Virus record (IMG/VR): IMGVR_UViG_3300033153_005324
Span: 1 to 36,237 of that record
Direction: 5' to 3' (one strand)
Source of the DNA: a virus
DNA length: 36,237 nucleotides
In this document: positions 1 through 36,237 of the stretch, piece by piece
How the letters are laid out: every line of letters begins with the position of its first letter
Position numbering within the stretch: position 1 is the first letter of the stretch
Translations under genes and position numbers: made by a program
Notes under the pieces: generated by a model
Seen by the model: the letters and a program-made list of their open reading frames with translations, nothing else
Databases searched by the model: none
Told to the model about the DNA's origin: nothing

Positions 1-2
1 AG

Positions 3-37
3 GATATTTAAAAAGATTTACACATTTAATAAATATC
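3..37. promoter_or_regulatory. operator-like inverted repeat
   Basis: GATATTTA at 3-10 is the exact reverse complement of TAAATATC at 30-37, with 19 bases between. It lies just upstream of a rightward -10 box (53-58) and, on the closed circle, behind the leftward promoter at 36090-36118. That is where a phage regulator would sit to control two divergent transcripts. The sequence is AT-rich, so an 8-base chance match is possible. The ribbon-helix-helix proteins encoded here are candidate binders, which is speculative. Confidence 0.35.
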
Positions 38-49
38 TAAGATTTGATT

Positions 50-58
50 TGCTATACT
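50..58 (+). promoter_or_regulatory. rightward extended -10 promoter
   Basis: TGCTATACT matches the extended sigma-70 -10 element TGnTATAAT with one change. Four leftward promoters in this genome share TGCTATAAT, which strengthens the call. No good -35 is visible; the upstream DNA is AT-rich. Transcription would start near base 65 and run through the folded region to the 35-codon gene at 551. Confidence 0.5.
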
Positions 59-115
59 GCTCTTAGAGTTAAGTTTGACTCTGTGATTTTTAACTTATCG
101 GAATGAGCTTTTTAT

Positions 116-214
116 TTAGGGGCTAGGTCGCTATGGAGGCGTTGCCAAATCGTTGGTGCTAAGGAATATACGCGGGAATACTTAGAATGTGGTTCAATCC
201 CACACCCCTAACCA
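116..214 (+). ncRNA. tRNA-like structured RNA
   Basis: A perfect 7-bp acceptor-like stem pairs TTAGGGG (116-122) with CCCCTAA (205-211), followed directly by CCA (212-214). A textbook T arm lies at 188-204: stem TGTGG/CCACA around the loop TTCAATC. Between them a 5-bp arm CTAAG (159-163)/CTTAG (181-185) and a CCAA/TTGG hairpin (145-156) can form. There is no clear D arm or standard 5-bp anticodon arm with a 7-base loop, and no separate discriminator base before CCA. It is therefore better called tRNA-like than a working tRNA. It may be a degenerate or intron-bearing tRNA, or a mimic recognised by CCA enzymes or RNase P. Confidence 0.45.
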
Positions 215-216
215 AA

Positions 217-308
217 GAGCTTTTATAGGTGTAGTAGTAGCGATTAATAGTCGCTTTGACGGTATGGAGTTCTACCTAAACTCTACTCTACACCACCTAT
301 AAGAGCTT
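217..308 (+). ncRNA. long-stem structured RNA with two 5-bp arms
   Basis: A long outer stem pairs 217-231 with 294-308 (AGCTTTTATAGGTG against CACCTATAAGAGCT, one wobble). It can continue as GTGTAG/CTACAC (229-234 with 288-293) by a small shift. Inside are two hairpins, each with a 5-bp stem and 7-base loop: AGCGA/TCGCT (239-255) and GAGTT/AACTC (267-283). There is no reading frame. The cloverleaf-like layout beside a tRNA-like element suggests a second tRNA-like or regulatory RNA. No known family was recognised. Confidence 0.5.
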
Positions 309-358
309 CATGTATCAATAGGTTTTTCATCATTCCTTCTCCGATACATGGACTCTTA
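300..358 (+). ncRNA. hairpin competing with the upstream stem
   Basis: CATGTATC (309-316) pairs perfectly with GATACATG (343-350). The stem extends outward by TAAGAG (300-305) with CTCTTA (353-358). Bases 300-305 are also the 3' side of the preceding structure's outer stem, so the two folds exclude each other, as in a switch or attenuator. The 26-base loop is pyrimidine-rich. Immediately downstream, CTAAG (361-365) can pair with CTTAG (394-398). Confidence 0.45.
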
Positions 359-411
359 GGCTAAGGATTGATATGACGCTGAAAGGTGCAGTTCTTAGTT
401 ATTAAATATTG

Positions 412-474
412 ACACGGGATAATCAAGGTTTCCTCCTTGTTCAGCTACCCTTGAACGCCTTGGTTGTCCTGTGT
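412..474 (+). ncRNA. 17-bp hairpin RNA
   Basis: Bases 412-428 pair with 458-474 over 17 positions with only G-U wobbles (ACACGGGATAATCAAGG against CCTTGGTTGTCCTGTGT). Inside is a second hairpin GTTCA/TGAAC (439-443 with 452-456). There is no U-run after the stem, so it is not an intrinsic terminator. The wobble pairs fit selection on RNA rather than on DNA. Bases 475-550 hold nothing recognisable before the ribosome site of the next gene. Confidence 0.5.
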
Positions 475-550
475 GAGTATTTGATCTAAATAAGATTGTG
501 TAGTTTTTTCGGATAAGAGGGTTGAAAATATCAAAAATAGGAAGTATAAA

Positions 551-658
551 ATGAAAAAAGGTTTATTTAAAAGAGAAGTACCCTGTAAAAACTGTGGTTG
601 CTATATATTTTACAGAGCTTTCGGAGGGTTTTGTAGTAAATGTATGACTTTCATATAA
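551..658 (+). CDS. 35-residue zinc-ribbon-like peptide
   Basis: This short rightward gene has a clear ribosome site, AGGAAG, 6-7 bases before its ATG. The 35-residue product has cysteines at 12, 15, 17, 28 and 31 in a CxxC...CxxC arrangement, as in one-knuckle zinc ribbons. Small phage zinc fingers of this kind often bind RNA, DNA or a host regulator, but no specific family can be named. It is the only protein gene downstream of the folded junction region and of the rightward promoter at 50-58. It converges with the endolysin gene 11 bases away. The folded region could be its leader, controlling its translation. Confidence 0.6.
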   Translation: MKKGLFKREVPCKNCGCYIFYRAFGGFCSKCMTFI

Positions 659-669
659 GTGTGGGTTAT

Positions 670-1212
670 TTAAATCATCTCAAAGAACTCACCCAATGCT
701 TCTTTAAGTAAAGTTCTTTGATCTCCTTCCCCCACAAATCTATTTTGATATGCGCCAAAGAAAGGTTCGCTTATAATTGCTAATGATTTACCCCTACAAC
801 AAAAACCAGCACCTCTATCAGAACCATAGATTTTTTTCGTACCCCTATTTTTATTGTCGAGATGGTTAGTCATACACTTATTTAAAATGCTTGCTATATT
901 CTTTCCACCTTGAGAACAATAAAGAACCTCGTGACCCTGTGCAGAGTCGTCTTTAAAGCTATTAAAATGAAATTCAATGCTAATGTCTGCCCCCCATTCA
1001 TCTATGCGCTTATGGAGGTCTACCATCTTGTTTGAATATCCGTGAACATCTGCATTCCGATAGAATACTGCAAAATCATGTTTCTTTGGAAAATAATCAC
1101 CCAATGACATTTCAGATAAAAGCTCATCATTGAATGTAAATTCACTTATTCCTTTGTTGCCGTAAGCACCTTGACTGTCTATATCATGCCCTATAATTAA
1201 TCCTATTTTCAT
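670..1212 (-). CDS. N-acetylmuramoyl-L-alanine amidase endolysin
   Basis: This 180-residue enzyme is of the Amidase_3 (LytC-type) zinc amidase fold and cleaves the bond between muramic acid and the peptide stem of peptidoglycan. Likely zinc ligands are H9 (in IIGHD), E24 and H82 (in EFHFNS). The catalytic glutamate is E149 in ISEPFF. Length equals a single catalytic domain, with no wall-binding domain and no signal peptide, so it should need a holin to reach the wall. It is the last gene of the leftward late operon, directly after the spanins, completing a lysis cassette. Start ATG with an AAGGAG-type site upstream. Confidence 0.9.
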   Translation of the reverse strand: MKIGLIIGHDIDSQGAYGNKGISEFTFNDELLSEMSLGDYFPKKHDFAVFYRNADVHGYSNKMVDLHKRIDEWGADISIEFHFNSFKDDSAQGHEVLYCSQGGKNIASILNKCMTNHLDNKNRGTKKIYGSDRGAGFCCRGKSLAIISEPFFGAYQNRFVGEGDQRTLLKEALGEFFEMI

Positions 1213-1224
1213 TTAACAAGCTCC

Positions 1225-1449
1225 TTATTTACATACATTATTTGCCTTTTGTAATTGTTCTGAGTATCGCTTCACAAGCAGATAGTTTCTGTAGCATTGT
1301 TTTGAAGCGCCCAATGATGTAGATTTCCTACCATTGTCCACAACAGGTTCTTTAACGTCCGGAGTAGTGCAAAAGAAAGTTGAATAGCTACACCCGTTAA
1401 TAAGAAGCACTATCAAGAAAACGCTTACCAGCTTGACAATCCGTTTCAT
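1225..1449 (-). CDS. o-spanin (Rz1-like outer-membrane lipoprotein)
   Basis: This 74-residue protein starts with a lysine-arginine N-terminus, a hydrophobic run and a lipobox ending in ING-C with the lipidated cysteine near residue 20. After cleavage a short periplasmic peptide with two or three further cysteines remains. Its start lies inside the 3' end of the i-spanin gene in another frame, the classic Rz/Rz1 overlap. Rz1-type proteins bridge to the inner-membrane spanin and fuse the two membranes at lysis. Sequence alone gives weak homology; position, overlap and lipobox carry the call. Confidence 0.8.
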   Translation of the reverse strand: MKRIVKLVSVFLIVLLINGCSYSTFFCTTPDVKEPVVDNGRKSTSLGASKQCYRNYLLVKRYSEQLQKANNVCK

Positions 1450-1681
1450 CTTTACCCTTTTTAAAGTTATCTACATCTTTTATTTTTCCATCATAGAAAG
1501 ACACGATACTTTTTATATCTTTCTCGTATCTCTGTATCTCTGTTTTATGTTTTTGTTTTTGTAGCTTAGTGTTAACCTTACATTCGATGTTCTCATCGTT
1601 TAATGACTTTATATACCATCCTACAATTATCAATAAGACTAATACAATGGCACTTATAATTATTGTAATTTTATCTAACAT
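1397..1681 (-). CDS. i-spanin (Rz-like inner-membrane protein)
   Basis: This protein of about 94 residues has an N-terminal membrane helix (about residues 4-24, IIISAIVLVLLIIVGWYI) and a charged, lysine-rich helical periplasmic part, the type II topology of Rz. The ATG at 1681 is preferred over the TTG one codon earlier because GAGG lies at the right distance from it. Its 3' end overlaps the lipoprotein gene by 53 bases in another frame. Two cysteines (one in the helix, one near the C-terminus) could form disulphides with the partner. It acts at the last step of lysis. Confidence 0.78.
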   Translation of the reverse strand: MLDKITIIISAIVLVLLIIVGWYIKSLNDENIECKVNTKLQKQKHKTEIQRYEKDIKSIVSFYDGKIKDVDNFKKGKDETDCQAGKRFLDSASY

Positions 1682-1691
1682 CAAAACCTCT

Positions 1692-1784
1692 TTACTTGTT
1701 TTTCAAGTGTTGAAATAGGATTATAATACCGGCTATTAAGTATAAAGTAAATCCCGCTGAGAATACTAAGTGTAATTCCAACAT
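1692..1784 (-). CDS. 30-residue single-span membrane peptide
   Basis: An ATG at 1784, with AAGG about 9 bases upstream, opens a 30-residue frame that is almost entirely one membrane helix (AGFTLYLIAGIIILF) with a short basic tail. It sits between a multi-span membrane protein and the i-spanin in the lysis cassette, so it could be a small holin, antiholin or pinholin. No family was recognised. It fills a gap that would otherwise be empty in a tightly packed operon. Confidence 0.5.
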   Translation of the reverse strand: MLELHLVFSAGFTLYLIAGIIILFQHLKNK

Positions 1785-1795
1785 AAATATAAACC

Positions 1796-2053
1796 TTAGG
1801 CACTACTTACCCCATTAGGTAGTATCTTGTCGTTATCTTTTTTATACATCATTCTAAAATGAATAATTCCAAGTCCAATACATAAAAATATCCAAGATAA
1901 ATCATTGCCGGTTCTGCTGTAAGTAAGTACAAAAAGACAAAAAGACACAGTAATTATAAATGTTGACACACTACGCTTATACGCCTTTTGTGCTATGGAT
2001 AAGATAGTTAAGCTTATCGCCATCATTGTAAACAAAAGATAACAATACCCCAT
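1796..2053 (-). CDS. small multi-span membrane protein of lysis cassette
   Basis: This 85-residue protein has about three hydrophobic segments (residues roughly 4-20, 29-44 and 52-68) and a charged C-terminal tail. Its ATG overlaps the stop of the preceding gene by one base (TAATG), so the two are translationally coupled. Three short helices with a charged tail resemble class I holins in layout, though no motif proves it. It may be the holin or its partner alongside the 135-residue protein. Confidence 0.7.
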   Translation of the reverse strand: MGYCYLLFTMMAISLTILSIAQKAYKRSVSTFIITVSFCLFVLTYSRTGNDLSWIFLCIGLGIIHFRMMYKKDNDKILPNGVSSA

Positions 2054-2460
2054 TATACTTTCCTTTCTTTTATTTCACTTAACATTCTTGCCTTGATGGC
2101 TTTAATGATAGCTACTATGAACCAACTAGCAAAAGCACCAACAACCATTGAAGCAGGAATATCGTTTGTATATTTTAAAGAGAGGGTATAAGCCGCAGGT
2201 AAAGCAGGAGTACCAAAAATCATATACATACCCAGGGTAGTGAACATAGTCATTCCACTTTCTCTGACTGCCTTATCAGTATGATTGTAGTCATATAGAA
2301 AAGCAAATATACTTATTACGAGTGCTGATGCGGAGAGTATAACCATAAAAGGATCTACTTCTAAAACCCCCAGTGCAAAACCACCGCTTGAACTTGCTAT
2401 TCCTACAGAACTTGCTTTAATTACTCCTACTTTTGCTATAACTGTACTGTTGTGAGGCAT
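2053..2460 (-). CDS. putative holin
   Basis: This 135-residue membrane protein has three or four hydrophobic stretches (about 33-57, 70-90 and 101-121) and a basic C-terminal tail (IKARMLSEIKERKV), the usual arrangement of holins with the charged end in the cytoplasm. It lies in a run of four membrane-protein genes upstream of spanins and endolysin. Holins form the inner-membrane lesion that releases the endolysin and sets lysis timing. Among the four this has the most holin-like size and tail, but which one is the true holin cannot be decided by sight. Confidence 0.6.
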   Translation of the reverse strand: MPHNSTVIAKVGVIKASSVGIASSSGGFALGVLEVDPFMVILSASALVISIFAFLYDYNHTDKAVRESGMTMFTTLGMYMIFGTPALPAAYTLSLKYTNDIPASMVVGAFASWFIVAIIKAIKARMLSEIKERKV

Positions 2461-2463
2461 TAT

Positions 2464-2823
2464 TTATCCCCCTAACGGAACATAGAAAGGCAAATCGCTA
2501 AGTATGAGATAAGCAAGTGTTCCAAAAAGTAATCCACCTAGACCACCTGCAATCACATCTTTATAATTAAAATAGCTAGAGCTTTTAGTAAGTCCAAGTA
2601 TTGACATTAGATGCCAAAACATTTCCCAAACAATACTACAAAATATAGCAAACATCATTACATTAATCAAGCTCGTTCTAGGGAACCAACCCATAAAAGG
2701 TTCTATTAGTGCAAGCAAACCTACTAGTCCAAAACCCACAAGGTGTACCAAATAGCAACCATACCATTTTTCGCATAATGGCATAAACGGTTTGTATATT
2801 GCTGTTTTTATTCTATCTATCAT
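2464..2823 (-). CDS. membrane protein with VanZ-like motif layout
   Basis: This 119-residue protein has about four membrane segments. A glutamate in a helix (IVWEMFWH) is followed by a polar stretch and then DVIAGGLGGLLFG, an E...D...GG pattern reminiscent of VanZ-like or YfiM-like small membrane proteins. That resemblance is by eye and weak. It is co-transcribed with the lysis genes and its ATG overlaps the stop of the lysine-rich gene upstream. Possible roles are lysis control or membrane protection; none is proven. Confidence 0.65.
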   Translation of the reverse strand: MIDRIKTAIYKPFMPLCEKWYGCYLVHLVGFGLVGLLALIEPFMGWFPRTSLINVMMFAIFCSIVWEMFWHLMSILGLTKSSSYFNYKDVIAGGLGGLLFGTLAYLILSDLPFYVPLGG

Positions 2824-2978
2824 CTGATCTTTTCCTTTACTTTTGTTTCAAAAGACTCACGCTTAGAGCCTTTCTTAACTTTAGATGCTTTTACTTTAGT
2901 CTTCTTCTCTTTCTTCTCTTTGGTGATAATAGCTGTATAACACTTATCTTCAAAGAGTTTTTGCTTAGATTGGCTCAT
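2820..2978 (-). CDS. small lysine-rich protein
   Basis: The frame is open further upstream, but the ATG at 2978 has a strong AGGAG site 7 bases before it, so I choose that start, giving 52 residues. The second half is extremely basic (repeated KEKKEK, KVK and KKGSKRES motifs), suggesting nucleic-acid or membrane-surface binding. It overlaps the upstream gene by 14 bases and shares a stop-start overlap with the downstream membrane protein. Function unknown. Confidence 0.6.
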   Translation of the reverse strand: MSQSKQKLFEDKCYTAIITKEKKEKKTKVKASKVKKGSKRESFETKVKEKIR

Positions 2979-3324
2979 CAGGTACTCCTGTCCATAGTTC
3001 AGTCTGTCTAAATACATCTAACTCAAGTTGTCCCATAAAGGTATATTCAAAAGAGTCACCTAGTGCTATCTCTATTGCGTCTTGTTCAGCCTCTAAGTAC
3101 CTCAGAGAAAGCCCGGCTAAAACTAATGTCTTGTCAGCTGAGTAAAATGCTTTGTTCCCTTCTAATCCTAAATACTCTCTTATTGTGCGTTGACCTATGA
3201 CTACACCATTTTCATCTACCTTTTGATACTGCTCGATAGGCATAGGTGTGTCCATTATCGCCAACTCACCTACTATGAATAGTTGAGAAATATTTGTTCC
3301 GTATTTATGTGTGTTTGTACTCAT
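2965..3324 (-). CDS. hypothetical protein, probably tail-associated
   Basis: This 119-residue protein has no recognised domain. It is acidic and mixed alpha/beta in appearance, with no signal or membrane segment. It sits directly downstream of the LamG-domain putative receptor-binding protein and 10 bases from it, so it may be a chaperone or small structural partner of that protein. Position is the only evidence for this. Confidence 0.6.
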   Translation of the reverse strand: MSTNTHKYGTNISQLFIVGELAIMDTPMPIEQYQKVDENGVVIGQRTIREYLGLEGNKAFYSADKTLVLAGLSLRYLEAEQDAIEIALGDSFEYTFMGQLELDVFRQTELWTGVPDEPI

Positions 3325-3333
3325 TATGTCTCC

Positions 3334-4524
3334 TTACGAGTTCCATTCGTTATATGCTGTAACAGCGTTATAGTTAGCTACTTCGTCTGCATCTGTAATT
3401 ACTTCAAAGTGGTTAAAGTGCCCTTTCATAGTTGTGTACGATGCTATATCTATCCATCTTGCTATTCCAAGATGAAGTTCATCTATTTCAACATTCGTAA
3501 AATTTCCTACTTCTGTATCAGTAGTTAGTGTTTTTTCACTACCATTAACATAAATTTTAATATGTCCTGCAGAAGGGGTACCATCATATCGGTACTGGAT
3601 TAGTTGTAATGTATCTTGAGGTGCGTCAGCGGCTTCTGTTGCTACAGATAGATAGTCTGCATCTCCTGAAGAGACTAATGAGAGTCTTACAACCCCATCA
3701 TCTCCGATATGAGAAAACACTCTTTTTGCGTTAGTACGATATTCCGTACCAAAAGGTGCGTTACGATTTCCTCCTCCAGCATTCTCTATATTAGACTCCA
3801 AGTAACAACCAACTTCAATAACAAAAGCACCACCAAACGAATACTGAGTATTCACCTCTGGATAGCGTTTCTGATAAAAGTGAAGCTCATCTTCTTTGTA
3901 TGCTGTAGGTACGCCATTACCATCTAAGACTAAGCCTTTGTCTTGTAGACCCTCTTCTTCGTAGTCTGCGTTGGTTCTTATTGTTCCAGCGTAATTAGTA
4001 ATTGTTTCAGTATTACTACCTCTTGCATCATAGATGGTTGCAAGACTAGGCTCTGAACACGCATACCACTCATCACCTGACTCTAATTCTAAATCAACTT
4101 CTGATATAGTTCCTGTTCCACTCATAGCCAGTTTAGCTACAAGCTGTGGATTACTATTAAATGCAGTTATTGTCGCACTAGACGGTTCGTCTGTAGATAT
4201 TAAGATGTTGTTTATCTTAATGTCATTAAAGGTTTTGTCACCTGTCTGCTTGTGAAATTCATTGTCTGCAAAATCAAACCAAGTAATCCATTTTGACCCT
4301 ACAGTAAATGGTAAGTCGTTTGTAGCACCAAGTAGAATGGCTCTACCTGAGGATAGCAACGCATTGTTTACTGTACTGCTAGTACCTTGATTATCAAGTA
4401 TTGCTTTATCACTTTCATCTAGGTTATAGACAAAGTTATCATCCGATTGATAGTTTACGAGGTATTGGACGGCTGCCGAACCTGAGACTGCACCGAGCAA
4501 ACCAAAATTAAAACCAAATTTCAT
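3334..4524 (-). CDS. LamG/concanavalin-A-like putative tail or receptor-binding protein
   Basis: This 396-residue protein begins with a short hydrophobic N-terminus (GLLGAVSGSAAVQYLV). From about residue 210 it reads like a laminin-G/concanavalin-A jelly roll: repeated short strands, IKIYVNGSEK typical of the motif before the closing strands, and a final strand pair around HFNHFEVITDADEV. Such domains bind glycans and are common in phage fibres and appendages. It follows the ejection proteins and a small virion-like gene, near the end of the structural region, where receptor-binding proteins often lie. Sugar specificity cannot be told. Confidence 0.6.
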   Translation of the reverse strand: MKFGFNFGLLGAVSGSAAVQYLVNYQSDDNFVYNLDESDKAILDNQGTSSTVNNALLSSGRAILLGATNDLPFTVGSKWITWFDFADNEFHKQTGDKTFNDIKINNILISTDEPSSATITAFNSNPQLVAKLAMSGTGTISEVDLELESGDEWYACSEPSLATIYDARGSNTETITNYAGTIRTNADYEEEGLQDKGLVLDGNGVPTAYKEDELHFYQKRYPEVNTQYSFGGAFVIEVGCYLESNIENAGGGNRNAPFGTEYRTNAKRVFSHIGDDGVVRLSLVSSGDADYLSVATEAADAPQDTLQLIQYRYDGTPSAGHIKIYVNGSEKTLTTDTEVGNFTNVEIDELHLGIARWIDIASYTTMKGHFNHFEVITDADEVANYNAVTAYNEWNS

Positions 4525-4533
4525 AACCTATCC

Positions 4534-4761
4534 TTAATAGTTTATGTCAAATGTGCCTGTTTTGACTTCTATTGAGTACACATTATTCAAGGCTCTGTCA
4601 TCACCTGTTACAAGAGTTACTGTTTCGGCTGACTCTCCATACCTGAATATCACATCGACTGTGCCGTCTGATACGCAGTGCAACAATTTTGCTCCTGTGT
4701 ATGTCCCAGATGTTTTGGCGTTAAGCCCTTCTTGAATTTCCATCGCTTGTATATCTTTCAT
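4534..4761 (-). CDS. small beta-rich virion-like protein
   Basis: This 75-residue protein has a beta-rich composition, with alternating hydrophobic and polar residues (TVDVIFRYGESAETVTLV) and few charges, like phage decoration or fibre-base proteins. It is the first gene after the internal promoter at 4786-4794 and precedes the LamG-domain protein by 9 bases. No family was recognised. Confidence 0.6.
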   Translation of the reverse strand: MKDIQAMEIQEGLNAKTSGTYTGAKLLHCVSDGTVDVIFRYGESAETVTLVTGDDRALNNVYSIEVKTGTFDINY

Positions 4762-4785
4762 CTTAGTCCTTTTTATGTGGTTTTA

Positions 4786-4794
4786 ATTATAGCA
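4786..4794 (-). promoter_or_regulatory. leftward TGCTATAAT promoter
   Basis: Read leftwards this is TGCTATAAT, an extended -10 element identical to those at 13380, 23032 and 24775. It sits at the end of the giant ejection-protein gene region, just 3' of its stop codon, so its upstream part lies inside that gene. It would serve the fibre and lysis genes from 4761 down to 670. No -35 match is seen. Confidence 0.65.
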
Positions 4795-4798
4795 CATT

Positions 4799-7700
4799 TT
4801 ACCGTGCTTTCCTTATCTTATTTCTCATCTGGGTTATCGTGCCTTTGCCATACTTGAACTTCGGGTTTTTATATATCCTGTTGTATAGCATAATATTTAA
4901 TCCCTTCTCTTGTTTTGGCGTTAGTTTGCCCTGAATATCATTGTCTCTATAAAACTGCACTTCGGCTTGGTTTCGATGAAACTCCCTAGAAAGTTTTTGA
5001 TAATATTGAGCGTCTATATCTTTGTCTTTGAGTGCCTTTTGAATGTACCTGTTAAACTCTGTTGTGTCTCTCTTGTTGACAATCGACTTGCCTGATCTCT
5101 CCAAAATATCTCTTGCTTTGTAGAGTTCTGCTTTCTCATGCACTTTACCTTTAACCCTTCTCTTAAAAGGTATCTTGTTAGCGTCCACCTCCTCGCCCTT
5201 GATGGCTTGTGTTGTTGAGGCGAATGTATTGGAAGCAAGTTTCCCAAGTCCTCCGCTTACAAATTCCATGATATGCTCTATGGTTTCAGGAGATACACTT
5301 ATTGCACCTTCTGTTTTTGCTGTTCCTCCTGTGAGTTCATTGAGTTTTTCTGCACTTTGTTTCAGTAGTGGGTTGACCGATTTAAAACTCTTGTGTGAGT
5401 CTGGCACATCGTCTGCTCCATATGCTTTAGGGTCTGGTCGTATCATCCCTCCAAAGAAGTTTTGATTAGTTTGTAATTCATAAGGTAACTTTCCTAGTGT
5501 TGGGGTGATTGTATGTACTGGGTCTGCTCCCACTCCAATAGGAGAAAAGGCGTTGACCGCTGCACCTAATGCTCTACTGACAACATCATGCTGTAGGTCG
5601 CCTGTGATCGCTTCACCTGCTATGTCACCAATGGTTTTAAGCATATTGTATCCGTAAGGAAGTGGTAGCTTGTAATATTCTCCGCTTCCATCGTCTTTCA
5701 TTACCACATAGTTTGTGTCTTTTATATATTGTGGTACTAATTTATAGTTCTCTTCATCTACGCTCATATTATATAAATGCAGACTAAGCCCTGTACCTGC
5801 TAATATAGCTGCCCCTGTTTGTGCTTTGCCACTTGTAGATAATGCCTTTGCCATTCTTGCTGTACCCTGCACAGAAGCGTTTGCAAACATATACGCCGTA
5901 TTAAGTACCGTTCCGAGTTCACCTTTTCTGTTGAAGTTCACTGTGAGGTTCTTTGCTATACTCGCCGCTTTCTTGTTTGTAAGACCTGCTTCTTTTGCCT
6001 GCTTATATACTACAAGCCTTATTCCGTTCTCGACTGCATTGTTTGTGCTGTCTATAAAGTCAAGGAAGCCTTTGGTTGCTTTTCTTATTGGACGCTTTCC
6101 TTCGTGCATTTCAATATCTTTAAAGAGTGCTTCTGATAAGTCTCCTATATCGGTGCTATCCATCCACCCTGTTTTACCGCCTTCACTTGCAAACTCTTTG
6201 TATAAATCCCCCCATTGACCTTTGCCTGTTTTTATCCCCTTAATTGAAGGGAATACATCGACTGCCATTTTTGCCCTGCTTGGTCTTGCTATTGAGGGGA
6301 CGTTCATCATCGCAGTCTGAATATCTCTCGTAAAGTTTGAGAAGATAAACTCTGGGTTATATGATGTACTCATCCCTGCTAAAAATCTTACTGCCTTGTG
6401 TGCATACTGTAACCCATACTTTAACTGAGAAGGTGCAAGGTTTTTAAATGCTCTTGCCAGGGCTTCATCATGTATTGTTATCTGCTTGATCTTCCCGTCT
6501 ATTTTGACGTGCATCACATTGTCTTTTAGTTTGTATGCAGGGTCAAGCTGAATAATATTTCCACTCTTGTCGTATCTGGGTGTGTATTTTAACCCTTGCA
6601 CTTCATATAGTGAGCTGTCTGGAAACTCCTCTATAAAATTAAGGAATGCTTTTCCGACTTTGTTTTTCTCTGACCTGACAAGGCTTTCTTGAAACTTGAT
6701 AATAGAGTGCATGGTCGGGCTTTCGACTGCTCTATGACTACCTTTTGCACGCTTAAACTCTTTGCCCTTGATGTCAAAGCCTTTTCCTGTGCTTGTCACA
6801 ACACTTCCGAACTCGTCACTCATATCTCTCATAAGTGGTGTATAGTGTTCGTATGTTCCTGCGATCATATCGATAAACTCGTCTGACTCCAAGCCCTCTT
6901 TTCTTAAAAGACTAAGCCGTGTCTTATTCATGGCATCCACATATTTTGCCATTTGTTGCATTTGTGGTGTGTCTAGCCTCACTAATATTGCTTCCGCTTC
7001 TGCGTTTGACATTCCTGAACCGTTTTCAATTCCGCTCACCTCAAACATTTTTGCATTACGCTCTGATGCGTGTCTTGCTTGTAGGTATTCATCGAGATCA
7101 TCTAAAGAGTTATCTGACTTAGAAATCTTTTTCATTAGAGGCTCGACTATCTTCTCTCTAAAATTGTTCATTCTTGTTTCTGCTCTACCGTGGAATAACT
7201 CTTCTGCCTGGTATGGGTTCATGCTGTCGGGTAAATCTGCGCCTGCTTTGACCTCTTGCATCTGTGCGACTCTGTTGAATTTGTCTTGTGCTATCCTTTG
7301 GGCTTTTTGAAACTTTGTTTCTGGTGGAAGTTGTCCTTTTGGAACATTTGCCACTCGTCCTGCTTTGTTATATAGTTTCCCTGCACCATATCCAAACGCT
7401 GCGCCACCCAGCGCACCGATTAAAGCCTTTTTTGGGTCAAAGGTTATGTTCCCTTCATCGTCTGTTTCAAGCCCTGCTCCTGAGCCTACTACTGCGCCAC
7501 CTGCTGTTGGGCTTGTGTAGAGTGCTTGTCCTTGTGTTGAAACCTTGCCTTTCATTTCTGGCGTTATGTTGAAGCTCCAAACCTCTTGACCGTTATCAAG
7601 TTTTTTGACCTCTACTTTTGAGCCGTACTTCTTGATGTATTTGTTCGTCCACTTTGGGAGTATTGAGTCATAAAAGGTTTTCATGCCTTCGCCGCCTACT

Positions 7701-10700
7701 TCTAGCCCATCTCCTTTATAATATCCACCATTATCTTTGATGATTTTCTGAGCCATTTCTTTTCCGATATTGTCTGCCAACTGTTCATCTGTTAGGTCAT
7801 AAATATCTTTCTCGCCTTGTTTTTTTGTATCAACAAGTATGTTCCATTTGTCACTCTTGTTCTTATATGCTTCCACACTATTTACTTGGTCTGATAATGA
7901 ATATCTCTGTGCCTGCTCTTTCCCCGCTACCCATGCAACACGGTCATAGTCTTTTTCTACTGCTTCGGCTATAATGTCTTTCATGGCTTTTTCTTGCCAT
8001 GTTTTTGAGTATGGTGCTTGGGGAACGCCTTTTACTCCACCAAGCTCATTAAGTTCTCTTATGTTTTTAGAAATATCTTGCATTTCTACATATAAAGAGT
8101 CCTCTTTTTTCAATAAGTTCTTATATGTAGCTTCTGTATCTATAGCATTGTCAATATCATTTATATGTTCTGTAAAAACAATCGTTCCGTCTTTTGCTTG
8201 TCTTGATTTTTGGATTTTATTTAAAGTGTCTCTGTCTAATGGTTGAGTAACAACATCTTTATACATTCTTACTTCTCTAAGTTCATTAATGTTGTCCGAC
8301 TCTTGTTTGCCCAACACTTCCATTTTCTGTGAATTTTCAAGGTTTTTATACCCACTCTTCCTACCTGCTTGATGCCAATCACTCTGTATCTCTTCCACTA
8401 GCAAAGTGTTTTTGCCGTCTATTTTGGTGTCTTGTTTTCTTGTGTGGTAGAGTACGTTTGGTTCGTCCCAATGGGCGGAGCGGTATGATAAGCCATCTTC
8501 TCCATTATTGATAGTGTTACGCTCTTTTTCTAGCCGACTGATTGTTTCTGAAAGTTCAACTGCTTTGTTGTTCTCTTTGGTTTGCCCTCGTCCTTCCATG
8601 TCGTCAAGCCAATTATATTCCGACTTAGGATTTTCTTTTAATTTCTTTAATTCACTTTTGAGAGATATTAACTCCTCTCCAATATCTTCTATTCTTTGTT
8701 TTTGTTTGTCTGCTAATGTCACCAACTCTTCACGGTAGTTTGTGCCTATGTCTTTGGTGGTGTAGTCTTTGAATTTTAATTTACTATCATAATAATCATA
8801 TCCATATAACTCATCTCCTATATGTAAAGCCCACTCTTCATCTTCTACAGTATTTTTACCATAAGCTTTTTTGATTGAGTTAAAGGCTTCATAATCATTT
8901 TCTAAAATAGTTACAAAATCATCTTTGCTATTTGCTTTATCGGCTATCTTTTTAACTTCTGGAATTTGATACGAAACCGCTTCTTTATTAAGAGGTAACG
9001 CTTCGTGTGTAACCCTTTCAAGTTTCGGTTGGCTGATCGCTTCAAGCAACTCATCTTTAGTGACAACATCTTTGCCCTCTAAAAACTCATCTACACCTGA
9101 CCACTTCATCTCATCGGCTTTAACATTTTTGAGTATGCCTTTGATTTGTTTTACAGAGGCACGTCTTGGCATTTTCTCAACTATAGTATCTTCTAGGACT
9201 GAGTAGAATGGTTTTGGAGGAGTTCCCCCACCTGCCGCTTTCATGGCTGCCTCTTCTATGTCGTCCATATATTTTATGACTATCTTTTTAACTTGATTTG
9301 ACGTGAGTGTTTTGTGTGCTAACTTTGCGCCAACTGCTCCGAGTAAGCCCTTCTCGATATTATATGTATATGTGCCGTCCTCGTTCTGCTCAAAGCCTGC
9401 TGTAGCTCCTAGTGTTTCGGGTCTAAGAAATATTCTATTAGCTTCTTTAATGTCCTCTTTTGAAACAGGAGGTGAAGTTTCCAAAGGTGTACTGTCGTCA
9501 ATACGCTTTAAATCATCTTCGCTTATACCTTTATATGCCTGTTCAACCGTTGGTGCTGTGTGTTTCTTCCCCAGCACTCTCATGCCTGCATTGATAGCGT
9601 CCTCGTCTGCTCCAAACTCTTTTTCGAGTTGCATTCGTTTTGCTTCTGCTCGTTGGAGTCCTGCTTCTCGTTGTGGGCTTCTTGTAATAACCTCATCTCT
9701 AGGCTTTACTACATCTGTATCGATCATGCCCGAAAGTTCATCCTCAAACTTCACAAGGTCTGTCTCTTTCATTCCGTTATCTACTGCCGACTTGACTACT
9801 TTTTCTTTGACTACTGCTTGGAACTCATCCATTTTTGCTGTTTCTTGTGGATTGAGTTGATCTGCATTTTTACCGAAGTAGCTTTGTGCTGCTCCATCTA
9901 CATCGCCTTTTGAAAGTTTGTTCCCAATTAGCTTTCTAACCACTCCGAATGTCGCCAGGTTCACACCAGTATCTATTGCAATATCTCTTAAAACATTATC
10001 CTGCCAGTCTGATTTTCCGCCGTGTTCAAGAAATGAAAGTGAAGCTTGCATAGCTGAGTCTGTTAAGAGTGCCGGGGTTAGTGACCTGATTGTACCTGCT
10101 GCGATACCACCTGCCATATAAGGTGCTACTGAACCACCTAACCATGCGCCTTGACCTGCCAAAGTTTCATCTTGTGACTGTTGAAACTCTCTAGCCATTG
10201 ATAAGTCTTGATGTTTGCTGTCGTCTGTTACTGTATGTAACACTTTATCTGCAAAGTTCCATAGTGCGTTGGTGAAGTTGTGCTGTTGGTCGCCCTCTTC
10301 TTTTTTAGGCTTAACTACGTTGCTATAGAAGTTTTCCATCACCATCATTTTCTGTTCATCGGCTAAAAGGTCAAACTCTTCATTTTTTACATTCTTTTGA
10401 AAGTAATCCAATGCACCGACTATTCTATTTTCAAGGTTCTGTGTTTTATAATGCTCTAAGTCTGTATTGAGTGCTTTGTCTGCATCTGTTATCTGTTTAG
10501 AGTAGAAGTCAAATACACCTTGATCTAGTGCTTGTTTATCTTCTGTTACCTGTATATTATGTTGAAGTTCTAGTGTTGAGCCCTCTTGTGCATCTGGGAA
10601 CAGGGTTGTGACTTCTCTTGCTTGTGTGTCTGCAAAAGTGGTTTGACTGCCTTCGCCAAACATATCTGTTACGGGTTTGCCTTGTGGCTGATACATTATC

Positions 10701-10876
10701 TCATCGAATGAACGTGTGTTCTCGCTTACATAGTTCTGCTTGATTGAGTCCTGTTTCTCTTGTGGTAAGGCTTTAAACTCATCATCTGCCATTTCAGCGT
10801 CAAAATAGTTGTTGGCTACTGTCTGCTGTGTTGCAAAGTCTTGTTGCCTAAACTCATCATCAAATATATCTTGCAT
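4799..10876 (-). CDS. giant polyvalent internal virion / ejection protein
   Basis: This 2025-residue protein has no signal peptide. A glycine-alanine hydrophobic segment lies at about 245-270. Around residues 800-1115 is a recognisable polyvalent-protein domain: HWDEPNV, then EEIQSDWHQAGRKSGY, a YDRVAWVAG..QAQRY segment, GDGLEVGGEGMKTFYD and a closing QGQALYT. Around 1500-1700 is a second conserved region with FSNFTRD and NFNRKGELG, of the type annotated as large polyvalent protein-associated (LPD) domains. Such proteins are packed in the capsid and injected with the DNA, carrying activities that protect or prepare the genome. Position after the capsid and nozzle genes and the podovirus-like virion agree. 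Enzyme activity cannot be assigned by sight. It occupies one sixth of the genome. Confidence 0.8.
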   Translation of the reverse strand: MQDIFDDEFRQQDFATQQTVANNYFDAEMADDEFKALPQEKQDSIKQNYVSENTRSFDEIMYQPQGKPVTDMFGEGSQTTFADTQAREVTTLFPDAQEGSTLELQHNIQVTEDKQALDQGVFDFYSKQITDADKALNTDLEHYKTQNLENRIVGALDYFQKNVKNEEFDLLADEQKMMVMENFYSNVVKPKKEEGDQQHNFTNALWNFADKVLHTVTDDSKHQDLSMAREFQQSQDETLAGQGAWLGGSVAPYMAGGIAAGTIRSLTPALLTDSAMQASLSFLEHGGKSDWQDNVLRDIAIDTGVNLATFGVVRKLIGNKLSKGDVDGAAQSYFGKNADQLNPQETAKMDEFQAVVKEKVVKSAVDNGMKETDLVKFEDELSGMIDTDVVKPRDEVITRSPQREAGLQRAEAKRMQLEKEFGADEDAINAGMRVLGKKHTAPTVEQAYKGISEDDLKRIDDSTPLETSPPVSKEDIKEANRIFLRPETLGATAGFEQNEDGTYTYNIEKGLLGAVGAKLAHKTLTSNQVKKIVIKYMDDIEEAAMKAAGGGTPPKPFYSVLEDTIVEKMPRRASVKQIKGILKNVKADEMKWSGVDEFLEGKDVVTKDELLEAISQPKLERVTHEALPLNKEAVSYQIPEVKKIADKANSKDDFVTILENDYEAFNSIKKAYGKNTVEDEEWALHIGDELYGYDYYDSKLKFKDYTTKDIGTNYREELVTLADKQKQRIEDIGEELISLKSELKKLKENPKSEYNWLDDMEGRGQTKENNKAVELSETISRLEKERNTINNGEDGLSYRSAHWDEPNVLYHTRKQDTKIDGKNTLLVEEIQSDWHQAGRKSGYKNLENSQKMEVLGKQESDNINELREVRMYKDVVTQPLDRDTLNKIQKSRQAKDGTIVFTEHINDIDNAIDTEATYKNLLKKEDSLYVEMQDISKNIRELNELGGVKGVPQAPYSKTWQEKAMKDIIAEAVEKDYDRVAWVAGKEQAQRYSLSDQVNSVEAYKNKSDKWNILVDTKKQGEKDIYDLTDEQLADNIGKEMAQKIIKDNGGYYKGDGLEVGGEGMKTFYDSILPKWTNKYIKKYGSKVEVKKLDNGQEVWSFNITPEMKGKVSTQGQALYTSPTAGGAVVGSGAGLETDDEGNITFDPKKALIGALGGAAFGYGAGKLYNKAGRVANVPKGQLPPETKFQKAQRIAQDKFNRVAQMQEVKAGADLPDSMNPYQAEELFHGRAETRMNNFREKIVEPLMKKISKSDNSLDDLDEYLQARHASERNAKMFEVSGIENGSGMSNAEAEAILVRLDTPQMQQMAKYVDAMNKTRLSLLRKEGLESDEFIDMIAGTYEHYTPLMRDMSDEFGSVVTSTGKGFDIKGKEFKRAKGSHRAVESPTMHSIIKFQESLVRSEKNKVGKAFLNFIEEFPDSSLYEVQGLKYTPRYDKSGNIIQLDPAYKLKDNVMHVKIDGKIKQITIHDEALARAFKNLAPSQLKYGLQYAHKAVRFLAGMSTSYNPEFIFSNFTRDIQTAMMNVPSIARPSRAKMAVDVFPSIKGIKTGKGQWGDLYKEFASEGGKTGWMDSTDIGDLSEALFKDIEMHEGKRPIRKATKGFLDFIDSTNNAVENGIRLVVYKQAKEAGLTNKKAASIAKNLTVNFNRKGELGTVLNTAYMFANASVQGTARMAKALSTSGKAQTGAAILAGTGLSLHLYNMSVDEENYKLVPQYIKDTNYVVMKDDGSGEYYKLPLPYGYNMLKTIGDIAGEAITGDLQHDVVSRALGAAVNAFSPIGVGADPVHTITPTLGKLPYELQTNQNFFGGMIRPDPKAYGADDVPDSHKSFKSVNPLLKQSAEKLNELTGGTAKTEGAISVSPETIEHIMEFVSGGLGKLASNTFASTTQAIKGEEVDANKIPFKRRVKGKVHEKAELYKARDILERSGKSIVNKRDTTEFNRYIQKALKDKDIDAQYYQKLSREFHRNQAEVQFYRDNDIQGKLTPKQEKGLNIMLYNRIYKNPKFKYGKGTITQMRNKIRKAR

Positions 10877-10890
10877 TTAAGCTCCTTAAC

Positions 10891-11637
10891 TTATTGGTAA
10901 TCTTTCCATGTTTTTTTCTTTGTTGCCGCTTCTTCTGCTACAGGTTCTTCTGTTATTGTACCGTCCCCTGCTTGAGTGTCTAGCCACTTGTTCGCGTACT
11001 CATCACCTTTTTTCTCTTGTAAGAACTTATATTTCTTTTCAAGTTGTGACGGTGCGCCTGTTTTGGTGGTTGTGGTGTTACACATTTTACTACCCGGGTT
11101 CTTTCTACAAAAGAGAGTATTTGTGATGTCGCTTGTTTGCCCTTTTCTGTATTTTGGAAGGAATACCCCGTCTACCTCATCATAACCTGCTTCACTTCTA
11201 CCTGTGGCTTTATCAAACAAGCCTCTTGATTTCTGGTTAAGTACACCTCTTCTGCCTATCATAGAATTATAATTAGCCATTTTCTTTTGAAAGATTTGGT
11301 TTTTCTGTTCGTTCTCGGATGCCTTATCTCTTGCCCCTGTAATCATTTCCGCAGCACCATAAGCAAGTCTAGCGGTGTTGTCGTCTATCTTGCCACCTTG
11401 TGCAGTCAAGCCCTTCAAGAGCATCCCTGCCATGTCATTAGGAGAAGCACTCATAAAGTCATTCTTTGCCTGGAAGAGCACGTTGTTTTCTGCATCTAAC
11501 AACTGCCCCTCTTGCCCTAGTTTTTGCCCTATTGTAAAGAGTTCGTTTGTAGCTTCCTCTTCCTGTTTTTGCTGATAGTCATCTATCCACTTACCACCCA
11601 CATGTGCTCCCGCTCTTAGTCCTGCTGCAAATCCCAT
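10891..11637 (-). CDS. putative internal virion protein
   Basis: This 248-residue protein has a glycine-alanine N-terminus (GFAAGLRAGAHVGGKW), a long charged helical middle and a C-terminal tail rich in threonine, lysine and glutamate. It lies between two probable ejection proteins in a block spaced by about 12-15 bases, which suggests a three-component ejection apparatus like those of other podoviruses. No domain was recognised; the assignment rests on composition and context. Confidence 0.6.
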   Translation of the reverse strand: MGFAAGLRAGAHVGGKWIDDYQQKQEEEATNELFTIGQKLGQEGQLLDAENNVLFQAKNDFMSASPNDMAGMLLKGLTAQGGKIDDNTARLAYGAAEMITGARDKASENEQKNQIFQKKMANYNSMIGRRGVLNQKSRGLFDKATGRSEAGYDEVDGVFLPKYRKGQTSDITNTLFCRKNPGSKMCNTTTTKTGAPSQLEKKYKFLQEKKGDEYANKWLDTQAGDGTITEEPVAEEAATKKKTWKDYQ

Positions 11638-11649
11638 ACTATATCCTTA

Positions 11650-12954
11650 TTACCATAATTTCGTAGCAGAGCCAAGCATTCCCAGCCCTCCGCCGAGCAT
11701 TTCGCCACCTTTTGCATTTGAAGCCGTATTAGCTCTTTGCATTGTAGAGTTGTAAGCATTCTGGTTTTGCCCTAATCCAAGGGCTGTGCTTCCTGCCATT
11801 TGACCGATGTTCCCATATCCTGTTCCCGCTTGTCCAAGATAGTTAGCTGCCTGACCTGACATACCTCTCCCGAGTTGAGCGTATCCCATAAGGTTTGCTA
11901 TTCTCTGCTGATTGTTATTGATCTCGTTCTGTAGATTTTGACCGCCTACTGCCATGCCTGTTGAGTATTGCTGTCCGAGTTGTCCTACGTTTCTTCCGTA
12001 GTTACCCATGATGTTGCCTTGTTGTGCGCCATAGATGTTTCCAATATTCCCTGTTCTTGCGCCGTAAAGCCCTGTGTTCATTCCTGACTCTGCACCATAT
12101 GTTGAGCCAAGTGATTGTGCCGTGTTGCCAAAGAGGGAATTAGCGTTTCCTACACCTGCACCAAAGAGGTTGCCAAGGTTTGACGTTTCTGCTCCGTAAA
12201 GTCTATCCTCCCCTGCAAGTTGTTGCCCTCTTGTAATATCACTTCTATTGATTGCACCTTCATGGGCACTTACTCCTGCTTGAGCGCCTGCTCTCATTCT
12301 ATCCTGAGATAAGTCACCCATGGCTTTTGCACCTACTCCAGAGCTTGACATTCCTCTTCTTGCTAATGAAGATTGAAGATCATCGCTTGCTTCTCCAAAA
12401 CCTGTGTCGAGTCCTGCATAGTGTTGCCCTTTGTATCTTGCGTGGGTGTCTTTGTCTGTTGTTCCCATTTTGCCGAGTAGGTTTCTTGATCTTTGATCGT
12501 ACCCACCAAATGCACCTGAAAGACCTTGATTGTATTTATCATAAGCACCTTGTAGGCTTTGTCCGTACTGTCCGAGTGCACCCTGTAGCCCTTGACCATA
12601 TCTGCCTGTAGAGCCTTGCATTTGGTTTGCATAGTCGCCGTAAGCGTTGCCGAGTCCTTGGCTATACATTCCGAGTGATTGGTTCATAAGGTCGTTTGTT
12701 GTGCCTATGAGTCCGCCTGTGTTCTGGTTGTATTGGTTTGTGAGTTGGTTTGCAAGTCCACCGTATTGACCTAGCGCCGCCGTGTTCATTTCGTTTCCGA
12801 GGATGGTTGCTTCTAAGAGGTTAGCGTTTGGGTCTCTGTTGTAGACTTCTCCACCTCCCATACTAACACCTTTCCCAGAACTTGGCTGTGATGTTGGTCT
12901 GCCTTCTGGTCGTTGATATGTACTGCCATTGATTAAGGATTGTGGAGTAATCAT
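11650..12954 (-). CDS. glycine-glutamine-rich repeat protein, putative ejection protein
   Basis: This 434-residue protein is rich in Gly, Gln, Asn, Ser and Ala. It contains six tandem 11-residue repeats at 96-161 (units such as RYGQGLQGALG and QYGQSLQGAYD) and eight more 11-residue units of another type at 251-338 (such as GLYGARTGNIG and NIYGAQQGNIM). Hendecad periodicity fits long helical assemblies able to line a channel. It sits directly upstream of the 248- and 2025-residue ejection proteins. Start ATG overlaps the upstream stop as TAATG. No catalytic motif. It may form part of the trans-envelope conduit; this is inference. Confidence 0.65.
   Translation of the reverse strand: MITPQSLINGSTYQRPEGRPTSQPSSGKGVSMGGGEVYNRDPNANLLEATILGNEMNTAALGQYGGLANQLTNQYNQNTGGLIGTTNDLMNQSLGMYSQGLGNAYGDYANQMQGSTGRYGQGLQGALGQYGQSLQGAYDKYNQGLSGAFGGYDQRSRNLLGKMGTTDKDTHARYKGQHYAGLDTGFGEASDDLQSSLARRGMSSSGVGAKAMGDLSQDRMRAGAQAGVSAHEGAINRSDITRGQQLAGEDRLYGAETSNLGNLFGAGVGNANSLFGNTAQSLGSTYGAESGMNTGLYGARTGNIGNIYGAQQGNIMGNYGRNVGQLGQQYSTGMAVGGQNLQNEINNNQQRIANLMGYAQLGRGMSGQAANYLGQAGTGYGNIGQMAGSTALGLGQNQNAYNSTMQRANTASNAKGGEMLGGGLGMLGSATKLW
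11941..12204 (-). repeat. eight 33-bp units encoding 11-residue repeats
   Basis: Residues 251-338 of the glycine-rich protein divide into eight 11-residue units with a (Y/F)G at positions 3-4 and often GN near positions 8-9. At DNA level the units have diverged, so the array is old and kept by selection on protein rather than by recent slippage. Confidence 0.7.
12472..12669 (-). repeat. six 33-bp units encoding 11-residue repeats
   Basis: Residues 96-161 divide into six 11-residue units with the pattern xYxQxLxGAxG. The best are RYGQGLQGALG, QYGQSLQGAYD and KYNQGLSGAFG. Parts of the DNA units are similar enough to suggest descent from tandem duplication. Confidence 0.75.
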
Positions 12955-13316
12955 TACTTTCTCCTTGTTCCGAGTGAGCCTGCCATTCCTTGAGTAGGGT
13001 TGAACAGTTGTGATTGTTGTTGTGATTGAGGTCGTGGTCTTGGTTGAGTAGGTTGTGGTTGACCGCCTTGACCTTTGCCACCCATTTGTGGTTGTGGTGT
13101 GCGATAGCCTGTTTCTCTTGTAGCACCGCGTGGGATCATCCCTGTTTCTACTGGACGATAAGAGTCTTGCCAGTCTTGATATTGTGCTTGACTTCTATCT
13201 TCTGCTTGTTGAGCAATATCTATTCCGCTTTGCATCATAGTATTTTGTGTTTCAAGTAATTGTAGTTCTTGTTGAGAGAGGTCTCTTTCGTAGTTTTTAA
13301 CGCCCTTCTTACTCAT
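12954..13316 (-). CDS. small Gln/Pro-rich virion-associated protein
   Basis: I choose the ATG at 13316, two codons into the longest frame, because AAAGGA abuts the first ATG but lies 6 bases from the second. The product has about 120 residues: a helical, glutamine-rich N-terminal half (QQELQLLETQNTMMQSGIDI) and a disordered Pro-Gln-Arg half. It is the first gene of the ejection-protein operon, about 60 bases after the TGCTATAAT promoter at 13380. Its stop overlaps the next start. It may be a small head or ejection accessory protein; no family known. Confidence 0.6.
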   Translation of the reverse strand: MSKKGVKNYERDLSQQELQLLETQNTMMQSGIDIAQQAEDRSQAQYQDWQDSYRPVETGMIPRGATRETGYRTPQPQMGGKGQGGQPQPTQPRPRPQSQQQSQLFNPTQGMAGSLGTRRK

Positions 13317-13379
13317 CTTCATTCCTTTAGGTTGATGTGAAGCAGTGAGTCCCGAAAGGTTATTCTAGCTATTTTAAGT

Positions 13380-13388
13380 ATTATAGCA
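13380..13388 (-). promoter_or_regulatory. leftward TGCTATAAT promoter at the origin region
   Basis: Read leftwards the sequence is TATGCTATAATAC, with the extended -10 TGCTATAAT; an ACTTGT 17 bases upstream is a weak -35. The first DnaA-like box begins 28 bases beyond it, so DnaA binding could influence this promoter. It would drive the ejection-protein genes leftwards. Confidence 0.65.
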
Positions 13389-13415
13389 TATTTATTAAGT
13401 GAACAAGTAAATTCT

Positions 13416-13554
13416 TTATTCACTTATTCACATAGTTATTCACATCAAATTGAGTTATTCACATAGTATAGAGTAGTTTTGGTGGATTTTACACAAGTTA
13501 TTCACACATAAGCAAGTTACTCACATCTTATTCACATAATAAAAGTTATTCACG
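13416..13554 (+). other. DnaA-box cluster, putative replication origin
   Basis: Eight 9-base boxes lie in one direction: TTATTCACT at 13416; TTATTCACA at 13424, 13436, 13455, 13498 and 13528; TTACTCACA at 13517; TTATTCACG at 13546. TTATTCACA fits the bacterial DnaA-box consensus TTATnCACA. An AT-rich stretch (about 13366-13415) adjoins the array and could be the unwinding region. The region (13317-13644) holds no gene apart from flanking promoters and separates leftward from rightward genes. A plasmid-style iteron array bound by a phage initiator is the alternative reading. Confidence 0.7.
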
Positions 13555-13584
13555 TTGACACCTTTCGCACCTTTTAGATATGCT
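13555..13584 (+). promoter_or_regulatory. rightward promoter with perfect TTGACA
   Basis: TTGACA (13555-13560) is followed after 18 bases by TATGCT (13579-13584), a serviceable sigma-70 promoter for the three plus-strand genes from 13645. It starts one base after the last DnaA box. A second possible -10, TATACT, lies at 13614-13619 without a good -35. Confidence 0.45.
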
Positions 13585-13644
13585 TACGCAAACCTTCTGT
13601 TAAGAAAAGAGTATATACTTCGCTGAGAGGGTAAAAGGGTTTAC

Positions 13645-13890
13645 ATGGATATGATTAATGGATTTAGAATTATTAGTGATGAGAATTTTACAAAGATCGA
13701 CGGAACCAAAAAAGTAAAGAAAACATGGAGAGAGCGATTTGTATGGAGATTTTGGGAGGAGTATAAGGAGGTACCAAACGTTGTGCCTAGAAAGGATGTT
13801 GTTCTGTGTAATGAATACCAAGCAATTATTTGCCACCCCTCCATGAAGAGTGCAATATTAGAGGAGGCGCAGTCATGGAAGCATTTTTAA
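13645..13890 (+). CDS. hypothetical small protein of plus-strand cassette
   Basis: This 81-residue protein starts after a GGGTAAAAGGG purine run. It is basic and tryptophan-rich in the middle (KKTWRERFVWRFWEEY). It ends in a segment, NEYQAIICHPSMKSAI, like that of short phage proteins whose C-terminus reads 'ICHP..' before a helix. No function is known. It is the first gene of an isolated rightward cassette next to the DnaA-box array, so a role in early takeover or replication is conceivable. Confidence 0.6.
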   Translation: MDMINGFRIISDENFTKIDGTKKVKKTWRERFVWRFWEEYKEVPNVVPRKDVVLCNEYQAIICHPSMKSAILEEAQSWKHF

Positions 13891-13988
13891 CCCTCTTAGG
13901 ATTATCAATCGCTGTGATTATCTCACCTCAATTAACTTTGATAGGGATATTCTTGTTTTATATAATGGCTGTTGCTTTACAAAATTAA
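13875..13988 (+). CDS. 37-residue membrane peptide
   Basis: An ATG at 13875, preceded by GAGGAGG 7 bases upstream, opens a 37-residue frame that is nearly all hydrophobic (two short helices around a central SPQL, ending MAVALQN). It overlaps the 3' end of the preceding gene by 16 bases in another frame. The strong ribosome site and placement between two rightward genes support it. A membrane-targeted accessory role is likely but undefined. Confidence 0.55.
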   Translation: MEAFLTLLGLSIAVIISPQLTLIGIFLFYIMAVALQN

Positions 13989-14002
13989 CAAAAGGAAAAG
14001 AA

Positions 14003-14236
14003 ATGATGAGAGAATATGCAAAAAAGCTATACAACCCTTTTATGGGGGACACTGATAGTTTTACAGAGTGGCACAATGAATTTGTTGACACTATATATGA
14101 TGATTTTGAAAAAGAAATGAAAGAACTTAGAGTCAACGCAAGAGATAAGGTTTATGATTGTGACTACCCAAAAGAAACCTTTGAGAGTATTTTTGGCTAC
14201 AATTACAAAACAGATGAAAAAATAGATTTATTATAA
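14003..14236 (+). CDS. hypothetical acidic protein of plus-strand cassette
   Basis: This 77-residue protein has an AAAGGA site 6 bases before ATGATG; either ATG may start. It is acidic and aromatic-rich (FTEWHNEFVDTIYDDFEKEM), soluble and probably helical. It is the last gene of the plus-strand cassette and converges with the GNAT gene 7 bases away, with no clear terminator between. Small acidic phage proteins sometimes mimic DNA or bind host enzymes; there is no direct evidence for that here. Confidence 0.6.
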   Translation: MMREYAKKLYNPFMGDTDSFTEWHNEFVDTIYDDFEKEMKELRVNARDKVYDCDYPKETFESIFGYNYKTDEKIDLL

Positions 14237-14243
14237 AATGTCT

Positions 14244-14690
14244 CTAGTGAGGCACTCGGCAAAATTCAACAAAGCGAGGCTTCCCAAAGCGTGACATGAT
14301 CTTCTCTATCTGATCGCGTCCACCATCTCCAATAAAGCCTTTGCTAAGTATTGGCAATCCTAACTTATCCGCATACTGAACTATATTATGATAAAGAAGA
14401 TACGCTGCTTTCGTGTGTCGATACTCTGGAAGCACATAAGCAAGCTCACCCTGATAAACGGTTTCATAAATACCCGGACTGTCTTTGTATGCCAAAGAAA
14501 AACCAACTGGCTCACCCTCATTCGTTTCGACTATGATAATATCGTGATTGAGTTTCCACCAATTCTGCACAGCACCGTCAATCATTATCTGTTCACCTAG
14601 TTTTAAATCTGTGTAGACTGTTTTGAGTAGGGCTGTGTAGAAGTCGCATATTGTCCGATAGTCTGCTAGTGTAGCAATTCTTAACTTCAT
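14244..14690 (-). CDS. GNAT-family N-acetyltransferase
   Basis: This 148-residue protein has the GNAT order: an N-terminal strand and helix (LRIATLADYRTICDFY), a middle strand pair, then the acetyl-CoA loop region YVLPEYRHTKAAYLLYH and a closing helix. The usual R/Q-x-x-G-x-A loop is loose here (RHTKAA). Such enzymes move an acetyl group from acetyl-CoA to an amine. GNAT genes occur within the structural modules of many podoviruses, where they may modify a virion or host protein; the substrate is unknown. Its ATG overlaps the stop of the 54-residue gene (ATGA). Confidence 0.78.
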   Translation of the reverse strand: MKLRIATLADYRTICDFYTALLKTVYTDLKLGEQIMIDGAVQNWWKLNHDIIIVETNEGEPVGFSLAYKDSPGIYETVYQGELAYVLPEYRHTKAAYLLYHNIVQYADKLGLPILSKGFIGDGGRDQIEKIMSRFGKPRFVEFCRVPH

Positions 14691-14851
14691 AGGCTTCCTG
14701 TTATTTTGTTGACTGCATAAGCCACTTCTTCAAGAGTATTTGTAACGGGTCTTACTTCTCTTATGCGCTTTAGTTCCTCTGCTATTGCAGAGAGAGCTTC
14801 TTTGATCGCTTTATCTTCTACTTTCTCAATCGCTGCGTATATTTCTATCAT
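14687..14851 (-). CDS. 54-residue helical protein
   Basis: This frame runs from an ATG that overlaps the nozzle-protein stop (ATGA) to a TGA that overlaps the GNAT start (ATGA). Both junctions indicate a real, translationally coupled gene. The product is mostly amphipathic helix (IEKVEDKAIKEALSAIAEEL). No family was recognised; a small virion or chaperone-like role is possible. Confidence 0.65.
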   Translation of the reverse strand: MIEIYAAIEKVEDKAIKEALSAIAEELKRIREVRPVTNTLEEVAYAVNKITGSL

Positions 14852-16431
14852 AATAACCTCTTGTGCTCAAATTCATACGCGATCTCTTCAATCTTTGCGT
14901 ATCCAGTAGAGTGAATATCAAAGTAAATACTCTTTCCATGTATCCCTGCCGGTAAATGAACCTTATTTCCTTGTGTGTTGTCAAACGTGTAGACTTCCAC
15001 ATCATCCACCATAACAACTATTTCCCATGTTCCAGAGCCTTTAACGTGCAACTTGCGATATGTTTTCTCTCTTGTGTATTCTCCGTTGGTGTACTTCTTG
15101 GTAAAATAGTTCAGGTTCCTATATGATGCTGTAGGTTGAATATAATCCCATATCTTGCTATCCTCTATTGTGTAGAGTTGGTTAGATACGATATAGGCAC
15201 CCTTCACATCCTCTGACATATAGTAGATTTTAACACCCATTTCAAAATCCACAACGATTGTACGTCCTGTCATAAAGAGATAGTATTTTCTACCAGAAGT
15301 GATAGCGTTGTTTATCTCATACCCGAAATCGCCATAATCCTCTGTAGAATAATCATCATACTCTGAACTGCCTATAATAGCATTATCAATCAATTCAATG
15401 TTTGTTCTGTTGAGTATCTCAACCTGCGCACCGTCATAAGAACATAAGAGATCATACTCGTCTGCTGATGATAACCATATCAGTCTGCCTTTTAAGCTCT
15501 TGACTGTCCTCTTGTCTTTGCACCCAAAAGTAAATGGTAACTTTGATACAGAGATAGTACGAATATCCGTACCTTGTATCATATACATATTTTCATCTGT
15601 GAACGCTATGACTGTGTTACCAGATATTCCGAGTCCTGTTACATCTGTTGGTAGTTGAATGAAGTTATAACTATTCCAATATTCAGGCTGTCCGCTTCTT
15701 GAAAAATAAACCTTGTCCCCAAGTGAAGCAAATAGTGTACCATTCAACTCTACTAGCATATCAAGGTTTTCTGGTGGTGCTTCATTGTCTGTTGTGGTAA
15801 CTTCCTGCCTGCTGATGTTGAAGTCTGCTGTGTTATCAAGATAGGTTGCGTCTGCTATTTCTGTTCTTGCTACGAGGTTGAACGTAGGGTTATATCCGCC
15901 TGCTCTGTATATCAGTCTGTGGGTAGCTGTTCCCGGGGGAGTATCGGCATAGGTAATCAAACATTTTTGATTAGTAAGTGAAACAGATGTTGCGATAGGG
16001 GATGGGGCTGTCTCAAATACGTCATCATGTAGATAGGTGATAAGGTACACATATGAACCATTAAGAAGCCCTGTGGCACTTGAAGCTGTAGTTGGTGCTA
16101 CTGTTGGTGCTGTATGGCTTCCTATGTCGTCAACGGTTGTTCCGTCATACCTTTGGAGTTTTCCTGCCGAGTTCGTCCAATAAAGATACCCTGCCCACTC
16201 TACATAAAATCTATCTTCATCAGAAGCTACAACTTCACCCTGTGCTTTATAGTAGGTAGCGTTGACACCTACATAGGATTGACTTGTATCTTCTATTGGT
16301 GTTCGCGCAGAAGCCAAAGATCCACTACGAATACAACAATTCGTAGCATTAAGGCACTCATTGTCTTGAATGAGGTGAGGCTCAATGATGTTGTTAATGC
16401 CTCCATTAAAGAGTACGACTTGATTGTTCAT
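14848..16431 (-). CDS. tail nozzle / stabilisation-like protein
   Basis: This 527-residue protein is beta-rich throughout, with fibronectin-like segments (TGLLNGSYVYLITYLHD) at about 115-180 and propeller-like stretches (LVELNGTLFASLGDKVYFS, GLGISGNTVIAFTDENMYMI). Proteins of this type follow the head-tail adaptor in podoviruses and form the nozzle or stabilise the portal vertex (compare T7 gp12 or the P22 plug proteins). The N-terminus (VVLFNGGINNIIEPHLIQDN) is typical. Upstream are two short structural genes and the adaptor gene. Assignment to nozzle rather than plug is inference. Confidence 0.72.
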   Translation of the reverse strand: MNNQVVLFNGGINNIIEPHLIQDNECLNATNCCIRSGSLASARTPIEDTSQSYVGVNATYYKAQGEVVASDEDRFYVEWAGYLYWTNSAGKLQRYDGTTVDDIGSHTAPTVAPTTASSATGLLNGSYVYLITYLHDDVFETAPSPIATSVSLTNQKCLITYADTPPGTATHRLIYRAGGYNPTFNLVARTEIADATYLDNTADFNISRQEVTTTDNEAPPENLDMLVELNGTLFASLGDKVYFSRSGQPEYWNSYNFIQLPTDVTGLGISGNTVIAFTDENMYMIQGTDIRTISVSKLPFTFGCKDKRTVKSLKGRLIWLSSADEYDLLCSYDGAQVEILNRTNIELIDNAIIGSSEYDDYSTEDYGDFGYEINNAITSGRKYYLFMTGRTIVVDFEMGVKIYYMSEDVKGAYIVSNQLYTIEDSKIWDYIQPTASYRNLNYFTKKYTNGEYTREKTYRKLHVKGSGTWEIVVMVDDVEVYTFDNTQGNKVHLPAGIHGKSIYFDIHSTGYAKIEEIAYEFEHKRLL

Positions 16432-16440
16432 AGGTATCCT

Positions 16441-17115
16441 TTATGTAATAGTTATGTTTGAACTGTCTGAACTTGGCGATGTATCATATGTCCCAGAACA
16501 CGCCATTTTAAAAGAGTATGTTCCTGAGGGAATAGAGGCGAATGAGATAGGAAGCGTTAAGTTTGTTGCTGTCCTATAGTATGCACCATTTTTATATAGG
16601 TGTATCGATGTGTGGGCAGGGCATCCATCAATAGGGTCATCATACGCTGTTATCAACAATTCCCCACTTCCTCCTGCTGCAAAAACAACATTTAAAGGAG
16701 TAGAGTAGTCAATCACTCCCATTCCTGCATTTGTATTGCTGTCTGTGTATCCATAGGCATTTGTTGACCTGGCTTTATATATATGTGAGGTACACGCATC
16801 TGTGTCTCCAGTCCAATAGTACCCACTTGTTTTGTTTGATCTAAAAAGGTTGCCATCTTTATATATATCATAAGTGATAGGCAGTGTCCCTGTTGAGGGG
16901 TTCGTCCATGTGAATGTTATCTTCGATGTATAGCCACCACTTGAATATGATTGGTCGTCTGATGCATTAAAATCACTAATGGCTCCTGGCACTTCTGGTC
17001 TTTCCCACACTAAAGTATCGCCTCCTGAGTCTCTGTAGTAAATGTTGTCTATCTGCTCACCATTAAAATACGCATCGGCAATAGTGTCATCACCATTAAT
17101 TTCTAAGGAAGCCAT
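16441..17115 (-). CDS. fibronectin-III/Ig-like virion protein
   Basis: This 224-residue protein has a short N-terminal segment typical of virion attachment (ASLEINGDDTIADAYFNGEQ), then two Ig or fibronectin type III-like repeats. The first, about 45-125, has TFTWTNPS..LPITYDIYKDG; the second, about 135-220, has HLYKNGAYYRTA. Cysteines in each module could form disulphides. Such domains decorate phage surfaces and may hold the particle to glycans. It lies between two structural genes and its start overlaps the 105-residue gene's stop. Confidence 0.7.
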   Translation of the reverse strand: MASLEINGDDTIADAYFNGEQIDNIYYRDSGGDTLVWERPEVPGAISDFNASDDQSYSSGGYTSKITFTWTNPSTGTLPITYDIYKDGNLFRSNKTSGYYWTGDTDACTSHIYKARSTNAYGYTDSNTNAGMGVIDYSTPLNVVFAAGGSGELLITAYDDPIDGCPAHTSIHLYKNGAYYRTATNLTLPISFASIPSGTYSFKMACSGTYDTSPSSDSSNITIT

Positions 17116-17432
17116 TACGCTGTGGCGTCCGTGCCGTCGTTGGTGATGTAAAGCGTAGATGTTCCACTGTCATAATCCATCTTTAAAACACCTCCGACTG
17201 TATCTGTTGCCCAGTCTGTGTTGGTTAAAATACTTCCGTTTATCTCGTCATAAATAGCTGTAAGTTCATCCGCTAAATAGTCTCCTATATCATCATTGAC
17301 AAAGTTTACCAAAGAGCCTGCGTCTGATGTTATGATTGCGTTCACATCATTGTCAAGGTCTGTGATCTTGTCTGCCGCCAATATAGAGATTGGTGAACTC
17401 CATGAAGTTAATGTTGAAGGTGTGTATGCCAT
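17115..17432 (-). CDS. small fibre-like structural protein
   Basis: This 105-residue acidic protein starts with a segment like fibre N-termini (TLTSWSSPISILAADKITDLDND). It ends in a short strand motif (GVLKMDYDSGTSTLYITND) seen at the ends of fibre or collar subunits. The spacing in the head-tail block and the one-base overlap with the Ig-like gene suggest the two make a common appendage. Confidence 0.6.
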   Translation of the reverse strand: MAYTPSTLTSWSSPISILAADKITDLDNDVNAIITSDAGSLVNFVNDDIGDYLADELTAIYDEINGSILTNTDWATDTVGGVLKMDYDSGTSTLYITNDGTDATA

Positions 17433-17441
17433 CTTATATCC

Positions 17442-17996
17442 TTATATGTAGAAATCGTTTTTAGCAAAGTCGTTCTGTATCTTTCCATGCCATCTTGACA
17501 TATCCTGGTTGAGGCTGTCAAGATAGTGTTGATAGAAATACTGTGCTTTGTTTAGGCTTTCCGTTGAGTCCTCTTTTTCGTAGGCTTTAAAAAGAACATA
17601 ATTTTTAATAGCTCCACAAATATCGTCCTCGATGGTTATCTCTAAATCTTCCGAGTAAGCAATCCTAGCTGGATAGGCGTAGTATTCAACTGTGACTTCT
17701 TCCTCTTTCATGTTGGGGAATTTAATAGCCTGATCGTTTAACACCTCATACTCTTGTGTAGTGTCAACCTTAAAGAGCTCAATTACCTCAAAATTAAGGT
17801 CGTAGGTTTCGGATGCGTCTGTTACGTCAAACACATCTTTCTCGTACTTGTATTTGGTTCTCACGGCAATATCACGAATACCCTGGTTTAAGTATCTAAA
17901 CAGTTCTTCGTTAGTCCACCTGTTCTCTTGTGTGTCTTGTAGGGTATCTCTTACGGCTTCAAATATGTCTGAAACTTTTGTTGCGATCAATGCCAT
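17442..17996 (-). CDS. head-tail adaptor protein
   Basis: This 184-residue protein resembles phage adaptor/gatekeeper proteins (DUF6682-like, analogous to T7 gp11 or P22 gp4). It has an N-terminal helix pair with WTNEELFRYLNQGIRDIA, a central beta part (VFDVTDASETYDLNFEVIEL) and C-terminal helices (IKNYVLFKAYEKEDS...KAQYFYQHYL) in which residues and spacing match the family. Twelve copies would dock under the portal. Position after the capsid genes and before the nozzle agrees. Confidence 0.78.
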   Translation of the reverse strand: MALIATKVSDIFEAVRDTLQDTQENRWTNEELFRYLNQGIRDIAVRTKYKYEKDVFDVTDASETYDLNFEVIELFKVDTTQEYEVLNDQAIKFPNMKEEEVTVEYYAYPARIAYSEDLEITIEDDICGAIKNYVLFKAYEKEDSTESLNKAQYFYQHYLDSLNQDMSRWHGKIQNDFAKNDFYI

Positions 17997-18006
17997 GCTT
18001 TACTCC

Positions 18007-18405
18007 TTATACTGCCTCTACAATGTAGCGAGGGTTATTTCTTGTTTTGGTTTTGCCTGTCGGGTTGCCTTCTTCATCAAGTACAGATACACTCACAGTA
18101 GGTGAAGCGTCTTTAATAACACCTAGAAATTTGTTTGGAAGTTCGATCTCTTCTCCAATTTGGACCTGTATCATTTCGCCGTTAAGCCCGATAGTCATTT
18201 CAGTTTCATTGTTGTCTCTGTCGTTTGAGTGAATGATACAACGCGTAATGCCTTCTGTTTTTGGCTTCTCTTTTTTCTCTTCCGTGAAAGTTTCACCTGT
18301 GAGGTCGCCGATCAGTTTAAGAATAGTTGCTGTCTTTGCGTTCTTTGGGTGTACGATACCGAGTTCTTTTGCTTTTGCTAGTGCATCTTCTCTGTTTAGT
18401 GTCAT
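18007..18405 (-). CDS. head-region protein
   Basis: This 132-residue protein has an N-terminal helical part (EDALAKAKELGIVHP, SAP-like in look), a charged linker (EEKKEKPKTE) and a beta-rich C-terminal domain from about 50 (CIIHSNDRDN, GEEIELPNKFLGVIKDA). Similar small proteins follow the capsid gene in many N4-gp56-capsid phages. It may be a head completion or decoration protein; exact role unknown. Confidence 0.65.
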   Translation of the reverse strand: MTLNREDALAKAKELGIVHPKNAKTATILKLIGDLTGETFTEEKKEKPKTEGITRCIIHSNDRDNNETEMTIGLNGEMIQVQIGEEIELPNKFLGVIKDASPTVSVSVLDEEGNPTGKTKTRNNPRYIVEAV

Positions 18406-18452
18406 GTTAAAATCCTTTTGAGGTTGTTTTAATTAGCCAATAGGCTTTATAA

Positions 18453-18470
18453 TCCCCTCCGAAGAGAGGA
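18453..18470 (-). terminator. UUCG hairpin after capsid gene
   Basis: In the leftward transcript TCCTCTC pairs with GAGGGGA around a UUCG tetraloop, a very stable hairpin, 12 bases after the capsid stop codon. No U-run follows, so it is likely a partial terminator or a 3'-end stabiliser that lets capsid mRNA accumulate above downstream genes. A second small hairpin (AGCC/GGCT) follows. Confidence 0.55.
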
Positions 18471-18481
18471 CTAAAAGGCTA

Positions 18482-19435
18482 TTAACCTTCTGCTGTCTCA
18501 ATTCTAACCATGAAGTTATCATTAAGAATCTTTGCTACAGTCCAGGCTTTCCAACCGACCGATGCTCTTTGGTCAAGTGGATCTGCTGTTCCTGCCGAAC
18601 CTAGAGGCTTGATGATCGTCTGAATATTTTTCTGACCTCTAAGAGATACGATACCATAAGCATTTTTACCAAATACCAATGTTCCATAAACATCTTTAGA
18701 AGAGTCGCCTGCGCCTGCCCATATTTTACCCATTGTTGTTTCCACAAAACGAATATATTTGTATGAACCGATCTCATTCATGTCGATAAGTGTAGATGAA
18801 GCGTACTCCTCTGCACCTTTCCAACCTGTAAGACCCTCAAGAGTTTCCGATGTGTCTGTGTGACAGATACCTACGTATGCCGCTTTAATTGGTGCTGTTC
18901 CGACCTTAGTCGTTCCCGTAATCATCTCTGTGAACTTCTTAGCGTTCTGCCCCTTAAGTGTTTTAATAACACTGTCAAGGTCTGCTGTTGTAACTGCCAA
19001 AGCAACATTCGCTCTCGCTGCAACTGCTGTCGCGTATCTAACATTTGTTCCTGCTACAAGTACATCTCTTTGAACTTCATCAATGGTTTCACCACCTTGT
19101 TCTCCGAGTACGTCTGTTGCTTCTTTGATCGTATTGTCTTCAACCGTAAGCTGTACCACATCAGTGAGAGTTGTGTAGGATCCATATTGGCTGATTGTTG
19201 CTGTAACGTCTGTTACGCTCATGTTTGAACCACTTGGTGTTACACCCTCTGTCAATGGAGTTGTAGCTGTTGAAAGTGCGTTCCAACGTCTGAACTTGAT
19301 AGTGTCAGAGTTGTTCTTTGGAAGTGGTCTTGTTTGACCCCATTTGTCGTGGATCAATGCCGGTACTGCTCTCTCTAATAGGTTTCTATCATAAAAAGCA
19401 GATACTCCAGCAGGTACTTGTGCTGTTCCTGTCAT
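18482..19435 (-). CDS. major capsid protein, N4-gp56 family
   Basis: This 317-residue protein matches the N4-gp56-type capsid family (HK97-like fold). The N-terminus has FYDRNLLERAVPALIHDKWGQ, followed by a region with FRRWNALSTATTPLTEGVTP. Further on, a segment with GTLVFGKNAYGIVSL leads to the conserved C-terminal pattern KPLGSAGTADPLDQRASVGWK and a final strand (FMVRIETAEG). It follows the scaffold gene and a small head gene and has a strong AAGGAGTAAC ribosome site. The UUCG hairpin just after its stop may raise its mRNA level. Confidence 0.92.
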   Translation of the reverse strand: MTGTAQVPAGVSAFYDRNLLERAVPALIHDKWGQTRPLPKNNSDTIKFRRWNALSTATTPLTEGVTPSGSNMSVTDVTATISQYGSYTTLTDVVQLTVEDNTIKEATDVLGEQGGETIDEVQRDVLVAGTNVRYATAVAARANVALAVTTADLDSVIKTLKGQNAKKFTEMITGTTKVGTAPIKAAYVGICHTDTSETLEGLTGWKGAEEYASSTLIDMNEIGSYKYIRFVETTMGKIWAGAGDSSKDVYGTLVFGKNAYGIVSLRGQKNIQTIIKPLGSAGTADPLDQRASVGWKAWTVAKILNDNFMVRIETAEG

Positions 19436-19445
19436 CTGTTACTCC

Positions 19446-19730
19446 TTATAGTCTGTGTGCAACGTAAGTTACTACGTCTGATGTTGTAAGTGAAGCCGCA
19501 GCAACACTAAAGCCGTTTGCTGTTAAAACAAGAGTTGTTCCACCTGTAGTGATTACCCCTGTTGAACCAGTTGTGATGATGTCCTCTGTAGCTGAACCCG
19601 TATTAAAAAGTTCATAAGAGATGTTTGTCGTTACGTTATACACTTTGATGTATGACGGTACACAGCCTAGAGTGATTGTCTCTATCGCTCCTGCTGCACT
19701 TGTGAATTGTCCAGTAAATGTGTTCTTCAT
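19446..19730 (-). CDS. small head protein
   Basis: This 94-residue protein is rich in Thr, Gly and Ala and is strand-forming (ITTGSTGVITTGGTTLVLT), with almost no charged residues. It lies between scaffold and capsid genes, the position of decoration or minor head proteins in related phages. No catalytic motif. Its composition would fit an exposed beta-sandwich on the capsid. Confidence 0.68.
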   Translation of the reverse strand: MKNTFTGQFTSAAGAIETITLGCVPSYIKVYNVTTNISYELFNTGSATEDIITTGSTGVITTGGTTLVLTANGFSVAAASLTTSDVVTYVAHRL

Positions 19731-19733
19731 TTT

Positions 19734-20771
19734 CTATCCTTGTGCTAGTCTGTCTAGTATGTCTTGATAGGTGCTGTCACTGTTAAAAGAGTCAACCCCT
19801 ACATCTTTTCCTGCTGTTGTGTCTCTTCCTGATCTTTTAATCCCGACTTCTGCCGGGTTAACTTTCACTTTTTCTTTCACTTCTGGTTTAGGCTTAGTCT
19901 CTTTAGCTTGATGCTCTGCTATCATAGACTGCTTAACTTCCATATAGAATTGAGCGAATTGATCTGGATTGTTTGTCACTAAAGCTCTGTCAATATCTGG
20001 TAATGTTGCAAGTTTGGCTGTGACTTGTGGCAGCACAATGTCTGCGTCACCCGTTCTGACCTCATTAACGATTGAATAAAACGTCTGAGCGTCTTTAGCC
20101 ATAACCCCAACCACTGCTTCTGGTAGGTGATGTTCGATGTCTTGCATTCTGGTATACAATGCCTCATCTTTTTCCACTTCTTTAATCAGTTCCGATACTT
20201 CATTGGATACGAATGGCTCATCATGGTTTTGTGTGCCTTGTTCAATATCTGGTACTTCTATATCAATAATGTCTAAGGGGTCAATGCCTGCTTGTTTGCT
20301 TAGTTGTGCAAGTGCTTCTTTGTCTCCGCTTTTGACTTTCTCTAAAAGGTCTAAATCTGCTTTGTGTTCTTTTTTAGACTTTGCTATCTGTTGGTATTTG
20401 TATGTAGAGTCAAAGCCTTGTTGCGCCATGTTGACAAGTTCTTCATTTGATACCTTGACTTCTTGACCGTTCCATTTTAAGACGGTCATATCTGAGTCCT
20501 CTTTGGGTTGCTCTTCTATGACATCTTCTGGAGTCTCTTTGGCAACAGTCTCTTCAACTGTTTCACCCTCTGGTACATCGTCTGTGCTTTCTTCCACCTC
20601 TTCGGCTTTCTCTTGTGGTGTATCATCTACAGCATCTTGTGTAGTCTCTTCAACTTCATCTTCTCCATAAAATACCTTGTCGTATGCTTCGTTATGCTCT
20701 GTTTGTAGCTCTTCTTTGGTCTTTTCAACTACTTCTTCAAGTTCTGCTTGGTCATTGACTGCTTCACTCAT
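19734..20771 (-). CDS. scaffolding protein
   Basis: This 345-residue protein is strongly acidic in its first 100 residues (many EE, EV and ED runs), probably unfolded or helical. A central segment (SDMTVLKWNGQEVKVSNEELVNMAQQGFDSTYKYQQ) is typical of phage scaffold-type proteins. The C-terminus is basic (GIKRSGRDTTAGK), as expected for the capsid-binding end. It is located one gene upstream of the capsid. It directs procapsid assembly and is then lost. No protease motif is visible. Confidence 0.8.
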   Translation of the reverse strand: MSEAVNDQAELEEVVEKTKEELQTEHNEAYDKVFYGEDEVEETTQDAVDDTPQEKAEEVEESTDDVPEGETVEETVAKETPEDVIEEQPKEDSDMTVLKWNGQEVKVSNEELVNMAQQGFDSTYKYQQIAKSKKEHKADLDLLEKVKSGDKEALAQLSKQAGIDPLDIIDIEVPDIEQGTQNHDEPFVSNEVSELIKEVEKDEALYTRMQDIEHHLPEAVVGVMAKDAQTFYSIVNEVRTGDADIVLPQVTAKLATLPDIDRALVTNNPDQFAQFYMEVKQSMIAEHQAKETKPKPEVKEKVKVNPAEVGIKRSGRDTTAGKDVGVDSFNSDSTYQDILDRLAQG

Positions 20772-20774
20772 CGG

Positions 20775-21128
20775 TTACTCCTTATCCATTTCTGCTAATT
20801 CTGCTTCTGCGTTCAGCTTGTCATCTAATACTGTGTCGATGAACCCTTGAAAGTCAAGGCGTGTTTTTATCTGTCCTTTAATTAGGGCAATGATCTCAAC
20901 ATTCTTGTCGTTGCCTCTGCCCTTCATTTGTTCCTCTTCAAGATGTCTGACGTTCTGCCAGAGGATTTCAAGCCCTTGCTTTAAAAATACATCATCAAAT
21001 ACTGCTTTAAACTCTGGTGTCTTTTTGAGTTTTTCAAGGTCTTTTCCAAGTCTGATGCTTAGTCTTATCTTCTCTCTAATGTCTCTTTCTGCTTGTGCTT
21101 CGAGTTGCTCTTCGTTGAGTTTGTTCAC
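20775..21128 (-). CDS. helical head-assembly protein
   Basis: This 117-residue protein starts with GTG, backed by AAGGA 7 bases upstream. It is wholly helical: LEAQAERDIREKIRLSIRLGKDLEKLKKTPEFKAVF, then a central FLKQGLEILWQNV. A gene of this look commonly sits between portal and scaffold in podoviruses, but its role is unknown; it may be an assembly chaperone or minor head protein. Confidence 0.68.
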   Translation of the reverse strand: MNKLNEEQLEAQAERDIREKIRLSIRLGKDLEKLKKTPEFKAVFDDVFLKQGLEILWQNVRHLEEEQMKGRGNDKNVEIIALIKGQIKTRLDFQGFIDTVLDDKLNAEAELAEMDKE

Positions 21129-21139
21129 GTTTATCCTTT

Positions 21140-22969
21140 TTATTGAGTTGGTGGTGGCTGTTGTGGTTGCTCACCTATTTGTTTGAGTTCTGCTGCCAAG
21201 TCTTTAAACTCCCAAAGCTCTTCAAGTTCTCCGATTAGCTTTGTGATATGGCTTGGTGGTAATACTTGAGCTTCTACGAGAGGTTGTGTCATTTGCAAGA
21301 GTTGGACTATCTTCTGCGCTCTGTCTTGGTCGCTTCCTGCAATAGCTACATTGATTTTAAGGTCAAACTCGCCCATAATGTCATCTTTACTTACTGCTGC
21401 ATATTCACCGCCTGAGACTCTTGTGGCTACACTTATGTCAAGAAACGCCTGGTTATAAGCTATCCACTTCCTAAAGAGTGGCTTCATATACTGCTCTGCA
21501 AATCTTGTGGTTGTTTCCCATGTTCTCATTTGGGATTGGTTCATGATCGCTGTGATACCTGTTGCCGTCTTGTTAAGGGACTTAGCGTCTAAGCCTTGAT
21601 TGTATCGTGTGATACCAGATGCGTTTTCTCCCTCTAAAGTAAAGAGTTCATACATCTTCTGTAAGGATTGAGGTATTTCGTTATGTACTTCTGGCTTATA
21701 ACCGTTAATATCATTCCATTCTACGACTGCACCTATTTTAGCTTCTTTTAGTCGTCTGACATTCAGAGCGTCGAGTGAACCTTTTTGGATATGCTTCATG
21801 CCGTTTGTTGAATTTGCCATCATGTCAATAAATGTTCTCATGATCGCTGACTTAACTTTTGTATTATCTTCTAGGAAATAAGGGAGTCCATTACCAAAGA
21901 ACGAGAATGCTACCGGTGCAAAAGGTGCGCCGATGAATGGTGGTTCTTCGTCTGGGAAAGGGTTTGCTGACATCCTCATAACAGTGTTACCGCTCCATGT
22001 AAAGGCAATAGGTTCTGCTATACCATCCCTATCTACATCTATGTTCGCAAAATACTCATAATATACGATGGTTTCTCTTGACTCGTCTGCTAACTCTGTG
22101 GTTGAGTCTTGCCCGTAGTTTTTGAGTTCGTTCTCTCTGCCTGTTCCTAGTGCAGAGTCTCTTTCTTTATCTGTAGCTATTATATTATCTACATTTTCAT
22201 AAATACCATTAGGATTATATTTTTTATCCTGCTTTCTAAGGTCTGAACGTGTTGTTACTATTCTTTGAATACAACCATCTTCTATTGTTTCGCCCAAAGG
22301 GAAGAAATCCTCGTTCTTGATAACTTCTGCATCTGGTCTTGAAACGGTTGTTTTAGTGATTGTTGCTGTGCCTTTGTAGATGGTCTGTAAAACTTGACCT
22401 TGTGCGGCGTTCATTTGTATAGCGTCTAAGGGGATAGTGGCTTGATCTTCTATCTCTATCTCTGCACCCTGAGCCTCTAGTTCTGCTAATTGTTGGTCTG
22501 TGAAGCCCTCGAAAGGTATAGTTTCTGTTTCATCTTCATGTATCCAACCTGTTCTTGCTACGACTGTGCCTTCTGTCGCATATACCATAAGGGATGTGTG
22601 TAGGAATTTATACTTCTCGAAACTGTTGGAAAATTGATAGTTAAGTAAAGTATTTTGAGAGTTTGCTTTGTCTACGTCATCGGCAGTTCTTGGGGTTGCA
22701 TCTACTATTTCATCGCTTGACATAAACGGCTTCATGGCATTTGGTATCCACCAATTCACAGCGTTCTGTGCCTCTTTGGCTACATACTTAGAACGTCCTT
22801 CGGTTTCATTACCAAATGGCTTGCCTTCATAAAGGTCTTTCCATTCCTGCATTTTACCAGTGATTTCTGTTTTATTCTTCTTTGAGGTGGCAAAATCCTC
22901 TTTGACTATTGCAAGGACTTCTATTTCTGCTAAGGGTTGTTTATCTTTTATTGTAGGTGTTTCTTGCAA
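21140..22969 (-). CDS. portal protein
   Basis: This 609-residue protein starts at a TTG with GGAG 8 bases upstream. It reads as a podovirus-type portal: an N-terminal segment with WKDLYEGKPFGNETEGRSKYVAKEA, then WWIPNAMKPFMSSDEIV, a beta-rich wing, and a helical stem region with GASGITRYNQGLDAKSLNKTATGI, the conserved 'N.TATG' motif of this family. The C-terminus is a Pro-Gln tail. Twelve subunits form the DNA entry channel and dock the terminase. It lies directly after the terminase gene, behind its own promoter at 23032. Confidence 0.9.
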   Translation of the reverse strand: MQETPTIKDKQPLAEIEVLAIVKEDFATSKKNKTEITGKMQEWKDLYEGKPFGNETEGRSKYVAKEAQNAVNWWIPNAMKPFMSSDEIVDATPRTADDVDKANSQNTLLNYQFSNSFEKYKFLHTSLMVYATEGTVVARTGWIHEDETETIPFEGFTDQQLAELEAQGAEIEIEDQATIPLDAIQMNAAQGQVLQTIYKGTATITKTTVSRPDAEVIKNEDFFPLGETIEDGCIQRIVTTRSDLRKQDKKYNPNGIYENVDNIIATDKERDSALGTGRENELKNYGQDSTTELADESRETIVYYEYFANIDVDRDGIAEPIAFTWSGNTVMRMSANPFPDEEPPFIGAPFAPVAFSFFGNGLPYFLEDNTKVKSAIMRTFIDMMANSTNGMKHIQKGSLDALNVRRLKEAKIGAVVEWNDINGYKPEVHNEIPQSLQKMYELFTLEGENASGITRYNQGLDAKSLNKTATGITAIMNQSQMRTWETTTRFAEQYMKPLFRKWIAYNQAFLDISVATRVSGGEYAAVSKDDIMGEFDLKINVAIAGSDQDRAQKIVQLLQMTQPLVEAQVLPPSHITKLIGELEELWEFKDLAAELKQIGEQPQQPPPTQ

Positions 22970-23031
22970 AAGAGTATCTCCGTTCCCTCATAAGAGGGTT
23001 AGTGGTGCAGTATTTCAACCCTGCTTGATGT

Positions 23032-23040
23032 ATTATAGCA
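23032..23040 (-). promoter_or_regulatory. leftward TGCTATAAT promoter before the portal gene
   Basis: In leftward reading a T-rich stretch leads into TATGCTATAATAC, identical over 11 bases to the promoter at 13380. There is no -35, but the T-tracts about 15-25 bases upstream suit a host that favours T-rich spacers. The leader of about 60 bases contains a CCCTC/GAGGG hairpin (22985-22998) just before the portal ribosome site. Confidence 0.7.
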
Positions 23041-23046
23041 TAAATA

Positions 23047-24321
23047 TTAAAAAACATTTGATGGTACAAAAGGTTTTTCAAACTCTGAACTTTTACTATG
23101 GAATATGTCTGTGAAATAGGTAAGTGCCAGAGCATCTGCTTTGTCTGGTGATCTCCCCAACTTCTCCTTGATCTTGTCTTTCGGCTCTATTCTCACCTTA
23201 CCAGACTCATTGAATACATACTCAATAGCCAACAACTCTTCAAGCAGATCATCATCTTTTGGTAGAGACAGTCCTCTCTTGATTGCGTTTGACAGCTTAA
23301 AGTATGACTCTGCTCTCTTGTTTGTGTAAGTGTTTTCGTCTGTTGGTCTCATCCCAAAGTTTCCATCAACCGAGAACACACCTTTTCTAATCAATATGTC
23401 GTGCACTCCCGCTCCAATCCCTATCGTATCAACTATCACTGCATCTGCATCTGTAATGTTTGCGATATGGTTAGCCCAGTCTGCAACCTCCGTAATGGCT
23501 AGTTTGCTTCTTTTGAGTATAGATTTAACCCAAAGCCCTGACCTCACAACTAAAACCGTGCTGTCGTCTCCGTAGCGTGCAACATCACAACCTATGACTG
23601 TTGATCCACTTTCATCTCCATTTCTGTTCATGGCTTTATCTACATCTTTGAACGAGAAGAGTTTATTCCCTGACGTATCAACATAGCCACCTAAATAGAT
23701 ATGGTGATACTTCTCTGGGTCATTGAGTCGCATCTCTTCTGCTTCCTGAATGATTATATTTGAGCAGAATGGATTTTCTGTGTAGTTAATATGCACAAGT
23801 GTTGAGTTTTCTTTTGACTTAAAGAGTTTTTCAATAGCGTCTGTTCTTAGCTCTGGGTTCCAACTGAACCAAAGCTCACTATCATCTTTTCTGAATGTAG
23901 GGATAAGCAGGTCTAAAGAATGTTCTGTGATTGATTGGCTTTCCTCAACCCAAACACCGTCAAAGCCTTCAAGTGATTTTATAGAGTCTACTGTGTGATC
24001 TTGTAGTCCCTGGAAGATTATCTCACCTTTGCCTCTCTTGCAGCGTATCTCTGTTTGAAATATCTCAAAGTAGTCATGTAGCTTATAAAAGTCTATTCTA
24101 TCCTCAAGTAGTTTCTTTGATGATTTAGCGATAGACTTCTGCACTTCTCTCATACAAGCCCAATTTAGGTTTGGGTTTTCTATCATTCTGTCTAGTAACT
24201 TGTCTGCAAAGTAGTAAGACTTTCCAGATCCTCTTCCCCCTTTCGCTCCCTTGTATCTTGCGTTGCTTTTATCAAGTGGTGCAAGCTTGGCAGGGACTTT
24301 AAACTCTATGCTTCTACTCAA
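23047..24321 (-). CDS. terL: terminase large subunit
   Basis: This 424-residue protein is the DNA packaging motor, of the PBSX/Terminase_3 type. The Walker A is GGRGSGKS at 28-35 and the Walker B is VWVEE at 123-127. The C-terminal RNase H-like nuclease shows CDVARYGDDS (about 245-255), VDTIGIGAGV and a final acidic PDKADALAL. The reading starts at TTG inside the small-subunit gene (8-base overlap), with no strong ribosome site, so translation is probably coupled. It cuts concatemers and pumps DNA through the portal. Related enzymes package by headful, in line with a circular map. Confidence 0.94.
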   Translation of the reverse strand: MSRSIEFKVPAKLAPLDKSNARYKGAKGGRGSGKSYYFADKLLDRMIENPNLNWACMREVQKSIAKSSKKLLEDRIDFYKLHDYFEIFQTEIRCKRGKGEIIFQGLQDHTVDSIKSLEGFDGVWVEESQSITEHSLDLLIPTFRKDDSELWFSWNPELRTDAIEKLFKSKENSTLVHINYTENPFCSNIIIQEAEEMRLNDPEKYHHIYLGGYVDTSGNKLFSFKDVDKAMNRNGDESGSTVIGCDVARYGDDSTVLVVRSGLWVKSILKRSKLAITEVADWANHIANITDADAVIVDTIGIGAGVHDILIRKGVFSVDGNFGMRPTDENTYTNKRAESYFKLSNAIKRGLSLPKDDDLLEELLAIEYVFNESGKVRIEPKDKIKEKLGRSPDKADALALTYFTDIFHSKSSEFEKPFVPSNVF

Positions 24322-24727
24322 TATAGTTTCTTGTGATTTTTAGGATTGCTTCTGGTTTAGATTGTTTGTTATCAGCTTCATAGTGTCCACACATTTTATT
24401 GAGCATATCTAATGCTTTTAATCCGTCTGTGTTTAGTGCTACTTTTGCTTTATTGGTCAACATTCTCTTCGCTTCATCAAGTGATAGTATATGCGGAGAA
24501 TACGAGTCCATTTGTAGTTGATGTACTCTTAGGGCTACCTTTGGGTTTCTTAAAACCTTGTGAGCATCTACATATAATCCTTCTATTTTAGCGTCCTCTT
24601 TCACATTATATACTTCTTTATACGCGGCAGTAGCATCGCCACCATTAAGAAGATATGTAACTGCAAACGCTTCTTGCTTGGGAGTTAATGGTTGCGTTGG
24701 TTTCTTTTTGGATTTCTGGTTGCTCAT
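24314..24727 (-). CDS. terS: terminase small subunit
   Basis: I choose the ATG at 24727 over the one three codons earlier because AAAGGA lies 8 bases before it. The product has about 137 residues. It opens with the Terminase_2 pattern LTPKQEAFAVTYLLNGGDATAAYKEVYNV, a helix-turn-helix for DNA recognition, and continues with helices that build the ring. It marks the packaging site and feeds DNA to the large subunit. It is the first gene of the late operon, behind the TGCTATAAT promoter at 24775. Confidence 0.9.
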   Translation of the reverse strand: MSNQKSKKKPTQPLTPKQEAFAVTYLLNGGDATAAYKEVYNVKEDAKIEGLYVDAHKVLRNPKVALRVHQLQMDSYSPHILSLDEAKRMLTNKAKVALNTDGLKALDMLNKMCGHYEADNKQSKPEAILKITRNYIE

Positions 24728-24774
24728 TGAGTCCATCCTTTCGTGGGTTGAGTGTTTTAATCCTCTTTTGAGTG

Positions 24775-24783
24775 ATTATAGCA
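24775..24783 (-). promoter_or_regulatory. leftward TGCTATAAT promoter before the terminase genes
   Basis: The leftward sequence ATTATGCTATAATCAC holds the extended -10 shared by four late modules. A T-rich tract lies upstream and no good -35 is visible. The start of transcription would be about 40 bases before the small-terminase start. It likely marks the beginning of the late region. Confidence 0.7.
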
Positions 24784-24797
24784 TAATGTTTAAAAGT

Positions 24798-24869
24798 CTA
24801 ATATCTCATTGCCATCATTGAGCCGACAACCCTTGCTATGGTTATTGTTTTTGTTTGTTGTGGGTTCAT
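24798..24869 (-). CDS. possible 23-residue peptide
   Basis: An ATG overlapping the stop of the YopX-like gene (ATGA) opens 23 codons (starting MNPQQTKTITIARVVG) ending at TAG. The overlap junction is the same kind used throughout this genome. Shortness and lack of homology keep this tentative; the stretch may simply be upstream sequence of the late promoter. Confidence 0.3.
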   Translation of the reverse strand: MNPQQTKTITIARVVGSMMAMRY

Positions 24870-25237
24870 GGTTGCCCCAATAGTTCTGGGTTTTCATGTA
24901 TGTTTCCGATTACTTCCAAATCTGTACCCTCATACTCTTCAAAAAAGAACCTATATAATGGCTCTATTTCTGCATTTTGTATTGTTTCTTCAATCATTAA
25001 AAAGCAACCATCTTGAAAACCAACTGTATGAATATCTCCATTATGGTTCAAAATATCCCCTTCATAAACCTCTACACCGTTTTTGTCTTTGAGTCCTGTG
25101 TATTGCATATATATAAAATAATCATAATCGTCTGACCCTGTATCGCTAAACTCTTCTAATGAGAGTATTTCCATTACTTGAGGATAATCAAACGTCCACT
25201 CACCCCTGTACCACGCTCTAAATTTAATCTCTCTCAT
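24866..25237 (-). CDS. YopX family protein
   Basis: This 123-residue protein begins with MREIKFRAW and contains MQYTGLKDKNGVEVYEGDIL at about 46-65, the signature of the YopX (SPBc2) family found widely in phages. A Trp/Tyr-rich N-terminal part and a C-terminal IGNIHENPELL complete the family pattern. The function of YopX proteins is not established. It is at the downstream end of the early operon. Confidence 0.88.
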   Translation of the reverse strand: MREIKFRAWYRGEWTFDYPQVMEILSLEEFSDTGSDDYDYFIYMQYTGLKDKNGVEVYEGDILNHNGDIHTVGFQDGCFLMIEETIQNAEIEPLYRFFFEEYEGTDLEVIGNIHENPELLGQP

Positions 25238-25248
25238 ATCACCCTCCT

Positions 25249-25347
25249 CTACAACAAGCTCAAGGCATGAATAACCTCTGTGCCTATGTAATTCAATAAA
25301 GCCACGATGATTAGTGCGACTAGTGCTAGTGCTGTTACTTTTGTCAT
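25249..25347 (-). CDS. 32-residue membrane peptide
   Basis: This short frame begins at an ATG 10 bases after AAGGAT and fills the gap between two YopX-like genes. The product is one hydrophobic helix (VTALALVALIIVALLNYI) with a short polar end. It is similar in design, not in sequence, to the 28-residue peptide at 35388. Its role is unknown; the tight fit in the operon supports it. Confidence 0.5.
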   Translation of the reverse strand: MTKVTALALVALIIVALLNYIGTEVIHALSLL

Positions 25348-25350
25348 TTG

Positions 25351-25710
25351 TTATCCTTTATGTATTCCGATTACTTTTCCTTCTTCTAGTGATATTTCAT
25401 CATCCATATAATCAAACCCAGACAAGGCGACATATGTGACTTCTCCACCTCCATCTATCTTCCATAACCATTTATCTTCTTCTTCTTGCATTATTGATGC
25501 ACCTATACCCTCTTTTGAAAATGATGCAAACATATCTTCTACCCACCAAGGGAAGTGGATTGCTAGGGTTTTTGTGTCTATCTTGTATGTGCCTATTTCT
25601 TTTGAAAATACAAGAAAATCATCATCTTTAATTAAGTCTGGCATTAAATACCCCTCAACCCACTCATCACTAGCTATCTTCTTTGCTCTGTATATTGGTA
25701 TCTGTATCAT
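25351..25710 (-). CDS. divergent YopX-like protein
   Basis: This 119-residue protein starts IPIYRAKKIASDEWVEGYLMP, as YopX proteins do (RAK...WV.G.L), and ends with an IGIHKG stretch like the family's C-terminus, but it lacks the central QYTGLKDKNG.E.YEGDI motif. It is probably an old duplicate or relative of the neighbouring YopX gene. Function unknown; acidic and soluble. Confidence 0.6.
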   Translation of the reverse strand: MIQIPIYRAKKIASDEWVEGYLMPDLIKDDDFLVFSKEIGTYKIDTKTLAIHFPWWVEDMFASFSKEGIGASIMQEEEDKWLWKIDGGGEVTYVALSGFDYMDDEISLEEGKVIGIHKG

Positions 25711-25735
25711 GCTGTCCTCCCTAATTCTTCACTTA

Positions 25736-26209
25736 TCATTTCAACTCCTTAAAATACTCTTCACAATAACCAAAATAACCTTTGGCACTTATCCGGCTAT
25801 CACTAATGATTTCCTTGACACGATCATATTCAAGCTCTCTTCTCTGCTTTAGTTTCAACATATCCGTAATGAGTTCTGCTTTTGCACCCTTGAGTTTATT
25901 GTCGCTTATGTTTAAATGCGCTCTCTTGTGTTTAGGTTTCTGTGTTACGTAGAGATACAACAGTTCTAAAGCAAAAATTGTGCGATCGACCTGCTGCTCT
26001 CTGGCGTTCTTCCTGTATTCACTATCTGCCACTTTAATAATTTCATCATGTTCCTCTTTGTCAAAGCGATGAAAAGTCCTATAGGCGCGAATTTGTGTTC
26101 TTAGCTTTAACATGAAGTAGTAGTTATATGTGGTCTTTGGGTCTATGTCTGATAAATAGCCCTCGATTGTATATGCAATTAAGCGTTGGAATACTGATTG
26201 CTTATTCAT
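25736..26209 (-). CDS. hypothetical helical protein
   Basis: The start is placed at the ATG at 26209 because AAGGAG lies 6 bases upstream; an earlier in-frame ATG would overlap the upstream gene by 65 bases. The product of about 156 residues is helical, basic and tyrosine-rich (KQSVFQRLIAYTIEGYL, TYNYYFMLKLRTQIRAY, TIFALELLYLYVT). No family was recognised. Between SSB and the YopX genes, it may act in replication or regulation. Confidence 0.6.
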   Translation of the reverse strand: MNKQSVFQRLIAYTIEGYLSDIDPKTTYNYYFMLKLRTQIRAYRTFHRFDKEEHDEIIKVADSEYRKNAREQQVDRTIFALELLYLYVTQKPKHKRAHLNISDNKLKGAKAELITDMLKLKQRRELEYDRVKEIISDSRISAKGYFGYCEEYFKELK

Positions 26210-26384
26210 CCCTGCTCCTTTTTGCCCGACGATATTTGCGTATTGCGGAAGCATGGTTCTCTGCATACATAATTACTCCAGATACTTCATATTTTCCGTC
26301 TCCAATATCTCTTGATTTCAGCATCATCTTGTGATCTGCTTTTGGTTTTCGTTTAAATATTTGCTTTATGCGTCTATATAGCAT
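26202..26384 (-). CDS. small basic protein
   Basis: This 60-residue protein is very basic (RRIKQIFKRKPKADHK at the start, RKYRRAKRSRDE at the end), with a central strand pair (GKYEVSGVIMYAENHASA). It could bind nucleic acid. It has a good AAGGAG site and overlaps the next start by 8 bases. No homologue was recognised. Confidence 0.55.
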   Translation of the reverse strand: MLYRRIKQIFKRKPKADHKMMLKSRDIGDGKYEVSGVIMYAENHASAIRKYRRAKRSRDE

Positions 26385-26430
26385 CTATTCTCCTTTTTAT
26401 ATAGTTTGTTTTTAGCGTATTGGATATAGG

Positions 26431-26922
26431 TTACGCTTTACCTTGATTAAAAGGAATCTCGTCTTCGTTGATGTCAATCTCTGGGATGGTTGGGCTTGCC
26501 TGTTGAGGCGCTTGTGGTTGTGGCGCGGTTTGTGGTGGGATATAACCGCTGTCTCCTTGTTGTTTTTCGGCATTCGGATAATTGTTTTGGTTGTCGTCTT
26601 TACTACCTAACATCTGCATACTTTCAACTGTTACAGAGTGCTTGGACCGCTTGGACCCATCTTGTGCGGTCCACTGGTCCAACTTCAATCTGCCATCTAC
26701 TAGGACCTTGCTACCCTTGCACAAATATTGATTGGCGATTTCTGCGGACCTGCCAAAAAAGGTAAGGTCCACAAAAAGCACCTCTTCTTTTTGCTCTCCA
26801 CTTTGAGATTTAAACTTTCGTGTGGTTGCTATACCTGTGTTCCCGATTGCTGAACCGCCTTGAGTGTAGCGAATTTCAATGTCTCTTGTGAGATTTCCAG
26901 CGATTATAATTTTGTTATACAT
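26431..26922 (-). CDS. ssb: single-stranded DNA-binding protein
   Basis: This 163-residue protein has the bacterial SSB OB-fold: NKIIIAGNLTRDIEIRYTQGG, FVDLTFFGRSAEIANQYLCKG and GSKVLVDGRLKLDQW. A disordered Gln/Pro linker follows, with an acidic C-terminal region containing DEIPF, the partner-binding tip (here followed by a few more residues). It coats single strands during replication and recombination. It sits with an exonuclease and an ERF annealing protein, forming a recombination block, and overlaps the 129-residue gene by 8 bases. Confidence 0.93.
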   Translation of the reverse strand: MYNKIIIAGNLTRDIEIRYTQGGSAIGNTGIATTRKFKSQSGEQKEEVLFVDLTFFGRSAEIANQYLCKGSKVLVDGRLKLDQWTAQDGSKRSKHSVTVESMQMLGSKDDNQNNYPNAEKQQGDSGYIPPQTAPQPQAPQQASPTIPEIDINEDEIPFNQGKA

Positions 26923-27304
26923 TTTTGTTTTCCTTTTCTATCCCTGCATCTTGCAGTATTTTCTCCCATTCATCGGCGATGTATGGTAGTTCTAAGCCGT
27001 TCAGCCCAGCCCATCTTTCAACCCAATTAATGTGAGCAGTCATAAGCGTAGAGTCTATTTTTTTGGTGCTAAGTGGGGTCATGCCCGTTTCATCTTTTGG
27101 GTACATCGGATTGACTAACTTTAGGAACTGATACACGGCAGTATCATCAACGTTTCGCATATCAAAATAAATACGCTTATTTGTATATGGGTGAACGTAC
27201 CCCATGCCCTTACCTGTTTTTTTAAAGCGCTCAATAGCACCGATTTTCAACTGAGGGCAGACCACACCAAAAAAGAACTTTTGAAAATGTGTTGATATTT
27301 TCAA
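26915..27304 (-). CDS. hypothetical protein of recombination block
   Basis: This 129-residue protein starts at a TTG that overlaps the exonuclease stop (TTGA). It is basic at the N-terminus (HFQKFFFGVVCPQLKIGAIERFKKTGKG) with a mixed alpha/beta remainder. Position between exonuclease and SSB suggests a NinB-like or other recombination helper, but no convincing motif supports this. Confidence 0.55.
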   Translation of the reverse strand: MKISTHFQKFFFGVVCPQLKIGAIERFKKTGKGMGYVHPYTNKRIYFDMRNVDDTAVYQFLKLVNPMYPKDETGMTPLSTKKIDSTLMTAHINWVERWAGLNGLELPYIADEWEKILQDAGIEKENKNV

Positions 27305-27915
27305 TTACTCAACCTCAAAAACTTCTCTTCAAGTTCATCATTAAAAGAATTAATATGTGCTCTCATTTTAGATATAAACTCTTCATCTCTCTCAACCTTT
27401 AAGATAAACGGTTTTAGTTCAGGGTGATAGCTCATAAAATACCAATATTTACGCTCTGACACCATTAGGCTACCCATCACCTGCATTTTGTATTCAAGAG
27501 GCAATATGCCATCAAGGAGGTATTTTATATGGGTAGATGCTTTAGGACACTTGATCTCAATCCCCCCATCCTCACCGATAAGACCATCAGGGCTACATCC
27601 TATCTTTCCGCAGTCGGTTTTTATCATGCCGACCTCCACTATCTCGGTATCTGTTATAAATGCAAATGTGCTTCGTGCCATATCTTCAAGCTCATTCCCT
27701 CGATCAGTCCAGTTGTTAGAAAAACTTTCATTGGAAGCCCCTAGTTTTTCGGCTATCAGCTCATACATATATGTTTTACTTGTCTTTGACTTCTCGCATT
27801 TTGCAGAGGTTACTATTTTAGAGAAGCATGATGCTGTAGGTATGCCTTTCCTTGCATCAAACCATTCTATTGTCCCCTGTTCAAGATTAAGCACTTGCAT
27901 TTTGTTTTTGCTCAA
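27301..27915 (-). CDS. YqaJ/lambda-type recombination exonuclease
   Basis: This protein of about 204 residues has the PD-(D/E)xK nuclease core of the YqaJ/lambda Exo family: EWFDARKGIPTAS near residues 13-27, GNELEDMAR, then GCSPDGLIG and GGIEIKCP carrying the catalytic acids and lysine, and YKMQVMGSL after it. It would chew 5' ends to expose 3' single strands for the ERF protein encoded just upstream. The frame opens at TTG (27915); an ATG five codons later (27900) is also possible and neither has a strong ribosome site, so coupling to the ERF gene is likely. Confidence 0.9.
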   Translation of the reverse strand: MSKNKMQVLNLEQGTIEWFDARKGIPTASCFSKIVTSAKCEKSKTSKTYMYELIAEKLGASNESFSNNWTDRGNELEDMARSTFAFITDTEIVEVGMIKTDCGKIGCSPDGLIGEDGGIEIKCPKASTHIKYLLDGILPLEYKMQVMGSLMVSERKYWYFMSYHPELKPFILKVERDEEFISKMRAHINSFNDELEEKFLRLSN

Positions 27916-28507
27916 TCGTGTTTATGGCAGAGGTAAGATATTCATTACTCATACTCTCCAGACTGTCAGCCTTAAAAGTTTTTAGAACCCACACTTTTGT
28001 AGCTTCTGAGTCCTTTGTGCTTTCGATTACTTTGTGTATTTTACTTAGTAGCTCATTTCTTTTATCATCTGTGATGTCGGTAGGCATATTATTAACATCT
28101 TCGGGATCAATGTCACTAAGCCCAAGCAACCTTATGCCAAGTATTCTGCTCCAATATCCAAACTGCTTCCCTCTTTCAATCTCTGCATCAAGATACAAAG
28201 GATTTCCATTTTTGTCTTTTTTGGGGGTAATTTCTTGTAGTGCTATTGTGCTTTCTATATTCTCTCCGCTATCCACATGAAACAGAATAGCCTTGATAGT
28301 TTGAACACCTAACTCTTTGTTGTAGTCCATTGTGGCGAAATACTCCAAACCACAAGAACTAAGAGGCTCTTGAATTGTTTTGATGAAGTTGTCCTCGCCT
28401 GCAAATTTCCAAGAACCGCCACCACCCTGCTTCACTTTATCAGCAGTAAGCACTACACCTTTTTTCCTAAATTCTGATTTTGCTTTAAGTAAATTTGTTA
28501 AGCTCAT
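27887..28507 (-). CDS. erf: ERF-family single-strand annealing protein
   Basis: This 206-residue protein has the ERF N-terminal core: KFAGEDNFIKTIQEPLSSCGLEYFATMDY, ..VQTIKAILFHVDSGENIESTIAL and a GKQFGYWSRILGIRLLGLS segment. ERF proteins anneal complementary single strands during phage recombination and genome circularisation. It is paired with the exonuclease gene, overlapping it by up to 29 bases, and with SSB two genes on. The C-terminal part is helical and variable, as in the family. Confidence 0.88.
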   Translation of the reverse strand: MSLTNLLKAKSEFRKKGVVLTADKVKQGGGGSWKFAGEDNFIKTIQEPLSSCGLEYFATMDYNKELGVQTIKAILFHVDSGENIESTIALQEITPKKDKNGNPLYLDAEIERGKQFGYWSRILGIRLLGLSDIDPEDVNNMPTDITDDKRNELLSKIHKVIESTKDSEATKVWVLKTFKADSLESMSNEYLTSAINTIEQKQNASA

Positions 28508-28516
28508 CTTCTCTCC

Positions 28517-28840
28517 TTATGCTTTATTAAATATATAGCCACTTGCTCTTAAATATTCATGCAAAACTTCGCCGTCTATATTTTCAAGTAGCTTCTCTTG
28601 GTTGTCGTGGCTTTTGAATGTCCCATCTAATACAATTTCATTGATCTGTTTATTACTCAAACTCTCCAACTCATCATATTCAAGATCAAGCGTGTTTATC
28701 AAATCGACCAGATCACCATCGTTTTCAAAACACTCCGACACTCTATCTGTTGCGTCTGGCTTGAACGCCTCCCATTGATACTGTGCGTTCTGTTCGTCTT
28801 GCTCTATTTTCGTTCTTTCATTATCGTGTCTTTCACTCAT
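28517..28840 (-). CDS. hypothetical acidic protein
   Basis: This 107-residue protein is strongly acidic (VSECFENDGDLVDLINTLDLEYDELESL) and probably helical. It lies directly upstream of the ERF gene, 9 bases away. It has no recognisable family; small acidic proteins next to recombinases sometimes inhibit host nucleases, but that is only a possibility here. Confidence 0.6.
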   Translation of the reverse strand: MSERHDNERTKIEQDEQNAQYQWEAFKPDATDRVSECFENDGDLVDLINTLDLEYDELESLSNKQINEIVLDGTFKSHDNQEKLLENIDGEVLHEYLRASGYIFNKA

Positions 28841-29177
28841 TGTGTGCCTCCTTTAGCAGTTTTTCTATAATCTCAATAGCATCTTTTAGTGATGCTTTCT
28901 CTTTATTCATCTCTCTCATTTTTTGCAAAATAGCTTCTTCTGTTTCTGGCATATCAGAGCAAGCAACTGTTTTTACTTCAAAATCTTTTTCTAGAAAATT
29001 GCTTGCTTCGAAGTGGTCTGTCGTTAAATCAAAATATTTAGGATTAACGATACTACTGCAAGACACTTTTACATTAGGGAGAATACTCATAATCTCTTCT
29101 TCTAGTAAACTGATACTATTATCATATTCCTTTTTTGCTAGTTTTGCCGCTTTTAATAATTCTATTGCTTTTTTCAT
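28833..29177 (-). CDS. hypothetical helical protein
   Basis: The ATG at 29177 is chosen because GGGAGG lies 6 bases before it; the longer open frame would overlap the upstream gene more. The product of about 114 residues has a coiled-coil-like N-terminus (MKKAIELLKAAKLAKKEY) and C-terminus (KMREMNKEKASLKDAIEIIEKLL) around a central stretch with two cysteines. Host-nuclease inhibitors of Gam type also have two long helices, but no clear match is seen. Confidence 0.55.
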   Translation of the reverse strand: MKKAIELLKAAKLAKKEYDNSISLLEEEIMSILPNVKVSCSSIVNPKYFDLTTDHFEASNFLEKDFEVKTVACSDMPETEEAILQKMREMNKEKASLKDAIEIIEKLLKEAHNE

Positions 29178-29205
29178 AGGTTCCTCCCATCTTGATCTGC
29201 ATAAT

Positions 29206-29388
29206 CTACAAATCTTTCTTTGACTGTCTCTCATCCTCAACGGCGGCTTCTATAGCTTTGTTCATATAGTCTGGGATAACCGGAACTTCTAAAACCCCGC
29301 TATCTCGAACAATATGTGCAAACTCCGCACAGGTCAATGCTTGGTAGTTTGGCTCCTCCATCATTTTAATTAATGTGATTGCCTTCAT
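29206..29388 (-). CDS. hypothetical small protein
   Basis: This 60-residue acidic protein begins within the last codons of the upstream gene (23-base overlap). No motif was recognised. It contains a short Pro/Val stretch (LEVPVIPDYMNKAIEAAVEDE) and looks alpha-helical. Confidence 0.5.
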   Translation of the reverse strand: MKAITLIKMMEEPNYQALTCAEFAHIVRDSGVLEVPVIPDYMNKAIEAAVEDERQSKKDL

Positions 29389-29890
29389 CTTGTTTGTCCT
29401 CCATTACCCTATAGTCGAAAGGAGGATGCCCCATTGCTATGTCTTCTATGTGTAGTTTAACATCATCTGAACCATCAAAATCAACCAATTTTTCTTTAGC
29501 TATTTTAGTCAAATAATCCATTGTATTAGGTGATATGATTTTTTCAAACTTACGTCTATATTGTGGATACAGCATTTTTGAATAATCAACCAATCGCAAA
29601 GGCTTGCCTCTGTATTGTGTTTCCCAGTTTTGGATATTTTCCCACATAATAGCCCCTGCCTGAAAGCCTGTAACCCCACCTTGTTCGTGATTGTTCATAG
29701 CCCACATTGTAGCTACCGAGCCAATAGATAAAGCGTGACAAATTGTTCCATAATCATGCCCATAATCATTCATTAGATGATCTAAGAATTTAGGTAGCGT
29801 TTCCAATGTTTGCTCTCTGGCTTTCTCTCTCCATTCTTTAAATATTTCTTTTGAAGTTTCTTCTGTTAGTAGTTGTTTAGCTTCTTTCAT
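29366..29890 (-). CDS. conserved phage protein of the GGITGFQ/DYxxMLYPQY type
   Basis: This 174-residue protein belongs to a widespread phage family of unknown function. It is recognised by AMNNHEQGGVTGFQAGAIMWENI, then LRLVDYSKMLYPQYRRKFEK and LTKIAKEKLVD, ending in a segment with GHPPFDYRVMED. Family members lie in early regions of phages from many hosts, but no activity is known to me. It is followed closely by small genes and is about 14 bases downstream of the ribbon-helix-helix gene. Confidence 0.8.
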   Translation of the reverse strand: MKEAKQLLTEETSKEIFKEWREKAREQTLETLPKFLDHLMNDYGHDYGTICHALSIGSVATMWAMNNHEQGGVTGFQAGAIMWENIQNWETQYRGKPLRLVDYSKMLYPQYRRKFEKIISPNTMDYLTKIAKEKLVDFDGSDDVKLHIEDIAMGHPPFDYRVMEDKQDEGNHIN

Positions 29891-29903
29891 CTTATTCTCC
29901 TTA

Positions 29904-30032
29904 TTATAATTTGCTTCCGCATTTTTTCAAAAGCATTTTAATAACCGCACTCATAGAAGCTAATTCATTTTTATCACGAATAACCTCAAGCTCTTTCTTG
30001 ACATCTTTGTCTATCTGAATATGTGTTTTCAT
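29904..30032 (-). CDS. 42-residue ribbon-helix-helix protein
   Basis: This ATG-started frame with AAAGGA 6 bases upstream encodes a minimal ribbon-helix-helix: a strand THIQIDKDV, then helix KKELEVIRDKNELAS, then SAVIKMLLKKC. Arc/CopG-type proteins dimerise and place the strand in the DNA major groove. Just upstream are two overlapping -10 boxes and a 16-bp inverted repeat (30075-30113), a natural operator, so autoregulation is likely. It lies between NinG and the conserved 174-residue gene. Confidence 0.65.
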   Translation of the reverse strand: MKTHIQIDKDVKKELEVIRDKNELASMSAVIKMLLKKCGSKL

Positions 30033-30057
30033 GTGTTCCTTTCTTTTTATGTTTCTA

Positions 30058-30072
30058 ATTATACAGATTATA
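30058..30072 (-). promoter_or_regulatory. leftward double -10 promoter
   Basis: Read leftwards, ATATAATCTGTATAAT offers two TATAAT boxes (30067-30072 and 30058-30063), the second preceded by TG. They lie between the palindrome at 30075 and the ribbon-helix-helix gene start, so the promoter is fully within reach of a bound regulator. The upstream half overlaps the palindrome, hiding any -35. Confidence 0.5.
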
Positions 30073-30074
30073 TC

Positions 30075-30113
30075 CTTAACTTTAAATTAAACTGTAATTA
30101 ATTTAAAGTTAAG
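30075..30113. repeat. 16-bp perfect inverted repeat
   Basis: CTTAACTTTAAATTAA (30075-30090) is exactly repeated in reverse complement at 30098-30113 around a 7-base spacer. It lies between the end of NinG and the promoter of the ribbon-helix-helix gene. The arms are too AT-rich for an efficient intrinsic terminator, and no U-run follows in either direction. An operator or a bidirectional RNA end is possible. Confidence 0.75.
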
Positions 30114-30128
30114 TGGTTGGGGAGTGTT

Positions 30129-30698
30129 CTACGCAGTTTCTTTATATTTTCTCTTGTATGTCTCGATGATCTCTTGTAGTTCTTCGACTGTGTACTTCTT
30201 TGTATCGTTATCCGCTTCAAGTGCCTCCACCTTATCAATCCCTATTTTAACTATCAGGGCTTCACGGTATGGCACCAAATTGCCACTTAAATGGTTATTG
30301 CATATACTACATTGGGAATGAGCATTGTCCTCGTTAAATCGCATTTGGTGATTTCGCCCAACTGGTCTAAAGTGTCCTGCGTGTCTCTGCCTGTTGCCTA
30401 TATGATTGCAAGAGATACAAGGCAAATGCTCATCTCTTTTGCGTATATATTTATTAAAGACTTGTTGCGCGACTTTGGTTAGATGAGGTACATCGCCCTC
30501 TCTAAATTCTTTGAGTGCCTTTCTGTTGTTTTTTAGTTTGCGTTTTACTTCTTTTTCTTTGGCATAATCGATACCACATTTCCAATCGCAACAAATATGC
30601 TTTCCGTTCATGGGAGTAAATTCTTTTCTGCATTTTGAGTGTTTGCATTTTTTTGTTTTGAGAGGACGGTTCTTCTTGAGTTGATTTGCTTTTGTCAT
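30129..30698 (-). CDS. ninG: NinG recombination protein
   Basis: This 189-residue protein matches NinG (Rap) of lambdoid phages. A cysteine cluster lies near the N-terminus (KKCKHSKCRKEFTP, CCDWKC). Then come the helix with VAQQVFNKYIRKRDEHLPCISC, the HNH-like core AGHFRPVGRNHQMRFNEDN, SQCSICNNHLSGN, and a C-terminal YTVEELQEIIETYKRKYKE. NinG acts on branched recombination intermediates. It belongs functionally with ERF, exonuclease and SSB downstream. Length agrees with the family. Overlaps the preceding gene by four bases. Confidence 0.9.
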   Translation of the reverse strand: MTKANQLKKNRPLKTKKCKHSKCRKEFTPMNGKHICCDWKCGIDYAKEKEVKRKLKNNRKALKEFREGDVPHLTKVAQQVFNKYIRKRDEHLPCISCNHIGNRQRHAGHFRPVGRNHQMRFNEDNAHSQCSICNNHLSGNLVPYREALIVKIGIDKVEALEADNDTKKYTVEELQEIIETYKRKYKETA

Positions 30699-30943
30699 TT
30701 TGCATCCTCTAAATATTTGTCAACGTCTTTTGCTCTTTCGTCAAAACGTCTATTTAAAAAACCTATCTTATCTACTACTTTTCCAGCATCTTCAATATCT
30801 TGATATATTTTCAAATACTGCTCACGATAAAACTCTCTACTTTTTTTAAGTTCCTTGATAAATTTATTTTGGAAATATATCAACACTAAAAAAGCTGTAG
30901 TGGAAAAGGCAGATACTAAGCCTACTATCAAATCATCATTCAT
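30695..30943 (-). CDS. small membrane-anchored coiled-coil protein
   Basis: This 82-residue protein has a single N-terminal membrane helix (about 5-24, LIVGLVSAFSTTAFLVLIYF), then a charged helix (ELKKSREFYREQYLKIYQDIEDAG) likely to self-associate. It is not near the lysis genes, so a holin/spanin role is unlikely. It may tether an early function to the membrane. ATGA-type overlap with NinG and an 8-base overlap with the upstream gene. Confidence 0.6.
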   Translation of the reverse strand: MNDDLIVGLVSAFSTTAFLVLIYFQNKFIKELKKSREFYREQYLKIYQDIEDAGKVVDKIGFLNRRFDERAKDVDKYLEDAK

Positions 30944-31313
30944 AAACTATCCCTTCCAACTGATAAGCATGACTCACACAAAGTTTCGCATGACCTTTGT
31001 GAAGTAATGGAGTCAACGAGTCTTTGTATGCCTTAAATGTTTCTATCTTCTTGATGTCGCTTTCCATAACCTCGCTCAAGTGGTCTTGCTTGAAGCTCTC
31101 ATACTGCTCTGGTCTGTTGACAAAGTAAGCATCAAGAGCCTCTTTGATGATGCCTGTGATGTGCGACTTCTTGCCGAGCCTCTCTTTGTATTTATCGATG
31201 GAGAATTCACACGCTCCAACCATGGAGGCGGTGCTGTATTTTCTTTCTAGCTCTGCTATGCTGTTGCCGTATCTTGCGTGTTTGCCGTGTGTGTGTAGGG
31301 GGTGTCTAGTCAT
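30936..31313 (-). CDS. hypothetical protein, distant DUF3310-like look
   Basis: This 125-residue protein has a histidine-rich start (HPLHTHGKHARYGNS), then a segment GACEFSIDKYKERLGKK followed by IIKEALDAYFV, which by eye resembles the 'F...KY..R...K....DL.KA..Y' region of DUF3310/SaV-like or other nucleotide-metabolism phage proteins. The match is loose. Soluble, no membrane part. Confidence 0.5.
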   Translation of the reverse strand: MTRHPLHTHGKHARYGNSIAELERKYSTASMVGACEFSIDKYKERLGKKSHITGIIKEALDAYFVNRPEQYESFKQDHLSEVMESDIKKIETFKAYKDSLTPLLHKGHAKLCVSHAYQLEGIVYE

Positions 31314-31491
31314 CGAAATCCGCCTTAGTCACCATCGCACTATCCCAATTAAAACCATCAATCCATACCTCATAAACCTCAAAAGGAACGGTTCGCTCCC
31401 TACCGATTAAAGTCGATTGATGAACCTTTTGTAGATACTCAACCGCTTCATCACGGCTCATGTTGTTTATTTTTTCGAGTTTGTTTTTCAT
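31306..31491 (-). CDS. hypothetical small acidic protein
   Basis: This 61-residue protein, beginning KNKLEKINNMSRDEAVEYLQ, has no known motif. It overlaps both neighbours by a few bases, so it is part of a tight operon. The C-terminal half is aromatic and acidic (VYEVWIDGFNWDSAMV). Confidence 0.5.
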   Translation of the reverse strand: MKNKLEKINNMSRDEAVEYLQKVHQSTLIGRERTVPFEVYEVWIDGFNWDSAMVTKADFDD

Positions 31492-31880
31492 ATTGTTTCC
31501 TTTATTGGGTAATTATAGTATAAGTGGAACCGAGACCAATGGAATTTATAAAATTCTCTAAACCTCACGCATATTTTGAGTGCTGCTTTGTACCCGAAGT
31601 TGCAAGAGTGGAGTGTCTGGAACCCAACACCTGCTATCCTCCCTATTTGGGTGTAACTCAATCCCTCGATATAGTAAAGGTATTCAGTGAACAACTTGGT
31701 TTTTTCTATAAGCTCTTTTTTTAAATCTTCTTTTTTGATGTACTCGTCAAGATTAAACATTGCATTTCTTTTGTCTGGGTCTGATTTTTTATAGAACGGT
31801 TTGTATTTTGCTGATATGCAAATAGCTGCGTTTGATATGCCTAGCCTCTCACAGGCTGTCATTACGGGGATATAACTCAT
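31488..31880 (-). CDS. helix-turn-helix protein
   Basis: This 130-residue protein has an HTH-like stretch YYIEGLSYTQIGRIAGVGFQTL around residues 68-89. Its N-terminal part (TACERLGISNAAICISAKYKPF) resembles another small DNA-recognition segment. It is basic and tyrosine-rich at the C-terminus. It could regulate early genes or mark DNA for the neighbouring endonuclease. Its stop and start overlap both neighbours. Confidence 0.6.
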   Translation of the reverse strand: MSYIPVMTACERLGISNAAICISAKYKPFYKKSDPDKRNAMFNLDEYIKKEDLKKELIEKTKLFTEYLYYIEGLSYTQIGRIAGVGFQTLHSCNFGYKAALKICVRFREFYKFHWSRFHLYYNYPIKETI

Positions 31881-32182
31881 ATCTTAGTCTCTGCATATAT
31901 CTTGAGTGTCTTTATTTGTGATATTGTCGATGGTGTGGTATTAAACTCTCTTGCTATATCTTTCTGAGAAGTGTCGCCTAGAAGTCTTTGCTTTATTTTT
32001 ACAATAGTATCAGCACTAAGGCTTCTATTGTTTGATTTAACCCCTTTATGCTTCCCTTTAATAGACTTTTTTATATTTTTCGTGTGCCAATATACAAAAC
32101 TATGTGTAACTCCATGCTTTATGGAAAGCTCTTCTCTTGACAGTTGTGTGTTTTCATACTCATGTCTTATCGCCTCTATCAT
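31877..32182 (-). CDS. helix-turn-helix DNA-binding protein
   Basis: This 101-residue protein appears to carry two HTH motifs: SREELSIKHGVTHSFVYWHTKN (about 15-36) and SQKDIAREFNTTPSTISQIKT (about 72-92), joined by a basic linker (KSIKGKHKGVKS). This layout resembles small resolvase-tail or homing-endonuclease DNA-binding modules. It may be a transcription regulator. It lies between the other HTH gene and the HNH-AP2 gene. Confidence 0.7.
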   Translation of the reverse strand: MIEAIRHEYENTQLSREELSIKHGVTHSFVYWHTKNIKKSIKGKHKGVKSNNRSLSADTIVKIKQRLLGDTSQKDIAREFNTTPSTISQIKTLKIYAETKI

Positions 32183-32361
32183 GCTTCAACCTCAACTACT
32201 GTCACTCTGCCATCACTATTTCTAAGGTCTGAATACACGCTCACCTTCTTTCCATCAATATAAGTGTAATCCATGCCGTTGTGAAGCATATTGATGATCT
32301 CTTCGACTATTCGCTTTTCATAAATAAATTTCCCGTTTTTAAGTTTGATTGTGTGGTTCAT
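32179..32361 (-). CDS. hypothetical small protein
   Basis: This 60-residue protein is mixed strand/helix (TIKLKNGKFIYEKRIVEEIINML, then DGKKVSVYSDLRNSDGRVTVVEV). It overlaps the end of the endonuclease gene by 23 bases and the next start by four. No family was recognised. Confidence 0.5.
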   Translation of the reverse strand: MNHTIKLKNGKFIYEKRIVEEIINMLHNGMDYTYIDGKKVSVYSDLRNSDGRVTVVEVEA

Positions 32362-33004
32362 TTTTATCCTTTTTTAATAGTTCAATATGCCTTTGTAAGC
32401 CGTCGCTGATTTCTTTTGATACTGATGATTGAAAGGTTTTTATATAGGCTATTTTGGCGAGTATGTAGGCTTGATAGGCTGCTTCTTTGGTGTCAAAGCA
32501 ACCTAAGTGTTTGGCTTTACCGTGTATGTTTATGTTTGCCGTAAACTTCTCTATTCGCTTATGCCAACATACGCCGACCTTATATTTTCCTCTTTTGGCT
32601 ACGTTGTTATTTAATAATGAGTTTATTTCTCGCGAGACGAAACAGCAAGTGCTCGGTGAATAGTGCTTATTCCCGGGCGAAAGTATATCTTTATCCAATT
32701 CGTTACCTTCCCAGTCCTGTTTCTGCATCCATTCGCGAAAAACAGAGAAAGTAAGCCAATTTTTACAAACGGTTGCGTTTCTATATGTTGGTCGTCTCGC
32801 ATGAAGCTTAGGGCAATATACTCTTTCTAGTACACGCCTCCACCTATTATAAAATTCGCACATTATCTGTTTGCCACCAATAACAGGACACACTGTATAT
32901 TCAGCATCATTGATACCATAACCATAAACTAATTTTCTATTTGCTATAGAGTTTGCATTCGCTTTTATGTATGGGAATTTATTTTGTTTGATTTTTTTAT
33001 TCAT
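32339..33004 (-). CDS. HNH-AP2 homing endonuclease
   Basis: This 221-residue protein has an N-terminal segment with YGINDAEYTV and an HNH-type core, YNRWRRVLERVY...W..F..W, LDKDILSPGNKHYSPSTCCFV and REINSLL (about 45-130). This is followed by an AP2-like DNA-binding domain (KVGVCWHKRIEKFTANI...LGCFDTKEAAYQAY) at about 140-185. Free-standing genes of this type spread by cutting DNA at their own insertion site. Its leader has two hairpins, one holding the ribosome site in its loop. Homing genes often sit next to the sequence they recognise. Confidence 0.85.
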   Translation of the reverse strand: MNKKIKQNKFPYIKANANSIANRKLVYGYGINDAEYTVCPVIGGKQIMCEFYNRWRRVLERVYCPKLHARRPTYRNATVCKNWLTFSVFREWMQKQDWEGNELDKDILSPGNKHYSPSTCCFVSREINSLLNNNVAKRGKYKVGVCWHKRIEKFTANINIHGKAKHLGCFDTKEAAYQAYILAKIAYIKTFQSSVSKEISDGLQRHIELLKKDKNEPHNQT

Positions 33005-33009
33005 TGCAG

Positions 33010-33030
33010 TTTATCTCCTTCTCAGATAAA
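33010..33030 (-). promoter_or_regulatory. ribosome-site hairpin of the homing endonuclease
   Basis: In the leftward mRNA TTTATCT pairs perfectly with AGATAAA around a 7-base loop GAGAAGG, so the ribosome site GAAGGAG lies partly in the loop and partly in the stem. The ATG is 5 bases after the hairpin. This should restrict translation, as established for the T4 homing-endonuclease gene I-TevI. Confidence 0.65.
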
Positions 33031-33065
33031 GTCAGAGGATTGAAGGCTCTGACATGGTTATTATA
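33031..33065 (-). promoter_or_regulatory. promoter with hairpin at transcript start
   Basis: A -10 box TATAAT (33060-33065, leftward) lies 6 bases upstream of a perfect 7-bp hairpin GTCAGAG/CTCTGAC (33031-33053, 9-base loop), so the transcript would begin at or inside the hairpin. A hairpin right at the 5' end can stabilise the RNA or block ribosome access. The -10 lacks TG and a -35. Confidence 0.45.
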
Positions 33066-33073
33066 CTATTTCT

Positions 33074-33184
33074 TTACTTCAAAATCCCATTGAGTCTCAA
33101 CCAAAGTTCATACAATTCTAAGCTAGAAATTGTCCCCAGAACCTTCTTTGATCTTAGGTTTGTTAGTTGTTGTGTTTTATTCAT
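33074..33184 (-). CDS. 36-residue peptide
   Basis: An ATG with AAAGGA 7-8 bases upstream opens a 36-residue basic-amphipathic peptide (KTQQLTNLRSKKVLG, then SLELYELWLRLNGIL). It sits between the PP-loop enzyme and the homing endonuclease, filling an otherwise empty gap. No family was recognised. Confidence 0.5.
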   Translation of the reverse strand: MNKTQQLTNLRSKKVLGTISSLELYELWLRLNGILK

Positions 33185-33195
33185 GGTGTCGTCCT

Positions 33196-34002
33196 TTATA
33201 TTTTACAAAAGCAGTCTTTTAGAGGCTCATCTGAAAAATCAAAGAGGCTTCCTTGTTGGTCTGCTTTTATGAATTTTATTTCCATGTCTCCACAAGTTTT
33301 AAAATCTTTAAACCAATATTTGCTACGCACTTTCATTCCCATTTCCTCATACTGTTCAAGCCGTCTTTCTACCCATACCATATAAGCCCATGTGTCAGGA
33401 GAGTTTTTCCAAACTCCATACCATGCTTTGTCGCTTTGTGCTGGACACATTCCACAACCAGAACGGGTCATAAATCTATATATAGGGTTTTCCATTTCCT
33501 GATTAATAAGATATTCTTGGCAGCTTCTCTCCGTCATTTTAAATTCATCAATAAGTGGATATAGAAACTTTTGATCATTTTCTACCATCTTCCTTGATGA
33601 CTCATCTAGTGTAAATCCTATATAAAAAGTTGATTCTTCATCCCCTATAAGTTCTTTAATAAACTTAGCACTAGGCTTCACTTTTGATTCTCTTCTCCAG
33701 TAGCACGGTTCAGCCCACACCATAGGAATGCCCCTTATGTATCCGTACAGTTTTGCATTTTTATCTCTGATCGTCCCAAAACACCATTCTTCAAATGTAG
33801 TGTCAGGTATAGTTACTATAATTTCTCTTCCATATCTATCTTTAAAGTATTTTTTCAATGTCCTTATATACTCATACATCATTGGTAATTCAAGGAGAGT
33901 GTCATTGAACACAATATAATCTACAGGATAACCATTCTTTAAGAGAAGATCACACATTGTCACAGAGTCTTTCCCCCCACTTATTGTTGCTATATATTTC
34001 AT
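33196..34002 (-). CDS. PAPS-reductase-like PP-loop protein
   Basis: This 268-residue protein has the PP-loop ATP-binding motif SGGKDS at 8-13, a strand with VDYIVFNDTLLELPMMYEYI, and a middle segment with PCYWRRESKVKP (C100). A late CGMC (C183, C186) could hold a metal or iron-sulphur centre. This is the layout of phage phosphoadenosine-phosphosulfate-reductase-like proteins (CysH/DndC relatives). Members activate a substrate by adenylation; proposed phage roles include sulphur or base modification of DNA or RNA, and defence evasion. No modification partner genes are visible. Soluble, single domain. Confidence 0.8.
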   Translation of the reverse strand: MKYIATISGGKDSVTMCDLLLKNGYPVDYIVFNDTLLELPMMYEYIRTLKKYFKDRYGREIIVTIPDTTFEEWCFGTIRDKNAKLYGYIRGIPMVWAEPCYWRRESKVKPSAKFIKELIGDEESTFYIGFTLDESSRKMVENDQKFLYPLIDEFKMTERSCQEYLINQEMENPIYRFMTRSGCGMCPAQSDKAWYGVWKNSPDTWAYMVWVERRLEQYEEMGMKVRSKYWFKDFKTCGDMEIKFIKADQQGSLFDFSDEPLKDCFCKI

Positions 34003-34006
34003 CCTC

Positions 34007-34078
34007 TCATCCTTTCACTGTTTCTAATAAGTGCTTGACTTTTGTTTGGTTGGTTGTCAAAGCGTCTTGTTTACCCAT
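34007..34078 (-). CDS. possible 23-residue peptide
   Basis: The ATG lies within the last codons of the upstream gene, and its TGA is 4 bases before the start of the PP-loop gene. The peptide, beginning MGKQDALTTNQTKVK, is hydrophilic. It could be a leader-type coupling frame that delivers ribosomes to the next start (GAGG follows). Shortness keeps this uncertain. Confidence 0.35.
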   Translation of the reverse strand: MGKQDALTTNQTKVKHLLETVKG

Positions 34079-34454
34079 AATTCACAACCTCAACTTCTAT
34101 CGGATTTAGAGTTATGACTCCAGAGCAAACATAGTCTTTATAATTCACTCTTTTTGTAGCCATTAACTTTTTACAAAACCTCTCAAATTTTCTCGAATAT
34201 TCCATCGGGCTAAAATACAAAAACAGTCTATCACTTCCTATTTTGGAAATGATCTCATAGGTCTTGGACGGGATACGCTCTCCTGTACTCATCTTCACGT
34301 CTATCCAACTATATCTTCTGCCCTCATCTTCAAGGACTCCTGCAAAGCGTGATATAAAATCGTATATCTCACTAAATGCGATTACTGCCTTTTTGTCTAA
34401 TCCTAATCTATTTTTTGCTTGTAATTCCGTTGGGTTTAAATTTCTGTTCCACAT
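34071..34454 (-). CDS. hypothetical protein
   Basis: This 127-residue protein is basic and mixed alpha/beta (VIAFSEIYDFISRFAG, SYKLMATKRVNYKDY-like stretches), with a final beta strand. No motif was recognised. It lies between the initiator-like gene and the PP-loop gene and starts one base after the initiator stop. Confidence 0.55.
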   Translation of the reverse strand: MWNRNLNPTELQAKNRLGLDKKAVIAFSEIYDFISRFAGVLEDEGRRYSWIDVKMSTGERIPSKTYEIISKIGSDRLFLYFSPMEYSRKFERFCKKLMATKRVNYKDYVCSGVITLNPIEVEVVNYG

Positions 34455-35207
34455 TTAAAACTTCCTTGCTATATTTTTTACTTTCTTTAAAACCATATTC
34501 GGGTTATGCTCTGTGGGTTCTTCTTGTGCTTGATGAATTTTTGAAGTTTTGCCCTCTTTCATTTCGAGGGTCTTTGTGTTGATTGCTATTACCTCATCAA
34601 AGTATTTGACCTTAACCCAATCATCCCCTAGTTTTGGTTCTGGCTCTGGGGTAAATGATTTATAGGCTTTTTCTTTATCCCATGCCTTGTAGGTGAGTGC
34701 AAAGTTTTTATACTGATACCCTCCTGACTCCAAAGAGATTATAAACTCTTCATATCGTTCTATGTTGCCATCTGTTAATAAACATTGGGCTTTTAATTTT
34801 TGTTTGTATTCAGCAGATAAGTTATCGTAGCTTTGTTTTTTAGAGAGAGTGAAAGAGAATTTATTTTTACAAGTGTATTCCCCTTTCTCTTGTTCTTCCC
34901 CTTTCTCTTGTTCTTGTTCTTGTTCTTGTTCTTGCTGTGGGGGGGGTTGTGGAATTTCTGAACCCCCCTCTAGGGGTATTAGAATATCTTTCTTTGCATA
35001 CCCATAACCCTCAACACTTGCCGTTACAGCGTGCTTTATCCCAGTCCATACAAGTTGAGTCATTTTGTCTTTGAATTTTACATCATTTACATTGATCTCT
35101 AGAAACTGAACTTCACAAATAGACATAGTAATATCTGCTATTTGTGTTTTATTTAACAACTTCATTTGCTCGTAATGACTTCGATAAAAACTAAATGCTT
35201 TTCTCAT
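34455..35207 (-). CDS. DUF6291-like replication protein
   Basis: This 250-residue protein begins KAFSFYRSHYEQMKLLNKTQIADI and continues with an IC.. helix and MTQLVWTGIKHAVTASVEGYGY, as in DUF6291-type phage proteins thought to help start replication. A Pro-Gln-Glu linker (88-110) with QE repeats and a poly-C-encoded PPP run separates it from a C-terminal domain that contains YDNLSAEYKQKLKAQ and an aromatic stretch (YQYKNFALTYKAW). There is no ATPase motif. It is preceded by a structured leader RNA, suggesting tight control. Confidence 0.6.
   Translation of the reverse strand: MRKAFSFYRSHYEQMKLLNKTQIADITMSICEVQFLEINVNDVKFKDKMTQLVWTGIKHAVTASVEGYGYAKKDILIPLEGGSEIPQPPPQQEQEQEQEQEKGEEQEKGEYTCKNKFSFTLSKKQSYDNLSAEYKQKLKAQCLLTDGNIERYEEFIISLESGGYQYKNFALTYKAWDKEKAYKSFTPEPEPKLGDDWVKVKYFDEVIAINTKTLEMKEGKTSKIHQAQEEPTEHNPNMVLKKVKNIARKF
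34880..34946. repeat. hexamer, 18-bp and poly-G repeat tract
   Basis: Within the initiator-like gene, an 18-bp direct repeat (34880-34897 and 34898-34915) runs into four TTGTTC hexamers (34908-34931). These are followed by eight consecutive G on the plus strand (34939-34946; C8 in the coding strand). Hexamer and 18-bp changes keep frame; a change in the G8 length would shift it. Long poly-G tracts are known slippage sites in Campylobacterota. Confidence 0.75.
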
Positions 35208-35346
35208 GCCATCTTCCAGAACATTAAATTTAGGTTTGTGATTGAAAGTGTCCAGTTCTCTATCACTAAATTAATAACCTAAGTGAATGCCCTACCAAGA
35301 GGTAGGACTTCGAGAGCTGGACACTCACTTAGTGTATCAATTTGTA
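35208..35346 (-). ncRNA. structured leader RNA of the initiator-like gene
   Basis: Between the promoter at 35353 and the gene start at 35207, about 140 bases hold no gene but fold strongly. A 14-bp stem (35247-35260 with 35312-35325, one wobble) encloses a CCTACC/GGTAGG hairpin (35291-35306, 4-base loop). CTAAGTGA (35279-35286) inside the loop can pair with TCACTTAG (35325-35332) just outside it, a pseudoknot. CACTAA/TTAGTG (35264-35269 with 35329-35334) offers an alternative pairing. The layout suits a riboswitch-like or antisense-controlled leader, or a separate small RNA. Confidence 0.6.
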
Positions 35347-35352
35347 TTCAAC

Positions 35353-35381
35353 ATTATATCATAATAAATATAAATACGCAA
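35353..35381 (-). promoter_or_regulatory. leftward promoter of the leader RNA
   Basis: The leftward sequence shows TTGCGT, 17 bases, then TGA-TATAAT (-10 at 35353-35358). The start would be near 35346, at the beginning of the folded leader. The -35 matches three of six bases; the extended -10 is good. Confidence 0.65.
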
Positions 35382-35387
35382 AGCCTT

Positions 35388-35474
35388 TTAAATTCTACCA
35401 ACAACCACAAACACAAAGTTCAGTATGGCTGTCATTATGAGTAGGGCTGGGGCTAGTGGGATTGTTGGGGTCAT
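35388..35474 (-). CDS. 28-residue membrane peptide
   Basis: An ATG preceded by AAGGAG and overlapping the upstream stop (ATGA) opens a 28-residue peptide: a Pro-containing start (MTPTIPLAPAL) and one hydrophobic helix (LLIMTAILNFVFVVVG) with a final Arg-Ile. The strong ribosome site and overlap make it probable. It may act at the membrane early in infection, for example in superinfection exclusion, but nothing proves that. Confidence 0.6.
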   Translation of the reverse strand: MTPTIPLAPALLIMTAILNFVFVVVGRI

Positions 35475-35587
35475 TTATTGCTCCTTCTGATATTTCCAAT
35501 CAACACCTCATAACTCATTGGATAATCTGCACCTATGGCAATTCTTATTTGATGTCTTGCTTCCAATAATGCTTTACTTGTTTTCAC
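35471..35587 (-). CDS. 38-residue peptide
   Basis: A GTG start with AAAGGA 6 bases upstream overlaps the stop of the ribbon-helix-helix gene (GTGA). The product is a 38-residue basic helix-forming peptide (TSKALLEARHQIRIAIGADY, then EVLIGNIRRSNK). Its stop overlaps the start of the membrane peptide. The chain of four overlapping genes strongly suggests all are translated. Confidence 0.58.
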   Translation of the reverse strand: MKTSKALLEARHQIRIAIGADYPMSYEVLIGNIRRSNK

Positions 35588-35748
35588 TTCTTGTCCTTTC
35601 TCTCTTGCTTCTTAATCTCATCATTCATCATCACTATGACTTTCGCGGTTCTACTAGAAACCAAATTGTCTTTAGCTACCACCTCGTCAAACTCTTTTAG
35701 AATGCTCTTTGGTATTCGTAGGTTGATTAGTGTGGTTGGTTCTTTCAT
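35584..35748 (-). CDS. ribbon-helix-helix regulator
   Basis: The ATG at 35748 has AAAGGA 6 bases upstream and overlaps the upstream stop (ATGA), so I use it rather than the earlier in-frame ATG. The product, 54 residues, has strand TTLINLRIPKSI, helix LKEFDEVVAKDN and helix SSRTAKVIVMMNDEI, the Arc/CopG/MetJ fold. Its basic tail would contact DNA. As the second gene of the first early operon, it is a good candidate for repressing the divergent promoters at the genome junction. Confidence 0.75.
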   Translation of the reverse strand: MKEPTTLINLRIPKSILKEFDEVVAKDNLVSSRTAKVIVMMNDEIKKQERKDKK

Positions 35749-36065
35749 TTGTTGTCCTTTTGTTTTCTTACCCATTCGCAGGATTCAAATACTCTCTTTG
35801 GCGTAAAGATGTGATTTTTGTCCCCTATAAATTGAGCAATTCGTTTATTGTCTATATAAACGTCTACTTGATTTTTTCTTTCAACTGTTTCATATCCTTG
35901 TTTAAAAGCCCACTTTTTACACTTATTGGCTAGTTCGTGGATGTTGATATTTTTAAAGTTTAGTTTCCCTGCTCCTTGTAGTGTTATTTCATTTTCAAGT
36001 CTTGAGTCTAACACATTAACAACCTCCCATCCAAACACTTCACTTAATAATTCTTTACTTGTCAT
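35745..36065 (-). CDS. conserved phage hypothetical protein
   Basis: This 106-residue protein is the first gene of the leftward early operon. It contains NINIHELANKCKKWAFKQGYE, a pattern seen in small early proteins of many phages of Gram-negative hosts, and a C-terminal basic stretch (TPKRVFESCEWVRKQKDNK). No function is known. It has a good AAGGAT site 5 bases before its ATG and lies about 20 bases from the transcription start. Confidence 0.65.
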   Translation of the reverse strand: MTSKELLSEVFGWEVVNVLDSRLENEITLQGAGKLNFKNINIHELANKCKKWAFKQGYETVERKNQVDVYIDNKRIAQFIGDKNHIFTPKRVFESCEWVRKQKDNK

Positions 36066-36089
36066 TGTAATCCTTTATATTGATAGTGT

Positions 36090-36118
36090 ATTGTATCATA
36101 GTTTGTTTTAAATGTAAA
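36090..36118 (-). promoter_or_regulatory. leftward early promoter
   Basis: The leftward sequence gives TTTACA, 17 bases, TGA-TACAAT (-10 at 36090-36095). This is the best -35/-10 pair of the genome (TTTACA is one change from TTGACA). It stands at the head of the early operon and, across the circle junction, back to back with the rightward promoter at 50-58 and the inverted repeat at 3-37. Confidence 0.75.
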
Positions 36119-36123
36119 GCATA

Positions 36124-36237
36124 AGGATATTTAAAAAGATTTACACATTTAATAAATATCTAAGATTTGATTTGCTATACTGCTCTTAGAGTTAAGTTTG
36201 ACTCTGTGATTTTTAACTTATCGGAATGAGCTTTTTA
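36124..36237. repeat. terminal direct repeat, right copy
   Basis: This stretch is an exact copy of bases 1-114, including the operator-like inverted repeat and the rightward -10 box. See the left copy. On the closed circle only one copy would exist and the unique genome would be 36,123 bases. Confidence 0.95.

Follow-up and report, generated by a model that had tools for sequence, protein, structure and literature searches.

The DNA analyzed here is a virus record of 36,237 bp, and we refer to this whole stretch as the window. It encodes a portal, a major capsid protein, a terminase, and a YqaJ/RecE-type exonuclease, and nearly all of its genes are directed leftward. A gene-free region with divergent promoters occupies positions 36066 to 36123 and 1 to 550, and within it lies a plus-strand array of predicted folds: a tRNA-like element 1 (116 to 214), element 2 (216 to 307), element 3 (302 to 357), element 4 (359 to 400), and element 5 (404 to 482). 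The first-pass annotation had described four folds between 116 and 474, all of which are found at those positions; element 4 was not separately listed there. No open reading frame (ORF) longer than 37 amino acids lies inside the array. The first ORF after it, and the only rightward one, encodes 35 amino acids (551 to 658, plus strand) and is followed by a convergent amidase gene. We note that the 35-amino-acid product carries two CxxC-type cysteine pairs (CKNCGC...CSKC) and is possibly a mini zinc ribbon.

The array region is a divergent early-promoter region. The leftward early promoter, as read from sequence, is TTTACA-17-TACAAT (36090 to 36118, minus strand). A rightward promoter had been proposed in front of the array and is plausible: although a consensus promoter scan alone did not call it, a TATACT -10 element preceded by TTTG (53 to 58, plus strand) keeps its position in a related phage, phage B, where the promoter is better (TTGACA-18-TACAAT) and stands at an equal 5-nt spacing to TAGAGTTAAG. 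Next comes a 5'-terminal hairpin (65 to 82, plus strand; AGAGT-TAAGTTTG-ACTCT) that has a pair probability of 0.87 to 0.94 and is the same in phage B at 18 of 18 letters. Divergent early promoters were also noted at 17700 to 17800 of the L148 part of phage B and at 8480 to 8600 of a second relative, L034. The latter interval holds several operator-like GTATCAT repeats, and the window has a single TGTATCATA at the leftward -10. The first 114 bp of the record recur at its end, as either an assembly overlap or a terminal repeat that ends just before element 1, and from these identical ends we take the genome to be circular, permuted, or terminally redundant. No feature found in the array region identifies it as a packaging junction.

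The host of the window phage is likely Sulfurovum-like. Compared with Sulfurovum SSBs, its single-stranded DNA-binding protein (SSB) has 78% identity along most of its length and as much as 93% along shorter stretches, which points to a campylobacterotal host. A DNA similarity search against named phages and plasmids returned chance matches only and no close relative, and IMG/VR gave two informative relatives. L034 (IMGVR_UViG_3300033153_004914) has a replication-type gene and element 5 in common with the window. Phage B (G540; IMGVR_UViG_3300033153_006183; 39,474 bp) shares a 2,025-amino-acid virion protein (74% over part), the junction, and an SSB (90% across residues 1 to 108), and relatives of the window's large terminase, portal, and capsid were not detectable in it; thus, the three genomes are mosaics. 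Three phages make up the comparison set, and a single metagenome supplied two of these; element 5 is present in all three, and elements 1 and 2 in the window and phage B.

Folding and conservation of elements 1 to 4

The array folds far better than chance, as the first-pass annotation had supposed. As plus-strand RNA, positions 100 to 490 reach -132.1 kcal/mol (z of -5.5; 0 of 100 shuffles as good), versus -95.0 kcal/mol for the minus strand (z of -1.9; 4 of 100 shuffles as good). With DNA parameters, the z score is -3.8, and the entire array of phage B folds with a z of -9.5. A genome-wide scan, in which 20 shuffles per segment make individual z values rough, placed the array and a second leader (35221 to 35340) among the strongest folds. 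The difference between strands, together with G-U pairs in the stems of elements 4 and 5, bears out the earlier suggestion that the structure is RNA. Both observations also argue against a DNA-level role for the inverted repeats, such as a replication origin, operator, packaging site, or attachment site. The long inverted repeats themselves, their position between divergent early promoters, and the stopping of the 114-bp end repeat at element 1 would suit such a role, but no integrase was recognized among the proteins tested, and an attachment site of the tRNA-gene type was rejected when the T-arm end of element 1, at up to 3 mismatches, found no copy in 175 host-family genomes. We consider a DNA-level feature highly improbable.

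Element 1 has the form that prompted its description as tRNA-like, with a perfect acceptor-type closing stem of TTAGGGG (116 to 122) and CCCCTAA (205 to 211), a T-arm of TGTGG-TTCAATC-CCACA (188 to 204), and a CCA (212 to 214). In phage B, the closing stem is GAAGTGG/CCACTTC with its 5' side in register with that of the window; all 7 pairs form in both phages, 3 of the 7 being changed on both sides. The lengths are similar (97 nt in the window versus 95 nt in phage B), and shuffles produce a 7-bp closure at rates of 1.2% and 1.9%, respectively. The interiors of the two elements cannot be aligned, yet each holds one T-arm hairpin of the form GnGG-TTCAATY-CCnC (shared GGTTCAATYCC), a motif that appeared in 0 and 1 of 20,000 shuffles. 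A T-arm with a UUCRANY loop, a feature of tRNAs, is thus found in both phages.

Nevertheless, element 1 is by its sequence not a tRNA. ARAGORN reported no tRNA in the array, and the Rfam tRNA model gave no match up to an E value of 5 in the window or 10 in phage B. A 7-bp acceptor and NCCA adjoining the T-arm are found in the window only, as phage B has CCC for CCA and carries its T-arm in the middle of the element, away from the acceptor stem. One might imagine a degenerated tRNA cluster or a tRNA mimic, a decoy for tRNA-processing enzymes, translation, or tRNA-cutting defense enzymes, and what speaks for it is that both phages have a canonical T-arm hairpin within an element of about 96 nt closed by 7 bp. 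The proposal of a mimic retains that shared hairpin and little else: tRNA and tmRNA models fail at relaxed cutoffs, neither a D-arm nor an anticodon arm is retained, and elements 2 to 5 of phage B are not tRNA-like. We regard a tRNA decoy as distinctly unlikely. A tmRNA, with a tRNA-like domain and a tag ORF, was also sought in the window by ARAGORN and Rfam, with negative results, and no Rfam family, including GOLLD and ROOL, matched the window or its relatives at the gathering threshold. The array indeed matches no known family.

Element 2 has a closing stem (216 to 234 with 288 to 307, with a 3-nt bulge) and two arms of 5 bp with 7-nt loops, AGCGA-TTAATAG-TCGCT (239 to 255) and GAGTT-CTACCTA-AACTC (267 to 283). 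The closing stem is the same in phage B (28 of 28 nt on the opening side and 21 of 21 nt on the closing side), and the conserved arms of the window and phage B read AAAGAGCTTTTATAGGTGTAGTAGTA ... CTACACCACCTATAAGAGCTT. The interior of the phage B element is unrelated in sequence to that of the window and much longer, and an exact pattern search for the interior in IMG/VR gave 0 matches. Among 399 genomes, the stem pattern gave four 3-mismatch matches versus one control match, which we treated as chance, as we did one 34-nt match within element 2 when the phage B array was compared with the 175 host-family genomes.

Element 3 is a hairpin (309 to 316 with 343 to 350) with an extension (302 to 306 with 353 to 357) and a C/U-rich loop, and it is not conserved in phage B. 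Its extension, AAGAG/CTCTT, pairs with a probability of up to 0.98 and displaces the outer part of the element 2 long stem (0.01 to 0.43). Element 3 may alternatively be extended by pairing with the 3' arm of element 2, and AAAGAGCT (214 to 221) can either extend element 1 or close element 2. The competing hairpin of the first-pass annotation is therefore real in the window and confined to it: in phage B, the stems of elements 2 and 5 pair with a probability near 1.0 and without competition, and thus the competition between elements 2 and 3 is not a conserved switch. Element 4 is a hairpin of 12 bp that include 4 G-U pairs. Phage B has neither element 3 nor element 4 as such; a single element closed by 22 bp takes their place.

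Element 5 in three phages

Element 5 consists of a core stem (412 to 428 with 458 to 474), an unpaired UUUCCUCCUU (429 to 438), and an upper stem-loop (439 to 456), and the 17 bp of its core hairpin comprise 14 Watson-Crick and 3 G-U pairs. Homologues lie on the minus strand of L034 (8450 to 8355) and of the L148 part of phage B (about 17225 to 17115). The stem letters are unrelated (ACACGGGATAATCAAGG in the window, AGGGATAAGG in L034, and AACGCTCTCATAGGGCATACAA in phage B), and each closes a stem, of 17 bp in the window, at least 10 continuous bp in L034, and 22 perfect bp in phage B. Compensatory base changes, named beforehand as a check on the structure, are found in phages B and L034. The comparison among phages shows a predicted plus-strand RNA with a structure under selection and a domain order kept in the sister phage; for elements 1 to 4, whose interiors are unalignable, the covariation evidence is that of the closing stems and the T-arm.

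What is kept in element 5 of all three phages is an unpaired UCCUCCUU together with C(U/C)ACC. On that strand, UCCUCCUU occurs once in the window, once in phage B, and twice in the L034 stretch, and it resembles the anti-Shine-Dalgarno sequence at the 3' terminus of 16S rRNA. The complementarity of the tract to the downstream Shine-Dalgarno sequences is short, at 5 to 6 bp, and its register differs among the three phages, and in phage B it sits in a hairpin loop instead of an internal loop. Element 5 is the only array element of L034, which is without elements 1 to 4. In both phage B and L034 it stands directly 5' of the first early gene, and the ORF directly behind it is homologous between the two (74%), whereas the 35-amino-acid ORF of the window is not homologous. 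The small protein downstream of element 5 in these relatives had no match in phages or genomes.

On the minus strand, the tract reads AAGGAGGA, and it could be the Shine-Dalgarno sequence of a small leftward ORF, with the plus-strand fold incidental. In the window, a 21-amino-acid ORF with a TTG start (361 to 426, minus strand) does follow AAGGAGGA. L034, however, has no start codon within 16 nt, the nearest ATG in phage B is about 19 nt away, and it is stems instead of codons that are conserved. We find a leftward ORF scarcely credible.

Further copies of element 5 were sought by pattern searches of IMG/VR, which found L034 only, besides chance matches in unrelated contigs. A covariance model, which was built on two sequences such that its negatives are weak, gave two weak matches (E values of 0.02 to 0.08) among 399 host-order genomes and, in phage B, picked up no copy within the L144 part, outside the array. 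The window array was also compared with host-family genomes, and the best matches clustered on the A-rich Shine-Dalgarno sequence and start of the small ORF. Three matches fell outside that cluster; of the two inspected, one lay in a hydrogenase-like coding region and the other had no array, and both were judged chance.

Possible roles of an early leader RNA

Of the roles first proposed for the array, a regulatory RNA or a processed RNA array fits best. Tentatively, and with confidence a little short of even, we propose a multidomain early leader RNA in which stems are cut by RNase III, element 5 sets early translation, and elements 1 to 4 act in trans. The rightward early transcript would begin with an untranslated chain of separately folded domains, elements 1 to 5, with a protective 5' hairpin standing ahead of it. 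Cleavage by host RNase III within the long stems, such as the 22-bp perfect stem of phage B, might detach element 5 from the mRNA along with the domains ahead of it. The exposed UCCUCCUU tract of element 5 could then pair with ribosome-binding sites, either that of its own downstream gene or those of others or both, and such pairing would set early translation, while elements 1 to 4 would build up as stable trans-acting RNAs. Element 5 probably serves in both RNase III-type processing and translation control, and the domains before it are likely to be set free as stable RNAs. Several points weigh against the proposal: the complementarity of the tract to downstream Shine-Dalgarno sequences is short and shifts register among the phages, the inner arrangement of element 5 differs in phage B, elements 3 and 4 lack counterparts of their own there, and the set of phages is small.

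A precedent exists in the likely host's phylum. CJnc190 of Campylobacter, which RNase III cuts from extended stem-loop precursors, base-pairs through its C/U-rich loop to a ribosome-binding site that is G-rich (PMC8687705). Element 5 resembles CJnc190 and RepG of Helicobacter in having an unpaired C/U-rich tract complementary to a Shine-Dalgarno or G-rich sequence, and in the three phages that tract is the conserved UCCUCCUU. CJnc190 and RepG are nonetheless chromosomal small RNAs that do not form an array, with no known sequence relation to the array of the window.

Alternatively, the array could be a purely cis-acting early leader, with domains that modify RNA polymerase or block early termination in the manner of put or nut sites and an element 5 that controls the first early gene. 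The location of element 5 in phage B and L034 is consistent with this reading, as is a second structured leader on the minus strand of the window (35230 to 35324), which lies 5' of a leftward replication-type gene (34455 to 35207). There, a stem spans 35248 to 35324, and the loop at 35276 to 35282 pairs with 35230 to 35236 as a pseudoknot; the z score is -5.5 in the rough 20-shuffle scan, and Rfam gave no match. Homologues lie at 9880 to 9990 of L034 and 19150 to 19300 of L148 in phage B. The sequence of the long stem differs from phage to phage, and the stem and pseudoknot covary, the pseudoknot pairings read by eye being UUAGGUU/AACCUAA in the window, UAAGGU/ACCUUA in L034, and UAAAGG/CCUUUA in phage B. 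Thus, in this phage group, the rightward and leftward early transcripts each carry a structured leader RNA. Phage HK022 likewise has one put RNA of about 70 nt per early transcript, putR lying about 270 nt from the start (PMC9378689), and the likeness extends to the lambda nut sites and N leader, with the caveat that the promoters here are read from sequence.

The put RNAs are each two stem-loops with conserved bases and are alike on both sides, whereas here there are five hypervariable domains, and the left and right leaders look unlike, with no obvious shared sequence and, by eye, no motif common to element 5 and the leftward leader. An RNA that binds polymerase should keep specific bases, and the interiors are hypervariable. 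Moreover, elements 1 to 4 are absent from L034, and in the window, the 35-amino-acid ORF leaves little to antiterminate. A put-like RNA would suppress termination in cis through the zinc-binding domain of the RNA polymerase beta' subunit. We consider a purely cis-acting leader less likely. The window keeps the array even though the downstream early operon of its relatives is absent, which favors a trans role of the released domains, if only moderately, over a purely cis leader.

A stronger version of the trans-acting proposal is that the locus chiefly produces an array of RNA domains whose closing stems are conserved and whose interiors are hypervariable and swappable, and that these domains target, in trans, either host translation or RNA-targeting defense. 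We consider the stronger version unlikely. If true, however, such domains would be a new class of RNA-made phage effectors. The pattern of stems conserved around freely exchanged interiors, with an anti-Shine-Dalgarno tract held constant in hairpins that are otherwise unrelated, points to an RNA whose target is the ribosome or some rapidly evolving factor of the host. To our knowledge, almost nothing is known of structured phage RNAs beyond well-studied hosts.

RNAC and RNAD of phage T4 fold into cloverleaf-like structures. They are small phage-encoded RNAs of unknown role (PMC3014915) and stand among real tRNA genes, whereas the array here contains no tRNA and, behind a conserved terminal hairpin, forms the start of an early transcript. 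GOLLD and ROOL are large, ornate phage and prophage RNAs, also of unknown function (PMC12286853), but they are single large folds near tRNA islands.

Finally, some structured stretches were met outside the array. When the replication-type protein was compared with the 175 host-family genomes, one gene was found in a genomic island, and it lacked a similar leader. One host-family genome has, at L123 4190 to 4350, a strongly paired stretch (AAGTCCCCCAAAATATTCC...GGATATTTGGGAGACTT) close to a replication-type gene of a genomic island. In the window, the rough 20-shuffle scan gave further low z scores, of -5.4 to -5.9, at 7981 to 8100 (plus strand), 13321 to 13440 (minus strand), and 30001 to 30120 (minus strand).
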